64,000 bases of DNA from Balneolaceae bacterium (lineage in GTDB: Bacteria > Bacteroidota > Rhodothermia > Balneolales > Balneolaceae). Made by a program: the position numbers and the translations under genes. Below the pieces are notes generated by a model. It saw nothing but the letters and a program-made list of their open reading frames with translations, did no database searches and was not told where the DNA came from. Positions 1 through 64,000 of the stretch are shown in pieces (the stretch's first letter is position 1; each line of letters opens with the position of its first letter). The stretch spans positions 3,588,119-3,652,118 of the forward strand of contig CP051242.1 in assembly GCA_017795005.1 (NCBI GenBank). Direction: 5' to 3'.

Positions 1-32
1 GACCTGTAAAGACCGGGGCTAACTTTAATTAC

Positions 33-2735
33 CTAGGATTTGCTCTTTTTAAGGTAGTCTAGTAACACAGTATGAAGGATACCTCCGTTTCTGTAGTAAT
101 CTACTTCAACAGGAGTATCAATACGGCTATTAGTAGTAAAATTGATTTCTTCTGCGCCATCCTTAACTGCGGTTACTTCAACTTCTCCACGTGCTTTGAT
201 GTCGTCACTTAAATGAATGGTAAATGTTTCTGAACCATCAAGTCCAAGAGATTCAGGTGTTTCACCTTCTTTAAATTGTAGAGGAAGCACGCCCATTTGA
301 ACCAGATTAGATCGGTGAATACGCTCATAAGATTCCGCAATAACTGCCTTAACACCAAGCAAGTTGGTTCCTTTTGCAGCCCAATCGCGTGAAGATCCGG
401 TTCCATATTGGTTCCCGGCAATAGCAATTAAAGGAGTATTTGTTTCTTTATACTTCAGTGAAGCATCATAGATCGTAGTAACCTCACCGGTTGGGTGATA
501 TTTAGTAAATCCACCCTCTGTACCCGGAGCAAGTTGGTTTTTGAAACGAACGTTAGCAAAAGTACCACGAGTCATTACACGGTCGTTACCACGACGCGAA
601 CCATATGAGTTGAAATCTTTCTTAGCAACTCCATGCTCTTTCAGATAAACACCGGCAGGAGCGTCCTCTTTAATATTTCCGGCAGGTGAAATATGATCGG
701 TGGTGATGGAATCTCCCACTTTCACCAATACTTTCGCACCTTCAATCGATTTAATAGGCTGAGATTTTTCACTCATATTCATAAAGAACGGAGGCTCCTG
801 TATATAAGTGGATTCCTCATCCCAGTTAAACAGATCTCCACCTGAAACTGGAATTGCTTCCCAGGTTGGTGATTCAAAAATATCTTCGTACATCTTATCA
901 AAAAGATCCGGACGAATAGCATTATCTAAATGCTCTGCAATTTCTTCGGTAGTTGGCCAGATATCTTTCAGGTACACATCATTACCATCCTGGTCCTGAC
1001 CAAGAGGATCATTATTTAAATCAATGTGAACTGTTCCTGCAAGCGCATAAGCTACAACCAACGGAGGTGAAGCCAGGAAGTTTGCTTTTACCCATGGATG
1101 AATTCTACCTTCAAAGTTTCTGTTTCCGGAAAGAACACCGGCCGCAATCAAATCCCCTTCTTTGATAGCGCGCTCAACCGGTTCAGGAAGTGGGCCCGAG
1201 TTACCGATACATGTTGTACAACCGTATCCAACCAAATTGAATCCAAGCTGATCCATATACTCTGTTAAACCAGCTTCATTCAGGTATTCTGTTACAACTC
1301 TGGATCCAGGAGCAAGTGACGTTTTTACATAAGCCGGAACTTTCAATCCTTTTTCCACAGCTTTCTTGGCAACTATTCCTGCACCTAACATTACACTCGG
1401 GTTTGATGTATTGGTACAACTGGTTATAGCAGCGATCACTACATCACCATGAGTCATCTCTATTTCCTGACCATTTTTGTAAAGCCCTTTGTTAGACAAT
1501 CTTTCCTGCGCAAGATTGAAGCCCATGGTTGGATTATCACTAGTTAAAGAATTTTCGAATGCAGGCTTCATATTTGTAAGCGTGATTCGATCGTGTGGAA
1601 GCTTTGGTCCTGCAAGAGAAGTTTCTACCGTACCAAGATTTAACTCTAATGTGGAAGTGAACTCCGGATCCGGCGTATTATCTGTTCTGAATAAGCCCTG
1701 TGCTTTGGTATAATTTTCAACCAATTTCACCAGTTCTTCAGAACGACCTGTTCTTCGCATGTATCTTAAGGACTCATCATCAATCGGGAAGAATCCCATG
1801 GTAGCTCCGTATTCAGGAGCCATGTTTGCGATAGTTGCACGATCAGGTAAGCTCATGTTACTGATTCCGTCACCATAGAACTCAACAAACTTTCCTACTA
1901 CTTTATGCTTTCTGAGCATTTGAGTAACAGTAAGAGTCAAATCGGTAGCAGTTACCCCTTCACGAAGTTTACCAGTTAATTTCATTCCAACAACTTCAGG
2001 AACCAACATTGAAATAGGCTGACCAAGCATTGCTGCTTCTGCTTCAATTCCACCAACGCCCCAACCAAGAATTCCGAGACCGTTAATCATTGTGGTATGA
2101 GAATCGGTACCAACCAAAGTGTCAGGGTAAGCAGTGACAGAGCCATCTGCTTCTTTTCGGGTAAAAACACCTCGCCCTAAATATTCAAGGTTCACCTGAT
2201 GAACAATTCCACGTCCCGGAGGCACTACCCGGAAGTTATCAAATGCTTCTTTCCCCCATTTCAGAAATTCGTAACGCTCGTTGTTACGCTCCATTTCCTT
2301 TTCAACATTAAAAAAGAGCGCCGCTTCCTGCCCAAACATATCCACTTGTACCGAGTGATCAATCACCAAATCTACAGGAACCTGTGGATTGATATCAGTT
2401 GGATTTCCACCCATTCTTTTCATGGCAGATCGAAGTGCAGCTAAATCAACTACAGCGGGTACACCCGTAAAATCCTGCAATACCACTCTTGAAGGTTTGA
2501 AAGGAATTTCTCCTTCCGGGCTTGCTGCATTATAGGTTGCTAATGTTTCGATGTCTGCATCTGTAATTGCATATCCATCATTTTCCCGAAGAACAGCTTC
2601 CAATAAAATTTTTATTGAAAACGGAAGCTCATCTATGGAATACCCCAATTCTTTTAATTTAGGAAGGCTATAAAAAGTAGCTTCTCCGCTACCAGTATCA
2701 AACGTTTGTTTAGTGCTCTTAAATTTGTCGCTCAT
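33..2735 (-). CDS. acnA: Aconitate hydratase, AcnA/IRP-like
   Basis: Interconverts citrate and isocitrate in the TCA cycle, in the cytosol, using a [4Fe-4S] cluster. At 900 aa it has the full length of the AcnA/IRP1 class. The three cluster cysteines are visible: C440 in [11 protein letters not shown] and C506/C509 in [11 protein letters not shown]. The C-terminal swivel domain carries [16 protein letters not shown], which holds the substrate-binding Ser/Arg. The start is ATG at 2735. The gene is divergent from a PfkB-like kinase across about 200 bp that contains a perfect 9-bp inverted repeat. AcnA rather than AcnB is supported by length and domain order. Confidence 0.97.
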
Positions 2736-2834
2736 TTCAACGGTCTTTTAAAATTCGAAAGATTTGGAAGATACAAATCTTTTAGTGTTTTGTCTTTCAA
2801 GGATTTCAATACGAGCAACATATCTTGGTTAGTT

Positions 2835-2860
2835 AATCATTCCTACTTTGTGGAATGATT
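2835..2860. promoter_or_regulatory. Inverted repeat in the acnA/pfkB divergent gap
   Basis: AATCATTCC (2835-2843) and GGAATGATT (2852-2860) form a perfect 9-bp inverted repeat with an 8-base spacer. A second imperfect copy of the left arm with its flank (AATCATCCTAACTTT) lies at 2891-2905. The position between two divergent genes suggests an operator; it could also be a hairpin in a leader. No binding protein is known. Confidence 0.35.
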
Positions 2861-2935
2861 TCTTTTTGGTTAATCCTTTAGTATCTAAGAAATCATCCTA
2901 ACTTTCTATTACCAATTAATTTTTAACTAGCTGTT

Positions 2936-3871
2936 TTGAACAATCATAAAGTACTTACAGTCACCCTTAATCCTTCTATCGATATAGGAACAGAAGCTGA
3001 TGAGGTCATTACCGATCAGAAGACAAGGTGTGCATCCCCATCTTTTGATCCCGGAGGAGGAGGCATTAATGTTTCAAGGGTTCTGAATAGATTAGGCATT
3101 TATAGTGACGCTTTATTTATCTCAGGAGGATATACCGGAAACCTTTTGAAAGAAATGATGAAAGAAGAAAATATTCCTGCCATTCCAATTGAAAGTCCGG
3201 ATAAAACGCGGCAAAATATTGCCATCATAGACAATAGTATTGGAAAACAATATCGTTTTGTACTTCCCGGACTTGTGAGTGATTTGAACATTTGGGAATC
3301 AGCTTTGCAAAAGATAGATGAGCTGACAGATCAGTACGACTTTATAATTGCCAGTGGAAGTTTACCAGACGGAATTCCTGAAAATACCTACAGTGAAATA
3401 GCTAGCATAGCAAAGAAACATAACAGTGCTTTCATACTCGACACTTCCAAATCAAGTTTGATAAAAGGGATCGAACAGGGAGCAGAATTTATAAAACCCA
3501 ACCAGGAGGAATTTCAGGAGATGAAACAAATCTTTGGAGCAGCCACAGATTCAGAGCTATATGAATTGCTCTTCCAGAAAGGTGTAAAAAATATTGTTCA
3601 TACTCATGGCAAAGAAAAGACTCTATTGATTACCCCTGAATCTGAAACCTCTTTCACTCCTCCAAAAATCAACCTAAGAAGTACCATTGGTGCAGGAGAT
3701 AGTTTTATCGGAGGCCTCGTTGCAGGACTCATCAAAGGCTTTACCAAGCAGCAAGCTGTTGGGTATGGGATATCCGCCGCAGCTAGCACCTTGCAAAGCG
3801 AAGGTACTGATTTGTGTGATGCTGCTGAAGTGGAAGAAATTTATTCGACAAACTTCCAATCCCATCTCTAA
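2936..3871 (+). CDS. PfkB-family carbohydrate kinase (phosphofructokinase-like)
   Basis: Ribokinase-fold kinase that transfers phosphate from ATP to a sugar phosphate, most likely fructose-6-P or fructose-1-P. The 311-aa protein opens with TLNPSIDI and has the glycine-rich substrate motif DPGGGGINVSRVL near residues 38-50. The signature GAGDSFIGG at 252-260 holds the catalytic base D255. The start is TTG, because no in-frame ATG comes earlier than the conserved N-terminus. The LNPSID / GGGGINVSR pattern fits the PfkB/FruK/LacC branch, but exact substrate cannot be read from sequence. It is a single gene, divergent from acnA and followed by the rplM operon. Confidence 0.85.
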   Translation: MNNHKVLTVTLNPSIDIGTEADEVITDQKTRCASPSFDPGGGGINVSRVLNRLGIYSDALFISGGYTGNLLKEMMKEENIPAIPIESPDKTRQNIAIIDNSIGKQYRFVLPGLVSDLNIWESALQKIDELTDQYDFIIASGSLPDGIPENTYSEIASIAKKHNSAFILDTSKSSLIKGIEQGAEFIKPNQEEFQEMKQIFGAATDSELYELLFQKGVKNIVHTHGKEKTLLITPESETSFTPPKINLRSTIGAGDSFIGGLVAGLIKGFTKQQAVGYGISAAASTLQSEGTDLCDAAEVEEIYSTNFQSHL

Positions 3872-3913
3872 AATTTCTTGCAACAAAAGTATAAATAGTT
3901 GTTGATATGGAAA

Positions 3914-3921
3914 TAATTTTG
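3914..3921 (+). promoter_or_regulatory. Possible -7 element upstream of rplM
   Basis: TAATTTTG matches the Bacteroidota sigma-A -7 box TANNTTTG and lies 47 bases before the rplM GTG. No convincing -33 TTTG was found at the usual distance, so this is tentative. Confidence 0.3.
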
Positions 3922-3967
3922 CCGTATTTTTTGTGTCTTTCCAAAAAAGCAAATAAATGAGTTTATC

Positions 3968-4411
3968 GTGAATACTTTAAGTTTTAAGACATACTCAGCA
4001 AAACCCAGCGACATCGAGAAGAAATGGGTATTAGTTGACGCAGAAGATGTGCCATTGGGTAGATTGAGTACTGTTGTAGCATCTATTTTGAGAGGCAAGA
4101 CCAAGCCCACATTCACTCCACACATGGATACCGGTGATAATGTAATTGTTATCAATGCAGAGAAAGTTAAACTGACCGGAAAAAAAATGACTGATAAAAT
4201 GTACTTCCGTCATACTTTTTACCCAGGTGGTGAGCGCTTTACCAGTGCTGAAGATATGTTGGCTAAAGATCCAACCTCGCTAGTTACTAAAGCCGTTAAG
4301 GGAATGCTCCCTAAAAACAGATTAGGTCGTAAGTTGATGACTAATCTTCGTGTGTATGCTGGTCCTGTTCATGACCAAACGGCTCAAAACCCTGAAACCA
4401 TCGAGATTTAA
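3968..4411 (+). CDS. rplM: 50S ribosomal protein L13
   Basis: Early-assembling protein of the large ribosomal subunit. The 147 aa carry the family core [20 protein letters not shown], the [15 protein letters not shown] segment and the [10 protein letters not shown] signature near residue 115. The start is GTG at 3968, which gives the usual N-terminus beginning a few residues before KTYSAKP. rpsI follows after 12 bases, the nearly universal L13-S9 pair, so the two are surely co-transcribed. Confidence 0.98.
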
Positions 4412-4423
4412 TCGATTTTTATA

Positions 4424-4810
4424 ATGGCACAAGCTAACTATATCGGACGAAGAAAAACCTCTACTGCACGTTTGTATATCAAACCTGGTAAAGGTGAATT
4501 TCTTGTTAACAAAACTCCTATTGAAGAATATCTACCGGTAAAATCTATCCGCAATATTGCACTGCTTCCTATGCATGTTACTGAAACAGAAGGAAAGTAC
4601 GATATCAAAGTTACTGTTCGTGGTGGCGGAAAAGCAGGACAAGCCGGAGCAATTTCACACGCCCTGGCACGTGGCCTTGACGGTGAAAACGAAGAACTGC
4701 ATACATTTCTTAAAGAGCACGGATTATTAACCCGTGATGACAGAATGGTTGAGCGTAAAAAAGCAGGTCAGCCTAAAGCTCGTAAGAAGTTCCAGTTCTC
4801 TAAGCGATAA
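4424..4810 (+). CDS. rpsI: 30S ribosomal protein S9
   Basis: Small-subunit protein whose C-terminal tail reaches the P-site tRNA. The 128 aa begin YIGRRKTSTARLYIKPGKG and contain the GGGKAGQAGAISHALARGL signature. They end KARKKFQFSKR, where the last Lys-Arg is the conserved tRNA-contacting tail. It is directly downstream of rplM. Immediately after the TAA stop comes a heptamer-repeat hairpin (4810-4869), then a palindrome that could terminate the operon. Confidence 0.98.
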   Translation: MAQANYIGRRKTSTARLYIKPGKGEFLVNKTPIEEYLPVKSIRNIALLPMHVTETEGKYDIKVTVRGGGKAGQAGAISHALARGLDGENEELHTFLKEHGLLTRDDRMVERKKAGQPKARKKFQFSKR

Positions 4811-4869
4811 TTTTAGTTATTTGTTAATGGTTATTTGGAAAACCAGTAACCATTCAACCAATAACAAAT
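4810..4869. repeat. Degenerate heptamer repeats forming an inverted pair
   Basis: Starting at the last base of the rpsI stop, units of seven follow each other: ATTTTAG, TTATTTG, TTAATGG, TTATTTG (4810-4837). The opposite arm pairs with them: AATGGTTA (4826-4833) with TAACCATT (4847-4854), and ATTTGTTA (4819-4826) with TAACAAAT (4862-4869). Two of these heptamers (TTATTTG, TTAATGG) recur in the repeat that brackets the four-helix-bundle gene at 13.05 kb. There is no gene inside, so this could be an empty or decayed copy. Confidence 0.7.
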
Positions 4870-4913
4870 TGAACCAATACAATCACACATGTGTGGTGAC
4901 TCAAAGCCAGGTG

Positions 4914-4945
4914 TCCTGATAATTTTATCAGGATTGGTTTTTTGA
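4914..4945 (+). terminator. Palindrome with U-run between rpsI and rpsB
   Basis: TCCTGATAA (4914-4922) and TTATCAGGA (4925-4933) are perfect complements with only two bases between, followed by TTGGTTTTTT. It probably terminates rplM-rpsI, or attenuates read-through into rpsB. The stem is AT-rich near the loop, so strength is uncertain. Confidence 0.5.
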
Positions 4946-4991
4946 GGCTGACCCACGCAGCGGACAAACCTAAACATACATACTTACTAAA

Positions 4992-5864
4992 ATGCCAAAA
5001 GCAGCATCTATTGAGAACCTGTTAAAATCAGGTGCACATTTCGGTCACTTAACCCGACGTTGGAATCCAAAAATGAAAGATTTCATCTTCATGCAACGTA
5101 ACGGGATTCACATCATTGACCTTAAGAAAACACAAAATTACCTACAGGAAGCCCTTGACGAAGTTCAAAAGCTTTCCCGTGCTGGTAAAACCATCCTTTT
5201 TGTAGGAACTAAAAAACAATCTACCGACATCATCAAAACTGAAGCAATCCGCGCAGGAATGCCATATGTAACACACCGATGGTTAGGTGGTATGTTGACT
5301 AACTTCTCTACCGTTCGTAAAAGTATTTCTCGTATGGAAGAGATTGAGCGAATGAAAACTGACGGAACGTTCGACGAGTTAACTAAGAAAGAAGGTTTAA
5401 TGTTAACCCGTGAGCAAGGCAAACTGGAAGATACTTTAGGTGGTATTGCAAACATGAGTCGCCTTCCTGGTGCTATCTTTGTTGTTGATATCATCAAAGA
5501 ACACCTTGCAGTAAGTGAAGCTATTAAACTTCATATTCCAATTATCGCTATGGTTGATACCAATAGTGATCCTGATGTTCCTGATTTTATCATTCCTTGT
5601 AATGATGACTCTGCAAGAACTATTCAATTAATTAGTTCTCAGGTTGCTGATGCAATTATTGAAGGAGCTGCTGAAAGAGAAGCTCACCAGGAAGAAGAAT
5701 TACTTGAGCAGGCTGCATCTGAAGCCAAAGAAGGTCAGGGTGATGATGAAGTAGAAGCAAAAACCAAGCTTAGATCAAGAAGAAAAAGAAAGAAAACTGC
5801 TGAACCAACTTTAGAAGCTCAGGATGATGACGCTTCTGAAGACAGCAACGACGAAGAAGAATAA
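4992..5864 (+). CDS. rpsB: 30S ribosomal protein S2, with long charged C-terminal tail
   Basis: Small-subunit protein needed for S1 binding and initiation. The core (residues 1 to about 225) is canonical: [55 protein letters not shown]. At 290 aa it is longer than the usual 230-260. The extra tail has an acidic stretch, a basic block RSRRKRKK, and a final run of Asp/Glu ([13 protein letters not shown]). The start is ATG. tsf follows after 28 bases, the standard rpsB-tsf operon. The tail looks like a disordered lineage extension rather than a frameshift, since the reading frame is clean. Confidence 0.97.
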
Positions 5865-5892
5865 TTCCTAACTATTTTAAACTATTTATATC

Positions 5893-6726
5893 ATGAGCAT
5901 TTCTGCTGCTGACGTAAAAAAATTAAGAGACATGACCGGTGCCGGCATGATGGATTGCAAAAAGGCACTTGCTGAAGCTGAAGGAGATTTCGACAAAGCT
6001 GTTGAAATCCTTCGCAAAAAAGGACAAAAAGTAGCCGACAAGCGTGCTGACCGTGAAGCGAAAGAAGGATTAATCCTTACACGCATCAGTGATGACGCTA
6101 AAAAAGCTGCAGCTATCGAAATTAACTGCGAAACTGACTTCGTAGCTCGTAACGATGATTTCCAGGCTCAGGCAGAAGCTTTCCTGAATGCTGCATATGA
6201 CAACGACATCGACAATGTAGATGACTTATATGCTTATGAAGTTGATGGAAGAAGCATTTCTGATCACCTGCAGGATATGACCGGAAAGATCGGTGAGAAA
6301 ATCCAGATCAGTACTGTTGTGTTAGCTAAAACTGACGGCTCATTGGTTTCTTATATCCACCCGGGTAACCAGCTTGGCGTATTAGTTGAGTTTGATGGAC
6401 AGATTGAAGATCAGGAAATCGGTAAAGATGTAGCTATGCAAGTTGCTGCAATGAAGCCTATCGCTGTAACTCAGGATGAAGTTGATGCTTCCGTTGTTGA
6501 GAAAGAATTGGAAATCGCTAAAGAGCAATTAATCAATGAAGGGAAACCTGCTGAGATCGCTGAGAAAGCAGCGCAAGGTAAACTTCGCCGATTCTATGAA
6601 GAGCGCGTACTTCTAAATCAAAAGTTCGTAAAAGACAATGGTGTTTCCGTGAAACAATATTTAGAGCAGAACGGAGCTCCGTTAGCAAAAGCTTTCCACC
6701 GAATTCAATTAGGGGAAGACGCTTAA
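5893..6726 (+). CDS. tsf: Elongation factor Ts
   Basis: Nucleotide exchange factor that regenerates EF-Tu-GTP. The 277 aa start with the UBA-like N-terminal domain (VKKLRDMTGAGMMDCKKAL), continue with the RKKG..VADKRADREAKEG linker, and have the core repeat around INCETDFVARNDDF. It ends with the dimerisation/C-terminal module LLNQKFVKDNG. It is co-transcribed with rpsB and followed by a strong intrinsic terminator at 6746, so the rpsB-tsf unit ends here. Confidence 0.98.
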   Translation: MSISAADVKKLRDMTGAGMMDCKKALAEAEGDFDKAVEILRKKGQKVADKRADREAKEGLILTRISDDAKKAAAIEINCETDFVARNDDFQAQAEAFLNAAYDNDIDNVDDLYAYEVDGRSISDHLQDMTGKIGEKIQISTVVLAKTDGSLVSYIHPGNQLGVLVEFDGQIEDQEIGKDVAMQVAAMKPIAVTQDEVDASVVEKELEIAKEQLINEGKPAEIAEKAAQGKLRRFYEERVLLNQKFVKDNGVSVKQYLEQNGAPLAKAFHRIQLGEDA

Positions 6727-6745
6727 TTCTTTTTTTTATACCTTA

Positions 6746-6778
6746 GGCTGTTTCGATTTTCGGAACAGCCTTTTTTTT
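6746..6778 (+). terminator. Intrinsic terminator after tsf
   Basis: GGCTGTT (6746-6752) pairs with AACAGCC (6764-6770), followed directly by eight T. It ends the rpsB-tsf transcript 20 bases past the stop, 33 bases before pyrH. Confidence 0.85.
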
Positions 6779-6810
6779 GATCTGTATTTTCTGAACTCAA
6801 TTAACTACCA

Positions 6811-7530
6811 GTGGCAAACAAGTACAAACGCATTCTTCTCAAACTAAGCGGCGAAGCTTTACTCGGCGAACAGGGACATGGAATTGATGGTAAAATCCTG
6901 ACCCAATATGCTAAAGAAATAAAATCTGTACAGGAAGAAGGCGTGGAGGTTTCCATAGTGATTGGAGGAGGAAATATCTTCCGTGGCGTAAAAGGAGCTA
7001 CCGAAGGAATGGATCGTGTTCAGGGAGATTATATGGGTATGCTTGCGACCATGATTAACTCTATGGCATTGCAGGATGCGCTGGAACGTCAGGATGTAAA
7101 AACCCGATTACTGAGTGCCATCCGAATGGAAGCTATAGCCGAACCATTTATCCGGCGCCGTGCTGTTCGTCATTTGGAAAAAGGTCGGGTTGTAATCTTT
7201 GGAGCAGGAACCGGAAACCCTTACTTCACTACAGATACTGCCGGTGCATTACGTGCAATTGAAGTGGAAGCAGATGTAATCCTTAAAGGAACCAGAGTAG
7301 ATGGTATTTACGATTCAGATCCTGAAAAAAATCCGGATGCCAAAAAATTTGATACCATTACAGGAGATGAAGTGCTTACCCGCCGATTAAATGTAATGGA
7401 TCTTACGGCCTTTACTCTTTGCCGTGAAAACAACACTCCTATTATTGTATTTAACATGAACGAAGAAGGCACTTTCAAAAAGATTGTATGTGATGGCGAA
7501 GATGCCGGAACTACGGTAGTTTGGGAGTAA
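6811..7530 (+). CDS. pyrH: UMP kinase
   Basis: Phosphorylates UMP to UDP with ATP in pyrimidine synthesis; hexameric cytosolic enzyme of the amino-acid-kinase fold. The 239 aa show [14 protein letters not shown] at the N-terminus, [11 protein letters not shown] near residue 50, [19 protein letters not shown] near 130, and [19 protein letters not shown] near 165. The start is GTG at 6811. The pyrH-frr pairing seen in most bacteria is here interrupted by a 231-aa membrane gene that starts six bases after the pyrH stop and by a 625-bp palindrome-rich gap. Confidence 0.97.
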
Positions 7531-7536
7531 GGTTAT

Positions 7537-8232
7537 ATGGATAACCCAAAAGATCTCTGGGATATCCTACTAGTTATTGGAGGATTTATTTCAGGTATAT
7601 TTATACCATTATCAATTTTTTGGGTAGGACATAGATATAATAAACAATTAGAGGTCAACTCTTCAAAGGAAAGAGAAGCCGAAAGAATTAGTAAGTTTTT
7701 AGTTCATTTTAGTAGCGAAAATGAACAAGAAAAACTTCTGGCCTTAAGTATTGCAGATTATCTATATCAAGAAAACCAATTGCCTAGAGAACTAATTAAG
7801 GCAATTCAAACCATTAGTTCTACAGACGATTCAACTGCAGGAATATTTGCTACGAAGCTCTTAACTCAACAAAACAGAAATGATCTAGGAATTTTTCTAA
7901 ATCTATTTAGTACAAATATGATGCTTGCAAAGGAATTTGAAAGGGAGCATAAAAATACTCTAGTATTTAAGTTTCTTAAATCTAAGGCGATTCAGTATCA
8001 AAAAACTTTGGAGCTATTTATAGAAAATGCTGATTTAATACCTTCCGAATCTAAAGATTATGCAAAGTCAATCATAGATTACCTAACTGATTGGCTTGGT
8101 ACCTACAAAATTTTTACTCAAACAATTGGAACTATTTCATTAGAGGATTCAATCGGACCAATTGAGGCTCCAACCAAGACATACCCTCAGGAAGCAGTTG
8201 ATCATTTTAATCAATTAAGTAAAACTCTTTAG
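7537..8232 (+). CDS. Unknown membrane-anchored protein inserted between pyrH and frr
   Basis: I do not recognise the family. The 231 aa start with a single hydrophobic segment (residues 8-28, ILLVIGGFISGIFIPLSIFW), then a charged region (KEREAERISKFLVHF), and are otherwise predicted mostly helical and soluble. The topology suggests a cytosolic domain tethered to the inner membrane. It begins six bases after pyrH, so it is probably read through from it, but it is visibly more AT-rich and uses more AT-ending codons than pyrH or frr. With the repeat mosaic right behind it, it looks like an accessory insertion into a conserved gene pair. Function unknown. Confidence 0.75.
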   Translation: MDNPKDLWDILLVIGGFISGIFIPLSIFWVGHRYNKQLEVNSSKEREAERISKFLVHFSSENEQEKLLALSIADYLYQENQLPRELIKAIQTISSTDDSTAGIFATKLLTQQNRNDLGIFLNLFSTNMMLAKEFEREHKNTLVFKFLKSKAIQYQKTLELFIENADLIPSESKDYAKSIIDYLTDWLGTYKIFTQTIGTISLEDSIGPIEAPTKTYPQEAVDHFNQLSKTL

Positions 8233-8329
8233 CCAACAGTTTTATTAGTTCCTTCAGGGTATTAAAAGTTAGCTTATTTTCTCTGGTTACGATGGTCTCC
8301 GTCGGAACCTTGATTATAAACCAATCTAT

Positions 8330-8352
8330 GCTCCAACGCAGAGCATTGGAGC
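8330..8352. repeat. Hairpin GCTCCAA...TTGGAGC
   Basis: GCTCCAA (8330-8336) and TTGGAGC (8346-8352), with GC/GC inside after one mismatch. It is the first element of a series of palindromes filling the 625-bp gap before frr. The stretch 8233-8329 shows no gene or clear element. Confidence 0.6.
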
Positions 8353-8397
8353 AAGAAAAACAACGACCTTAGTCAAAACTACCAAGCTTATCTTAAG

Positions 8398-8418
8398 ATC
8401 CTGAAACAAGTTCAGGAT
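8398..8418. repeat. Hairpin ATCCTGAA-acaag-TTCAGGAT
   Basis: Perfect 8-bp stem with a 5-base loop. The sequence type (GATCCTGAAACAAGTTCAGG) is a commonly seen dispersed intergenic palindrome in many bacterial genomes, as far as I recall; copy number here cannot be judged from one window. Confidence 0.6.
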
Positions 8419-8427
8419 GACGAACTA

Positions 8428-8570
8428 GCCCTCCCTTGAGGGGGGTGGCATTTTTGACTTCTCAAAAAGCCGGAGGGTGTTAAGTGGTGGCTCCACATTT
8501 CTTACACCCCTCCCCGCTTCGCGGTACTCCCCTCAAGGGGAGACTTAATTGTCCCTCCTTAGGGAGGGAC
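8428..8570. repeat. C/G-rich palindrome cluster (CTCCCCTTGAGGGG type)
   Basis: Contains CCCTCCCTTGAGGGGGG near 8430-8445; GGAGGGTGTTAAG (8472-8484) facing CTTACACCCCTCC (8501-8513); CTCCCCTCAAGGGGAG (8527-8542); and GTCCCTCC-ttag-GGAGGGAC (8551-8570). A related palindrome lies at 52746-52765, also followed by a GAGGGGTGT motif, so this appears to be a dispersed repeat family. Open frames across it are by-products of the repeats. Confidence 0.65.
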
Positions 8571-8596
8571 AGAGTCAAAACTTGTTTTGGCTCAGG

Positions 8597-8630
8597 CCTG
8601 CCTGCACGAAGCCGTTACGGCAAAGGCAGG
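8597..8630. repeat. Nested hairpin CCTGCC...GGCAGG
   Basis: Outer arms CCTGCC (8597-8602) and GGCAGG (8625-8630); inner hairpin GCCG-tta-CGGC (8611-8621). Part of the same intergenic mosaic. Confidence 0.55.
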
Positions 8631-8680
8631 GAGAGGACTGGGCGTGCTCGTTTGTTCTTAGCCTTCACCGTCTTCCCTCT

Positions 8681-8725
8681 GATTTCCTGCAAGCAGGAAA
8701 TCTGTCTCCCTCCAAAGGGAGACAG
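8681..8725. repeat. Two adjacent perfect palindromes
   Basis: GATTTCCTGC (8681-8690) and GCAGGAAATC (8693-8702) make a 10-bp stem with a 2-base loop. Right after, sharing its last base, CTGTCTCCCT (8702-8711) and AGGGAGACAG (8716-8725) make another 10-bp stem. Nothing recognisable fills 8726-8857 before frr. Confidence 0.65.
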
Positions 8726-8857
8726 TTGTTGCCTTATTTTATCTTCATGGATGAATCTTAAAACATGCTTTTCATTAAGATTTAATCCTCACTTTTATTA
8801 ACTTCACGGAATTGAAAATCAGGGGTCGAGAGCCCGTTTTTAACCAAATTTGAAGTT

Positions 8858-9427
8858 ATGATTGCGGACGAATTACAGGAAATTATAGACGAAGCGGATA
8901 TGAAAATGGACGATGCCGTCCAGTATCTTAAAAGTGAGTTCTCTCACATCCGAACGGGAAAAGCAAATCCGGCCTTAATTTCGGGAGTTAAAGTTGAATA
9001 TTACGGGGCGCAAACTCCCCTTCAGCAATTGGGAAATATCACAGTACCTGAGCCTCGTTTACTAATGGTAGCTCCATACGATAAATCTGTCCTCCCCGAT
9101 ATGGAAAAGGCAATCATGGCCGCCGGACTTGGACTTAATCCGATGAACGATGGTGACTTCATCCGAATCCCGCTTCCTATTTTAACGGAAGAGCGCAGAA
9201 AAGAATTAGTAAAGGTAGCTAAAGACAAAGCCGAGCAGGCAAGGGTTAGTATCCGTAATTCCCGTCGTGATGCTAATGATACCATCAAAAAAACGGTAGA
9301 ATCAGAATCACTCCCTGAGGATTCTAAATTCGAAGCTGAAGAAGAAGTGCAAAAGGTAACGGATAATCACACTAATACAGTGGATGATTTGCTTGCCAAC
9401 AAAGAAACGGAAATAATGACGGTGTAA
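8858..9427 (+). CDS. frr: Ribosome recycling factor
   Basis: Splits post-termination ribosomes together with EF-G. The 189 aa are close to the standard 185. Recognisable are the hinge region FSHIRTGKANPALISGVKVEYYG, the PLQQLGNITVPEPRLLMVAPYD segment, and the long helical arm with LTEERRKELVK and RVSIRNSRRDAND. The ATG start is preceded by no strong Shine-Dalgarno. It is isolated from pyrH by an insertion and from smc by a heptamer-repeat palindrome. Confidence 0.98.
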   Translation: MIADELQEIIDEADMKMDDAVQYLKSEFSHIRTGKANPALISGVKVEYYGAQTPLQQLGNITVPEPRLLMVAPYDKSVLPDMEKAIMAAGLGLNPMNDGDFIRIPLPILTEERRKELVKVAKDKAEQARVSIRNSRRDANDTIKKTVESESLPEDSKFEAEEEVQKVTDNHTNTVDDLLANKETEIMTV

Positions 9428-9444
9428 GACTAACCACCAATTCT

Positions 9445-9533
9445 CAAAAGACAAATGACAAACAAATTCAAAGATTCAATATTGAATATTATAATTTGTT
9501 TGAATTTTGAAATTTGCCATTTGAAATTTTAAC
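9445..9533. repeat. Inverted pair of heptamer repeats centred on a palindrome
   Basis: On the right arm TTTG recurs exactly every seven bases at 9499, 9506, 9513 and 9520 (TTTGAAT, TTTGAAA, TTTGCCA, TTTGAAA). On the left arm the complement CAAA stands at 9445, 9452 and 9459, again every seven. The centre is a perfect 14-base palindrome ATTCAATATTGAAT (9474-9487). It occupies nearly the whole frr-smc gap and holds no gene. Confidence 0.7.
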
Positions 9534-9535
9534 CA

Positions 9536-12500
9536 TTGTATATATCCGAATTAAACTTACAGGGATTTAAAAGTTTTGCTCACAAAACAAAAGTGAGCTT
9601 TGACAGCGGGATTACCTCTATTGTTGGGCCCAATGGCTGTGGAAAGTCGAATATTGTGGATGCGTTAAGATGGGTACTTGGTGAACAACGCCCTTCTCTC
9701 CTTCGCTCTTCTGCAATGAGTAATGTGATTTTTAATGGTACTGCCAAGAAGAAAGCCCTCGGAATGGCCGAGGTTTCTCTCACTTTTGTAAACGATAAAG
9801 GAATTCTTCCTATCGAGTATAGTGAGGTTACCATTACACGTCGCTTGTTTCGCTCCGGAGATTCAGAATACCTGATCAATAATACTTCCTGCCGACTTAA
9901 AGATATCATGGAATTATTCATGGATACCGGAATGGGATCGGATGCCTATTCTGTGATTGAGCTCAAAATGGTGGAAGAAATTCTGAACGATAAAAACAAC
10001 GACCGTCGCCGTTTGTTTGAGGAAGCAGCCGGAGTTACCCGTTACAAAGATCAACGGAAGAAGACGCTTAGAAAACTTGATGAAACTAAGAAAGATCTTC
10101 AGCGTGTGGATGATCTTCTTATTGAACTTCGTAAAAAAGCACGTTCATTAGAGATTCAGGCAGAAAAAGCAGAGAAAGCTAAAGTCTATAAAGATGAGCT
10201 GGAAAATCTGGACAAAGCCCTTACTCTTCATGACTTCACTAAAATTCAGGAAGAGCTGAAGCCGCTTCAGGAACGTATTTCGAATGCGGAAAAAGAAAAA
10301 AAGGAAATTGCTAAGACTTCCGAAGAACTTGAATCATCTGATGAGAAATTCAGAACTCAGCTCATTGAAAAAGAACGCCAACAAGGGGATGCCCAACGTC
10401 AAGTAAGTCAACTTTTTAACGCTATTCGGGAAGCTGATACCAACATCCGTATTACCAAAGAAAAGATTGAGAATGAAAAGAAGGTAATAACGGAATACAG
10501 CAAAGATATTGAACAAGGCGAGCGGGATTTAAAAGAATTGATGGACTTACTTGCTAACAGTCGCTCGAAACTGGAATCCTTTGATGAAGACCTGGAGAAA
10601 TCGGAACAGGTTCTGGAAGATTCGAAAAAGAAATATTCTCATATTCAGCAACAATATAACCGCGAGCGCCACGAATTGTATGAAGTGGAGGTTCAATTGA
10701 GCGCCACTAATAATGAGCTCAATAAACTGGAGAATCAGCGAATCAAAATTGAGTCTCGCCTGGAGAATACCGAAGGGGATCTGGAGCGAATTAATGAAGA
10801 GATTGTAGACCTGAATGATGAAATCGATTCGTTAAACTCCGAGCAAAGTTCAATAGACGGAAAGCTGGAACATCTGGTTGAAGAGCGGGATGAACTGGAA
10901 AAAGAATTAGAAACTGCACGTAAAAAAAGGGAAGGATTTGCAGAGAAACAGAACGAAATTAAAGACGAATTAAGGTCTCTGCACAGTAACCATTCTTCAT
11001 TACTGAATGAAGTTCGGTTGTTAAATGATCTTGCGAGTTCTAATGAAGCTTTCCCAAATAGTGTAAAATATCTGCTTGAAAACCATCGATTCGATTTCAA
11101 GGAAATGACTACTGTTGCTGAAGTTTTCAATACGGATGAGAAACATGCCATCGCTCTTGAATCAGTCTTGGGTGGTGCTTTAAATTTTGTAATTCTACCA
11201 ACGCTCGATGAAGCCAAACGTGCAGCAGAAGCTTTGAAAAAAGCGAATAAAGGACGAGCTACCTTCATCCCTTTAGATAAACTTTCAGCGAAGTACGATG
11301 TAGTTGATGGCGGATTATTTGATCATGTAAAAACCAAACCTCAGTACTCTGCTCTAAAGCAACTGCTTCTTGGAAATGTGTTGGTGTTTGATTCCGTTGA
11401 AGACGCTTATAAAGGTCTGAAGAAAACCAACGCTATTGGAGTTACTTATGACGGAGAAGTGATTAATAGAAATCGCTTCTTCAAAAGTGGTAGCAAAAAT
11501 AAGAATACCGGTGTGCGGGTTGGGCTTCAGGATAAAATCGACCGCCTTGAAAAGGAAAAAGCAGGAGTACTCAAAGAAATTGATAAGCTCAGCGAATACC
11601 TTAAGCAAATCGTTGAAAAATATGAAAAGCTTGATATTGGCAAACTCAGCGCCGGATTAAAAGAAAAAGAGCAGGAAGTCCGAAGGCTGGAGCAGCAGCA
11701 ACATAGTTTGAGTTCTAAAGTTCAGGTTTACCAGAAGAATATTACTGAGTTGGTAAACCGGAAAGATTACCTGAAAAGTAGTGAAGGGACTGCCCAGGAA
11801 GAACTTGACTCCATGCAGCCGAAGCAAAAAGAGCTTCAGAAAAAGATGGGAGAGCTGGATGGCGAGCAGTCGAAAAAGAAAGAATTGCTCGAATCTCTGG
11901 AAGAAGAACGAGCTATTGCTCAAAGTCGCTATAATGATGCTCAACTCAAACATCAGGATTTAAAGAACAAGGTTGATAACCACGAAAGAGATGTAAAACG
12001 AGCTGAAACGGGTATCGAAAGTGTTCAGTCCAGAATTGAAAACCGAACCAAGCTTACCGAACAATCAAAAAAGAATATTGAAGATTCGACTTCCTATATC
12101 GAAAAGCTTGAAAAGGAACTCGCATCAAATAAAGAGCTGAAAACTGAAGCGGATGAAGCCTTATCAAAAGCCGAAGAAGCGGCCGCCAAACAGCGTGGAC
12201 AGATTAATGAGATTGAAAAAAATCTGAGGGAAGTCCGCCGACAGAAAGAAGTGAATATGGAATTGGTTCATCATCTTTCTATGGCAAAGGAAAAGATGGA
12301 AATGCAGGTTCAGGGACTTTCAGATCATATCTGGGAAACTTATGGTATCCTGATGAAACAGATTGAAGGCGCGGAAATGCCGAAGGATAAAACTCCGGAT
12401 GAAGTTAAACAGCGTATCGGCTGGCTGCGACAGAAGCTGAACAGTATTGGTGATGTAAACCCGCTTGCCATAGAAGAATACAAAGAAGAGAAAGAACGCC

Positions 12501-13054
12501 TCGATTTCTACGAAGAACAAATCGAAGATCTGGATAAAGCGGAAAAACAACTTCTCGAAACTATCGAGGAAATTAATACAACGGCTACCGAACGTTTTAA
12601 TGAGACCTTTGAGGAAATCCGAACTAACTTCCAGAAAGTATTTAAAACACTATTCTTCGAAGACGATTATTGCGATCTGCTGATTGAGGAAGATGTGGAA
12701 GATCCGCTGGAAGCCCGCATCGAGATTAAAGCACAGCCTCGCGGTAAACGACCTTCCGGTATTTCCCAGCTTTCCGGTGGAGAAAAAACACTTACGGCGA
12801 TTGCACTTCTGTTCGCAATCTACCTGGTTAAACCTTCTCCTTTCTGTGTACTGGATGAGGTAGACGCCCCACTGGATGACGCCAATATTGAGCGCTTTGC
12901 GAAAATGATTAAGAACTTCAGTGAAGAAACTCAGTTCATCATTATTACTCACAACAAAAAGACGATGAGTAAAGCTGAAATGATGTACGGTGTTACCATG
13001 CCGGAAACCGGTGTGAGTCGGTTGGTTGGGGTAAGAATGGATGAAGTAGCTTAG
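9536..13054 (+). CDS. smc: Chromosome segregation ATPase SMC
   Basis: Condensin ATPase that compacts and segregates the chromosome. The 1172 aa have Walker A GPNGCGKSNI at 31-40, a long coiled coil, a hinge domain around residues 510-660 (NSVKYLLENH to VGLQDKIDRL), the returning coiled coil, and the C-terminal head with signature LSGGEKTLTAIALLF and Walker B PFCVLDEVDAPLDD. The start is TTG at 9536, placing MYISELNLQGFKSF at the conserved N-terminus. The stop abuts a repeat-bounded four-helix-bundle gene. Confidence 0.97.
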   Translation: MYISELNLQGFKSFAHKTKVSFDSGITSIVGPNGCGKSNIVDALRWVLGEQRPSLLRSSAMSNVIFNGTAKKKALGMAEVSLTFVNDKGILPIEYSEVTITRRLFRSGDSEYLINNTSCRLKDIMELFMDTGMGSDAYSVIELKMVEEILNDKNNDRRRLFEEAAGVTRYKDQRKKTLRKLDETKKDLQRVDDLLIELRKKARSLEIQAEKAEKAKVYKDELENLDKALTLHDFTKIQEELKPLQERISNAEKEKKEIAKTSEELESSDEKFRTQLIEKERQQGDAQRQVSQLFNAIREADTNIRITKEKIENEKKVITEYSKDIEQGERDLKELMDLLANSRSKLESFDEDLEKSEQVLEDSKKKYSHIQQQYNRERHELYEVEVQLSATNNELNKLENQRIKIESRLENTEGDLERINEEIVDLNDEIDSLNSEQSSIDGKLEHLVEERDELEKELETARKKREGFAEKQNEIKDELRSLHSNHSSLLNEVRLLNDLASSNEAFPNSVKYLLENHRFDFKEMTTVAEVFNTDEKHAIALESVLGGALNFVILPTLDEAKRAAEALKKANKGRATFIPLDKLSAKYDVVDGGLFDHVKTKPQYSALKQLLLGNVLVFDSVEDAYKGLKKTNAIGVTYDGEVINRNRFFKSGSKNKNTGVRVGLQDKIDRLEKEKAGVLKEIDKLSEYLKQIVEKYEKLDIGKLSAGLKEKEQEVRRLEQQQHSLSSKVQVYQKNITELVNRKDYLKSSEGTAQEELDSMQPKQKELQKKMGELDGEQSKKKELLESLEEERAIAQSRYNDAQLKHQDLKNKVDNHERDVKRAETGIESVQSRIENRTKLTEQSKKNIEDSTSYIEKLEKELASNKELKTEADEALSKAEEAAAKQRGQINEIEKNLREVRRQKEVNMELVHHLSMAKEKMEMQVQGLSDHIWETYGILMKQIEGAEMPKDKTPDEVKQRIGWLRQKLNSIGDVNPLAIEEYKEEKERLDFYEEQIEDLDKAEKQLLETIEEINTTATERFNETFEEIRTNFQKVFKTLFFEDDYCDLLIEEDVEDPLEARIEIKAQPRGKRPSGISQLSGGEKTLTAIALLFAIYLVKPSPFCVLDEVDAPLDDANIERFAKMIKNFSEETQFIIITHNKKTMSKAEMMYGVTMPETGVSRLVGVRMDEVA

Positions 13055-13076
13055 TTAATGGTTATTTGTTATTAGT
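13054..13076. repeat. Left arm of perfect 23-bp inverted repeat
   Basis: Begins on the last base of the smc stop codon. It reads as heptamers TTAATGG, TTATTTG, TTATTAG after the first G, and the pattern runs on to 13089 (TTTTCAG, TTATTTA). It is the exact reverse complement of 13514-13536. Confidence 0.9.
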
Positions 13077-13093
13077 TTTCAGTTATTTAATGA

Positions 13094-13528
13094 ATGGGAA
13101 AACTAAATCAACATATTGAGTCTTTTGAGGATTTAGAAGTTTGGAAAGAGAGTCGGCTACTCAGGAAAAGGATTTCTAAATTTGTTAAAACTTTACCTAA
13201 AGACGAAAAATATCGCTTGGTTGATCAGCTTATCAGAGCTTCGAGATCAGTTACCGCCAATATTGCTGAGGGATATGGCCGATTTCACTATCAAGAGAAT
13301 ATTCAGTATTGCCGACAGGCTCGAGGGTCACTTTATGAAATTTTAGATCATTTATCAGTCGCTTTAGACGAAGAATGGTTATCAGATAAAGGATTTGATT
13401 CTTTAAAAGAACAAACGATTACTTGTATCAAACTTGTTAATGGGTTCACTGGATACTTAAAACGATCTAAAACCAATTTAGTTAAAGAATCCGAAGTAGA
13501 GTACACTACAGATACTAATAACAAATAA
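13094..13528 (+). CDS. Four-helix-bundle protein (23S rRNA IVS / S23 type)
   Basis: Member of the small helical family encoded within intervening sequences of some bacterial 23S rRNA genes and related to the Avd accessory protein of diversity-generating retroelements; its biochemical role is unclear, probably nucleic-acid binding. The 144 aa show the hallmark FEDLEVWKESRLLRKRI, LPKDEKYRLVDQLIRASRSV and ANIAEGYGRF, followed by the ARGSLYEILDHL helix. The start is ATG at 13094. The gene lies alone between smc and ispH and is bracketed by a perfect 23-bp inverted repeat; the right arm encodes the last four residues (TNNK) and stop. This argues the gene and its ends move as one unit. Confidence 0.93.
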   Translation: MGKLNQHIESFEDLEVWKESRLLRKRISKFVKTLPKDEKYRLVDQLIRASRSVTANIAEGYGRFHYQENIQYCRQARGSLYEILDHLSVALDEEWLSDKGFDSLKEQTITCIKLVNGFTGYLKRSKTNLVKESEVEYTTDTNNK

Positions 13529-13536
13529 CCATTAAC
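13514..13536. repeat. Right arm of perfect 23-bp inverted repeat
   Basis: Exact reverse complement of 13054-13076; match stops at both edges. It overlaps the stop codon of the four-helix-bundle gene and ends 14 bases before ispH. In RNA the two arms would close a 23-bp stem around the whole gene. Confidence 0.9.
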
Positions 13537-13549
13537 CACAAACCAACCC

Positions 13550-14791
13550 TTGGCAAGAAAAGAATTTCAAATACCAGATATGTACAAGTCGCCGATTATC
13601 CGGAAGGTGAAAGAGGCAACAAAGATTACCGATCCAATGAAAAAGGATCTGGAGCCTACCTTATTGGATTTCGGTGCTGTTCAATTCTATATCCCACGCT
13701 TTTTTGGGTTTTGTTACGGAGTCGAAAATGCCATCGATATTGCTTATCGCGCTGTGGATGAACATCCGGATAAAAACATCTATCTGCTTAGCGAGATGAT
13801 TCACAATCCTACTGTAAACGAAAATCTGCTTTCCAAAGGCTTACAGTTTTTGTTTGATACAGATGGAACCGAACGCATTCCTATATCTTCACTGAATTCA
13901 GATGATATTGTGATTGTACCTGCTTTCGGAACTACGCTTGAAATTCAGGATCAACTTAAAGAAGTAGGTATCGATCCGTATGAGTTTAATACCACATGTC
14001 CGTTTGTAGAGAAAGTCTGGAAACGTGGAAAGCAGTTAGGCAAAAAAGAATATAGCCTGGTGGTGCACGGTAAACATCAGCATGAGGAAACAAGAGCTAC
14101 ATTTTCACACAGTGCAGAGCATTCGGCAGTCGTAGTTGTGCTCAACCCTGAAGAGGCAACTATCCTTGCTGAAATCATGTTAAATGAACGTCCGGATTCA
14201 GATTTTGAGAAGTACTTCGGACATAAATCTACACCCGGCTTTGATCCGCATAAAGACCTTAAACGATTTGGTGTTATTAACCAAACGACTATGCTTGCCA
14301 CCGAAACACAGGAAGTGATGGACATCCTGAAAGCAGCTGCCATTAAAATTCACGGAGAAACAGATATCCTGAATCATTTCGCTGATACATCAGATACTTT
14401 GTGTTATGCCACTAACGAAAATCAATCTGCTACTTTGGAACTCGCTAAAACAGATGCAGATATTGCACTGGTAGTAGGCGGATATAATTCTTCCAACACG
14501 ATGCACTTGGTTGAAATCCTTGAGCACTCTTTCCCAACTTATCATGTCCGGGATTCCGGAGAGATGAAATCCGAATCTATGATTCATCATTTTAATCAAT
14601 GGAAAAAGGAAATACTTAAAACGGATGGTTGGCTTCCAAAAGATAAAACTCCGCTGAAAGTCGCTCTTACTTCGGGAGCTTCCTGCCCCGATATTTTGGT
14701 AGATGAGGTTCTACTTCGGGTTTTAGAGTTTTTTGAGGATTCTAAAGAAGTGGACGAGGTGATTGAGAAATTCGAAGATAGTCAAAATTGA
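13550..14791 (+). CDS. ispH: 4-hydroxy-3-methylbut-2-enyl diphosphate reductase, long form
   Basis: Last step of the MEP isoprenoid pathway: reduces HMBPP to IPP and DMAPP using a [4Fe-4S] cluster. The three cluster cysteines are visible in FFGFCYGVENAID, FNTTCPFVEKVW and TSGASCPDILVDE. At 413 aa it is about 100 longer than the E. coli enzyme, with N-terminal and internal extra segments as in the cyanobacterial/plant-type enzymes. The start is TTG at 13550. It is downstream of the four-helix-bundle cassette and ends at a further heptamer repeat. Confidence 0.95.
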   Translation: MARKEFQIPDMYKSPIIRKVKEATKITDPMKKDLEPTLLDFGAVQFYIPRFFGFCYGVENAIDIAYRAVDEHPDKNIYLLSEMIHNPTVNENLLSKGLQFLFDTDGTERIPISSLNSDDIVIVPAFGTTLEIQDQLKEVGIDPYEFNTTCPFVEKVWKRGKQLGKKEYSLVVHGKHQHEETRATFSHSAEHSAVVVVLNPEEATILAEIMLNERPDSDFEKYFGHKSTPGFDPHKDLKRFGVINQTTMLATETQEVMDILKAAAIKIHGETDILNHFADTSDTLCYATNENQSATLELAKTDADIALVVGGYNSSNTMHLVEILEHSFPTYHVRDSGEMKSESMIHHFNQWKKEILKTDGWLPKDKTPLKVALTSGASCPDILVDEVLLRVLEFFEDSKEVDEVIEKFEDSQN

Positions 14792-14816
14792 TTAAGTGAT
14801 AAAGTGAGAGGTGATT
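14791..14816. repeat. Heptamer-type repeat, left side of 97-aa gene
   Basis: Starting at the ispH stop codon, GTGA recurs at 14796, 14804 and 14811 (spacing 8 and 7). The piece GTGAGAGGTGA (14804-14814) matches, with one difference, the complement of 15100-15110 on the other side of the small gene. Confidence 0.55.
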
Positions 14817-15110
14817 CTACTTAGAAGCTAGAATCATAAAAAACCACAGTATTGGATAACCTAGCCCAATTATTTTGATAAACAGATTTATTGTTTTTCC
14901 TCTATATAAGGAGAAACTAACTGTTAGAATCAATAAGCCTGAAGGAATCAGAAATGGAATTACCATTAGACATATACCCCAAGGGCAACCGCCGCTTTCT
15001 GAAGAGTAGAACCAATGAAGAATTACTGACAGGTTAAATAAGATAATGAGCAGGTTTAATGAATTGCTTTTTAATTCAGATCCCTCTCTACTCTCTTCTT
15101 CACCTCTCAT
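14817..15110 (-). CDS. Small unknown membrane protein inside heptamer repeats
   Basis: No family recognised. The 97 aa have a charged N-terminus (MRGEEESREGSELKSN) and three hydrophobic segments (about residues 17-35, 43-63 and 76-94), so an integral inner-membrane protein is likely. The N-terminal residues are encoded by the heptamer repeat itself, so the true start may lie later or the repeat may have supplied a start. It follows the YbbR gene on the same strand and is convergent with ispH. AT-rich, and possibly an acquired gene. Being a real gene is likely but not certain. Confidence 0.6.
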   Translation of the reverse strand: MRGEEESREGSELKSNSLNLLIILFNLSVILHWFYSSESGGCPWGICLMVIPFLIPSGLLILTVSFSLYRGKTINLFIKIIGLGYPILWFFMILASK

Positions 15111-15135
15111 TTAATCACCTTTCATCCCTCACTGA
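15098..15135. repeat. Heptamer-type repeat, right side of 97-aa gene
   Basis: Read on the minus strand from the TGA stop of the YbbR gene: GTGAGGG, ATGAAAG, GTGATTA, then AATGAGAGGTGAAGA. It is inverted relative to 14791-14816 and contains the start codon of the 97-aa gene. Confidence 0.55.
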
Positions 15136-16142
15136 TCCACTACACTAAAATAAGCCACTGCTTTAGGCTGGAAGCTGCGAAGTTTGATCTGATACTGAGT
15201 GGCAGTTAATTCAATATCGGGAGTTACGAAGCCGGTAGAATCTTCAAGTATTTCTGAATAAGGTACATACACTTCATACGGACGAATATTCTGAATTTCT
15301 GTGTACTGCTCTAAAGGTACATCAAATCGAATTAGCACCGCTGATGGATTGTAATTGATTACTTGTCCGCGGGGCAATCCTCTTGTTCGTATATACACGC
15401 TGGTTTCCCCTTCCGTAAACTCAGAGACATTCGCCGAAAAGGTAATCTCTTCAATAGAAGGTTCAATTAAAGGATCTATAGACTGAATGGGAATGGTTAA
15501 TGCAATATCATCCCGAACTTCAGTTAGAGTTAACGTATCAGGAATTACCCATTCCGTTATATCTGCAACCTGAGATGTCGCACCGGTGATAGTAATCGTT
15601 TCCGGACTAACGGCAGGTTCGCCTATAAGTCCATAGCGAGTCATAAACTGGATATCGGTATTTAATCTTATCGGAACCTCTTTCGAAATTTTAGGTTCCA
15701 GACCAATATTTACAATCAACGGCTGCACTTTTAGGACAGAAACATCCTGTTCAACCGTAAACCGTTGACGAACCTGATCAAAGAGATTTACTTCACCTTG
15801 AGTAACATCTACAATAACACTTGGTGGATTGTTGAACAGGCTTACCAGTTTCCACCCATCTCCGCTTACTTCAACCTGCACAAATTCAGGTAAGTCGTCT
15901 ACCAGTGCCATATCACTTGGAATACTTCCTGGTTCAACCGGAACATTAATGCTGATGTTATAATCACCATTCAGGTTTACAATAAACCAAAGACTCATTG
16001 CCATGATGTATGCGACAGCAAATACAGCAATTCGTTCTCTTCGGGCGGCACGCATATCTTCCTCGGTAGTTCCCGGAGGAATACCAAATTTTAAAATGCG
16101 CTTAATACGCGATAGAATTGATTCTTTTAACTCAACCGCCAT
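15129..16142 (-). CDS. YbbR-domain membrane protein
   Basis: YbbR domains occur in CdaR-type proteins that modulate the membrane diadenylate cyclase; that link is known for Firmicutes only. The 337 aa have a cytosolic basic N-terminus, one membrane segment near residues 33-52 (IAVFAVAYIMAMSLWFIV), and an outside part with beta-rich repeats typical of YbbR (VEVSGDGWKLVSL, VPIRLNTDI, VYIRTRGLPRGQVI). No diadenylate cyclase gene is nearby; it follows recF and a DUF721 gene. The gene's stop codon is the first base triplet of a heptamer repeat. Confidence 0.8.
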   Translation of the reverse strand: MAVELKESILSRIKRILKFGIPPGTTEEDMRAARRERIAVFAVAYIMAMSLWFIVNLNGDYNISINVPVEPGSIPSDMALVDDLPEFVQVEVSGDGWKLVSLFNNPPSVIVDVTQGEVNLFDQVRQRFTVEQDVSVLKVQPLIVNIGLEPKISKEVPIRLNTDIQFMTRYGLIGEPAVSPETITITGATSQVADITEWVIPDTLTLTEVRDDIALTIPIQSIDPLIEPSIEEITFSANVSEFTEGETSVYIRTRGLPRGQVINYNPSAVLIRFDVPLEQYTEIQNIRPYEVYVPYSEILEDSTGFVTPDIELTATQYQIKLRSFQPKAVAYFSVVDQ

Positions 16143-16177
16143 AAAATGAATATAGAGTCACACTACCGTTAATACAA

Positions 16178-16471
16178 CTATCCACGAACGATAATATCAC
16201 CAACTACCTGCCCTTTAACTTTAGCATTTAATCGTTTTGCAATACTAAATCGGTTGGCATGTATTTCATGTCTCCATGCCGGATTTTTTACTCTGCAAAC
16301 AAGCTTGTCTCCTTCGAAATGGAGGTCTTCGGTTTGTGAAGATATTCGCTCCCCTACCACACTTTCCCATGCAGATAATATCATTCCCTGTTTCAGTTTT
16401 TTCTTTTGAGGAAATTTATCAAGAAAATCCTGAAGTGCTGAACTTAAAGGTTTGGGTTTATCGAAACGCAA
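16178..16471 (-). CDS. DUF721 / DciA-like protein
   Basis: The DUF721 family includes DciA, which loads the replicative helicase in bacteria lacking DnaC/DnaI; whether Bacteroidota members do this is inference. The 97-aa protein has the typical KLKQGMILSAWESVVGERIS core and the VCRVKNPAWRHEIHAN segment. The start is TTG at 16471, which sits directly against a five-copy tandem heptamer repeat. Location between recF and a YbbR gene, and not far from dnaA, fits a replication role. Confidence 0.8.
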   Translation of the reverse strand: MRFDKPKPLSSALQDFLDKFPQKKKLKQGMILSAWESVVGERISSQTEDLHFEGDKLVCRVKNPAWRHEIHANRFSIAKRLNAKVKGQVVGDIIVRG

Positions 16472-16508
16472 TTTGGAGTTTGGAGTTTGGAGTTTGGAGT
16501 TTGGAGTT
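16472..16508. repeat. Tandem heptamer repeat (TTTGGAG)5
   Basis: Five perfect copies of TTTGGAG from 16472 to 16506 plus two further bases. They fill the recF-DUF721 gap and touch the TTG start of the DUF721 gene. Seven is not a multiple of three, so copy changes would shift any upstream in-frame start. Confidence 0.95.
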
Positions 16509-16537
16509 CAGTTAAGATATTGTTATCAATTTCTGAG

Positions 16538-17668
16538 TCAAGTTTTTGTCTTAATAACTCCTTCGTTCACGGTATAAAATCGATTACGATCGCCATCAAA
16601 ATGTACGTAATTCTCAAATGGAATGGGGTTTGCTGCTGTAATGAATGTTTGGCCTTTATGCTGCTGTAACGCTTTAAGGAGAATTTCTGTTTTTGATAAA
16701 TCAAGATCTCCAAATACATCATCCAGCATAAATATGGGAAGATCATCCAATTCATCTGAATAGTAATGGAGTTGAGCTAACTTTAAAGAAAGGGCAAATA
16801 ACCGGTGCTGTCCCTGAGAGCCAAATCTGCGAAGTTCAAAATCACCCAAATAAAAAACGATCTCATCTCTATGCGGTCCGATCAGTGTTTGTTCCCGTTC
16901 CACCTCCTTCTCATGATTCTCTTTCAGTAATTCCCTGTAGCTCTCTTCTATCTCTTTTGGATTAGTGGTCGCTTCGCAAAAAGTCTGATATTCTAAGTCC
17001 GTAGTAAGATTCATGCCGGATATCATTGCATAATCTTTCGCCAAGTATTCTTTGAACTTTTCAAGCACTTCAAATCTCTTTGCTACTATTCTGGATCCCG
17101 TTTCCACTAACTGATGATCCCAGGGATCCAGATACATTTCCAGCATTTGAGGATTGCTACTGTAGTTTTGAAGAAGCGTGTTTCTTTGTTTCCTGATTCT
17201 CCTGTAATCCAATAAATCTCTTAAATAAGCAGAGGAAATCTGACTGATAAATGAATCCAGAAAAGATCGCCGTTCAGCAGGACCTTCAAGGGTTAACTTT
17301 TTATCATCAGGTGATAGAACCACAACCGGAACCATCCCAATTAAATCTGAAAGTCGGTCTAGTGGGCCGTCATTTACAAAAATCTTCTTTCCTTCCCCTC
17401 TTGAATAGGTACAGCTTACTTCGAATTCAGAGCGAATTTCACCTTCGAAATTTCCCTTTAGCATGAAATAACTTTCGCCCTGGTAAATCACATACATATC
17501 AGATGTTGAAACAAAACTTCTGGACATACACAGATAATGAATTGCATCAATAAGACTTGTTTTACCTGCCCCGTTCGGACCCGTAATTACATTTAGATGA
17601 GGCGCCCATTCCACTTCATTTTTCTGATGGTTTCTGAAATGGAGCAATTCTAGTTTTGTGATTAACAT
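16538..17668 (-). CDS. recF: DNA replication and repair protein RecF
   Basis: SMC-like ATPase that acts with RecO and RecR to load RecA at gaps. The 376 aa carry Walker A GPNGAGKTSL at 30-39, the RecF signature GPHRDEIVFYLG near residue 270, the ABC-type FGSQGQHRLFALSLKLA near 285, and Walker B IFMLDDVFGDLD near 315. The start is ATG at 17668. It heads a minus-strand run recF-DUF721-YbbR. It is 14 kb from dnaA rather than adjacent as in many genomes. Confidence 0.96.
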   Translation of the reverse strand: MLITKLELLHFRNHQKNEVEWAPHLNVITGPNGAGKTSLIDAIHYLCMSRSFVSTSDMYVIYQGESYFMLKGNFEGEIRSEFEVSCTYSRGEGKKIFVNDGPLDRLSDLIGMVPVVVLSPDDKKLTLEGPAERRSFLDSFISQISSAYLRDLLDYRRIRKQRNTLLQNYSSNPQMLEMYLDPWDHQLVETGSRIVAKRFEVLEKFKEYLAKDYAMISGMNLTTDLEYQTFCEATTNPKEIEESYRELLKENHEKEVEREQTLIGPHRDEIVFYLGDFELRRFGSQGQHRLFALSLKLAQLHYYSDELDDLPIFMLDDVFGDLDLSKTEILLKALQQHKGQTFITAANPIPFENYVHFDGDRNRFYTVNEGVIKTKT

Positions 17669-17714
17669 GCATCAATAGTAGCAATATTTGATGCAGAATT
17701 AAATGCAAAAAAAG

Positions 17715-17801
17715 AAAAAAGCCCGTCGGTTAATTATCCGGCTTGTCTCTATTCATCGGGTCATGATTCACTTAATTTGGATGCATCCCCGACGGGACTT
17801 T
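17715..17801 (-). terminator. Long-arm hairpin ending in U-run
   Basis: On the minus strand AAAGTCCCGTCGG (17801 down) pairs with CCGACGGGCTTT (ending near 17718) with one bulge, and the closing arm runs into TTTTTTC. About 60 bases lie between the arms, unusually long for a simple terminator. It ends the 158-aa gene that stops at 17809. A similar architecture, also ending GGGCTTTTTT, occurs at 37671-37751; both could be small structured RNAs. Confidence 0.6.
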
Positions 17802-17808
17802 CGTTGCA

Positions 17809-18285
17809 TTACAATATTGGTCGAAGTCTGAGTTCAAAAATTGATTCTGAAAGACCTTTATCTTTTGAATATCCAATTAATCTTAAGTTCTCACTTCTGG
17901 TGTTTGTTCTTAGTTGTTGAATCGGGATTGGATATTCGTTCTTTATTTCGGTCTCTTCTCCAAATCTTGAATCAAAAAACGTCAGTCTCCACTTCTTTAA
18001 AATTTTCTCTATTCCTTTAAAACTAATTCTACCAAATAATTCACAATCACATTTCTCAAGATGAATTGGGATTTTTAATTCCTCTTTAGGATCATCAGGA
18101 ATTGAATTAATTGATATCTGACTCTCAAGCATTGGCGAAGTAATGCCCACCAATAAATATTTATCACTTAAAGAAAATCCCATAAATGCCTGGTGCATTC
18201 CTAAATCTGTTATTTCTATCGTCCACTCTTTCGAAGCGGGAGTATTAACTTCTGTCTTCTGCCTCTCAATTGTTTCCATATGCAT
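17809..18285 (-). CDS. Unknown 158-aa protein, paralogue of the 20.3-kb gene
   Basis: No named family. It has no signal peptide. It aligns by eye with the 159-aa protein at 20269-20748: WTIEITDLG...LSDKYLLVGITSP against WEVLLTDPS...LTDKYITTDIISP, and WRLTFFDSRFG against WKVSLFDNRTG. The pattern (W-x-L-x-x-x-D-x-x-x-G, ending in a hydrophobic strand FELRLRP) resembles the beta-sandwich modules of larger exported proteins in this group. It is divergent from a membrane TPR-HTH regulator; five GTAGAGA motifs lie in the shared gap. A partner or target of that regulator is a reasonable guess only. Confidence 0.75.
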   Translation of the reverse strand: MHMETIERQKTEVNTPASKEWTIEITDLGMHQAFMGFSLSDKYLLVGITSPMLESQISINSIPDDPKEELKIPIHLEKCDCELFGRISFKGIEKILKKWRLTFFDSRFGEETEIKNEYPIPIQQLRTNTRSENLRLIGYSKDKGLSESIFELRLRPIL

Positions 18286-18337
18286 GTGATTGATTACAAA
18301 ATGAATCTACTTATTGAAATCATATGATTTTGATGTC

Positions 18338-18527
18338 GTAGAGAATTTGTAGAGATAAATAATTCAGGATTCTCAGAATCAGTAGAGATTCCTCCATAAA
18401 GGAAATCTATCAGATTTTGTTGAACTAAATATTTATACACAAAAACATGCTTAATTAGTCTTTAAAGAGGGATTTTTATCGTTTTCGAAATTTATACCTG
18501 ATTGAAACTGTAGAGATATTGTAGAGA
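18338..18527. promoter_or_regulatory. Five GTAGAGA direct repeats in divergent gap
   Basis: GTAGAGA at 18338, 18349, 18382, 18510 and 18521. Two pairs have an 11-base period, one helical turn, as expected for a factor binding the same face of DNA. They lie between the 158-aa gene and the TPR-HTH gene, so either or both could be controlled. Confidence 0.5.
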
Positions 18528-18598
18528 TTTAGAAACAGCTTTACTGAGTCAAATTAGCTATGATAGAGATATCTATTCATACTCACTTTCCAAAAATC

Positions 18599-20272
18599 AT
18601 GAAATATTTACTCTACCGTATTGCCTTTGTGGTTCTTTCAATATGCTTTGTCTCTCCTTCTTTTGCTCAAGCTTCATATACTGACTCTTTACGAACAGAG
18701 CTTTCAGGTACGGATGATGACAGCTTAAAAGTCGCCTTGCTGATTTCTCTTTCGTTAAATTTTACTCAAACAGAGCTTGATTCCGCCTCTTATTATGGTA
18801 CCAGAGCAAAAGATATAGCGGATCAAAGCAATAACTTGAATGTAAAGGTAATTGCCACCAATCATATGGGGCGTGTTTATATCAGGCGAGGAATGTATGA
18901 AGAAGCCCTTAAGATTTTTCAGGAAGCACTCTCCTATATAAATCAATTACCGCATAATCCTGAATTAAAAGCAGCGACCTTAAGGGGAATTGGGAATATT
19001 TACTTTATCCAATATAAATATGATGAGGCATTGAGCTTTTATGATGATGCTTTAGATAATTTTCAGGAGGCTGGTGATTCTGCCGGAGCAATACTAGTCT
19101 ATGGAAATTACGCCAATGTCTATTTTGAAACGGGTAAGAAGAACCTGGCTATCAGGTACTACAAGAAGCAAATCGATTATTATGAGGAAACCGAAGACGA
19201 AATGGGACTTGGTTCTTCCTACCTTAATATCGGCATGCTTTATGATACCATGGACTCACTTTCTCTAGCTATAGATTATAGTGAGAGAGCATTAGCTATT
19301 GCTGAAAAGAATAATGCATTGGTTATGATGACCTATCCTTTGAAAGTTCTTAGTTCCGTATCAAATGCACTTGAGAATTTTGAACAGGGGATTGAATATG
19401 GCCAAAAAAGTCTCGAGTTGGCTCAGGATCTAGGGATTATTTATGAACAAAAAGATGCACATGTAAACCTTTCGTATAGCTATGAACGACTTGGCAATTT
19501 TGAAACTGCATTATCACACTATAAGTCTTTTAAAGAATTAAATGACAGTTTGTTAAATGAAGATGCCAATGCCCGACTAGCAGAAATGCGGGCTATTTAT
19601 GAAACCGACAAAAAAGAACAGGAAATATTGGTACTTGGAACAAAGAACGATTTACAACAGGCTAGAATCGCTGCTATTTCTTCTTCACTTGGACTGGTAG
19701 TGGCTATCGGAGTTATTGGGATCGTATGGTTTGTTGCCAGAAAAAGAAAAGAAATTGAATTACTTGAAAAAGATAAACTCCTTGCAGAATCTGAGCAAAA
19801 ACTAACTAAGGAAGAATTAGCAAATTCCAGATTAAGAGAGGAGAATTTACAAAGTGAATTAACAAACTTTGCTCTTCAGATTGTAGAAAAAAATGATTTC
19901 CTTGAAGAAGTTAAATCTGAAATGGCTGAAATAAGAAGTGAAATTAAAAGTCAGGAAGCTCTTAGCCATATCAACAAATTGGGATCGAGGATTTATCAAA
20001 ATCTAATGCTTAACAAACAGCGGGAAGAGTTTGAGATTCAGGTGGATCAGGTATGCGAAGGTTTTTATAAAAAACTTGAAAGAAGCTATCCTGAACTTAC
20101 CTCTCAGGAGCGAAGACTAGCAGCATTATTGAGACTGAATCTTTCCTCTAAAGAAATTTTCGGAATATTAAATATCTCTCCTAAAAGTGTAGATCAGGGA
20201 AGATACCGGCTAAGAAAAAAACTAACTCTGAACAAAAAGAAAAACCTGTCTTTGTTTTTAAATCAGATTTAG
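18599..20272 (+). CDS. Membrane TPR protein with C-terminal LuxR-like HTH
   Basis: One-component regulator of the type common in Bacteroidota. I start it at the ATG at 18599, which gives a clean signal peptide (MKYLLYRIAFVVLSICF...SFAQ); an upstream in-frame ATG at 18560 would spoil it. Periplasmic TPR repeats cover roughly residues 50-330 (for example YDEALSFYDDALDNFQEAGD). Then come one membrane helix (LGLVVAIGVIGIVWFVA), a coiled coil (KDKLLAESEQKLTKEELANS) and a cytosolic HTH (LTSQERRLAALLRLNLSSKE, ILNISPKSVDQGRYRLRKKL). It probably senses an envelope signal through the TPRs. The stop overlaps the convergent gene by four bases. Targets unknown. Confidence 0.85.
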   Translation: MKYLLYRIAFVVLSICFVSPSFAQASYTDSLRTELSGTDDDSLKVALLISLSLNFTQTELDSASYYGTRAKDIADQSNNLNVKVIATNHMGRVYIRRGMYEEALKIFQEALSYINQLPHNPELKAATLRGIGNIYFIQYKYDEALSFYDDALDNFQEAGDSAGAILVYGNYANVYFETGKKNLAIRYYKKQIDYYEETEDEMGLGSSYLNIGMLYDTMDSLSLAIDYSERALAIAEKNNALVMMTYPLKVLSSVSNALENFEQGIEYGQKSLELAQDLGIIYEQKDAHVNLSYSYERLGNFETALSHYKSFKELNDSLLNEDANARLAEMRAIYETDKKEQEILVLGTKNDLQQARIAAISSSLGLVVAIGVIGIVWFVARKRKEIELLEKDKLLAESEQKLTKEELANSRLREENLQSELTNFALQIVEKNDFLEEVKSEMAEIRSEIKSQEALSHINKLGSRIYQNLMLNKQREEFEIQVDQVCEGFYKKLERSYPELTSQERRLAALLRLNLSSKEIFGILNISPKSVDQGRYRLRKKLTLNKKKNLSLFLNQI

Positions 20273-20748
20273 CTTTCTGATTGTTCCCGCTTTTCGATAT
20301 GAAGCTCGAAAAATGTTTTCCCCTGAACAGGTTGGTTCTCTGAAAAACCTAGCTTCATAAGCTTGTTGAGCTCAATGGCAGGTTCAATTGCAAACATCGT
20401 TTCCTGAGACACTTTTTTAGGATTTCCGGTACGATTATCGAACAGAGAAACTTTCCAGATTTCGAAAAATGCTTCCGAGGCTTTTAAAGAAATGGTCGAA
20501 ATTCTAGTCTGATCTATTTCTTCAAAATTTAACTCAACAACAACTTTAGAATTTGTGGCTCGGGATACTGTGTTATAAAGAATTGATTTTTCACCAAATG
20601 GAGAAATGATATCAGTAGTGATATACTTGTCGGTAAGCTGTTTTCCGAAGTTGAATTTATTAAGACTTGGATCTGTTAATAACACTTCCCAATGACCATT
20701 TTTCACCGACTGGCCATGGCTGTTTTTTACCGATCTTACCTCTTGCAT
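20269..20748 (-). CDS. Unknown 159-aa protein, paralogue of the 17.8-kb gene
   Basis: Same fold pattern as the 158-aa protein at 17809-18285 but clearly diverged: WEVLLTDPSLNKFNFG at the N-terminus, EIWKVSLFDNRTGNP in the middle, KTFFELHIEKRE at the end. No signal peptide or membrane segment. It converges on the TPR-HTH gene, overlapping its stop by four bases, so transcripts would be antisense at their ends. The duplicated pair around one regulator suggests a small module; function unknown. Confidence 0.75.
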   Translation of the reverse strand: MQEVRSVKNSHGQSVKNGHWEVLLTDPSLNKFNFGKQLTDKYITTDIISPFGEKSILYNTVSRATNSKVVVELNFEEIDQTRISTISLKASEAFFEIWKVSLFDNRTGNPKKVSQETMFAIEPAIELNKLMKLGFSENQPVQGKTFFELHIEKREQSES

Positions 20749-20829
20749 GTTGATACCTTAAACACTGATTGCTAACTAACGGAGATTATACTCAATAAAT
20801 ACCGAAATTAACAGCAAAAAAAGACTTAA

Positions 20830-22734
20830 CTATTTGATCAATAGCATTTTACCCGACCTGACCTCTCCATTAACTTGGAGCTGATAAAGATATATACCAC
20901 TAGGTAAACCGGTTCCATCAAAACGATAGCTATAGCTTCCCGCTTTTTTTAATCCTTCATTAGAATTGACTATTTCTCTTCCAAGTGAATCAAATACTTT
21001 CAACGTTACTCTGCCAGAAGAAGCTAAATCATAACTAATAACTGTTCCGGGATTAAATGGGTTAGGATAGTTTTGAAGAAGACTTATTGTTCCTGGAATT
21101 TTCTCAGGCTCTTCAATATTAATACCCATTTCATACATAAACGTTTTAACAGGAAATGGTGATGATGCACTTTCATTATTACTTTCACCTTCCAAAGCAT
21201 CTGTACCTGAAAACGTCCAGTTGGCAAGATTAAATGATGTGCTATCTGGTCCTGTGAAGTTTTTTCGGTAGGCCCATCCGTCGGTATATTCCCAGGAAGT
21301 CCCGGTCCCATCCTGATTTATTTCACCGAAAGTATCAATTACGATTTCATTACCGGAAAAAGCTTTTGTTGAGTCATAAAAAAGCTCAATAGCATCATCT
21401 CCGTTTATTGCTACAGAAGCGTCATCTACTAAATCAGGATTAAAGCCAAACCATGCATTGAAGTTCGAGCTTTCAGTTGCTATATAAATGTACTCTCCTT
21501 TTGCAGCTGCTCCTGATAATTCATATTCCACACCATCCGATCCACCACCGTTACTTGCCGAACCTATTCCAAAGACTCCCAAGTCAGGTATATTTTCTGT
21601 TGCGAACAATTCTACAAGTTTAGGGGTACCACCTGAAAGTGTACCATCCATAACTCCTGAAATTAATAGAGCAGAACTTGACGCCTTAGGACCAGTTATT
21701 ACAGTGTCTTTTTCCTCATCAAATCTGATAACGGAAAAAGATGTAGCTATTCGTTCATCTTCATTGCTTCCTGCTACCCATTCAACTTCGGCTTCAAGAA
21801 TTGATTCATAATCAGTAAGTGTGAACGGGTTTCCGGCAGTATCACTTGGGACAAGTGAATTTTCATAACGGAAGAGAATTTTTTCCACCTGGTAAGTTAG
21901 TTCAAAGGAGGAAGCCCCGATGTTCTCCACAAAACCGGAAACCGGATTCGGAAGCGTGTCAGGTTCAATTACAACTCCATCAAAAAAAGCTCTGCGAACT
22001 AACGTGGTATCATGTACAAAAGGGTTTCGGTTACCCTGAGCTTGCTCTGCACCCAAACTTCTTTGTACTTCAGCTTCATCTACCGGGTCAAGATCATGCC
22101 AGGTAAGCAGAACATCTTTCATCCCATTAAAAAATGACGCATCATCACTTACATCATTCGTATTTTGATAAATCGCCCAAAAATAAAAAATAGCTCTTGC
22201 AACATTACCTTTATGGTCTTCTCTGGGTTCAAATTTACCTGATACTTCTTCACTGTAGAGATCAATATTTTCTGTAGGTATAGAAGTTTGAGAACCTTTG
22301 TTATCTAAATACCACCAGGATGTTGTCTGATCATCCGGGATCTCATCAAAGGGGTCATTTGAACGTTCACTATTTGCTTCAACAAGTGTTGGAAATAAAT
22401 GATGAATATCTCCCCTCATTGGTTCATCACTTCCAAACATTCCCTGGGGCCAGGTATGTTCAGTATTTATCCCTTTACTAAAAGCATCTCCACGAGTATT
22501 AGCCTGAATTGTAAATCCGGTATACACACACACGATATTCCCGTCTTTATTATCGATGGTACCGTACATGGCATCTCTGGCTGAGTTATAACCCAGAGGA
22601 TTAGTAACGGAGTAATTATCCTGTAAATAATCGATCAGTTCAGTTTTGGTAAGATTGGGGGCTATTTGGTCATCCTGTGCGGCTACGGGAAAAGAAAAAA
22701 GTACAGCTAAAAGAAACAGAAACGGTTTTTTCAT
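20830..22734 (-). CDS. Secreted endonuclease I-family nuclease with type IX tail
   Basis: Predicted extracellular DNA/RNA nuclease. I place the start at ATG 22734, giving the signal peptide MKKPFLFLLAVLFSFPVAAQ. The nuclease domain (about residues 30-260) has the family core EHTWPQGMFGS, MRGDIHHLFPT and ANSERSNDPF, with the HxH-type metal/catalytic residues. A lamin-tail/beta domain follows (ELFATENIPDLGVFGIGSAS). The end is a Por-secretion sorting domain: LLQNYPNPFNPGTVISYDL and a final KMLLIK. It probably scavenges phosphate or nucleotides from outside DNA. It is one of three proteins with such tails in the window. Confidence 0.88.
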   Translation of the reverse strand: MKKPFLFLLAVLFSFPVAAQDDQIAPNLTKTELIDYLQDNYSVTNPLGYNSARDAMYGTIDNKDGNIVCVYTGFTIQANTRGDAFSKGINTEHTWPQGMFGSDEPMRGDIHHLFPTLVEANSERSNDPFDEIPDDQTTSWWYLDNKGSQTSIPTENIDLYSEEVSGKFEPREDHKGNVARAIFYFWAIYQNTNDVSDDASFFNGMKDVLLTWHDLDPVDEAEVQRSLGAEQAQGNRNPFVHDTTLVRRAFFDGVVIEPDTLPNPVSGFVENIGASSFELTYQVEKILFRYENSLVPSDTAGNPFTLTDYESILEAEVEWVAGSNEDERIATSFSVIRFDEEKDTVITGPKASSSALLISGVMDGTLSGGTPKLVELFATENIPDLGVFGIGSASNGGGSDGVEYELSGAAAKGEYIYIATESSNFNAWFGFNPDLVDDASVAINGDDAIELFYDSTKAFSGNEIVIDTFGEINQDGTGTSWEYTDGWAYRKNFTGPDSTSFNLANWTFSGTDALEGESNNESASSPFPVKTFMYEMGINIEEPEKIPGTISLLQNYPNPFNPGTVISYDLASSGRVTLKVFDSLGREIVNSNEGLKKAGSYSYRFDGTGLPSGIYLYQLQVNGEVRSGKMLLIK

Positions 22735-22801
22735 AAACAATCAGTTAGATTTTTTTAAAGATAACACATCGGTGTTACCCAAGCATTAAAGAAGACAAGA
22801 T

Positions 22802-25800
22802 TTATTTCAGAAGAAGCATTCTTCTGGTTTGAATATCATTTCCAACCTGAAGTCGGTAGAAATAAACTCCACTTGAAAACTGAGAAGCATTCCAATTTAC
22901 ATTGTGCTCCCCTGCCTGGAATGAATCTTCAACTAGTACAGATACTTTTCTTCCCAGCATATCAAATACAGAAAGATTGACAAAGGATTGTTCAGGAAGC
23001 TGAAATGAAATAGTGGTAGAAGGATTAAAGGGGTTGGGATAATTTTGCAATAAAGAAATTTCGGTTGGTACCATTCTTTCTTCGTCGTTTGAAACCAGCA
23101 CGGTATTAGCAGTTCCCGGAGTTCCACCATCCTGTGCTGAAGCCGCCCAACTTTGAGCCTGAGCATTATCCATTCCGGCACTCTTAAGTTCTAATGTAAA
23201 ACCGGTGCCATCTGCATTTATGTCCCATGGAAACTCATCCTGATATTCCAGAGAGTCTACAAGAAAACCGGAACTATCAAATAAACGTACTTGATCACTT
23301 CCACCAGCCAGATTGTAACCAAGTTCACCATATAATCCTGAAGTCAATTCATACTGACTGTTAAACGCTTCCAAATCTGAAGCTATCACAATATAGGAGC
23401 CGGATTCTATTTCAGTTCCACTTGTAAAAGTAAACTCATGGGAATTGTCCTCATCCTTAATTTTCCAGCCACTCAAATCAATGTCATAATCAGCTGAATT
23501 ATAGAGCTCAATCCAGTCACCCGATTCGTTTTCTTCTGAATCATTATACATGATTTCATTAATTACAATATCCTTGATTTCTCCATCAACGGGTTCAAAA
23601 TTTGCAGTGTACTCCGATCGTGTATCGCCTTCTATGGAATATTCTAAGGAATTTGAATCCCCACTCCAGCCGGTAAATCTATATCCTCTTTTTGGTATTG
23701 CTGTTAATGGAATAGTGAACTCTCTGAAATATCTTCCTTCCCATGGATAGGATTCAGGTATAGCTCTGTTTACTTTAACAATTCCATGATTACTATTGGA
23801 TGTATTTACGGAAATCGTTGACATAGGAAATAAATCAAAGCGGTTCATTAAGAATGACTGCATGTTATTTGGTCGGTTGTCAGCAAAATCACGGAGTATA
23901 TTGATTTGGTCATTCCAGCTTTCCTCAGAATTTCCCCACCTGGAAATATGTCTTGGTATTTCACTTTCTATTTTACCCGAAAGAGAATCTATTACCTGAT
24001 TAACATATTCGGTTTTAAATGTTGTATTCATCAAATCCGACATACGATTTACAAATTTCGTTACAAAAACAGGACTTTCTACCATTCTTCTAAATACATA
24101 AGTAGACCACGAAGGATTTGGCCAATCAGGACCATTCGATTCCAGAGCAAAATTCAGCGTATTGTGATTTACATTTCCACCATAAGAAAGACCAAAACCA
24201 AAATCGGTATCGTATATAATCCAACGCCATTTTCCGTTTGATCTTTGGTCTCTCCAGAATTTGATATTATTACCTGGCCAATCGGTATTTGCATAGTAAA
24301 TTTGGGCAGCCATATAGTCGATATAATTATCGATATCAATCATATCTTCCACTTGCTGATATTCGGTTGAATTTGACATATTAGCTGATCCAAGAGCGGA
24401 TAAGAATTGGTTATAAGAATCGGCATTTCCATGAATTGCCCAACCATTTCCTTCCAAAAGATCAATCTCTTCAGAATCAGCATTGCTGTTTGATTCTATA
24501 AAGTGCTCGTTAACTTTTTCCCGAATGTTGTGTATTCCCCAATATTCTCCATTTAGATACATTACAGCTGGTCGAAATGCCTGATAATCCAAATCAGCAT
24601 CTTCCACCAATGTTTTCATTAAACCATCACGAAACATTGAATGACCTTGAGAAGTGAAATCATTGCCCGAATTTCGAAGCACAAATGCCTGAAAGGTTTC
24701 GATGTCTTTTTCTTCAAATAATTTGTAATTCAATTCAGGATTACCGTACTCCCCTCTGAAAAAGATAGATAGTGATTTAGCAGGATTTGTACGGCTACAA
24801 CCCCCAAAAATTTTAGCACCTGCTCCCGAACTAAAACCCAATTCACCGTTTGATTCGAATAGTTCAATCTGTACAGGTATTTCCCAATCCTGATTCCAGT
24901 TCCTTGGTCCTGTGCAGTTCCCCTCAACCCCATTTGTACCTTCCACATAAATTCCGGATTCGTTGCTCCACAGATTAACCGGATCGGTACTAACTGAAAC
25001 GACTGGAAGATTTTGGTTAGCATCTATAACAAATGTTTTTGTAACTACTTTACTTGGTAAACTGCCATCAGCAAAAGCTCTTAATTTATACGTTGTCGTA
25101 GAAAATATGACTCTGTTATTCGACCCAAATACCTCTGAATTTATAGTTGGATCACTACCATCGGTTGTAAAATAAACCTGATCTCCGGGAATATCCCCTT
25201 GAATAGAAACACCTGTTCCACTTCGATAAAACCCTTGAGGCAAACTCATTTCCGGCTCACTTAATCTTGAACTATATCCTTCCGTATTATTTTCAGAAAG
25301 CGGTGTTGGAGTTTGAAAAATCAGAAAGTCCGAATTGTTTTCTATTGACCTACCAAACGATTCATTTCTTAACAAGAGCGGAAAACTAAGCTGATCAACA
25401 AGGACTGAGTCAGGGTTTGTTAGAAAAAGTGTTTCACCGGACGAACTCAACTTGAAGTTAAGGTGTGGATAGGATAAACCTTCAACGGGAATAGTTACCT
25501 GCTCTGCTACTCCTCTTGATTGCAATGGCTGCTCATTTCTTGAGATGCTTAAAAATGGAATCAAAGACATATCTGAAGATTCAGCATTCGTGTTATGAAC
25601 CTGTATGGCCAATACATTTTCGCCATTCACGAGAAGATCTTTAAATGATTCCAATTCAATTGCAGGAAGTTCTTCTCCTCTTACCAGCCATGGATCAGAA
25701 ATAAAATCGGTGGTACCTGCATTATAGGGCAATGGAGAATCACCCATCATATTAAACCGCGAAATTTCTACCCCATTTAAATATGCCACATATCCATCAT

Positions 25801-26389
25801 CAAAATCGATATGAAGGAGCATATCATTGATAAGTGAAGGATCTTCAATACTAAATGTAGTTCGGGTAAATACCGAAATAGTGCCATTAGGAACTATGGT
25901 ATTATCGTCATTATCACCGTAACCGAAACCATACATACCATCCTGCCAAGAAGAATCATCAAAGTCCGTACTGACCCATGACGTTAATACCGATGTAGAT
26001 GGAACAATGTATTTTGCGGCGTCTCCAATTCTGACAATGGTTTCCCAGAACTTCGGCTCATTGTCAGAATTGCTCCCTCTGTTTTTATCACTTGCGAACA
26101 GGAGATAATATTCGTTTGCCAATAGTTCAATATCAGGCAGAACATATTTGAACGGATTTTCAGGATCATCAGAAATTCCATAGCCTTGAAGATTGATGGT
26201 ATTTCCGGAAGAATTATAGAGTTCAATCCAATCAGGAAAATCGCCGTCCTCATCAGAAATTCCTGAACTATTACTCGCTACAACTTCATTTATAAGAACC
26301 TGAGCATTACTCTCGATTGTTTTAAACAGAAGTATTACAAGAAAAAGCGCTACCATTTTAGGTAGTACAAATGCTGATCTGTATTTCAT
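22802..26389 (-). CDS. Giant exported CotH-kinase protein with lamin-tail domains
   Basis: CotH proteins are atypical protein kinases, known from spore-coat phosphorylation in Bacillus; the substrate here is unknown. Order in the 1195 aa: signal peptide (ending ESNAQ); lamin-tail domain (LINEVVASNSSGISDEDGDF); a jelly-roll region; chitobiase C-terminal-like module (VYFTTDGSDPT); CotH domain around residues 440-800 with the metal/catalytic motifs TDWPGNNIKFWR and IIYDTDFGFG; a bacterial-repeat module (GYRFTGWSGDS); a second lamin-tail domain (DIVINEIMYNDSEENESGDW); type IX tail (LLQNYPNPFNPSTTISFQL). It lies 62 bases upstream of the nuclease gene on the same strand, so they may be co-expressed. 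Confidence 0.88.
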   Translation of the reverse strand: MKYRSAFVLPKMVALFLVILLFKTIESNAQVLINEVVASNSSGISDEDGDFPDWIELYNSSGNTINLQGYGISDDPENPFKYVLPDIELLANEYYLLFASDKNRGSNSDNEPKFWETIVRIGDAAKYIVPSTSVLTSWVSTDFDDSSWQDGMYGFGYGDNDDNTIVPNGTISVFTRTTFSIEDPSLINDMLLHIDFDDGYVAYLNGVEISRFNMMGDSPLPYNAGTTDFISDPWLVRGEELPAIELESFKDLLVNGENVLAIQVHNTNAESSDMSLIPFLSISRNEQPLQSRGVAEQVTIPVEGLSYPHLNFKLSSSGETLFLTNPDSVLVDQLSFPLLLRNESFGRSIENNSDFLIFQTPTPLSENNTEGYSSRLSEPEMSLPQGFYRSGTGVSIQGDIPGDQVYFTTDGSDPTINSEVFGSNNRVIFSTTTYKLRAFADGSLPSKVVTKTFVIDANQNLPVVSVSTDPVNLWSNESGIYVEGTNGVEGNCTGPRNWNQDWEIPVQIELFESNGELGFSSGAGAKIFGGCSRTNPAKSLSIFFRGEYGNPELNYKLFEEKDIETFQAFVLRNSGNDFTSQGHSMFRDGLMKTLVEDADLDYQAFRPAVMYLNGEYWGIHNIREKVNEHFIESNSNADSEEIDLLEGNGWAIHGNADSYNQFLSALGSANMSNSTEYQQVEDMIDIDNYIDYMAAQIYYANTDWPGNNIKFWRDQRSNGKWRWIIYDTDFGFGLSYGGNVNHNTLNFALESNGPDWPNPSWSTYVFRRMVESPVFVTKFVNRMSDLMNTTFKTEYVNQVIDSLSGKIESEIPRHISRWGNSEESWNDQINILRDFADNRPNNMQSFLMNRFDLFPMSTISVNTSNSNHGIVKVNRAIPESYPWEGRYFREFTIPLTAIPKRGYRFTGWSGDSNSLEYSIEGDTRSEYTANFEPVDGEIKDIVINEIMYNDSEENESGDWIELYNSADYDIDLSGWKIKDEDNSHEFTFTSGTEIESGSYIVIASDLEAFNSQYELTSGLYGELGYNLAGGSDQVRLFDSSGFLVDSLEYQDEFPWDINADGTGFTLELKSAGMDNAQAQSWAASAQDGGTPGTANTVLVSNDEERMVPTEISLLQNYPNPFNPSTTISFQLPEQSFVNLSVFDMLGRKVSVLVEDSFQAGEHNVNWNASQFSSGVYFYRLQVGNDIQTRRMLLLK

Positions 26390-26475
26390 AAATTCTTTCT
26401 ATTCCAACTTCGTAAAATTTTAAAATAGCCTATTATTAACGAAATACGAAGGTGAAAGATTTTCTCACAATCTGT

Positions 26476-27096
26476 TTAGAACTTGGGATTTTCAGTAAGC
26501 AGATGTTTGAACTCTTTTTTGAACTTCTTCACTTTTGGAGCTATTACATACGAACAATAACCGGCATTGGGGTTATTCTCGAAATAATCCTGATGATAGT
26601 TTTCTGCCACGTAATAATTGGTAAGTGGCTCAATCGTAGTTACAATCGGGTCTTCCCAAAGTCCGGAAGCGTCCGTTTCTTTAAGCGACTTTTCTGCAAT
26701 CACCTTTTGCTCGTCATTGTGATAAAAAATCACAGATCGGTACATCGGCCCTACATCATTTCCCTGACGATTAAGGGTAGTTGGGTTATGAGTATGCCAA
26801 AGAACCGATAATAGCTGTTCATAAGAAATAACTTCCGGGTCATAATAAATACGAGCCACTTCCACATGACCAGTTCTTCCGGTAGTAACCTGGCGATAAG
26901 AAGGATTTTCGACATGTCCTCCTGAATAGCCGGATTCCACGTGCTCAATCCCTTCTACCAATTCATAAATGGCTTCCACGCACCAAAAACAACCCGCACC
27001 AAAGGTGGCTTGCTCTAAATTCTTTTCCATTTCTTGTGCAAAACTTAAAGATGTAAGACTTACAAAAAGTCCTGTTAAAATAATTTTCTTAAACAT
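26476..27096 (-). CDS. msrA: Peptide methionine (S)-S-oxide reductase, exported
   Basis: Repairs oxidised methionine. The signature GAGCFWCVEAIYELVEG places the catalytic cysteine at C36; also present are GYSGGHVENPSYRQV, TGHVEVARIYYDP and the downstream RSVIFYHNDEQK. A signal peptide (MFKKIILTGLFVSLTSLSFAQ) directs this 206-aa form to the periplasm, so it protects envelope proteins. No msrB fusion. It is a single gene, followed by the CotH gene. Confidence 0.95.
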   Translation of the reverse strand: MFKKIILTGLFVSLTSLSFAQEMEKNLEQATFGAGCFWCVEAIYELVEGIEHVESGYSGGHVENPSYRQVTTGRTGHVEVARIYYDPEVISYEQLLSVLWHTHNPTTLNRQGNDVGPMYRSVIFYHNDEQKVIAEKSLKETDASGLWEDPIVTTIEPLTNYYVAENYHQDYFENNPNAGYCSYVIAPKVKKFKKEFKHLLTENPKF

Positions 27097-27193
27097 AGTA
27101 TTTAATCTTTTAGGATTAAAAAATGAGTTTTTTCACTCTTGAGTATCACAGAAGGATAACATCTTTCAAATGGGACACATTCATTAATAACCA

Positions 27194-27227
27194 AAAAACC
27201 TGACTCCAAAAAAGAAATCAGGTTTTT
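27194..27227 (-). terminator. Terminator downstream of tRNA-Leu
   Basis: AAAAACCTGA (27194-27203) and TCAGGTTTTT (27218-27227) are perfect complements with a 14-base loop; T-runs on both strands make it potentially bidirectional. It lies eight bases beyond the tRNA 3' end. Confidence 0.7.
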
Positions 27228-27234
27228 CATAAAG

Positions 27235-27318
27235 TGCTCACGAATGGAGTCGAACCATCACGACCGTTAAGTCACACGCCCCTCAAGCGTGCGCGTCTAC
27301 CAATTCCGCCACGTGAGC
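27235..27318 (-). tRNA. tRNA-Leu (anticodon GAG)
   Basis: Read on the minus strand, the acceptor arms GCTCACG and CGTGAGC pair perfectly. The D-loop region has AATTGGTAGACGC. The anticodon arm CACGC-TTGAGGG-GCGTG gives anticodon GAG (Leu, CUC/CUU). There is a long variable arm (class II) and a T-arm GATGGTTCGACTCCATT. The 84 bases end with discriminator A; the CCA end is not encoded (the next bases are CTTTAT). Confidence 0.97.
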
Positions 27319-27366
27319 TAGAAAGGGTTGCAAAGATAGCTCTTTTATCTCCCAAAATTCAATCTC

Positions 27367-27399
27367 AAAAAAATCCCTCACACATTTTATGTGAGGGAT
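27367..27399 (-). terminator. Intrinsic terminator of the Spy-like gene
   Basis: ATCCCTCACA (27373-27382) pairs perfectly with TGTGAGGGAT (27390-27399), 7-base loop, followed on the minus strand by seven T. It lies just past the stop of the gene ending at 27406. Confidence 0.85.
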
Positions 27400-27405
27400 A
27401 GCGCT

Positions 27406-27837
27406 TTATTTACCATCTTTAGAATGGTCTTTCAGGCGTTGGCGAATATCGTATTGAATTGCTTCTTTCTTTTCGAGATAAATGGCATACTGTTCTTTGG
27501 TAAGAATCTCATGAATAGCCTGCTGATGTTCTTCCCTTAGCTCTTTTGCCATCATCATTTTCTTACGTCGGTTAACTTTTTCTTCTCTGATTTGCTCTCC
27601 TTTGAGAGCGAATTCTTCATCCACTTCTCTGATCTGATTTTCCTGAGATTCAGTTAAATCCAGATACTCGTCGAGTACGGCTATGTGAGCTTCAGTCCTT
27701 ACTTCCGGTGGAACATCCTGAAGCATTTCTCTCCCGGGTCTTTTTTCCGTATCTCCTTTTCTTTGTTGTGCAAGTACAGGAGAAGCTAACAGTATAATTA
27801 AGCCCAGTACTAAAGTTGATTTAATTATTCGTTGCAT
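27406..27837 (-). CDS. Small periplasmic Spy/CpxP-like helical protein
   Basis: I start it at ATG 27837, which yields a signal peptide (MQRIIKSTLVLGLIILL..VLAQ) and a 143-aa precursor. The mature part is highly charged and helical with EYLDLTESQENQIREVDEEF and LREEHQQAIHEILTKEQYAIY, which resemble the LTxxQ-type repeats of Spy/CpxP envelope chaperones and related metal-stress proteins. Assignment by pattern only. It is a single gene with its own terminator. Confidence 0.65.
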   Translation of the reverse strand: MQRIIKSTLVLGLIILLASPVLAQQRKGDTEKRPGREMLQDVPPEVRTEAHIAVLDEYLDLTESQENQIREVDEEFALKGEQIREEKVNRRKKMMMAKELREEHQQAIHEILTKEQYAIYLEKKEAIQYDIRQRLKDHSKDGK

Positions 27838-27926
27838 GATTTCAATGTTGAGTTTGCGACCAAGCATTCAACGTTGCATCAAAGACGAACCAATCCCATA
27901 AAAAGTTTACAGAAGTTGTAAAAAAA

Positions 27927-28469
27927 TTATTCTTCCAGCTGACGCTGTGCGTATTCGTTATCAGGATCTATTTTGAGCGCTTGCTCATAGTAGGTACGGG
28001 CTTTGTCATCCTGACCACCACGCTTGATCATATCTCCCATCAAAATCCAATTCTCGGCATCTTGTGGGTCGGCTTTTATTCTGCCAATCAGATAGGGAAT
28101 GGCTTCCTGACCACGATCGGTCATAAGCATGAGCATCACTTTGCTTCGATGAGCGTTCGGTAAGTCACCATCAGCAATTGCTTTATCAAAATCAGATTCA
28201 GCTTCTTCCAGTTTCTCTTGCTGCATGTACAAATTACCACGCATATTCATATATGATGGCTTTTCGCCTGCAAGCTCAATGGCTGTATCGATCGCTTTCT
28301 TACTCAACTCGTATTGATTGAGCTGTTGAAAAATGAGTGATTCTAAATAAAATGGTTCATGAGATTCGGGATTCTCTTTCTGTAATTCTCTGGCTATATC
28401 TAAACTATGGTCAATGTCTTTGTCTTGTAAAAGTTCAAAACCACGGTTTAATTTCTCTTCAAAATTCAT
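27927..28469 (-). CDS. TPR-repeat protein
   Basis: The 180-aa cytosolic protein consists of about four tetratricopeptide repeats (QLNQYELSKKAIDTAIELAG; EKLEEAESDFDKAIADGDLP; DDKARTYYEQALKIDPDNEY), so it probably mediates protein contacts. No signal peptide. Its start overlaps the stop of the small membrane gene upstream by four bases, indicating translational coupling in a run with dck-like, folK, folB and dnaA genes. Specific role unknown. Confidence 0.85.
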   Translation of the reverse strand: MNFEEKLNRGFELLQDKDIDHSLDIARELQKENPESHEPFYLESLIFQQLNQYELSKKAIDTAIELAGEKPSYMNMRGNLYMQQEKLEEAESDFDKAIADGDLPNAHRSKVMLMLMTDRGQEAIPYLIGRIKADPQDAENWILMGDMIKRGGQDDKARTYYEQALKIDPDNEYAQRQLEE

Positions 28470-28663
28470 GAGTTAGTTTTTTTATCAGATAAGTCTTCGT
28501 ATTCCGCTTCTTCGATTTGGTCGAATTTGTTAGCGCCCTTTCTATTATTTCCCTGAAACGGGTTAAACTGTTGTTTTCGACCACTGGAAGGTAAGAACAT
28601 TCGCCCTATATATCTCATAAGGACGAAAAAAAGCGCCATAAAAAATAAAAATTTAAAAAGCAT
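28466..28663 (-). CDS. Small membrane protein (DUF4834-like)
   Basis: 65 aa with an N-terminal membrane helix (MLFKFLFFMALFFVLMRYIG) followed by a basic, Gly/Asn/Gln-rich stretch and an acidic tail (DQIEEAEYEDLSDKK). This layout matches the small DUF4834-type proteins of Bacteroidota, by recollection only. It starts two bases after the deoxynucleoside kinase stop and overlaps the TPR gene by four. Confidence 0.7.
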   Translation of the reverse strand: MLFKFLFFMALFFVLMRYIGRMFLPSSGRKQQFNPFQGNNRKGANKFDQIEEAEYEDLSDKKTNS

Positions 28664-28665
28664 AG

Positions 28666-29307
28666 CTAAGGAGCAATGTGAATATGGGTATTTGAATGAA
28701 TCGGGCGTTCAAAAATTTGTTCCTCGATGTACGCCAAATGATCCGGATTGTTCACAAAATCTATTTCGGTCGTATTTATAAAAATAACAGGTGTTTTATT
28801 GAAATGATAGAAAAAGTGATTATATGCGTTATTCAAATCCCTTAAATAATCCGGTGTAATATGTTGTTCGTATTCTCTGCCCCTTTTATTGATGTTATCC
28901 ATTAACCGATCTACAGAAGCCTGAATAAAAACAATCAAATTGGGTTGAGCCGCAATTCCAGTCATTATATTAAAAATCGAATCATACAATGCCAGCTCGT
29001 CTTCCTCTAAATTCAATCGGGCAAATATTCGGTCCTTTTCGAAAATATAATCCGAGATTGTAAACTGATGAAATAAGTCCTGAGTCATCATGTTCTGTTG
29101 TTGTTTGAACCTACTGGCAAGAAAAGCGAGTTGAGTTTGGAATGCATAACGCTCCCGGTCTTCATAGAACTTTGGAAGAAATGGGTTGTCTTCAAATTCT
29201 TCTAATACCAATCGTGCCTGTCGTCTTTCTGCAAGTAAGGTAGCAAGTGAAGTTTTCCCTGCTCCAATCACACCTTCAACAGCAATAAAATCGAGTTGGT
29301 TGGACAT
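28666..29307 (-). CDS. Deoxynucleoside kinase (dAdo/dCyd kinase family)
   Basis: Salvage enzyme that phosphorylates deoxynucleosides. The P-loop GVIGAGKTSL is at 12-21, followed by the family's EEFEDNPFLPKFYED and the ERYAFQTQLAFLASRF helix. A lid-like RGREYEQHITPDYL lies near residue 140. 213 aa is typical. Base preference (dA, dC or dG) cannot be read. folK is one base upstream, in an apparent operon folB-folK-dNK. Confidence 0.93.
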   Translation of the reverse strand: MSNQLDFIAVEGVIGAGKTSLATLLAERRQARLVLEEFEDNPFLPKFYEDRERYAFQTQLAFLASRFKQQQNMMTQDLFHQFTISDYIFEKDRIFARLNLEEDELALYDSIFNIMTGIAAQPNLIVFIQASVDRLMDNINKRGREYEQHITPDYLRDLNNAYNHFFYHFNKTPVIFINTTEIDFVNNPDHLAYIEEQIFERPIHSNTHIHIAP

Positions 29308-29308
29308 T

Positions 29309-29797
29309 CTACCAGTCTAAATTGGTTTTTGAAATTCTTATCTCAGAAGCCTCCTCAATTAACTCATCAATAGTTTGAGCACTTTCCGGATCTTTCCATT
29401 CCGGCAAAACATCTCTTAGAGGCATTAAAACGAACAATCTCTTTTTATATTCGCTATGAGGAATGATAAGACTATCTGTATGAAGCACCAAGTTATCAAA
29501 GGCAATAATATCTAAATCAATAGTACGGGCTGTCCATTTTGGATACCGGGAAGGTCGCCCCTGTTTCTTTTCCTGGGTTTTCAACTTTTCAAAAAGCTCT
29601 TCTGGTTTTAACTCTGTTACAATAAGAACAATCGCATTCAGAAAATCCTGACTGGAAGGTCCGACAGGTTCAGATGAATAAATGGAAGACTGAACTATCG
29701 GAGCTGAGGAAATTGATTCGAAGAATGCCTTTGCCTTCTTAAGCTGGGAATGGGGATTATCCAGATTTGAACCAAGAGCAATAACTACCTGGGCCAT
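29309..29797 (-). CDS. folK: HPPK, 2-amino-4-hydroxy-6-hydroxymethyldihydropteridine pyrophosphokinase
   Basis: Transfers pyrophosphate from ATP to hydroxymethyl-dihydropterin in folate synthesis. 162 aa; family motifs ALGSNLDNP at the N-terminus, YSSEPVGPSSQDFLNA near residue 45, and RTIDLDIIAFD near residue 90 with the metal-binding Asp pair. The start overlaps the end of folB by 13 bases, so the two are coupled. Confidence 0.96.
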   Translation of the reverse strand: MAQVVIALGSNLDNPHSQLKKAKAFFESISSAPIVQSSIYSSEPVGPSSQDFLNAIVLIVTELKPEELFEKLKTQEKKQGRPSRYPKWTARTIDLDIIAFDNLVLHTDSLIIPHSEYKKRLFVLMPLRDVLPEWKDPESAQTIDELIEEASEIRISKTNLDW

Positions 29798-30144
29798 GAC
29801 ATGGTCACTTCAGAATGTTCAGCTTCTCCTGATATAGGTGGATTTAATTTCCTGACTTTTACCTCGAGAGTATCCACCATTGGAAAATAAGAGTACAGTT
29901 TTTGACCAATCAAAAAAGTAAGTGTTTCGATCAATTTCTTTGATTCCCCATTCATTACAGAGCCAACTATTTCATGAGCTTTCGAATAGTCAATGGTTTC
30001 TGATAAATCATCCGTTCTGGCAGCTTCTTCTAAGGATGTGACGAACGTTAAATCAACTTCAAAATCATTCCCATTGATGCGTTCGTCCTCAAAAAAACCA
30101 TGAAGACCCCGGAATTTGAGTCCTTTCAAAACCAGCTTGTCCAT
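29785..30144 (-). CDS. folB: Dihydroneopterin aldolase
   Basis: Cleaves dihydroneopterin to the HPPK substrate, the step just before folK. 119 aa; LKGLKFRGLHGFFEDER at the N-terminus contains the conserved Gly-x-His-Gly active-site loop; SETIDYSKAHEIV and LIETLTFLIGQKL follow, and the C-terminus has KVRKLNPPISG. It sits two bases after dnaA and overlaps folK. Confidence 0.95.
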   Translation of the reverse strand: MDKLVLKGLKFRGLHGFFEDERINGNDFEVDLTFVTSLEEAARTDDLSETIDYSKAHEIVGSVMNGESKKLIETLTFLIGQKLYSYFPMVDTLEVKVRKLNPPISGEAEHSEVTMSWPR

Positions 30145-30146
30145 AA

Positions 30147-31592
30147 TCAGAGGCTGGCTACTTCAATACGCTGATGAAGTTCTTCTAGAATTCGCTTGTG
30201 CTTAGGACTGGTTGTAATTCGCTCTTCAACAGTAGAAATAGCATGGATCACAGTAGAGTGATCCCTTCCACCAAAATGTAATCCTATAGTTTTTAAACTG
30301 GATTTTGTAAATCGCTTAGATAAATACATGGCAATTTGACGAGCTTCCACAATTTCCTGCTTCCGTGTTTTCTCACGTACTTTATTGGTGTCGATTCCAA
30401 AATAATCACATACATAATTCTGAATAGATTCAATAGAAATTTGTGTGTGGGATTCTTTTACCATGTCTTTGAGTACACGTTTAGCCATGGCGAGATCTAT
30501 ATCATCAATATTCTGAAGAGATGCATGCGCAAGAAGCTTAATTATTGCTCCCTCTAAATCACGTACATTCGATTTAAAATTATGTGCAATGAATTCGATG
30601 ATCTCAGGATCTATTTCGATTCCATTATCATTTGCCTTACGCTCAAGAATGGCATACCTGGTTTCGTATTCCGGCATCTGAAGATCGGCGCTTAAACCCC
30701 AGCTGAATCTTGAAATTAATCGCTCCTGAATATCAGGAACATCTTTCGGTGCCCGATCGCTACTTAAAATGATTTGCTTTCCATCCTGATGCAGTGCATT
30801 AAAAATATGAAAAAACTCTTCCTGAGTTTTTTCTTTTCCGCTAAAGAACTGGATATCATCAACAATCAATACATCAATATTGCGATAGAACATAGAGAAT
30901 TCACTGGCTCTGTTATTTCTGATCGCATGTACAAACTCATTAGTAAAAGCCTCAGAAGATATATAGAGTACCGACTTCTCATCACCGAACTTTTGCTTAA
31001 TTCGGTTTCCTATACTTTGAATAAGGTGAGTCTTACCTAATCCTGTTGGACCATAAGTGAAAAAAGGATTGAAAGAATTGTTTCCGGGATTATCAGCAAT
31101 TGCCATTGCAGCTGAACGAGCCAGGCGATTACAGTCCCCTTCTATATAACGCTCGAATACATATGAACTATTTAAATTCGAATCGATTTTAGTTTTTCGA
31201 ATTCCAGGTATTACAAATGGATTTTCTATTCGCTCAGGATAGCGTTCAGGATATCCCTGAATTTGCTGATCCTGGACAGGAGGCATAGGACGTTGAGGCA
31301 AACGTACCGACCTGTTATTTTCAAACTGCTCTGATTTTTCCATTAGAATGGAATACTCAAGCTTACCTTCCGGACCTAACACTTTAGCTAATGTGGAGCG
31401 GAGCATGTTATAATAGTGCTCTTCTAACCATTCATACCAAAATTGACTTGGAACCTGAATTGTTAAGGTATCGTCTACCAGATTAACCGGCTTTATCGGC
31501 TCAAACCAAGACTTAAATTTTTGGTAGCTAATATTGTCTTTAATAATCTCCAGGCATTTATCCCAAGCCGCCTCAGCCGATACCATTTGCAA
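30147..31592 (-). CDS. dnaA: Chromosomal replication initiator DnaA
   Basis: Binds DnaA boxes and melts the origin. 481 aa: N-terminal domain I (AWDKCLEIIKDNISYQKFKS), a Gln/Pro-rich linker (residues 90-130), AAA+ core with Walker A GPTGLGKT at 181-188 and Walker B VLIVDDIQFF at 241-250, and the C-terminal DNA-binding domain with GLHFGGRDHSTVIHAI. The start is TTG at 31592, with GGGAGG 11 bases upstream; an ATG six bases later is the alternative. The gap upstream holds DnaA-box-like sites, allowing autoregulation and possibly the origin. Confidence 0.98.
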   Translation of the reverse strand: MQMVSAEAAWDKCLEIIKDNISYQKFKSWFEPIKPVNLVDDTLTIQVPSQFWYEWLEEHYYNMLRSTLAKVLGPEGKLEYSILMEKSEQFENNRSVRLPQRPMPPVQDQQIQGYPERYPERIENPFVIPGIRKTKIDSNLNSSYVFERYIEGDCNRLARSAAMAIADNPGNNSFNPFFTYGPTGLGKTHLIQSIGNRIKQKFGDEKSVLYISSEAFTNEFVHAIRNNRASEFSMFYRNIDVLIVDDIQFFSGKEKTQEEFFHIFNALHQDGKQIILSSDRAPKDVPDIQERLISRFSWGLSADLQMPEYETRYAILERKANDNGIEIDPEIIEFIAHNFKSNVRDLEGAIIKLLAHASLQNIDDIDLAMAKRVLKDMVKESHTQISIESIQNYVCDYFGIDTNKVREKTRKQEIVEARQIAMYLSKRFTKSSLKTIGLHFGGRDHSTVIHAISTVEERITTSPKHKRILEELHQRIEVASL

Positions 31593-31960
31593 TGTTCTCT
31601 TATCCTCCCGGAAAACAGTTAAAATTTCAATGAATGAGTTAGTTATCCACAGCCAAAAATCAAATTTTTGACCTAAAGCTTGATTGAAAATGAAGAATTA
31701 TATGCGACTTGTCAAACCCGAGTTTTAGAATTTTTAAAAAGTTATCCACAATTATAAAATGAAACCAATCCATTGCAGCTCAATGAGTTACAAAATAATT
31801 AGTAAATATCTATTTTCTAACTTGACTCCTCATAACATTGCCATAACATCCAAATAGGTTGTTCAAGATGAGCACGAACCCCCTTATTATTTTTTTTCCA
31901 CAAGTTTTCCACATTTTTAAGCGTAAAATTTTCTACTTATTTCAAAATTAGAATCCATTT
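31593..31960. other. Candidate oriC (dnaA-prmC intergenic region)
   Basis: This 368-bp AT-rich non-coding gap has two perfect DnaA boxes TTATCCACA (31643-31651, 31742-31750) and two one-mismatch boxes TTTTCCACA (31894-31902, 31905-31913), all in the same orientation. The last two are 11 bp apart and next to a very AT-rich tract (31914-31960) that could be the unwinding element. Adjacent to dnaA. Autoregulatory dnaA promoter is the alternative reading. Confidence 0.6.
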
Positions 31961-32827
31961 TTATTTCACTTTTTTTGAAATAACAAAACGGTCCTTTTTA
32001 GCATAGTCTTGATGTACTGTTGCTTCCCATTTTTCTGACTTAAATAAAGATTTAATCTCTTCCCCTTTCTCTTCGTGGATTTCAAGATATAACAAGCCTT
32101 CTTGCTTTAAGTATATATTTGAGAAATCACGGATAGCTCCGTACATCATATCTATGCTTTCGCAAAATAAAGCTGTTTCCGGTTCGAAATTTTTGACTTC
32201 CTCATCAAGGCCTTCTTTTTCATCATATAAAATATAGGGAGGGTTAGAAATGACTATATCAAATTGTTGATCTGATGAAAATGCCTGGCTATTGAATATG
32301 TCGTCTTTTATAAATTCAATTTCAACATCATTTAATCTTGCATTTATATTTGCCTGATTTAATGCATACTGAGAAATATCAGTAGCTGTGACATTCCATT
32401 CGGGTTGATTTTTTTTTAGTGCAATTGCTATACAGCCCGAACCTGTTCCAATATCCAAAACCGAAATCTTTTTCTTGTCTGAATGTTTATCCAGAATAAG
32501 CTCAACCAAATGTTCGGTTTCCATTCTTGGAATTAGAACACCGGCTTTGGTTGTAATAACTGCATTTAAAAAATCCGTTTCCCCCGTGATATACTGAAGT
32601 GGTTCGTGAAGAGCTCTTCGTTTTATGAGTGGTTTGAGCTTCGCAAGATCTTCATCATCAAGAGGCCTGTCAAAAATCAGATATAAGTCCAGCCTTTTTA
32701 CTTCCAGTATATGAGAGAGGAGCCATTCGATGCTAAAGCGGGGATTTCGTATTCCCTTCTCTTCGAAATAATTGGTAGCCCATTTGAGCATGGACAATAC
32801 AGTCCACTCAGATGGAGGAGATGCCAT
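31961..32827 (-). CDS. prmC: Peptide chain release factor N5-glutamine methyltransferase
   Basis: Methylates the GGQ glutamine of release factors RF1/RF2. 288 aa: N-terminal helical domain (LLSHILEVKRLDLYL), SAM-binding motif VLDIGTGSGCIAIAL near residue 120, and the catalytic NPPYI motif (IVISNPPYILYDEKEG) near residue 190. The start is ATG at 32827, three bases after the upstream 128-aa gene. prfA is not in the window. Confidence 0.95.
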   Translation of the reverse strand: MASPPSEWTVLSMLKWATNYFEEKGIRNPRFSIEWLLSHILEVKRLDLYLIFDRPLDDEDLAKLKPLIKRRALHEPLQYITGETDFLNAVITTKAGVLIPRMETEHLVELILDKHSDKKKISVLDIGTGSGCIAIALKKNQPEWNVTATDISQYALNQANINARLNDVEIEFIKDDIFNSQAFSSDQQFDIVISNPPYILYDEKEGLDEEVKNFEPETALFCESIDMMYGAIRDFSNIYLKQEGLLYLEIHEEKGEEIKSLFKSEKWEATVHQDYAKKDRFVISKKVK

Positions 32828-32830
32828 GAA

Positions 32831-33217
32831 TTACTCTTCTTCTTTTTGATCAGATACTAGTTCTTCCTGAACAGTAAGTCCAAATCGCTTTGAGAAATCA
32901 AAAATAAAGTCGATAACATTAGACTCTACATTTCTTTCTTCAGATAGAGAGCTGCCCCTGAAACCCATTCGACCACCTGTTTTCTTTAGTACAATCTTAT
33001 TCAGTTTGGGTGAGTTTTCAAAAATACAGGTAAGCGTAACGCTGGAGTTTATTTGCTTTTCATACTCTTCATACACTGCGATAAAGAAATCACTCTGCAC
33101 TTCATCAAATGTTCTGTCATACAAAAATTTAGGCTCGTGCTCTTCGAAAAGCTTCTTTGCCATTCTTTTTAATGTTGCAGAGGGACCGAAAACTAAATAC
33201 GTAGTGTGTGAGTTCAT
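32831..33217 (-). CDS. Conserved-looking unknown protein upstream of prmC
   Basis: 128 aa, no signal peptide or membrane segment; mixed alpha/beta pattern with a basic glycine-containing loop (KKTGGRMGFRGSSLSEER) and an acidic C-terminus. I do not recognise the family. It is separated from prmC by three bases and likely co-transcribed with it; divergent from the outer membrane protein gene. Confidence 0.7.
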   Translation of the reverse strand: MNSHTTYLVFGPSATLKRMAKKLFEEHEPKFLYDRTFDEVQSDFFIAVYEEYEKQINSSVTLTCIFENSPKLNKIVLKKTGGRMGFRGSSLSEERNVESNVIDFIFDFSKRFGLTVQEELVSDQKEEE

Positions 33218-33312
33218 TCTTAAAGTATGACTTTTAATTCAAAAATTTATTTTTCAAAATTCGAGAGGAAAATAACAGGATATATACTTAACACAATAAG
33301 AAAATGAAGTTT

Positions 33313-33342
33313 TTTTCGTTTAAAGTTTGTTATTTAACTTTG
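33313..33342 (+). promoter_or_regulatory. Bacteroidota-type promoter
   Basis: TAACTTTG (33335-33342) matches the TANNTTTG -7 box perfectly. A TTTTCG near 33313 could serve as a weak -33 box. It lies about 22 bases before the preferred start of the outer-membrane protein gene. Confidence 0.5.
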
Positions 33343-33364
33343 TTTACTCCAGATGTATGATCAA

Positions 33365-34189
33365 ATGAAAAAATATTCCATCCTTTTACTCCTGTTATTA
33401 CTAGGTTTAAACTCTGAAAATGCACTTGCCCAATATGGTGAGCCAGAATTGCAGAGTGTTGAATCTCCTAAAAATCTTTTTGATGAAGGTTATAAAACCG
33501 GATTTGGATTCAGTTTTAATTTAACTGATTTCGGTTTTGGGGCTGGTACACAATTCAGAATGGGATTGGGACCTTATACAGAAGGACTTATAAACTTTAA
33601 AATAGCAGGGCTAAGAGATCCAAGTGAACAAACATATCTGGATTTTTTAGGTGGTCGTACCATTCCGAGCAAATATAAAAGAGTAGTCACTTTTCCTCTT
33701 ACAGTAGGTTTGAAAAGAAGAGTCTTTGCCCGTGAAATAACAGACAATTTCAGAGTTCATACCTCAATGAGTTTTGGACCTTCACTAGCACTTACCACTC
33801 CTTACTTCAGAGAATATGGTTTTTCAGAAAATGGATTCCGTGAAAACGATAGCCGTCAATATTCAGTCGTAGAACCTGTACTTGATATTTTTCAAGGTTT
33901 AAAAGATGCAGAAACTAAATGGGGTTGGACTGGTGACCTTGTACTTGGAATTGATTTTGGTGATAATTTCGCCCGCCTTCAAACCTTTCAGTTTGGTTAT
34001 AATTTCTACTATTTCAGTGATGGACTTCAAATTCTTGAACCCTTCAAGCCTGGAAGAAATGAAGATGGTAGTTATATCGATACAGACAATAATGGGATAC
34101 CTGATTTAGATTCCATGGTGCCTGCTAACGATAAAACTAAATTCATGGGCTCCGCTCAAATTACATTCATCTTTGGTTGGATGTGGTAG
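33365..34189 (+). CDS. Predicted outer-membrane beta-barrel protein
   Basis: I start at ATG 33365, which gives a signal peptide (MKKYSILLLLLLLGL..ALAQ); an earlier in-frame ATG is at 33353. The mature part alternates hydrophobic and polar residues in strands (GFGFSFNLTDFGFGAGTQFR, VFAREITDNFRVHTSM) and ends in an aromatic (FIFGWMW), as barrels do. A calcium-binding-like DTDNNGIPDLDS insert lies near residue 245. Role unknown; possibly a porin-like or assembly-related protein. Confidence 0.75.
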   Translation: MKKYSILLLLLLLGLNSENALAQYGEPELQSVESPKNLFDEGYKTGFGFSFNLTDFGFGAGTQFRMGLGPYTEGLINFKIAGLRDPSEQTYLDFLGGRTIPSKYKRVVTFPLTVGLKRRVFAREITDNFRVHTSMSFGPSLALTTPYFREYGFSENGFRENDSRQYSVVEPVLDIFQGLKDAETKWGWTGDLVLGIDFGDNFARLQTFQFGYNFYYFSDGLQILEPFKPGRNEDGSYIDTDNNGIPDLDSMVPANDKTKFMGSAQITFIFGWMW

Positions 34190-34323
34190 ATTAACATTTT
34201 GTACCGGTTGGCTCACAAAATAACTTCGCGTCCTTGAAATATTACTGCCGTTAAAAAGCTCTTTTAACTTCGAGAGCAACTTCCCGGATGTATTTCAACC
34301 TAGCTTATCTTAAATTCTTCTGA

Positions 34324-35709
<1,386 letters not shown>

Positions 35710-35732
35710 TAGCTAAAGCAAAATCTATTTAA

Positions 35733-35767
35733 AGCCCCATGCTTAGTTTAAGTCTGGGGCTCTTTTA
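35733..35767 (+). terminator. Intrinsic terminator after eno
   Basis: AGCCCCA (35733-35739) pairs with TGGGGCT (35755-35761), with CTTA/TAAG extending inside, followed by TTTTATTTT. Confidence 0.8.
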
Positions 35768-35838
35768 TTTTATACGAGTTCAAACAATTCAATGTATATT
35801 CTATCCGACATTGATTTTAAATCTTATTTACTGAACTG

Positions 35839-36942
35839 ATGAATCGATTTCTTTCCCTATTATTTTTTACTCTTTTCAGCTCATTTTTATTCGCTCAGGA
35901 TACAGACACCCTAACCATGAGTTTTGAGGAGTACAATCCTACTTCTACTCTTGTTGTTCCAGGAAGTGATATTACCTCAGCTAAATTTCCATTCATTGAT
36001 GTGCATAGTCATCTTTGGAGAATGGCCGCCATGGACTTAGATAAAACCGTTCGAGAAATGGATAGCCTTAATATGAAGGTCCTTGTAAATTTAAGCGGCA
36101 GATCTGGAAATCAGCTGTCTGCTATGAGTGATGCCGTTCAAAATACTGCTCCAAACCGGTTTATAATTTTTGCGAATGTTGATTTCTCTGGAATGGATGA
36201 TCCAAACTGGACTAATAATGCGGTCGAACAATTAAGAAAAGATTATGAGAACGGAGCCAGAGGATTAAAGATTTTCAAAAACCTTGGACTTACCGCTTCT
36301 GATAATAACGGTGAGCGAATTAAAACTGATGACCCCCGAATTGCTCCGGTATGGGACTTGTGTGGTGAACTGGGTATTCCCGTCTTAATTCATACCGGCG
36401 AACCTGCTGTATTCTGGGATCCTATTGATGAGAAAAATGAGCGCTGGCTGGAAATGAAGCAATTCCCTAACAGGCACCGAGGCGACACAACACGATTTCC
36501 AAGTTGGGAAGTTGTTATGCAGGAGCAATGGAATGTGTTTCGAAATCACCCTAATACCATTTTCATTAATGCCCATCTGGGATGGATGGCAAACGATCTT
36601 GAAAGACTTGGAAGACATCTGGATGAGTTCCCAAATGTATATACTGAAATTGCTGCAGTAATCGCTGAATTAGGCCGACAACCTCGTTTTGCACGTGAGT
36701 TCTTTATTAAATATCAGGATCGGTTACTATTTGGAAAAGACACCTACAGACCCCATGAATTCCATACTTATTTCAGAGTGCTGGAAAGTAATGATGAATA
36801 TTTCGACTACTTTCGAAAACGCCATGCTTTTTGGAAAATGTATGGACTTGGTCTTCCCGATGAAGTCTTAAAAAAAGTGTACTACAAAAATGCTTTGAAA
36901 ATTATACCTGATATTGACACCTCTCTTTTCCCGGAAGATTAA
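35839..36942 (+). CDS. Exported amidohydrolase-superfamily protein
   Basis: Metal-dependent TIM-barrel hydrolase or decarboxylase of the amidohydrolase_2 type. The signal peptide ends LFAQ near residue 19. Metal motifs: FIDVHSHLW near residue 52, VLIHTGEP near 190, INAHLGWM near 245 and LLFGKDTYRP near 297. 367 aa. Substrate unknown; the export to the periplasm is unusual for the decarboxylase members and hints at an outside substrate. It lies after the eno terminator and before a DUF2911 gene. Confidence 0.82.
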   Translation: MNRFLSLLFFTLFSSFLFAQDTDTLTMSFEEYNPTSTLVVPGSDITSAKFPFIDVHSHLWRMAAMDLDKTVREMDSLNMKVLVNLSGRSGNQLSAMSDAVQNTAPNRFIIFANVDFSGMDDPNWTNNAVEQLRKDYENGARGLKIFKNLGLTASDNNGERIKTDDPRIAPVWDLCGELGIPVLIHTGEPAVFWDPIDEKNERWLEMKQFPNRHRGDTTRFPSWEVVMQEQWNVFRNHPNTIFINAHLGWMANDLERLGRHLDEFPNVYTEIAAVIAELGRQPRFAREFFIKYQDRLLFGKDTYRPHEFHTYFRVLESNDEYFDYFRKRHAFWKMYGLGLPDEVLKKVYYKNALKIIPDIDTSLFPED

Positions 36943-37032
36943 TTTTATATTTTATATGAAATGATTTAGGTGACACTTAGTGTTAATCTTTCTATTAACC
37001 TTAAAGTATTATTCAAAACTAAACCAACTACT

Positions 37033-37599
37033 ATGAAAACTTTTCTGAAATTAGGGGCATTTGTATTATTTGCCTTTTTACTAACCAGCGAACTTACTAT
37101 TGCCCAAGAAAGAGGGAAAGGGAACCGTCCTAGCCCTAATGCCACTGTGAGTCAGGATATCGGATCAACAACAGTAACGATTACCTATGGAAGACCCGGA
37201 CTTAAAGAACGTTCATTAGCTTCGTTAGCTCCTGCCGGTGGAGTTTGGAGAACAGGCGCCAATGAAGCTTCCACAATTACTTTTTCTTCTGATGTGATGG
37301 TTGGCGATAAAGAAGTGCCTGCCGGAACTTATACTTTATATACCATTCCTGGTGATAATTGGACTGTAATTATAAATAAGAAGCTGATTCGTGGTGGAGA
37401 AGATACACGCCCGGCATGGGGAGCATTTGGATACGATGAATCAATGGATGTTGCCAGAGTTCCTGCCGCAGTTACAGTTACGAATGCACCAAATATGGAA
37501 CGTTTCACTATCTACTTCGATACACTTTCGGATACAAAAGCACACCTGAATTTGCATTGGGGAACTACCATGATGGCTGTTCCAATAATGGTTAAATAA
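37033..37599 (+). CDS. DUF2911 exported protein
   Basis: The start is best at ATG 37033, which gives a signal peptide (MKTFLKLGAFVLFAFLLTS..AQ); an upstream GTG frame adds a non-conserved lead. DUF2911 signature: ITYGRPGLKERS near residue 50, WRTGANEASTITFSSDV, and AGTYTLYTIPGDNWTVIIN; beta-rich. Function of the family is unknown. Followed by its own terminator. Confidence 0.88.
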   Translation: MKTFLKLGAFVLFAFLLTSELTIAQERGKGNRPSPNATVSQDIGSTTVTITYGRPGLKERSLASLAPAGGVWRTGANEASTITFSSDVMVGDKEVPAGTYTLYTIPGDNWTVIINKKLIRGGEDTRPAWGAFGYDESMDVARVPAAVTVTNAPNMERFTIYFDTLSDTKAHLNLHWGTTMMAVPIMVK

Positions 37600-37620
37600 A
37601 AGCTGTTATTCCTATTACAA

Positions 37621-37648
37621 AGGCGATCATTTATGGTCGCCTTTTTTT
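37621..37648 (+). terminator. Intrinsic terminator after DUF2911 gene
   Basis: AGGCGATC and GGTCGCCT pair (one G-T) around a short loop, followed by seven T (37642-37648). Confidence 0.75.
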
Positions 37649-37670
37649 GTTTGTTGATGAGAAATAAAAA

Positions 37671-37751
37671 AAGCCCGATGCTCAGTGGGTAAGTTTCCTA
37701 TTATAAATAGTTGGTCATCTATGTTATATATTAGGGTCGAGCATCAGGCTT
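37671..37751 (-). terminator. Long-arm hairpin ending in U-run
   Basis: AAGCC-C-GATGCTC (37671-37683) and GAGCATC-A-GGCTT (37739-37751) pair with one mismatch; on the minus strand the final arm reads GAGCATCGGGCTTTTTTT. About 55 bases lie between, including CTATT-TAT-AATAG. It follows the GWxTD gene that stops at 37826. Layout and closing GGGCTTTTTT are shared with the element at 17715-17801. Confidence 0.6.
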
Positions 37752-37825
37752 AGATGAAATATAAGATGCTGAGTGAAGTCTGAATAATAAATGTGACAAC
37801 CTGCTATATATTGGTACAGGCTTCT

Positions 37826-39694
37826 TCAATTAATATGGATTTTCACTTTTTTGATACTGCTCCTGCCCATATAGGAAATATTAAATTCCATAATATGATC
37901 TCCTTTGGGATAAACTTCCTGATCCAGTTTTACCTTAAACCAAATTTTATTGGAAAGTGCTTCTGAGGTAAATCTGACTTTTAGCTTATTTCCTGATTTT
38001 TCTCTTCCATATTCCACTTCAAACATTTCATCTTTCGGGATACCATACACTTCAAAGTATACAATTGGTTCCTCATTCAGTCGGAATTGATTGGTTAGGC
38101 TTGGGAAAAAAGGGATTCTTGTAGCGGTATTTTCTTGTTGATTGTCTGCCAGAAAAATATCACTTACTGAAAACCGGTTCCTATTTAGTCCCTCTCTAAG
38201 GCTTTCGTTAAAGGAAAGAAGAATAGTTTGAGAGCTTGTTATCACCTCATTTACCTCAGCTGATGTATTGATAAAAGACGATTGAAAAAGTACCTCCGAA
38301 TCAGATGAATTTATGATATAGCTGTTAACAGAAGAATAGTTTACATCTGTCAGAGAAGCACTACCAATTTCTTCTACAGTACTTTCTCCAAAATCATCCG
38401 ATGAAACAAAAAAATCTTTCCTTTTTATTTGATTAATGCCGACTTCTGCTTTTTGTGCTAAATATAGTTCGACATCATTTAAATTATTAAGCTCTGTAAT
38501 TAGTAAAAGGATTGGGTTCAGGTTCTGGTCTAAAAAATTAAATCTATATGTTTTCAATTCATGGAAGTTCGAAACCGGCTTTGTGCCAGAAACAAATTCC
38601 GGAGTTCTGATTTCTTTGTTCACAGCCCAGTTTTTTTCCAACGACTTGTATTTAATGTTCTGTGTAAGTGCAGTAGAATTGAAAGAATTGGTAGACCCGT
38701 TTAAGGTGTTTTGAATCAGGTCCTGATTCATTCGGTTAAACAGATTTAAATAAAATGGATCTATATCGGCGATTTGCTCTAATACCGAGTATTGCAATAA
38801 TAACGTCGCAGCATTACGGGATAATTGCTTTGTACCTGCTAGTCCTGAAGAGGTACTTCTCTGAGATATTGGATTATCCCCAGAACTCCCTGTTTGAGCC
38901 CTGTTCGCTCGGTTCGTTAATTGCACCATATTCTCGGTTGGATCAAAAAAGAATATCGGTCGGTTCCCTGCTTCAGGAATTAACTCCAGAATACCTGATT
39001 GCAAACCAAATGGACCACCACTTCCGGGAATCCCAAATACATATTGGATGGTATCGTAGTACCAAAGCTCAATAGAAAACTGAACATTATTTTGAATAGG
39101 AATTGTATTTCCGGTAACAGGGTCACTATAACTGGACAGAGATACGTTTCTTCTTTTTATTAAATCCGGTTCTCCCAGTTTTACAAATAATGCTCCTCTT
39201 TCGTCACTGCCAAAACCTGTTTTATCATTAATAATAAACTTTCTTTTTGCCCAGTAAATTCTTTCCCAGTGTTCTATTAACCGTTCGTTATAGGGTGTGG
39301 AAATAATTGGATTTTCCAGTTCCCAATATCTTTTTAATTCCTGTACCAGCTCTTCTTTATCTCTCCTTATTAACCTTGACCAATTCTTATAGGTTGAAGA
39401 ATTAACAATAGGTTTTAGTCTGTTTAATTCCTCTCTTAGAAAGGAATCATCATTAAACCGAGCGCTTTGTTCAATGGATGAAAAGTATCTATTTTCTGCC
39501 AAAGCGTAGAGTGAATCAATGGCTAATCCAGATACATATTCAATGAATAAAAAACCGGTCTTTGGATGGGTTAAATCAGATGCATTCGTATCAAATGAAA
39601 ATTCCCTATCTGACAAGTCCTGAGAATAAGCTGCTTCACAAAAAAAGCAGGTAATACAAATAGTGCACAGTAATATTTGTTTTACTGAATCCAC
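37826..39694 (-). CDS. GWxTD-domain exported protein
   Basis: 622 aa with a signal peptide (ILLCTICITCFFCEAAYSQ) and the GWxTD-type core around residues 140-180 (YWAKRKFIIN, GFGSDERGALFVKLGEPD). The GWxTD family is of unknown function and typical of Bacteroidota, Acidobacteria and relatives. The C-terminal half is beta-rich and ends in a strand-like KKVKIHIN. The start codon is GTG. It follows the SusC/SusD pair on the same strand by 100 bases and may belong to the same unit. Confidence 0.8.
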   Translation of the reverse strand: MDSVKQILLCTICITCFFCEAAYSQDLSDREFSFDTNASDLTHPKTGFLFIEYVSGLAIDSLYALAENRYFSSIEQSARFNDDSFLREELNRLKPIVNSSTYKNWSRLIRRDKEELVQELKRYWELENPIISTPYNERLIEHWERIYWAKRKFIINDKTGFGSDERGALFVKLGEPDLIKRRNVSLSSYSDPVTGNTIPIQNNVQFSIELWYYDTIQYVFGIPGSGGPFGLQSGILELIPEAGNRPIFFFDPTENMVQLTNRANRAQTGSSGDNPISQRSTSSGLAGTKQLSRNAATLLLQYSVLEQIADIDPFYLNLFNRMNQDLIQNTLNGSTNSFNSTALTQNIKYKSLEKNWAVNKEIRTPEFVSGTKPVSNFHELKTYRFNFLDQNLNPILLLITELNNLNDVELYLAQKAEVGINQIKRKDFFVSSDDFGESTVEEIGSASLTDVNYSSVNSYIINSSDSEVLFQSSFINTSAEVNEVITSSQTILLSFNESLREGLNRNRFSVSDIFLADNQQENTATRIPFFPSLTNQFRLNEEPIVYFEVYGIPKDEMFEVEYGREKSGNKLKVRFTSEALSNKIWFKVKLDQEVYPKGDHIMEFNISYMGRSSIKKVKIHIN

Positions 39695-39794
39695 AAAGAT
39701 TTATTTATTAACTGATATATAAAATAAAAGGAAGATTTTTCAATCTTCCTTTTATCAAATTTAGAAATAAAGAGTTGGTTTACACTCTCGTTAA

Positions 39795-41348
39795 CTAGTT
39801 ACCCGTATCCGGAGTTTGGTCTCCCGGGATAGCATTGAAATCTGTTTCTGCATCAGGCACATCCCAGAACTCAACGAAATTATAATAGATGGTTGAGCTG
39901 TCTTCCAGAACTAATTGTTGAGTTCCAGAATCAAGTCGGTATACCCAAACATCTGAGACACCACCACCATCAGCTCGTGATTTAAGTTCGTTAAATCTTC
40001 GGGCATCATAGAATGCAAGACCCCTCATAAACAAGGCTGCTCTACGCTCATCGCGAAGGTCCTGCTCCGTAGCTAATAACAAATCCGGCAACCCTGCCTG
40101 TTGTAAAGGCATGTTTCTCACATTGTTTATATGTGTAGCAGCTACATTTGGGTTTCCTAAGCCAAGTTCCGCCTCAGCAAGCATCAGTTCATTTTCCTCT
40201 GCAGAAGCAAAAAACATGGGTGAGTCTCCAACATTTGTACCGGAATAAGGTGGTAATGCCGCCCATGGAGTGTTCACATTAGGTTGAGTTACTCTATTTT
40301 GGAAAGTAGCGAAACCATTATTTACGAATCGTGCACTTCTTGCATCTCCATTTTTATTCATAACCTGAACTAATCTGGCAGAAGGAGCAGACCATAAGTT
40401 TGCCATTCTCCATGGATAAGTTACAGTATTGTTGAACGTTGCGTTATCTGTATCAATAAGGAATGCACCTGCATTACTTGTTAAACCATTTTCGGCTAAC
40501 GCTTTAATCTCAGTGAAATCTGCATTAGTAAGTTCATCTCTGAATTTACTGAGAAGGATGTTCCTGGCTTTCAATGTATTGATATTTTGTTCCATTGAAG
40601 CTGCAGTGAGATTAGTCGGGAAAATTGCAGGTACAACATCAGCTGCTATAGCATCGAAGCTGGAAATGGTTTGTAATGCCAAATCGAATTGTCGTTGTGA
40701 TTCTGCAATTATTTCCTGCCTGGTCACATAGTCATTATTAGTAGAACTAATAGACTCGTTTACTATAAGTCCCTGGCTGTGTAGCAAGCCAATTCTGGAG
40801 TAAGCGTATCCCTTCCAGAAATGAGCCCAGGCTCTGTATGCCTCTTCTTTTTGAGTGGCTACTGCTTCCGTACCAAGAAACCCAACACCTTCATCAAGGG
40901 CATTCAGCATTATGTTAGCTTCGTTTTGAACCTGATAGGCCCAGGCCCATTCCTGTTCAAAACCGCCAGCACTATTATTTCTGTCGTTGATGAATTCCAG
41001 CCATTCCGCTTGGGTACGACCGTCATTTGACTGATTTACCGGGCTCCACTCAGAACCATCGTTATATACGATTAATTCTACGTTACCATGATATCGGTTA
41101 AAGTTAAAATTAACCCATGGAGCGACTGAATTGTCCCCCATGTGCTCATGGTATTGCCAGAATACCCATTCTAACCAACCATCGCCTGCATCATAAATAC
41201 CTGTAGCCTGACGCTTAAGACCTTCTTCAGTAAGTACAATATCAGGAGTTGGCTCATTCGGGTTATTAACGTCAAGTGCGTTATCGCATGCAGTTACAAC
41301 TAGTATAACTGCAAGACTCGCTGCGCTTATTTTTTTAAGTAATTTCAT
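39795..41348 (-). CDS. SusD/RagB-type outer-membrane lipoprotein
   Basis: Surface substrate-binding lid of a SusCD transporter. I start at ATG 41348, which gives the lipoprotein signal MKLLKKISAASLAVILVVTAC; the longer frame reaches into susC. TPR-like helices typical of SusD (AWAHFWKGYAYSRIGLLHSQ) and the C-terminal LRDERRAALFMRGLAFYDA, WVYRLD are present, about 517 aa. It is downstream of susC. No glycoside hydrolase is nearby, so the ligand is unknown. Confidence 0.92.
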   Translation of the reverse strand: MKLLKKISAASLAVILVVTACDNALDVNNPNEPTPDIVLTEEGLKRQATGIYDAGDGWLEWVFWQYHEHMGDNSVAPWVNFNFNRYHGNVELIVYNDGSEWSPVNQSNDGRTQAEWLEFINDRNNSAGGFEQEWAWAYQVQNEANIMLNALDEGVGFLGTEAVATQKEEAYRAWAHFWKGYAYSRIGLLHSQGLIVNESISSTNNDYVTRQEIIAESQRQFDLALQTISSFDAIAADVVPAIFPTNLTAASMEQNINTLKARNILLSKFRDELTNADFTEIKALAENGLTSNAGAFLIDTDNATFNNTVTYPWRMANLWSAPSARLVQVMNKNGDARSARFVNNGFATFQNRVTQPNVNTPWAALPPYSGTNVGDSPMFFASAEENELMLAEAELGLGNPNVAATHINNVRNMPLQQAGLPDLLLATEQDLRDERRAALFMRGLAFYDARRFNELKSRADGGGVSDVWVYRLDSGTQQLVLEDSSTIYYNFVEFWDVPDAETDFNAIPGDQTPDTGN

Positions 41349-41373
41349 TTTTCTTGTATTTATCGATTGAAAA

Positions 41374-44300
41374 TTAGAGACCCAAAGAAACATTGAAAGA
41401 GAATGTTCTGAAATTCGGGTAGGTAAATAAGTCTACACCTCTGAAACGGGTATCTTCATTTGCCTGAGAAACCTCAGGATCGAATCCTGTGTAGTTAGTA
41501 AATGTGAGAAGATTACGGCCTGTCACACCTACACGTAAGTTTCTAATTCCACTTTCAGCTACAAGGCTGGTCAAGTTATAGCTAATAGAGAGCTCTCTTA
41601 ACTTCACGAAAGAACCATCTTCGATAAAGTATGGAGTTAACCCATTACGTTTCGAAGCGTGGTAATTTCTCCAAGCTTGAGGCTGACTTCCATCTACTCT
41701 CGAAATTTGAGCTAGTGGGTCGCCATTGAGATCAAAGATTGGTTGTCCCACCACTTCGTCTCCATCAATCAGTATTACATCTTCGAATTCTTCGTGAGTA
41801 CCTGCGTTAAACATCCACCACTTGGTACCATTCAGGATATCGAACCCTTGTACCCAGTCTAGCTGGAATACTACTTCCAGATTTTGTTTGATTGTGAAAT
41901 CGTTTCTTAAGCTAAGTGAAAAGTCTGGTGTTGGATCACCTATTACTTCTCTCTCACTTCTCATTTGGATTCTCTTAGTAAAGCGATTTACAACTGCGCC
42001 ATCAACAATTACATAATTATCTACATCTGCTTCTGCAATATATCTGGCTCCTGTAGTTGGATCGATTTCATCAAATGATGAAAGTGGATTGAATCCAAAG
42101 AACACTCCATATCTTTCGCCTTCACGGAAAATGAAATCGAAGTTGTTTGAAACGGAAAGAATCAAATCTTCACCATTTGAGATATTAGCTACTTCAGAAT
42201 AGCTGGTTCCAAAGTTCAGGTTTGCCAACCAGTTAAAATCTCTGGTATTGTAAACCAGTGAATTTAAGCTCAGATCAAATCCAGTTGCTTCCAAATCGAT
42301 GGTGTTATCAAGAATTGCCTGACTACCAGTAGAAGGTGCAACTGCCAGAGATTGAATTACTCCATTGTTGTTTCTATTCCAATACGTAGCGGAAATACCA
42401 ATTGCCTGAAACCAGGTGTCACCTAAATCGAATGAAAGGTCTGTGCCTAATTCAAGTTCTGAAGACTCTTCTTCAACAATTGCGAAGTTACTAGATGTAG
42501 CGGGAGTATTGAATGTTCCGCTAACTCCAATATTACCTTGGTTAAGAGTAATGAATCTATCGAATGCGCCAGGTTGAGTTCCTGCCTCACCATAAGCTAC
42601 TCTTAGTTTAAACTCAGGAATAAATGTTGAAAGATCTTCCCAAAGATCAAACCCTGACAACCTAACATAAGCATCAGCACGCGGGAAGTATCTTAACTCA
42701 GCAGCTTCACCAAATGCAGATGATTTATCCGCTCTTACACCTGCAGAAAATCCTGCGTAATCGTCAATATCAAATCTCTGATTAAATAAGAATCCATAGG
42801 TTATAAAAGTAGACTGAAACTCATCAGAAATATCCGTTGAACCTGCTCTTATTGTTGTTAAAGGAAGGCCAGCAGGTAAACCATCTGATTGCGCAGTGGT
42901 ACTGGTGAAATCATTTCTTCTCCAGTCAAACTTGAACAATGATGTAGTTTGAACTGGTAATCCTAAAGAGAAATCTCTGTCTAAATCTGATTTGAAAAGA
43001 ACATCAACAATTGAATTATAGAAGTAATTTGTTCTTCCGATTCGTTGACTAAATCCATCAGGATTTAAAAGTACAACTTCATTATCACCAGTAGTTGGAT
43101 CTTCGAATAATGTAACATTATCCTGAATTCTGTTGAATTCGCTGTAATACCCATCTAAACCAAATTTATAATCTACTTCGAGAAATCGGTTAGGTGTATA
43201 AGTCAGGTTTGCGTTTCCGATAAATCTCTTAGTACCTGTATTTAGCTCCTGAACTTGCTTAAAGAATAATCCATTGGTACTCACGCTTCCGGAAGTGAAT
43301 TTGGTAGCAAAGAAACCATTTTCGTCTTCCCAAAGAGGATTAATAAAGGCTTCTGTTCCTAACAACGTATTCAGACCTGATTCGATGTTATCACCACTTT
43401 CTGTGATACCCTGACGGTCGGAATTAACGAAATTCGTTCTTAATGCAAGGGTAAGGTCGCTTCTCAGTTTGGTAGTAGTGTTTAACCTGAATGACATTCT
43501 TTCGAACTGTATTTCACGTTCGATGCCTTCCTGCCCCAGATAGCTACCACCAATAAGATAGGTTGTAGTCTCATTTCCACCGGAAATAGATAGCTGGTGA
43601 TTTTGTGATACACCAGTTCGATAAAACTCATTCAGGTAGTCATCATATATATTTAGTGGAACTGAATTTCCGTTTCCGTCCAAATATGTAGTTGAAGAAT
43701 AAGGCTGATCTGTAGTAGAATTTGCTTCAACTGCAGGAACTGTCCAGATACCAGTATCTTCGTTAAATACCAGGCCTGCAATATTCCCATTTCCATCCAG
43801 AGGATAAGCATGAAAATCAAGTGCTTTTGATACTGTTCTACTCTCGTCCAGCTGATCAAATGACCAGTTTGTAGAAACGTCTATTCTGGTTCTACCATTT
43901 GTACCGGATTTGGTAAAAATCTGAATTACACCATTTGCACCCTGTGCGCCATAAAGAGTTGAAGCAGCTGCTCCTTTTACTACCTCAATTCGTTCTACGG
44001 TACTAAAATCGATATCTGATAAACGACTATATCTATCATTTCCTGAACCAGAAGCTGTCGAACTTGCATCAATTTCTACACCATCAATCAGGATCATTGG
44101 TCGTGAGGTACCCATCGTGTTTATACCTCTTAAAATGATTGCTGAAGGAGCACCCGGTGCCCCATTTGGAGTAACCGTACTACCAGCAATTTTCCCTGTA
44201 AGAGAAGAACCCAACGTGTATGCCGGAACTTTCTGCAGGCTTTGTTCATCTACTGAAGAAACGTCCATTGCGAGTTTCTTCTTACTCACTGCCGATCCTG

Positions 44301-44643
44301 TACCTGTTACTACCAATTCATCAAAACCGACAACGTCAAGTTCTAATGTTACATCCAGTAGATTTAAACCACTGGAAATAGTAACTGACTGTCTGTTTTC
44401 TTTAAATCCTAAAAACCGTGTAACAACGGTATATGTTCCAACCGGAATATTATTTAAAGAATATTGTCCTTCGCTATTTGCAGTAGTACCTTTTTCTAAT
44501 TCAGTAATAAAGATACTGGCGCCAGCCATTGGTTCCTGATTTTCATCTTCAATTACACCTGAAAGAGATCCAGTTTGTGCAAAAGCAGAACCACCTATCA
44601 CTGAAATAACCAATAAGGTTAATAAATGTAGCTTTAATTTCAT
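41374..44643 (-). CDS. SusC/RagA TonB-linked outer-membrane receptor
   Basis: TonB-dependent importer that works with SusD. I start at ATG 44643, with AGAGG five bases upstream. Signal peptide ending SAFAQ; carboxypeptidase-like regulatory domain (GSLSGVIEDENQEPMAGASI, residues 20-105); TonB box/linker; plug domain with LYGAQGANGVIQIFTK near residue 235; then a 22-strand-type barrel ending TFSFNVSLGL. 1089 aa. Preceded by a LytTR regulator and kinases; the 140-bp gap holds an 11-base-period direct repeat. Confidence 0.95.
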   Translation of the reverse strand: MKLKLHLLTLLVISVIGGSAFAQTGSLSGVIEDENQEPMAGASIFITELEKGTTANSEGQYSLNNIPVGTYTVVTRFLGFKENRQSVTISSGLNLLDVTLELDVVGFDELVVTGTGSAVSKKKLAMDVSSVDEQSLQKVPAYTLGSSLTGKIAGSTVTPNGAPGAPSAIILRGINTMGTSRPMILIDGVEIDASSTASGSGNDRYSRLSDIDFSTVERIEVVKGAAASTLYGAQGANGVIQIFTKSGTNGRTRIDVSTNWSFDQLDESRTVSKALDFHAYPLDGNGNIAGLVFNEDTGIWTVPAVEANSTTDQPYSSTTYLDGNGNSVPLNIYDDYLNEFYRTGVSQNHQLSISGGNETTTYLIGGSYLGQEGIEREIQFERMSFRLNTTTKLRSDLTLALRTNFVNSDRQGITESGDNIESGLNTLLGTEAFINPLWEDENGFFATKFTSGSVSTNGLFFKQVQELNTGTKRFIGNANLTYTPNRFLEVDYKFGLDGYYSEFNRIQDNVTLFEDPTTGDNEVVLLNPDGFSQRIGRTNYFYNSIVDVLFKSDLDRDFSLGLPVQTTSLFKFDWRRNDFTSTTAQSDGLPAGLPLTTIRAGSTDISDEFQSTFITYGFLFNQRFDIDDYAGFSAGVRADKSSAFGEAAELRYFPRADAYVRLSGFDLWEDLSTFIPEFKLRVAYGEAGTQPGAFDRFITLNQGNIGVSGTFNTPATSSNFAIVEEESSELELGTDLSFDLGDTWFQAIGISATYWNRNNNGVIQSLAVAPSTGSQAILDNTIDLEATGFDLSLNSLVYNTRDFNWLANLNFGTSYSEVANISNGEDLILSVSNNFDFIFREGERYGVFFGFNPLSSFDEIDPTTGARYIAEADVDNYVIVDGAVVNRFTKRIQMRSEREVIGDPTPDFSLSLRNDFTIKQNLEVVFQLDWVQGFDILNGTKWWMFNAGTHEEFEDVILIDGDEVVGQPIFDLNGDPLAQISRVDGSQPQAWRNYHASKRNGLTPYFIEDGSFVKLRELSISYNLTSLVAESGIRNLRVGVTGRNLLTFTNYTGFDPEVSQANEDTRFRGVDLFTYPNFRTFSFNVSLGL

Positions 44644-44673
44644 GTTCACCTCTGATAATGTTATAAGTGTTTT

Positions 44674-44689
44674 TCGCTTCTAAAAGCGA
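44674..44689. promoter_or_regulatory. Hairpin in the susC leader
   Basis: TCGCTT (44674-44679) and AAGCGA (44684-44689) with a 4-base loop, about 30 bases before the susC start. No U-run, so more likely an mRNA leader hairpin than a terminator. Confidence 0.35.
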
Positions 44690-44710
44690 CTCAACGAACA
44701 TATTAGAGGT

Positions 44711-44730
44711 GTTAAAAAGCAGTTAAAAAG
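44711..44730. promoter_or_regulatory. Direct repeat GTTAAAAAG x2 upstream of susC
   Basis: GTTAAAAAG at 44711-44719 and 44722-44730, period 11. On the minus strand they lie just upstream of a -7-like TATGTTCG (44702 down to 44695). Position suits an activator site, perhaps for the LytTR protein encoded next door; spacing is shorter than the classic LytTR site. Confidence 0.4.
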
Positions 44731-44787
44731 AAATGTGCTGAAGCGGTTTTATTAGGGGCAAGTTGCTTTTCGAAGGTGATTAATCAC

Positions 44788-45537
44788 TTAAAAGTTTCTT
44801 ATCAACTCTTTATAATTGCGGCTCATTTTAAGCTCTTCACCATTTTTCATGATTACTTTATAATCGCCATACGACCATTCTTCAATTCTGTCAACATAAT
44901 CAAGGTTTACAATGGTAGATCTGTGAATTTGATAGAATAAATTGGAATCCAGTTTTTTAAGAATACCTGACATGGTACTTCTCATCAAATGCTTTTTCTT
45001 TTCGGTAATAAAATTGACATAGTTGCCGGATGCTTCTACCCAAAGTATGTCTATTGTTTTAACCAGATAGATGCTTCCATTACTCTTTAAAATAAACCTC
45101 TCGACCAGTTCTGAAGTTTTCTCTCGTTCTTTTAAAAACTCCTGCAGTTTATTGGAAAATACTTTCCCCTGTTTTTCACTTAATGTTTTAGAAGCCCTTT
45201 CAATAGTTTTTGCCAACCTTTCTTTATCGAATGGTTTATGAATATAATCCAACGCATTCACTTCAAAAGCTTTCACTGCATATTCACTGAATGCAGTAAC
45301 AAAAACAACAATTGGTAAGATGTTTAAGTCCAGATTACTCAATACATCGAAACCATTAATTTCCGGCATCTCAATATCCAGAAAAACTAAATCCGGCTTT
45401 AAGGTGTCTATATCTTTAATTGCCTCCAGACCGTTTTTTGAAACGCCTACAACCTCTATCGATTCTTCGCCTTTCAACATATAGCTAAGCCGATCGCGAG
45501 CATGTTCTTCATCATCTACTACAAGTGTTCGTATCAT
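44788..45537 (-). CDS. LytTR-family response regulator
   Basis: Two-component regulator. The receiver domain (residues 1-120) has D8/D9, phospho-acceptor D54 in DLVFLDIEMPEINGF, T81 and K101. The C-terminal LytTR DNA-binding domain covers about residues 140-249 (DILWVEASGNYVNFIT, FYQIHRSTIVNLDYVDRIEE). 249 aa. It overlaps the LytS-like kinase gene by four bases and is the last gene before susC, 145 bases downstream, so it may control that transporter. Confidence 0.94.
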   Translation of the reverse strand: MIRTLVVDDEEHARDRLSYMLKGEESIEVVGVSKNGLEAIKDIDTLKPDLVFLDIEMPEINGFDVLSNLDLNILPIVVFVTAFSEYAVKAFEVNALDYIHKPFDKERLAKTIERASKTLSEKQGKVFSNKLQEFLKEREKTSELVERFILKSNGSIYLVKTIDILWVEASGNYVNFITEKKKHLMRSTMSGILKKLDSNLFYQIHRSTIVNLDYVDRIEEWSYGDYKVIMKNGEELKMSRNYKELIRNF

Positions 45538-46637
45538 AGCTTCAGGTATTTTTTTGGGATTACAATTGCCGATTTAAACTGACCGTCTTTAACAGAACCG
45601 ACATCAAGAAACGCCTCTTCTCCAAAATAGATCTTAATTCTTTCCTCGATATTTTTTAAACCAACTCCTTTATCAACGTATTTTTTTCCATTTTGTGATG
45701 AACCACTTGCATCATCATTTACCTCAATTACCAAAAACTCTCCTTTATACATCGCTTTAATCTGAATAATGCACTGATGTAACGACTTCCCTACTCCATG
45801 TTTAATCGCATTTTCTACTAAGGGTTGTACCAGATAACAAGGTATATCGATATTTCGAGCCTCATCCTGAACTTCAAATTCTACTACCAGTCTTTCCTGA
45901 AATCTGTCCTTTTCGATATCCAGATATTTTTTCAAAAAGATCATTTCTGCATCTATTGTACAGGAGTTAGGCTGATTTTTATCAAAGGTACTTTTAATTA
46001 GATCTTCGAGTTTATTGATCGTACCAACAGCACGTTCTTGATTTATGTGAATTAAGAAATCCACCATATTTAAAGTGTTAAAAAGAAAGTGAGGTTTTAA
46101 TTGAGCTTTTAGAGTAGATAAAGTAGCATTAGATAACTGAGTTTCAAGTTCATTCGATCTTTGTTGTGTAATGGATAAATCGTAGTAAAACTTCTGGAGA
46201 CCCGAGAGCACTACAATCCCCCAATAGAGAAGAAATGACATCGAACCTGAAACCAGAAGTTGTCTTCTTAATAATCCAACAATTATATCCAGGCTCTCAT
46301 GTAGAATGAAAAACCCATCTATTGCCAACCTGATAGTTTGAAAAGTGAAAACAAACATAAAAACATATAGTAACGACAGCACTATATGCACTAGAAGGTT
46401 CATAACACCTTTAAATAATGAGATTTTTCGAGCTATCCAGACTACTGGAAAAAGAAATAGAATCGGGATCAGAATATATATGAACGAAAAGATTATGATC
46501 TTAAAAACCGTCGGGTTTGCAAACGCTTCGAAGAAGTAAAAATTTACTACAAAAATTACACCTGCAAACAATGAATAAATGAGTATAAACGCCTTTCCGG
46601 AACCTTTTACATAAATAAGCCTGCTCAATAAATTCAT
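45534..46637 (-). CDS. LytS-type sensor histidine kinase
   Basis: Membrane sensor with about four helices in residues 1-150, a coiled coil, then a His_kinase domain with the phospho-acceptor H183 in LKPHFLFNTLN and an ATPase N-box QPLVENAIKHG (N276). The G region GVGLKNIEERI is present. 367 aa and looks catalytically complete. It overlaps both neighbours by four bases: a degenerate LytS-like gene upstream and the LytTR regulator downstream. Confidence 0.92.
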   Translation of the reverse strand: MNLLSRLIYVKGSGKAFILIYSLFAGVIFVVNFYFFEAFANPTVFKIIIFSFIYILIPILFLFPVVWIARKISLFKGVMNLLVHIVLSLLYVFMFVFTFQTIRLAIDGFFILHESLDIIVGLLRRQLLVSGSMSFLLYWGIVVLSGLQKFYYDLSITQQRSNELETQLSNATLSTLKAQLKPHFLFNTLNMVDFLIHINQERAVGTINKLEDLIKSTFDKNQPNSCTIDAEMIFLKKYLDIEKDRFQERLVVEFEVQDEARNIDIPCYLVQPLVENAIKHGVGKSLHQCIIQIKAMYKGEFLVIEVNDDASGSSQNGKKYVDKGVGLKNIEERIKIYFGEEAFLDVGSVKDGQFKSAIVIPKKYLKL

Positions 46638-47767
46638 TTCACAGCCTCTTTCAGTTTCTGTTCAAAACACAACTTAAAGCTATTGCCTTCTATAGCAGTT
46701 TTAACCACAAATTCATTGTCTAACGATTTATTCAGGAATGCACTTATTTCTCTTAAAAATGGAGCCTGATTTAAATTTGTATCAAAACTCTCTCCTTTTT
46801 TAACAGGCTCAAATGAGACCTCAACGGATGAAATTGCGTTTTCAGAACTAATCACTTTATAACTCATTCTGGAAATTTCTTCAAAATGATGGCTGTACTT
46901 ACCGAACAACAGATCTTCGATTAAAGGAACCAGTAAAATGATAGGGGGGATTTTTTTATTTAATAATGAGCTGTCAACCGATTTTTCAAACTCAATATTC
47001 CTTTCTTTTCTGAGCTGAAGCATGTCTCTATAGAGTAGAAATAGTTGAATATCTTCAGAAATAAGTACTAAATCCCCCTCCATATTATCAACCAGTTTTC
47101 TTAAAAGTCCAGCGAGCAGAATTACCATTTGAGAAGCCTTTTCAGGGTCTTCAGCTGTATTGCGCCTGATATAATCCAACGTGGGATAAATAATTTCCGG
47201 ATTCATTTTTAATTCAAGCTCTCTTAGCTGAGCTTTTTGCAACTCTAACTTCAGATTTGATTCTTTAAGTGACAGCCTTCCGTGCTCCTTTAATTTTATA
47301 ATGCCCCCAACTAATCCTACAATAATAATGTATGCCAGGTATCTCATCTCTAAAAAAGCCATGAAATCCCGTTCAATACCTTTGTAAGTAAATTCTGCAT
47401 TCAAAAAAGTAGTATTAATAAATTGCTGCCATATGGCATGTATTACGAAAACAATCAGAGCAAAAATGAAATGTTTTAAAATCACTTCTTTCGAAAGCTC
47501 CAGGAAAAGTTTAGGCTGTACTCTTCCTGCCCATATTATTATGAGCATAGCTATCCCTAACGGTACAAACGCAAGCCACTCCACCCCGAATACATAGCCA
47601 AAGCTTAGTTCTTCCTCATCAAAGTTTGCAATAACCAGACTGGTTAGTATCGCATGCCAAGTTGTAAAAATTACCGCCGATAAAAGTGCTACTATGTAGT
47701 CTAAATACCTTATCAATAAAACTTCTTTAGTTTCTAAGTATCGGAAAGAATTAACTGATTTATGCAA
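46634..47767 (-). CDS. Degenerate LytS-like membrane protein (pseudokinase)
   Basis: 377 aa, same layout as the next gene: four membrane segments (residues 20-155), coiled coil, then a kinase-like domain. But the acceptor motif PHFLFN is replaced by PEIIYP (E191 where His belongs), the N-box is PLIEDLLFGKYSHHF without the catalytic Asn-His pair, and no glycine-rich ATP lid is visible. It probably cannot phosphorylate and may act as a sensing or dimer partner of the active kinase, whose gene it overlaps by four bases. The start is TTG. The reading frame is intact, so it is not a pseudogene. Confidence 0.85.
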   Translation of the reverse strand: MHKSVNSFRYLETKEVLLIRYLDYIVALLSAVIFTTWHAILTSLVIANFDEEELSFGYVFGVEWLAFVPLGIAMLIIIWAGRVQPKLFLELSKEVILKHFIFALIVFVIHAIWQQFINTTFLNAEFTYKGIERDFMAFLEMRYLAYIIIVGLVGGIIKLKEHGRLSLKESNLKLELQKAQLRELELKMNPEIIYPTLDYIRRNTAEDPEKASQMVILLAGLLRKLVDNMEGDLVLISEDIQLFLLYRDMLQLRKERNIEFEKSVDSSLLNKKIPPIILLVPLIEDLLFGKYSHHFEEISRMSYKVISSENAISSVEVSFEPVKKGESFDTNLNQAPFLREISAFLNKSLDNEFVVKTAIEGNSFKLCFEQKLKEAVK

Positions 47768-47891
47768 ATTTGTGATAAGACGCTCTTTTTTGATGATGAA
47801 GCGCTACAAGGTACTTCTCAATATACCATTCTTTATAAAACACAAAATATTAGTCAGAAAGATTAATACCGTAGTTTTGTAAATTTCACTT

Positions 47892-50222
47892 ATGAAAATA
47901 ATACTTACTCTTTTTGTTACCCTTTTTCTGAAAACCACCATGATTTTTGCACAGTCTTCAGAAGATTGGATTTTTGATGATTCCACCCTTCCTGAAGTTT
48001 ATATCATTATTGAACAGGATTCGTTAGATCAAATTTTGGACGAAGAGAACTGGTATAGCGATTACGAATATCCGGCTACATTTATTTTTAAAAGAGAAAC
48101 AGAAATAGATACTGTTTTTGAAATTGGTTTCAGAATAAGAGGAAATACCTCCAGAAGCTCGGCCAAGAAATCGTTTAAAGTTTCTTTCAATACCTTCATT
48201 CAGGGTAGAGAGTATTATGGATTAGATAAAATGAATTTAAATGGAGAGCATAACGATCCTTCCATCATTCGATCTAAACTGAGCTGGGATATTTTTAACG
48301 CTTTTGATGTGCCTGCTCCAAGAGCAAATCATGTAAAGTTGTTTATCAATGATGAGTATTATGGACTATATATTAATGTAGAACACATAGATGACGAATT
48401 TGTACAAAACAGATTCGGTGGTGAAGAGGGTAATCTGTATAAAAACCTCTGGCCTGCTGATTTATCTTATATTGATGAAAATCCTGACAGTTATAAATGG
48501 AGTCCGGACTGGGCAGATCGAAGAGTTTACGATTTGAAGACCAATAATGAGGAAGATGATTACTCAGATTTAGCATCTCTGATCAGCTTTTTAGAACATG
48601 CAAGCACATCAGAGTTTGAAAACCAGATTGAAGAGTATATCAATGTAGATGGAGTCATTCGATGGATGGCCATTGATATTTTAACCGGTAACTGGGATAA
48701 CTATTGGTATAATCAGAATAATTATTACCTCTACTTTAATACCAACGATCAGCGTTTTGAATTTATCCCTTATGATTATGACAACACTTTTGGAATAGAT
48801 TGGGTTGGTCAGGATTGGGGAATCAGAGATATCAATTCCTGGGGGCAGGATAAACCTCTTACCCGAAGAATTCTTGAAGTTGATGAATATGAAAACCGGC
48901 TTCATTTTTATATCAATAAAATAATTGATGAATATTTTAATGAAGAATTCCTTTTTCCTGAAATAGACCGGTTAAAAGCCCTTACTGAAGTTGCAGCTGA
49001 AGCCGACACTTTCAGGACTAAAGATTATGATTACGGAATTGCAGAATATCATGCTTCTTTTAGTTCAGCTTTGGGCGGACATGTTGATTATGGTCTAAAG
49101 CCTTATATCACAACCCGAATAAACTCTGCTAAAGAACAATTAAACCTTACTGAAGTATCTTCTTTTATCAGAGGCTTTAGTTATGAAATTGTAGAGTTGG
49201 AAGCTTCTGGTAAAGGAGTATTTAATTTCTATGCTGAGATTGTAAAAGATACTACTGAACGAAATTACGCTGTTTTATCTATCGGTAGTCCTGTTATAAA
49301 ATCCATTCCAACTGCGGATCTTGTCGATAATGGGACAGGGATAGATCAAATGGCTGGTGATGGTATTTATTCCGGTCAATATCAAAATTCATTAGTTGCA
49401 GACTATATTGGATTCTCGATTGCAATTTTTGATAGCATGAGTACTATTAAAACTCAAACTGAGTTTATTACCATTCATTTATCAACTAGTACAGAATCCG
49501 TTGTCATTAACGAATTCATGGCCAGTAACAGCTCTACTTTTTCGGATGAAGGAGGAGCATTCGCCGACTGGCTGGAGATTTATAATCCAACCGATTCGGT
49601 CATTTCAATGAATGGGTTCTATTTAACCGATAACCTGACCACAAAGGATAAATGGGCTTTTCCGGATACAACTATTCAACCAAATGGATACTTGCTGGTA
49701 TGGATTGATGACGATGAAAAAGAAGGTCCGATGCACGCTTCTTTTAACCTGAATAAAGACGGAGAAGCAGTTGGTATTTTCGAACAGTATGAAACGACTT
49801 TTCGAACAATAGACGCAGTAAGTTTTGGACTTCAAACGACTGACATTTCCTTTGGCAGAAATGGAGATGGAGGAGACGAATTCGTGACTTTTGATAATCC
49901 AACTCCAGGAACACCCAACGGCTTAATAAATTCTTCTGAATCAGAGAATGAAACTCCTTATGGAGTTAAACTCTTTCAGAACTATCCCAATCCATTCAAC
50001 CCAACAACAAATATTACCTTTCAATTAGAATCACCTTCAGAAATATCTCTTCAGGTTTTTACTATCGATGGGCGTTTAGTTCAAACGCTCGCAAACTCAA
50101 GATATAGTTCCGGATCTCATACTGTTCTTTTTGATGCTTTCAATTTATCCAGTGGAATGTATTTTTACCGGCTTCAAACAAAAAACCAATCCCTTACAAA
50201 GAGATTGGTTTTGATAAAGTAG
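47892..50222 (+). CDS. Exported CotH-kinase protein with lamin-tail domain and type IX tail
   Basis: Second CotH protein of the window, 776 aa. Signal peptide ending MIFAQ; CotH domain in residues 40-430 with RGNTSRSSAKKSFKVSF, YYGLYINVEHIDDEF and the metal/catalytic motifs TGNWDNYWYNQNNYYLY and IPYDYDNTFG; a beta domain; lamin-tail domain (VINEFMASNSSTFSDEGGAF); Por tail (LFQNYPNPFNPTTNITFQL, ending KRLVLIK). Domain content is a reduced version of the 1195-aa protein. Divergent from the pseudokinase gene, convergent with the TonB receptor gene (13-base gap). Confidence 0.88.
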   Translation: MKIILTLFVTLFLKTTMIFAQSSEDWIFDDSTLPEVYIIIEQDSLDQILDEENWYSDYEYPATFIFKRETEIDTVFEIGFRIRGNTSRSSAKKSFKVSFNTFIQGREYYGLDKMNLNGEHNDPSIIRSKLSWDIFNAFDVPAPRANHVKLFINDEYYGLYINVEHIDDEFVQNRFGGEEGNLYKNLWPADLSYIDENPDSYKWSPDWADRRVYDLKTNNEEDDYSDLASLISFLEHASTSEFENQIEEYINVDGVIRWMAIDILTGNWDNYWYNQNNYYLYFNTNDQRFEFIPYDYDNTFGIDWVGQDWGIRDINSWGQDKPLTRRILEVDEYENRLHFYINKIIDEYFNEEFLFPEIDRLKALTEVAAEADTFRTKDYDYGIAEYHASFSSALGGHVDYGLKPYITTRINSAKEQLNLTEVSSFIRGFSYEIVELEASGKGVFNFYAEIVKDTTERNYAVLSIGSPVIKSIPTADLVDNGTGIDQMAGDGIYSGQYQNSLVADYIGFSIAIFDSMSTIKTQTEFITIHLSTSTESVVINEFMASNSSTFSDEGGAFADWLEIYNPTDSVISMNGFYLTDNLTTKDKWAFPDTTIQPNGYLLVWIDDDEKEGPMHASFNLNKDGEAVGIFEQYETTFRTIDAVSFGLQTTDISFGRNGDGGDEFVTFDNPTPGTPNGLINSSESENETPYGVKLFQNYPNPFNPTTNITFQLESPSEISLQVFTIDGRLVQTLANSRYSSGSHTVLFDAFNLSSGMYFYRLQTKNQSLTKRLVLIK

Positions 50223-50235
50223 GATTATTGGGAAT

Positions 50236-52521
50236 CTAGAAACTCAGTTTCAGGGAAAGGAAGAAGTTTCTTCCGGCATTTACAAAATATCCCTGATCAT
50301 CATTAACTCCATCGAAGTCTACATCTACAAGTGCTCCGCTGGTATAATAGGTTTCATCCAACAGATTATTAACCTGAAGCTTTAGCTCGGCATTTTTAAA
50401 GCTAAACCCAACATTACTATCTAACACAAAACTGGAGGGTACTATATCCTCTTGGTTATTACTTAAAGCCAGGTAAGATTCACCTAAATAACGAGCCGAT
50501 ATTCCCACAGTAAAACCATTTCCAATGATATATTTCAGACGTTGGTTTATAATTACTTCTGGTGTTAAAATTGGAGTCACGTTTTCGAAAGTATTTCCAT
50601 CCCCGTCCGTAAATGATTCAATTTCAGCAGTCATTAACATTGCATTACCCGAGTAAGTTAACTCACGTATTGGGATATATGTCCAGTCCAGCTCCAATCC
50701 AGCCCGATAGCTATTTTCAATATTTCTTCGTTCCTGAACACCAAAATCTAATACTTGTCCAATAGGAGCTATTTCATCAGTAAAGTCCATATAGAACAGA
50801 TTGGCAGCTAATGCTACTGTTTGATAGTTCACTTTAAATCCTGCCTCAATATCAGTTACATATTCTGGATTAAAATTATCCCCTCTTGCTTCATTATAGT
50901 TGGAATTCAATAAACTAAATCCGCCAAAAACATCTATTCTGGTAGGCTCTCTACCCGTTCTCCCCACAGATAAATAAGAAGAAATGTTATTATTAAACCA
51001 ATAAGTAAAACCAACTCTGGGATTGATGAATGTCCATTCTTTTTGGATTTCTCCTTCTGGGTTAATTCCTAAGAAATCATAATCAGGTTGGATAGAAAGA
51101 TTCATCGTTCGAACCTGAAGGTCTCCAGTTACTAACAGTTTCTCCGTTCTCCAATCTGCTCTCCCAAACCAACTCCCCTCTTTCTTTGTTGAAGTCTCCA
51201 GATAGTATGGATTGGCGAAATCAGGCGCTATTGATTCCTCATTTGTTCGATCAAACTGGTACACATGTATTCCTGTATTAAGTTCAAGATTACTGACATT
51301 CAGCTTTCCATTGATCATTAGTCCATAGTGATCGTTTCGAAGAGGATAATTGATTTGGGCTAAGGAGGCCCCATCCTGATAGGTGAAAAAATAATCTCCG
51401 GATGCTCCGCCGTAATACAAAGAACTGGTGGTTGAAAAATCATCTGAAAATAGCCGTGTGTGTTGAATTTGTAGTAGTCGCTGACCAAAATCGTCTTTAT
51501 CGTTTTCATTCAGATAATTGACTGTTTGATCTACTTCTAAATCTGATTCGGCTACTGCTGCATAGCCTAAACCATTTTTAGAGCGAGCCTCAAAGGCATT
51601 AATTTTAACTAGGTCTTTTTCTCCAAAATAAGCTCCGGAAAAGAAAAAAGAATAGGCATCCGTGGAAGTATTATCTCTAAAACCATCGGATTGAATTTTG
51701 CTGAAATTCCCATAGAAAGACCATGAATTATCAATCATCCCTGATGAAACACTTGCATTCATTCGGGAAGTATTGAAAGAACCAATCCCATTTTCAATTG
51801 TAGCTCCACGCTTTTTATTCTCCAGATTGACTGATTCAAAGTTTACTGATCCCGCATACGAAGCTACTCCATTGGCACTTGTCCCAACACCACGTTGAAC
51901 TTGTACAGACTCAAAACTTCCGCTTATATCTGTAAAGTTAGAGAAGAACACCCCATGATCAATCATGTCATTTAATGGTACCCCATTTAACGTGAAATTA
52001 ATTCTTTCCTGACTGATTCCTCTCAATCTCATAAAGCCACCATTTACCAATTTCGTACCCGATTCAGAGTATGAAACAATTGAAGGGGTTAGCTCTTCAA
52101 GATAAAAAACAGGTTGTTCTCCATTGTACTCAGCTTGAATTTCTGCTCTGGAAATAGTGCTTTGAGTTACCGGTTCAGTATCTTCTGCCCTTACTGCTCG
52201 AATGATTAATTGCTCCATGCTGATGGTTGGTTCAAGAAAAACTTCCATCCCATCGAACGCTTCTACTTCTATTGTTTTAAATCCTATAAAGCTGATTTGA
52301 AGAAGTATTCCTTCTTCAACTCTTAACTCGAATGATCCATCAAGTCTGGTCGCCGTTCCTGATTGAGTTGAAAGCTGAACTACATTAGCTCCAACCAGTG
52401 GCTCATTGGTCTCTGCATCATATACATAGCCAGAAATAGTTTGTGAAAAGCCTTGTGAATATATGAATAGTGAAAAAAGTGTCGCCCACAGCGACATTGA
52501 AAAAAATGTTATCGAAAACAT
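50236..52521 (-). CDS. TonB-dependent receptor under TPP riboswitch (thiamine-type uptake)
   Basis: Outer-membrane importer of 761 aa: signal peptide (ending GFSQ), carboxypeptidase-like domain (ISGYVYDAETNEPLVGANVV, residues 28-110), plug (YNGEQPVFYLEELTPSIVSY; RGVGTSANGVASYAGSVNFE), barrel ending RNFFLSLKLSF. The start ATG 52521 is backed by a strong ribosome site GGAGG four bases upstream. A complete TPP riboswitch lies about 60 bases before the start, so the cargo is most likely thiamine, a phosphate ester or a precursor. Inner-membrane partners are not in the window. Confidence 0.93.
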   Translation of the reverse strand: MFSITFFSMSLWATLFSLFIYSQGFSQTISGYVYDAETNEPLVGANVVQLSTQSGTATRLDGSFELRVEEGILLQISFIGFKTIEVEAFDGMEVFLEPTISMEQLIIRAVRAEDTEPVTQSTISRAEIQAEYNGEQPVFYLEELTPSIVSYSESGTKLVNGGFMRLRGISQERINFTLNGVPLNDMIDHGVFFSNFTDISGSFESVQVQRGVGTSANGVASYAGSVNFESVNLENKKRGATIENGIGSFNTSRMNASVSSGMIDNSWSFYGNFSKIQSDGFRDNTSTDAYSFFFSGAYFGEKDLVKINAFEARSKNGLGYAAVAESDLEVDQTVNYLNENDKDDFGQRLLQIQHTRLFSDDFSTTSSLYYGGASGDYFFTYQDGASLAQINYPLRNDHYGLMINGKLNVSNLELNTGIHVYQFDRTNEESIAPDFANPYYLETSTKKEGSWFGRADWRTEKLLVTGDLQVRTMNLSIQPDYDFLGINPEGEIQKEWTFINPRVGFTYWFNNNISSYLSVGRTGREPTRIDVFGGFSLLNSNYNEARGDNFNPEYVTDIEAGFKVNYQTVALAANLFYMDFTDEIAPIGQVLDFGVQERRNIENSYRAGLELDWTYIPIRELTYSGNAMLMTAEIESFTDGDGNTFENVTPILTPEVIINQRLKYIIGNGFTVGISARYLGESYLALSNNQEDIVPSSFVLDSNVGFSFKNAELKLQVNNLLDETYYTSGALVDVDFDGVNDDQGYFVNAGRNFFLSLKLSF

Positions 52522-52565
52522 TATTCCTCCAATTAAATTAGTGATTACTTATTAATGGAGGAGGT
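52522..52565 (-). promoter_or_regulatory. Ribosome-site sequestering hairpin of the TonB receptor mRNA
   Basis: On the minus strand, TCCTCCA followed by TTAA (52562-52552 region) can pair with TTAA-T-TGGAGGA (52536-52525), which contains the Shine-Dalgarno GGAGG (52530-52526) four bases before the ATG. The stem is about 11 bp with one bulge. A competing GGAGGA lies inside the riboswitch at 52593-52598. Confidence 0.65.
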
Positions 52566-52582
52566 CAACAAAAATGCGATAT

Positions 52583-52672
52583 GCACTGGTTTTCCTCCGC
52601 CGGCATTACCCGGATCAGGTTGTAGGGTATAATCTCAGCCTCCACGTTTTTGAGGAAGCACCCCTAACCGAT
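52583..52672 (-). promoter_or_regulatory. TPP riboswitch (THI element)
   Basis: The minus strand carries the conserved core in order: GGGGTGCTTCC, GGCTGAGAT, ACCCT, AACCTGATCCGGGTAATGCC and GGCGGAGGAAA. P3 is formed by TCCTCAAAAACGTGGAGG-type arms, and P1 by GGTT (near 52668) with AACC (near 52589). It binds thiamine pyrophosphate. Located in the leader of the TonB receptor gene; the expression platform appears translational. Confidence 0.95.
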
Positions 52673-52694
52673 GGATTAAAGGTAAGAAGGTTAC

Positions 52695-52717
52695 TTGATA
52701 GTTGATAGTTGATAGTT
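52695..52717. repeat. Tandem heptamer repeat (TTGATAG)3
   Basis: TTGATAG three times in perfect tandem followed by a variant TTGAAGC. Period seven, the same as the repeats at 16472 and elsewhere. It lies upstream of the riboswitch, within or just before the transcript start. Confidence 0.85.
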
Positions 52718-52745
52718 GAAGCTTTACTTAATTTTAAGAAGAAAA

Positions 52746-52800
52746 ATCTCCCCTTGAGGGGAGATCAAAATCATTGTTCAAACGATTTTGTGAGGGGTGT
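52746..52800. repeat. Palindromic repeat ATCTCCCC-ttga-GGGGAGAT
   Basis: Perfect 8-bp stem (52746-52765), then hairpin CAAAATC (52766-52772) / GATTTTG (52784-52790), then GAGGGGTGT. Related by sequence type to the cluster at 8428-8570. The stretch 52801-52929 before the peptidase gene shows no further clear element. Confidence 0.6.
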
Positions 52801-52929
52801 TTATTTGGCATCCAACTTTGAATCGAAAAACACCCACCGTCTTGCTTCGCTTATTTAACCACAATTTTCACAAAAAATTCATAAAACCGCCTTACCTTTG
52901 AGCTTTGTCTCAACCTCAATGATCATTTT

Positions 52930-54204
52930 ATGCTTAAAAAAACTCTTCCGTTTCTACTTCTAACTATTCTAATTGGATGTGCTTCTCAATCAGAACCGAA
53001 AATTTCTCTTTCCGAGAACGTTTCTCCTGAGGATATAAAGATCCACATTTCCTTCCTTGCAGCAGATGAATTAAACGGCCGTGAAGCAGGCACTTCTGAT
53101 GAAGCAAAAGCGGCTAATTATATAGCAGATTATTTCCGGGATTTCGGTTTGGAACCTGCCGGAGATGACCGAACTTTCTTTCAGGAATTTACAATCAATA
53201 CTGCATTACTAAATAACCCTCATGCATCAGAAGGCGATACCACCGGTGAAAAAAGACTTTCAAAGAATGTGGTCGGTTTACTTCAGGGTACCGGAGATTC
53301 GGATGAAGTAATTATAATTGGAGCTCATTACGATCACCTTGGTTATGGAGATTTTGGCTCGTTGTACCGTGGCGATGTAAAACGAATTCATAATGGAGCA
53401 GATGACAATGCCTCAGGAACAGCGGGCGTGTTAGAACTAGCTCAGTATTTTTCTGAAAACCGTCCAGCTACCGATCTATTATTTATCGCTTTTTCAGGAG
53501 AGGAAATGGGACTTCTCGGTTCCGCCCATTATGCAAATAATCCAACTATTGAGTTGGAGAATGCATTAGCCATGATCAATATGGATATGATCGGGCGTAT
53601 GAATGAAGAAAAAAAACTCATAATTTTTGGAAATGGAACAGCGGAAAAATGGATAGAAATTAATACTTCAGCAAATACAGATTCACTTGATCTGGATTTG
53701 GTTGAAGATGGAACTGGTGCAAGTGATCACACCAGCTTTTACTATAAAAATATACCCGTATTACACTATTTCACTGATACCCACTCTGATTACCACCGAC
53801 CTTCGGATGATACCGAATACATCAATTTTAATGGAATTGCATTATCTCTGCATCATTTAGTTCGTGTAATTGTTCAACTAGATGAGCTTGATAAATCAGA
53901 CATGGAATTTATCGCAGTTGCAGGCGAGCAACGCCAAAGTATGCGTCTTGAGGGACCTACTCTGGGAGTACTTCCTGATTATGGATTTGATGGCAAAGGC
54001 ATGAAAATCTCAGGCACGAACGATGGTGGTGCAGCTGCAAATGCCGGTCTTCAGGGTGGTGATATTATCATTCGTTTAGGTGGCGAAGAACTGGAAGATA
54101 TTTATGGGTATATGGGAGCTCTGAATAAACTGAAAAAAGGGCAACTAACTACCGTTACTGTTTTACGGGACGGTGAAGAATTGACGCTGGACTTACAACT
54201 GTAA
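52930..54204 (+). CDS. M28-family aminopeptidase lipoprotein with PDZ domain
   Basis: Zinc exopeptidase in the cell envelope. Lipoprotein signal (LLLTILIGC, Cys near 17). Peptidase domain with metal ligands in IIGAHYDHLGYG, GADDNASGTAGVLELA, AFSGEEMGLLGS (catalytic Glu-Glu), NMDMIGR and DTHSDYHRPSDD. A C-terminal PDZ domain (residues 330-424) carries GLQGGDIIIRLGGEEL. 424 aa. A hairpin directly after the stop would end the transcript but overlaps the start of the next gene. Confidence 0.94.
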   Translation: MLKKTLPFLLLTILIGCASQSEPKISLSENVSPEDIKIHISFLAADELNGREAGTSDEAKAANYIADYFRDFGLEPAGDDRTFFQEFTINTALLNNPHASEGDTTGEKRLSKNVVGLLQGTGDSDEVIIIGAHYDHLGYGDFGSLYRGDVKRIHNGADDNASGTAGVLELAQYFSENRPATDLLFIAFSGEEMGLLGSAHYANNPTIELENALAMINMDMIGRMNEEKKLIIFGNGTAEKWIEINTSANTDSLDLDLVEDGTGASDHTSFYYKNIPVLHYFTDTHSDYHRPSDDTEYINFNGIALSLHHLVRVIVQLDELDKSDMEFIAVAGEQRQSMRLEGPTLGVLPDYGFDGKGMKISGTNDGGAAANAGLQGGDIIIRLGGEELEDIYGYMGALNKLKKGQLTTVTVLRDGEELTLDLQL

Positions 54205-54210
54205 TTATTT

Positions 54211-54259
54211 AAGCTAAGAATCAGTATAATCCCCGATGCGATTCTTAGCTTTTTCTTTT
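54211..54259 (+). terminator. Terminator hairpin overlapping the next gene's start
   Basis: AAGCTAAGAATC (54211-54222) and GATTCTTAGCTT (54240-54251) form a perfect 12-bp stem with a 17-base loop, then TTTTCTTTT. The loop holds the ATG (54236) of the TPR lipoprotein, and the right arm plus T-run encode its signal peptide. Either a terminator or a start-site control hairpin. Confidence 0.7.
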
Positions 54260-55174
54260 GTCTTACTTATTTCCTGCCAGAGATTACCCGATCCGGCATT
54301 TGAAACTATTCCTGAAAACAGTTCTGCGGAAGCTATATCATTATTAGGTGATTCTCTTTATGCCCCGGTACTTGAGGATAGTATCAGGGCGGTTTTCATC
54401 CAAAACCTGGTAGAAGCCCGAGAAGACTATAAATCTGACTCAACAGATATTGGCAAGATTATTTGGTACGGTCGAAGACTGGCTTATCTGGGTGAGTATC
54501 AAGAAGCCGTTGAGGTGTTCAGTAATGGAATTAAACTTCATGAAAATGAACCCAGACTTTACCGTCATCGTGGTCACCGATATATATCGTTGCGCGCCTT
54601 CGATCACGCCATACAGGATTTTGAAAAAGCAGGTGAACTCATTAAAGGAACCAAAGATATTGTAGAGCCGGATGGACTGCCGAATGCTCTTAATATGCCC
54701 CGAAGTTCTTTACATACCAATATCTGGTATCATTTAGGATTGGCATACTATCTAAAAGGTGATTTTGAGAGTGCTGCTAAAGCGTATCAAAAATGTATCA
54801 TGGCAAGCACGAATGATGACATGCTGGTTGCAGCCGTTTATTGGTACTATATGTCTTTAAAACGAAGTGGTCAGGACGAACTTGCCGGAAAAATCATTGA
54901 ACCTATTCACAGAGAAATGGATATCATTGAGAACGACAGCTACCTCAAACTTCTGCTTGTGTTTAAAGCTGAATTCGATTCTGATCTGCTTTTGGATGAA
55001 AATTCGGATGCGCTATCCAATGCTACTATTGGTTACGGAATTGGAAACTGGCATTTCTTAAATGGTAGAAAAGAACGAGCTACTGAAATCTGGAAGCGAG
55101 TATATGAAGGTAGCAGCTGGGCTTCCTTTGGATATATAGCCAGTGAAGCAGAGTTAGCCAGCAATCATGAGTAG
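54236..55174 (+). CDS. TPR lipoprotein
   Basis: 312 aa. Lipoprotein signal MRFLAFSFVLLISC, then TPR-like helices (YLGEYQEAVEVFSNGIKLHE; AFDHAIQDFEKAGELIKGTK; YLKGDFESAAKAYQKCIMAS). Probably a scaffold in the envelope. Its start codon lies in the loop of the upstream terminator-like hairpin. Its stop overlaps the start of the asparagine-synthase-like gene by eight bases, so the two proteins are translationally coupled, and a functional link is plausible though unknown. Confidence 0.82.
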   Translation: MRFLAFSFVLLISCQRLPDPAFETIPENSSAEAISLLGDSLYAPVLEDSIRAVFIQNLVEAREDYKSDSTDIGKIIWYGRRLAYLGEYQEAVEVFSNGIKLHENEPRLYRHRGHRYISLRAFDHAIQDFEKAGELIKGTKDIVEPDGLPNALNMPRSSLHTNIWYHLGLAYYLKGDFESAAKAYQKCIMASTNDDMLVAAVYWYYMSLKRSGQDELAGKIIEPIHREMDIIENDSYLKLLLVFKAEFDSDLLLDENSDALSNATIGYGIGNWHFLNGRKERATEIWKRVYEGSSWASFGYIASEAELASNHE

Positions 55175-56879
55175 TTTTATTGGTGTTACTGGGAAAAAAG
55201 CAGCCTTCCAAGAAAAAATAAAGAATCTGCTCCCTACGCCAGGCTTCTCGTTCGAACACCAGTCCCTTTTTATTTGTGCCGATGTTCATCCACAAACTAC
55301 TTTTTTTCATCAAAATTCTGATGAACAGTTCGGGTGGATTGTGTGTGGGATTGGAATAAGTTCAGGAGAGCAAAACCGGGTTTTACAACAGAAAGACTGG
55401 ACTTCAGCCTTTCAAAGTGGGATTGATGTTCAAACTGAGTTAAATGGCCACTTCGCTATTGCTAAATGGGATAGAAATCAGATTGAATTAACTACAGATC
55501 AAATTGGAATGAGAAATATCTTTATCCATCGGGGTAAAGACTTCACTTTGTTTTCTACACGGCTTGACTGGCTTATACATTTGATTCCAGATACTCCTAT
55601 TAACTGGCATACTTTCGGAAGCAATTGGTTGGCGATCAATCCTTTTTCCTCTGGTTGTATTATAAAAAGTATCGACAGACTGGCTCAGGGAGGTAAAGCG
55701 AGCATTACACCATCCGAATATTCTTTTAGCAACACCAGATGGCAACCTTCAGGTCATTCAGAGTTTAACTTTGAGGAAACCTTAACTAATATTACAAGTG
55801 CAGCACTTTCCACTTTTAATAAAACTTCGCTCGGGTTATCAGGTGGACTTGATTCAAGAGTTTTATTTGCCACTTTATTAGCGAATAAATCGGATATATG
55901 GGATTTATATACCTTCGATAATTCCGGTCACCCTGATACTGAAATTGCCAAAAAACTTATTGCCCCTTTTGGTAGAAATCATAAAGTGATACCTACTTCC
56001 ATCCCAGATCCTGATGAATTGATTTCTGACTTAAAAGAACTTTCTCTTCGTTCTCAATTCACCACTTCCATAGCTGAATTACCCGTGATAAGTGGATACA
56101 GATCATTAAGTCAGGAAGGTTTGTATACATTAGACGGGGCCTTTGGGGAAATAGGCCGAAGAAGATATTTAAGGGGTTTGGAGTTACGAGAAAAGAACAA
56201 TCTTGCTCAGTGGTCATCCCATCATTTACACCCTTATTTCAAATCAGCAAAAGCAGATATCTTTAGCCAAGATGTTCTCCAGCAAATGGAAACGGGCTTC
56301 TTCGAAGAATTTGATAGAGAAGTAAAAGCTATGCCATCTGTTGATGAATTTGGGATATCTAACTGGCTGGATTTATTTACCATTCGAACCAGAGCTCAGA
56401 ATCTTTATGGTTCAAAACAAGGTGTAATTGATGAAACGCTGTTTCACTTTATGCCCTTTCTACAACCATCAGTATTGAATGCTCTGTTGTTAACACCAGC
56501 TAAAGAAAGAAATAATGCAAAACTTTTCCGTTCAATTATTCAACAAAATGCCTCCCAGTTGACAAAGCTACCACTTGTTAAAGGTGATGAAAGTTACCCT
56601 TACTGGATGAAAGACATTTCTGCAATGGTTTGGATGAAAACTAAACAAAAACTAAGTGTTAACTTTAATGATGAAAGCCTTATTAACATGGTATTTTCAT
56701 TAGAGGAGTTTGTAAGGGATACATTTTCATCTCAGAATTTCCGTAAATATGAAGCTTATGACTTAACCAAAATAGATTCTTTGATTAATCAATTCTATGA
56801 TGAGGGAGACCTTTCTTTAACCACAAATTTAAGCTGGTTCATAAGTTTTGAAGTATTCAGGCAACAATTATTTAAATAA
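55167..56879 (+). CDS. Asparagine-synthase-like protein without glutaminase cysteine
   Basis: 570 aa of the AsnB superfamily. The N-terminal part (residues 1-190) resembles the glutaminase fold but begins MSSFIGV, without the Cys2 nucleophile needed to release ammonia from glutamine; the ELNGHFAIAKWD and TDQIGMRNIFIH strands remain. The synthetase domain has the PP-loop LGLSGGLDSRVLF near residue 225, so ATP-dependent adenylation is likely retained. It may use free ammonia or another amine, or make an internal amide as beta-lactam and lasso-peptide cyclases do; no precursor gene is visible. Not a normal asnB. Confidence 0.8.
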   Translation: MSSFIGVTGKKAAFQEKIKNLLPTPGFSFEHQSLFICADVHPQTTFFHQNSDEQFGWIVCGIGISSGEQNRVLQQKDWTSAFQSGIDVQTELNGHFAIAKWDRNQIELTTDQIGMRNIFIHRGKDFTLFSTRLDWLIHLIPDTPINWHTFGSNWLAINPFSSGCIIKSIDRLAQGGKASITPSEYSFSNTRWQPSGHSEFNFEETLTNITSAALSTFNKTSLGLSGGLDSRVLFATLLANKSDIWDLYTFDNSGHPDTEIAKKLIAPFGRNHKVIPTSIPDPDELISDLKELSLRSQFTTSIAELPVISGYRSLSQEGLYTLDGAFGEIGRRRYLRGLELREKNNLAQWSSHHLHPYFKSAKADIFSQDVLQQMETGFFEEFDREVKAMPSVDEFGISNWLDLFTIRTRAQNLYGSKQGVIDETLFHFMPFLQPSVLNALLLTPAKERNNAKLFRSIIQQNASQLTKLPLVKGDESYPYWMKDISAMVWMKTKQKLSVNFNDESLINMVFSLEEFVRDTFSSQNFRKYEAYDLTKIDSLINQFYDEGDLSLTTNLSWFISFEVFRQQLFK

Positions 56880-56922
56880 ATACCTAAGTTTATATTTTTA
56901 TATTAGTAAAGGCTCAAAATTT

Positions 56923-57399
56923 ATGCAATTACTATTTCCTGTATTTAGTTTTTTCCTACTTATTTCTTGTTCGGGTTCTAAAGAAAGTACCAATCAAAAA
57001 AACTGGACATTCGAAGAAGCCAATGCATTATATGTTTTCACAAAATCCACCGCCCCTGGTACTTTTAAAGATGCCAAATACTTAGATATTAATGAGGTTT
57101 GCAATACAGACAGCAGTACGTATGCTGTACTTGAAAACGGTTCACGAGAACTACTTAGAAAAATTGGATACCCTCCTGAATTGCGAAGAAATGGAGTAGA
57201 AGGCAGAGTTAGAGTTGAGTTTACTGTTTTTGAAAATGGAAGGGCTGGAGAATTTAAAAAGATATTGTCGCCTTCTTACGAATTAACAAGAGCTGTGACG
57301 AATGCTATCAAAGACTCCAAATTTGTACCGGCATTTTGTAATAGAAAAAAAGTGGATTCAAGTTATCAATTCGAATTTACTTTTAAATTGGCCTATTGA
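56923..57399 (+). CDS. Lipoprotein with TonB C-terminal-like domain
   Basis: I start at ATG 56923, which gives a lipoprotein signal (MQLLFPVFSFFLLISC); an earlier frame overlaps the previous gene. The C-terminal half matches the TonB_C fold (GYPPELRRNGVEGRVRVEFT, a variable loop, FVPAFCNRKKVDSSYQFEF). Classic TonB has an inner-membrane anchor and a Pro-rich spacer; both are absent, so it is unlikely to energise receptors in the normal way. 158 aa. Confidence 0.8.
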   Translation: MQLLFPVFSFFLLISCSGSKESTNQKNWTFEEANALYVFTKSTAPGTFKDAKYLDINEVCNTDSSTYAVLENGSRELLRKIGYPPELRRNGVEGRVRVEFTVFENGRAGEFKKILSPSYELTRAVTNAIKDSKFVPAFCNRKKVDSSYQFEFTFKLAY

Positions 57400-57433
57400 T
57401 GTAACAGACTGGGATGTTTCCTGGGTTTAGATA

Positions 57434-57661
57434 TTAATCCAAAACTTCTTCTTTCTTCTCCGGAAAAAAGTAAAAATCCAGTAGCAAAGAGATATGGACA
57501 TAAATCATAATTAGAAAATCGGAGGATGTCAGTTTTCCAGAAATTCCTCCATCGCCGATCCAATATTTAATTACTCTTATCAGGATATAGAAAGCAGCAA
57601 GAGCGGTTACTATCGCCCATACTTTATACCATAATGGTCGGTGTTTAATTTTATTCAGCAT
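57434..57661 (-). CDS. Small two-helix membrane protein
   Basis: 75 aa with two hydrophobic segments (residues 11-30, VWAIVTALAAFYILIRVI; 47-66, FLIMIYVHISLLLDFYFF) and charged ends. No family recognised. Four bases separate it from the upstream 97-aa gene on the same strand. Confidence 0.6.
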   Translation of the reverse strand: MLNKIKHRPLWYKVWAIVTALAAFYILIRVIKYWIGDGGISGKLTSSDFLIMIYVHISLLLDFYFFPEKKEEVLD

Positions 57662-57665
57662 GTCT

Positions 57666-57959
57666 CTATTGCTTAATTATTCTCTGTGGGCTTCCCTTCA
57701 ACCTAATCAGCTCTCCTTTTGCTTCCATATCCAGTTTTACGGTAGTTGTGTACCACATTAAAGATCCCAGTTTCTCTAGTTCTTCTTCCGAAAGTGCCCC
57801 TTCAATCCATTTAGGAAGTTCTTTAAATAGCATACCTGGTTCTTTCGTTGGTGTTACTATCATAATAGCGTCTCTTACCAATTCATATTTCCAACGATCA
57901 ATTCTCGTTGGCTTTTTTCCGGGTGTTGGAGTCTCACATACAATTTTATCTTCAAACAT
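57666..57959 (-). CDS. Unknown small protein (DUF6958-like)
   Basis: 97 aa from the ATG at 57959; a longer frame with another ATG at 58010 adds 17 residues. Pattern TPGKKPTRIDRWKYELVRDAI, FKELPKWIEGALSEEELEKL and GSLMWYTTTVKLDMEAKGEL resembles a small family I recall as DUF6958, with a winged-helix-like distribution of helices; this is a memory-based guess. No export signal. Likely co-transcribed with the following two-helix membrane gene. Confidence 0.6.
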   Translation of the reverse strand: MFEDKIVCETPTPGKKPTRIDRWKYELVRDAIMIVTPTKEPGMLFKELPKWIEGALSEEELEKLGSLMWYTTTVKLDMEAKGELIRLKGSPQRIIKQ

Positions 57960-58032
57960 AGTTTTTTTATCAAGATTAAAATTCCATTTACTCACGTTCT
58001 TACACTTCAAATGTTTCTATGATAACTTATTG

Positions 58033-58797
58033 TCAAGGTCGGTATGGATTTACCCGTGACAAACCCTGAACCATTAATCTTGCTAATTGCCGGGCTGCAA
58101 GACCATTTGCTAAATCAGCCTGATAATATTTGGTATCAAACCATAGTAGTTTCCCATTATCCCTATCAAAAGCGTACAGTTTTCCAATCAGATAAGAAGT
58201 TTGATAGGAATATGCTGTTCCTAACGTTAGTAATCCGGTTAAAAGCCCCTGACCAAGCTGTTTACCAACGGTAGTATTCACTCCTTCGATTAAAACTACA
58301 AATACAACTCTTTCCGGCTGGTAAGTTTCCGGGACTTCTTTCTCCCATGCGATAGTATCTACGGCAGTTAACAGAAGCTCCTCTTTTAATAAAACATCTT
58401 CCAATAAAGCCTGATTCAGATAAAAAGGAGAAGGGACAACAATCCCGGAATCAACAAGTTCTCCATCTTCATTGAATGAATCGATTAAAAGAGCTGACGA
58501 ACCTTCAGGTAAATAAACCCCAGAGCTTAAAAGTTTAGTAGTATCAACTTCAATTTTATGTTCTTTAATTTCGTCTACAAACTCTTTATGAAACTCTTCA
58601 GCCACCAGAATTTGCCGGTCATAATCCAATGGGTTGGAAGAACGGTTTTCAACTACTAACACATCTACCGCAAGTATCGAGTGACTAAATTGTTTAGATT
58701 GATCACGAAATTTAGGGTATTCTTTATGCGGATTATACCTGGGAGTACAATTACACAAATAAAACAAAGAAACGGTTATTAAAACGAGCTTCTTCAA
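58033..58797 (-). CDS. Unknown envelope lipoprotein
   Basis: 254 aa with a lipoprotein signal (VLITVSLFYLCNC, Cys at 17). The rest is mixed alpha/beta with no recognised motif; VVFVVLIEGVNTTVGKQLGQ and LWFDTKYYQADLANGLAARQ near the end recall lipoproteins that detect or transport small molecules, but I cannot name a family. The start is TTG. It follows the M14 peptidase on the same strand by 12 bases and is probably co-expressed. Confidence 0.7.
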   Translation of the reverse strand: MKKLVLITVSLFYLCNCTPRYNPHKEYPKFRDQSKQFSHSILAVDVLVVENRSSNPLDYDRQILVAEEFHKEFVDEIKEHKIEVDTTKLLSSGVYLPEGSSALLIDSFNEDGELVDSGIVVPSPFYLNQALLEDVLLKEELLLTAVDTIAWEKEVPETYQPERVVFVVLIEGVNTTVGKQLGQGLLTGLLTLGTAYSYQTSYLIGKLYAFDRDNGKLLWFDTKYYQADLANGLAARQLARLMVQGLSRVNPYRP

Positions 58798-58809
58798 TTA
58801 TATTTAAGA

Positions 58810-61311
58810 TTAATTCCCAACTATAAAAACCGCATTCCCAACAAGTAGTTTTCCATTATGCCAGAAGCCTCTGAAAAATGGGTTGTCAATCATATAGACA
58901 ACCGTTCCAGCTCCCATATTCTGTACACCGTAGGATAATGAGCCTTCCAGGTTTTTCTGAGCATTGTTACCTACAAAACCACTTCTTGGAGTTCCATCTT
59001 TTGCAACGCCAACATTCCAACCGTTTTCTAAATACTCATACGCAGTAGATCCGAGTTTAAGTGACATGTATGTTTCATCATACCCGAAAGCTAATGGATG
59101 AGAGTTATCCATAGTAAGTTCATAAATTGCCCCGGCATTGAAATTAGAAACAAATGACCGTTCTGAATCTGAATACTTTCTTAATCGTGAATCCATGTCA
59201 TCATCGTAATCATTTCCGGAAGATTTGGTTGAAAGATTAAATCCATCTTTACCGGATAGAAAACGATTCGCACCTTCTACGGCAATAAGGGTTCCTCCAC
59301 CTCTCACCCAACTTCTTAGTTCATCCATTCCTGATTCTCCTAAAGCACTGTTATACGATCCTGATGGCATAATCATTACATCGTAATCACTCCAGTCAAT
59401 TCTGCCAATATCATCCAGATTGATGAGGGTAGCGGGATAGTGAATTTGCTGATCAAAATAATGCCAGATATGCCCTACCATATTACTGCTTGTACCTTCT
59501 CCGGCAATTAGTCCAACTCTTGGTGCAGTAACCAATCGTATTGAAGACGACCCAAAATCTCTTCCCGAAGTAACAAACCCGGTCGAAACAGGAATCAGAT
59601 TTCTGTTTAACAGATCGGCAGCATCTTTAACAATAGTATCAAAATCTTCTCCAAGAGGTTCGTTTCCATTTCTAGTTATTACCAAAGTACCTGCCGGATA
59701 TTGTTCGCCACCCATTTCAAACGGAACTTCCGAATATCTGGCTTTTACACCTTCCTTGAGTATGTGAGCTAAAAACTTCACATCATCCAAAGAATTCCAC
59801 TTAGCCAGATAGGCATAGGGTTTATCAATATTTGGAGAGAGCATAGGCTCTGTTTCTAAAGTAATTCCTGTAGTAGCAATCTGCCCTTTTAAGGCATATC
59901 CATCCACCCCGAAAGAATAATGTGCTTCCCAAGCAGTAATATCATAGGTCAAAGAATCTTCCAATTCGGGTTTAGGCTCAAATAATACACGTACTAATGT
60001 ACCTTGAGGCTGATATGTACTTATTACATAATCTCCCTGCTCAATCGAAACACGCTCTGTTCTTCCATTTTCAAAATTGTAAGCCGAGGTAGTACTGCTA
60101 GTTTCGGCAGCTCGAACCTGAATTTTCTGATCCAATAAATAGCGCATTAACCTGGATACATTATCAGGATTACTACTTTTCTTAACCACAAACGTTTTGT
60201 ATTCACCAGAGCCATTTTCTCGTGTATTTGAAAAATACATACTGAATTCGTCCACAACTCTTTCCGCATTTTGAGAAGTAATTTCTACAGTAGAAAGCCC
60301 CGTTGTTCCATGGTGAATCAACCGATCTCTTAACGTGAGTGTATCTCCCTGATTTGTGATAATTCCTAATCCGGCTCTGCTGTGACCGGCTTGCTCATAG
60401 GTCATCCCAATCGCTCCATTAAATGTAGGCCAGGTATCCCCATAGCTTGGGTAGAATAAATCAAAAACTTCTCTAGTAAAGTATAGCCAGCCTTCAGCGT
60501 CAAAATATTTAGTATGGTTCATACCAATCATCGTCTGGTATTCACTTTGCCAATCGGTAATTGCGGTATGAAACGGACGCGCTGCTGGCGCAAAATAATA
60601 CGGTGAATTGTAACCCTGCTCGTGGAAATCGACGTGAACATGTGGCATCCATTTTAAATATGCCTGGATTCTTTGCTGACTTTCAACCTGTGTTTGCCAC
60701 GCCCAGTCGCGGTTCAAATCAAAATAATAATGATTTGTTCTACCACCCGGCCAAGGTTCATTATGCTCCCGTGCCTCCGGATGTGCATCAAATTGAGTAC
60801 CAGTTACAGATTTATTCCAATAAACGTACCGATCACGACCATCCGGATTAACCATTGGGTCTATTATTACAACTACATCATTAAGCCATGCCGACTTATT
60901 TGTTATCAGTTCATAAATGGTATACATCGCCGCTTCACTAGCTGATGTTTCATTTCCATGCACATTATAGCTGAGCCAAACAATCGCTTTAGTATTTTCT
61001 GTGGGTTCTCCATCTTCAAAACCCACAAACTTCAGATTGTTCGTACGAATTTCTTCCAGGTTCGATTGATTTTCTTCCGTGGTAACTACAATATGAGTAA
61101 GTTCTCTTCCTTCGTAGGTTTTGCCATAATCCTGAATAATTACCATGTCAGAGTTTTCTGCAACATGGTGAAAGTAGTTGTATACTTTATAGTGAGGAGT
61201 CCATTGATCTCCTAATTCATAGCCTAGGTATTCTGCCGGGGATTGTACCTGGGCGTTAACAGTCAATGCAGTAATTGCTGTAATAATCAGCAGGGTTGAA
61301 AGTCGCTTCAT
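58810..61311 (-). CDS. M14-family zinc carboxypeptidase, exported
   Basis: 833 aa with a signal peptide ending VNAQ. The peptidase domain (residues 25-340) has the zinc motif YNVHGNETSASEAA (H and E), the second His in HVDFHEQGYNSPY, and the catalytic Glu in GMTYEQAGHS. The large C-terminal part includes a glutamine-amidotransferase/DUF4350-like fold (DYDVMIMPSGSYN, LRSWVRGGGTLIAVEG). Probably digests peptides in the envelope or outside. Divergent from polX. Confidence 0.92.
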   Translation of the reverse strand: MKRLSTLLIITAITALTVNAQVQSPAEYLGYELGDQWTPHYKVYNYFHHVAENSDMVIIQDYGKTYEGRELTHIVVTTEENQSNLEEIRTNNLKFVGFEDGEPTENTKAIVWLSYNVHGNETSASEAAMYTIYELITNKSAWLNDVVVIIDPMVNPDGRDRYVYWNKSVTGTQFDAHPEAREHNEPWPGGRTNHYYFDLNRDWAWQTQVESQQRIQAYLKWMPHVHVDFHEQGYNSPYYFAPAARPFHTAITDWQSEYQTMIGMNHTKYFDAEGWLYFTREVFDLFYPSYGDTWPTFNGAIGMTYEQAGHSRAGLGIITNQGDTLTLRDRLIHHGTTGLSTVEITSQNAERVVDEFSMYFSNTRENGSGEYKTFVVKKSSNPDNVSRLMRYLLDQKIQVRAAETSSTTSAYNFENGRTERVSIEQGDYVISTYQPQGTLVRVLFEPKPELEDSLTYDITAWEAHYSFGVDGYALKGQIATTGITLETEPMLSPNIDKPYAYLAKWNSLDDVKFLAHILKEGVKARYSEVPFEMGGEQYPAGTLVITRNGNEPLGEDFDTIVKDAADLLNRNLIPVSTGFVTSGRDFGSSSIRLVTAPRVGLIAGEGTSSNMVGHIWHYFDQQIHYPATLINLDDIGRIDWSDYDVMIMPSGSYNSALGESGMDELRSWVRGGGTLIAVEGANRFLSGKDGFNLSTKSSGNDYDDDMDSRLRKYSDSERSFVSNFNAGAIYELTMDNSHPLAFGYDETYMSLKLGSTAYEYLENGWNVGVAKDGTPRSGFVGNNAQKNLEGSLSYGVQNMGAGTVVYMIDNPFFRGFWHNGKLLVGNAVFIVGN

Positions 61312-61469
61312 GAAATGAAAAATTCGGATTTTAAATTGACCTCAATTGTACTGCATCCTGAGGGAATGAACAACTTCTTTAAGTAAGTTTTACCAAAATT
61401 CTGACTTTAGCTTGAGAGCCAGTTACTGTGTGATTATACTTAAACAAATTGTAAATCAGATTGAAAAGT

Positions 61470-63227
61470 ATGCCCACCAATCAGGATGTAGCCGAACAAC
61501 TTAATCTTGTATTCCAGCTAATGCAGCTTGCCGGTGAAAATCGGTTTAAAGCCATCGCTTTTGATAAAGCTTCACAAACCATCAAAGGCTTAAGCGACGA
61601 CATAAACGATTATATCGAAAACAAAAACCTGACTGATATAAAAGGGATTGGCAAATCTATTGCTGAAGACATTTATGCTTATGCAGAAACAGGAAAAATG
61701 CCGGTTTTGGAAGCATTCAAAGAAAAAGTGCCTTTAGGACTAATTAAATGGCTGGACATATCAGGACTTGGCCCGAAGAATATCCTTAAAATTCATGAGG
61801 AATTCGGGATTACCGAAATTGATGAATTAAAAGGATTAATCGAGAGCGGAGAATTAGCTAAACTACCCGGACTTGGAGGGAAATCTGCTGAGAAAATTGC
61901 AAAATCCATTGAGTGGATGGAAAAGTTCGACGAACGCTGCAGGTTGGATGAAGCAACTAAAATTGCCGAATCGATTTATGAGAGTTTGAAGGATCTGGAT
62001 GGGGTTCAAAAAATTGAAGTGGCCGGCTCACTACGCCGTGCTAAAGAAACAATTGGCGATATTGATATCCTGATTGCTGCTGAAGAACAATACATCTCAC
62101 ATTTATTTGATGTATTTACATCTCATGAAAGAGTTACAGAAATATTAGGAAGAGGTGACACCAAAAGTTCTGTACGAACTAAAGAAGGCCGGCAGGTAGA
62201 TCTTAGAATTGTAAAGCCTGAAAATTTTGCTGCTGCTCTCATGTATTTTACGGGAAGTAAAGAGCATAATGTAGTTATGCGCTCCAGAGCCCGTGAACGA
62301 AAAATGAGTCTAAATGAATATGGCTTGTATGATCTTTTTGAAAATGGTGAAACGAATTGGGATGCTCCTCACCCTTTTCAGACTGAATCTGATATATACA
62401 AACTCCTGGGTTTAAATTGGGTTCCACCGGAACTAAGAGAAGATCGTGGGGAGTTTGATATCTATGAAGATCAGGAAAAATTATCGCTGGTTACCGGTGC
62501 TGATATCCGAGGCGTAATTCACGCTCATAGTACCTGGAGTGATGGTAAATTTTCGATCAAAGAAATGGCAGAAGCCTGTATTGAGCGGGGATATGAATAC
62601 CTGGGAATTACCGATCATTCTAAAACAGCCGCCTATGCCGGTGGTCTTTCTGAGGACGAAGCCAAACAACAATGGGAAGAAATTGATCAACTGAATGAAG
62701 AGTTTAAGGGCGCCGGAAAGAACTTCATTATCATGAAAGGCATTGAGTCAGATATCCTTGCTGATGGAAGCCTGGATTATTCGGATGATATTCTGGAAGG
62801 CTTCGACTTTATAATTGCCAGTGTGCATCAGACATTGGATATGCCCAGAGATAAAATGATGGAGCGATTTCGAAATGCTATTAAAAATCCATTCACCCGA
62901 ATGATAGGTCATCCTACCGGACGATTACTTCTAAAAAGGAATGGAAGCGACATCGACCTGAATGAACTCGTTGCTTTAGCTGCTGAACATAACACCTCTA
63001 TTGAAATTAATGCCAATCCGCTTCGCCTTGATTTGGACTGGAGTTTTGGAAATAAAGCTAAAGAAGTACACCTTATGACTTCCATTAATCCGGATGCTCA
63101 CAGCATTGATGGCATCGACTTAATAAAGTATGGAGTTATGATCGCAAGAAAAGGGAAGTATGAAAAAGAGCGGGTTCTCAACACTAAAAGCGCTGAAGAA
63201 GTAATGGAGTTTTTTAGGGCACGATAA
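61470..63227 (+). CDS. polX: DNA polymerase X with PHP domain
   Basis: Family X repair polymerase fused to a PHP phosphoesterase/exonuclease. 585 aa from ATG 61470 (a TTG nine bases earlier is possible). Order: 8-kDa-like helical domain with two HhH motifs (IKGIGKSIAEDIYAYAE; LPGLGGKSAEKIAKSI), nucleotidyltransferase with acidic metal ligands in RRAKETIGDIDILIAA and RQVDLRIV, thumb, then PHP domain from residue 345 with HAHSTWSDGKFSIKEM, LGITDHSK and IGHPTGRLL. Acts in base-excision repair in bacteria. Confidence 0.95.
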   Translation: MPTNQDVAEQLNLVFQLMQLAGENRFKAIAFDKASQTIKGLSDDINDYIENKNLTDIKGIGKSIAEDIYAYAETGKMPVLEAFKEKVPLGLIKWLDISGLGPKNILKIHEEFGITEIDELKGLIESGELAKLPGLGGKSAEKIAKSIEWMEKFDERCRLDEATKIAESIYESLKDLDGVQKIEVAGSLRRAKETIGDIDILIAAEEQYISHLFDVFTSHERVTEILGRGDTKSSVRTKEGRQVDLRIVKPENFAAALMYFTGSKEHNVVMRSRARERKMSLNEYGLYDLFENGETNWDAPHPFQTESDIYKLLGLNWVPPELREDRGEFDIYEDQEKLSLVTGADIRGVIHAHSTWSDGKFSIKEMAEACIERGYEYLGITDHSKTAAYAGGLSEDEAKQQWEEIDQLNEEFKGAGKNFIIMKGIESDILADGSLDYSDDILEGFDFIIASVHQTLDMPRDKMMERFRNAIKNPFTRMIGHPTGRLLLKRNGSDIDLNELVALAAEHNTSIEINANPLRLDLDWSFGNKAKEVHLMTSINPDAHSIDGIDLIKYGVMIARKGKYEKERVLNTKSAEEVMEFFRAR

Positions 63228-63348
63228 ATTACATACTTAATGTTTAGCACCTGTAAAAATTAAATTATTCTATCCATATCCCCCGTTATGGGTGAATGAT
63301 TTTTATGATTAAGGCTATAAATTGCAAAGAAACTATATTTAAAAATAA

Positions 63349-63885
63349 ATGAAAAAAACTCTCTCTTTTCTTTTTCTTATCGTATTCGTCTCGCAATCAT
63401 CTATTTCACAAACTACTTATCCACTAGCATCCGATATTAACTCTCCCGAAGCTATTGTTAAAGCTGCTTACGAAGCTATTAAACGAGCGCCGGGTGAAAA
63501 ATATAATTGGGAAAGATTTAATTCACTATTTATTGATAAGGCAATCCTTACCCCAAATTCTGAACAAACCGGTGGACAGTTTCGAGTTATTTCTCCTAAA
63601 GAATTCATACAGTGGATAGACCAAGCATCTACCATAGGAGGGTCTAATGATAAAGGATTTTCAGAGGAAGAAATAAGTAGCAAAATAGAAATATATGGCG
63701 ATATAGCTCATGTATTCAGTACTTATCAAAAACGTTTTTGGAACGAAAGCCAAATTCTAGGAAGAGGGATCAATACATTTCAGTTGATTTACAGAAATAA
63801 TCGATGGTGGATTACAAGTATTGCCTGGGATGAAGAAACAGGAGCCGGACCAATTCCGGGACGATATCTTCCTAAGTCAAATTGA
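63349..63885 (+). CDS. Exported NTF2-like protein
   Basis: 178 aa with a signal peptide (MKKTLSFLFLIVFVSQSSISQ). The rest fits the cone-shaped NTF2/SnoaL fold: an N-terminal helix SPEAIVKAAYEAIK, ISPKEFIQWIDQ, and strands KIEIYGDIAHVFSTYQKRFW and INTFQLIYRNNRWWITSIAW. Such domains bind small hydrophobic molecules; no ligand can be inferred. It lies ten bases before the partial gene at the edge. Confidence 0.75.
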   Translation: MKKTLSFLFLIVFVSQSSISQTTYPLASDINSPEAIVKAAYEAIKRAPGEKYNWERFNSLFIDKAILTPNSEQTGGQFRVISPKEFIQWIDQASTIGGSNDKGFSEEEISSKIEIYGDIAHVFSTYQKRFWNESQILGRGINTFQLIYRNNRWWITSIAWDEETGAGPIPGRYLPKSN

Positions 63886-63895
63886 GGTACCCGCG

Positions 63896-64000
63896 TTGAG
63901 CAAAATTATAATTCTCACTACGTCATTCATTGTTGTAATTGGTATAACAACAACACAGTGTTCATCAAACCCGCTTGAAAGTGATACAGTAAAAACCACT
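63896..64000 (+). CDS. Partial lipoprotein gene cut by window edge
   Basis: An open frame from TTG at 63896 runs to the last base. Its 35 codons begin with a lipoprotein-type signal: (M)SKIIILTTSFIVVIGITT then TTQC, with the lipid Cys at position 22. The start is ten bases after the NTF2-like gene, so an operon is likely. Function unseen. Confidence 0.55.
   Translation, partial: MSKIIILTTSFIVVIGITTTQCSSNPLESDTVKTT

Follow-up and report, generated by a model that had tools for sequence, protein, structure and literature searches.

The window, a stretch of 64,000 nucleotides from the closed 3.75 Mb genome of a Balneolaceae bacterium, contains a TPP riboswitch aptamer upstream of a TonB-dependent receptor gene, both on the minus strand. 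Analysis with cmscan revealed a match to the Rfam TPP family (RF00059) at 52675..52575 that covers model positions 1-105 without truncation and scores 63.5 bits, above the gathering score of 54.3 (E 3.9e-10), with the aptamer core ending at approximately 52585. This full-length match bears out the original prediction that the aptamer is complete, and the element is the only TPP element in the genome. The order on the minus strand is aptamer, anti-Shine-Dalgarno (anti-SD) region (52552-52564), Shine-Dalgarno (SD) sequence (52526-52530), and receptor gene from 52521; the letters and coordinates first given for these leader elements were correct, and their strand is the minus strand. After the aptamer the leader reads CGGAGGAAAACC (aptamer 3' end), then GTTGACCTCCTCCATTAA, then TTTAATTGGAGGAATAATG.

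Two strands of the aptamer are candidate partners for the anti-SD: the 5' strand of P1-P2-P3, GGUUAGGGGUGCUUCCUC (52652..52669), and GGAGGA, the 3' strand of P4 (52593..52598). The anti-SD itself, CCUCCUCC (52557..52564), is common to the ON and OFF pairings and overlaps the mask arm UCCUCCAUUAA (52552..52562), which pairs with the SD arm UUAAUUGGAGGA in the OFF hairpin. The SD, GGAGG, lies 4 nt 5' of the AUG start codon (52519-52521), which is enclosed in a weak hairpin, AAUGUU-UUCGAU-AACAUU (52505..52522, -2.2 kcal/mol), that folding predicts for either state (P ~0.93) and that was seen by eye in near relatives only. Mismatches occur in P4 (G-G) and in P1 (C-A), and we counted both against the explanation preferred below. 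Just upstream of the aptamer, the heptamer TGATAGT is repeated in tandem in 3-4 copies (52693-52720), and elsewhere in the window two whalefall-1 RNAs (RF01762; 8549-8598, plus strand, and 8670-8725, minus strand) lie in opposite orientation with approximately 70 nt between them.

The receptor ORF (52521..50236, 761 aa, designated type A) contains Plug, TonB_dep_Rec_b-barrel, and CarbopepD_reg_2 domains (Pfam), from which its fold class is clear. A TPP aptamer followed by a gene for Plug and barrel domains characterises OMthi/Omr (Bacteroides thetaiotaomicron BT2390; PMC5613172, PMC2211319), a system also credited to Rodionov 2002 as cited in these two papers, in which a TPP riboswitch lies directly 5' of a TonB-dependent receptor for thiamine acquisition. 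Our receptor differs in that it is not beside pnuT-tnr3, belongs to a lineage without ThiC, and has an SD-masking expression platform. No pnuT-tnr3 operon was found at the receptor locus, with CotH and M28 peptidase genes next to it instead; this operon commonly accompanies the receptor and does not define the system, being split in B. thetaiotaomicron.

A TPP element was present in 85 of the 92 family genomes, and all 20 close receptor orthologs in the family had a TPP aptamer immediately upstream. From the family TPP loci we collected 84 TPP-receptor leaders, 81 of which contained an SD, against 2/32 among other TPP-controlled genes of the same genomes, namely thiM-, thiD-, and ThiL-like genes and one for an unassigned 241-aa protein (Fisher p 5e-22, a nominal value as the sequences are related). 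This protein of approximately 241 aa (..DREEWFFNREHTDVYEDYYEGRYKR..) was TPP-controlled in many family genomes (L092, L096, L121, L129, L137, L140, L142, L143, and others).

Folding of the window leader with the aptamer held revealed complete sequestration of the SD by the anti-SD (P 1.0), and some form of anti-SD could be recognised in the 80 leaders examined. As a test that does not rest on energies alone, we exchanged the two arms among 24 genus-by-receptor groups: the own pairing of anti-SD and SD arms averaged -13.9 kcal/mol versus -12.05 (sd 0.32) when permuted, and 0/2000 permutations were as good. The CCUCC/GGAGG core was near-fixed while the flanking stem was rewritten between groups (CAUUAA/UUAAUUG, CUUCAAU/AUUGAUG, CUCUUAU/AUAAGACG), with one change within the core itself (CCUCUUU/AAGAGG). 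A shuffled-spacer control of the SD pairing carried no information, since GGAGG finds partners in C-rich spacers in any case. By comparison of these leaders, an SD in 81/84 and coevolving arms together indicate that the mask is not due to chance. The predicted masking of the ribosome site by the downstream TCCTCC was thus upheld, both in folding and among relatives, where the pairing is present and coevolves.

The partner of the anti-SD in the alternative state proved to be clade-specific. In simulated growing transcripts without ligand, pairing of GGAGGA with UCCUCC was predicted with P 0.84 until the SD appeared and 0.57-0.74 thereafter, and replacing GGAGGA with the consensus UAGGGA reduced the anti-SD/P4-3' pairing to P 0.12. 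Across the family, the coevolving partner was the aptamer 5' half, in which the leader element GCAAGUUNACCUCC pairs with GGUUGGGGGUGCUUGC (own pairing -16.0 versus -14.4 permuted, sd 0.33; 0/5000 permutations). This signal was seen only on a second look at the blocks, once the 5' block reached into P3 and the leader block began further upstream; with short blocks, the anti-SD showed no coevolution with either the P1/P2 5' strand (787/2000 permutations) or P4-3' (666/2000), and family-wide coevolution between the leader and P4-3' was weak (61/5000 permutations). The leaders fell into two classes. Class I comprised the 57 leaders that lack GGAGG in P4-3' and fall entirely within 16 groups, with mean pairings of -17.5 kcal/mol to the 5' half and -8.3 to P4-3'; class II comprised the 23 leaders that have it, of which 21 fall in 8 groups including that of the window, with means of -13.6 to P4-3' and -11.4 to the 5' half. 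A GCAAG element occurred in 32/57 leaders lacking GGAGG and in 0/23 with it, and the 5'-half pairing of the window leader itself was weak at -10.6 kcal/mol, compared to approximately -17.5 in class I. Since family-wide P4-3' coevolution is weak, the assignment of the ON partner in the window rests on class membership. On these comparisons, GGAGGA, which the original prediction had named as the alternative partner, is right for the window clade and is one of two solutions in the family, most relatives using the aptamer 5' half. The exchange of ON partner may represent a single event because the class II clade may have a single origin.

Without ligand, holding the aptamer was calculated to cost 4.0-5.4 kcal/mol as long as the anti-SD has not been made, 12-13 after its synthesis, and 7.3-8.4 in the full leader with the SD present. 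Because this cost changes with synthesis of the anti-SD and SD, a decision during transcription is favoured. At equilibrium the SD of the ligand-free leader was still mostly paired (0.96-0.98); given this and the costly aptamer holding, the model needs kinetic, co-transcriptional control. We infer that the SD can be accessible in the ligand-free state.

We favour, at a probability of roughly 0.8, a TPP-class riboswitch that turns off translation of an outer-membrane receptor for thiamine, in a bacterium that is probably a thiamine auxotroph. When TPP is absent, the newly transcribed anti-SD would pair with GGAGGA of the P4 3' strand, the aptamer would open, and the SD, made later, would be usable with the anti-SD already occupied. 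TPP bound during transcription would lock P4 and leave the anti-SD free to close on the SD, so that ribosomes could not start and receptor synthesis would stop. The same logic, OFF by SD sequestration with an alternative pairing that breaks the aptamer in the absence of TPP, is known from E. coli thiM and tbpA (thiB) (PMC11487190). E. coli tbpA uses an anti-P1 stem (PMC11487190), whereas here the anti-SD would pair with P4-3' in the window clade or with the aptamer 5' half (P2-P3) in other clades; our switch further differs from thiM and tbpA in its SD-poor host and in an extra coding hairpin, which would be part of the platform and most likely imposes SD-dependent initiation or terminates untranslated RNA.

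This hairpin was picked up by a terminator scan in the first codons of the receptor gene, where the terminator-like TGTCGCTGTGGGCGACA (52480..52496; +26 to +42; -8.2 kcal/mol), predicted in both states with P 0.93, is followed by CTTTTTTC at 52472-52479. Among the 84 family TPP-receptor genes, 61 had a hairpin of <=-4 kcal/mol in codons 4-25, usually starting at approximately +20 to +36, versus 11.4-11.9 expected from synonymous resampling and 25.3 (at most 32 over 40 trials) under permutation of synonymous codons within the segment; by group, the excess gave a Wilcoxon p of 4.6e-5 (25 groups). The controls were flat or nearly so: 33 versus 28.5 expected in the next 81 nt, 30 versus 26.4 in nt 300-381, 3/27 versus 4.0 in other TPP-controlled genes, 10/72 versus 7.5 in signal-peptide-like ORFs, and 5/21 versus 2.9 in non-TPP receptors of this genome. 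TPP receptors in the rest of the phylum showed a mild excess (19/48 versus 12.7). The excess over synonymous nulls, together with these controls, indicates selection on the hairpin at the RNA level and a link to this switch.

Its position just past the initiating ribosome suits prevention of initiation without an SD, an effect like that of START, or coupled termination. In START, structure-assisted initiation (PMC7664666), a stable coding structure likewise lies downstream of approximately +16 to +19; it is proposed to raise start-site selection and has no riboswitch link, and the corresponding role of our hairpin is putative. In the case of coupled termination, the hairpin and its T-rich tail would fire when TPP keeps ribosomes off the transcript, a translating ribosome otherwise covering the hairpin. 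The window sequence has the right form for this, and a terminator pattern in the first 111 nt occurred in 42/84 TPP-receptor genes, where 5.6 were expected from resampling and 9.4 from permuting synonymous codons, and in 6/236 other ORFs of this genome; moreover, mRNA levels of E. coli thiM and tbpA drop secondarily to blocked translation (PMC11487190). However, T-richness after the hairpin did not exceed the codon demand of the signal peptide (4.02 versus 3.81 of 8, p 0.09), for which reason we do not claim a terminator, and many of the selected hairpins lack a T run. We consider coupled termination plausible but rather unlikely as a main output, and it could act together with SD masking.

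The translational switch relies on an SD in a genome that makes almost no use of one, a point against it, and its ribosomes may or may not read the SD. The 16S tail GGATCACCTCCTTT is intact in this genome, and the receptor SD forms a duplex of -9.3 kcal/mol with it. Over 266 ORFs in 464 kb of this genome, GGAGG was found ahead of 1.1% of starts, and duplexes with the 16S tail averaged -2.04 versus -2.00 at control positions, compared to -5.74 versus -2.77 for 50 kb of E. coli in the same pipeline; starts were taken as the first ATG, which dilutes any SD signal, and the E. coli control with the same flaw still showed one. In 13 relative loci with 128 ORFs, 11 of the 14 SD matches were the TPP receptors themselves. 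Use of an SD by the receptors of this genome in general was rejected, since a GGAGG-type SD preceded only 1 of 26 Plug-domain receptors, the TPP-switched one. One SusC-like gene carried a AGAGGTGA site (-11.2 kcal/mol), and rpsU of this genome had no clearly extended SD (AAAGGAAGTGAGGCTCAATG). In Flavobacterium, autoregulation of rpsU (bS21) similarly keeps a strong SD for regulation in a lineage without general SD use (PMC9976891), although that gene is controlled by ribosome composition and not by a ligand-binding RNA as here.

GGAGG might be no ribosome signal at all and serve only as one strand of a hairpin that conceals the start region, in a lineage whose initiation needs no SD. The near-identical genome-wide and control duplex energies favour this, as do descriptions of Bacteroidia without SD use, in which the ribosomal anti-SD is occluded (PMC9976891, PMC8710568); in addition, CCUCC must match the aptamer strands too, which could by itself fix GGAGG. 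On the other hand, GGAGG is near-invariant and usually lies 3-6 nt 5' of the start. That its core stays fixed while the flanks change argues against a pure blocking stem, whose core would drift too, and we judge this explanation rather unlikely. Ribosomes of this phylum are thought to ignore SD sequences, hence the interest of the mask: its conservation and coevolution imply that either the ribosomes of this order are able to read an SD when they meet one, or GGAGG is retained for some different purpose. We tentatively propose, with less than even confidence, that the SD is reserved for the riboswitch in an SD-poor lineage, that the selected hairpin imposes SD-dependent initiation or terminates untranslated RNA and so makes the switch strict, and that the partner releasing the mask has been swapped between the aptamer halves.

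As for the cargo, ThiC was found in 0/89 family genomes searched, with controls positive in 13/14. ThiE was not found in this genome, where the sole match was sub-threshold and was identified by sequence as HisF. A thiamine pyrophosphokinase (TPK) and a PnuC-family transporter are encoded away from the receptor locus. With ThiC and ThiE missing and TPK and the PnuC family present, the organism, a marine-type bacterium, probably needs external thiamine and is a probable auxotroph; the receptor is its only TPP-switched gene. Thiamine uptake is accordingly the probable role of the receptor and the best reading of it, in support, on gene content, of the thiamine-type uptake first suggested. The cargo could instead be another TPP-linked compound (the pyrimidine precursor HMP, thiazole, TPP, or a thiamine analogue), since TPP control says only that the cargo feeds TPP, and some relatives have thiM-, thiD-, and ThiL-like genes under TPP control, as read from their sequences. 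However, the genome encodes TPK, which acts on thiamine, and lacks the ThiE needed to join precursors, making a different cargo quite unlikely.

Control at the level of transcription, through an intrinsic terminator in the leader as in TPP-receptor leaders of other lineages of the phylum, is largely refuted and very improbable here, because the terminator scan found none between aptamer and start in the window and only 5/84 in the family. Outside the order, TPP-receptor leaders (L200-L278) often had an intrinsic terminator (GCCGTTTT..AACGGCTTTTTT) or lacked an SD; the expression platform therefore differs by lineage.

TPP-controlled TonB receptors in Bacteroidota (PMC2211319, PMC5613172) and translational TPP switches in E. 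coli (PMC11487190) are already known, while the action of TPP switches in Bacteroidetes has been called uncertain (PMC5613172). Among the papers searched, none was found that joins TPP riboswitch, TonB-dependent, and Shine-Dalgarno. What is new is an SD mask in an SD-poor lineage, with two exchangeable ON partners and a coding hairpin specific to TPP-receptor genes, as well as the interchange, at a single syntenic position, of two distant receptor types under a common switch. The family also offers an example of a riboswitch whose ON partner has changed although aptamer and OFF hairpin were retained, as well as an element inside coding regions that annotation would miss.

The interchange was evident from comparison with congeners, which carry a type B receptor, 31-33% identical overall to that of the window, at the same syntenic place beside the M28-peptidase gene; in one genome (G040) it lies between the M28-peptidase and CotH genes. 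Where present, neighbouring gene products were 67-85% identical to those of the window. In the nearer congener, identity to the window was 89% for the leader, 73% for the first 45 residues, and 38% for the barrel; barrels of the same type in other genera were 69-79% identical to it. Two or three further genera showed this pattern too, with identities of 81-91% in the leader and 31-38% in the barrel. By these identities, the switch and signal peptide are kept while the receptor is replaced; phage or bacteriocin pressure is our guess as to the cause. Types A and B swap behind the same TPP leader at 47892-54201 of the window and at loci L309-L312 and L316-L319. In another genome, back-to-back TPP riboswitches (G062:C142:3981-4079, minus strand, and 4204-4296, plus strand) precede divergently oriented receptor genes, one of type B and the other of type A.

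Finally, the Balneolaceae contain a TPP-like RNA subclass (L322-L340; e.g., G017:C21:26422-26518, G015:C1:1036444-1036543, and G058:C204:16397-16499) that lacks a consistent downstream gene and looks like a free-standing RNA. Its members have a long P1 (GCCAACGGTT..AACCGTTGGC), ACTTGA in place of ACCTGA, and AAGGA in P4, and they are often followed on the 3' side by a U run or terminator.
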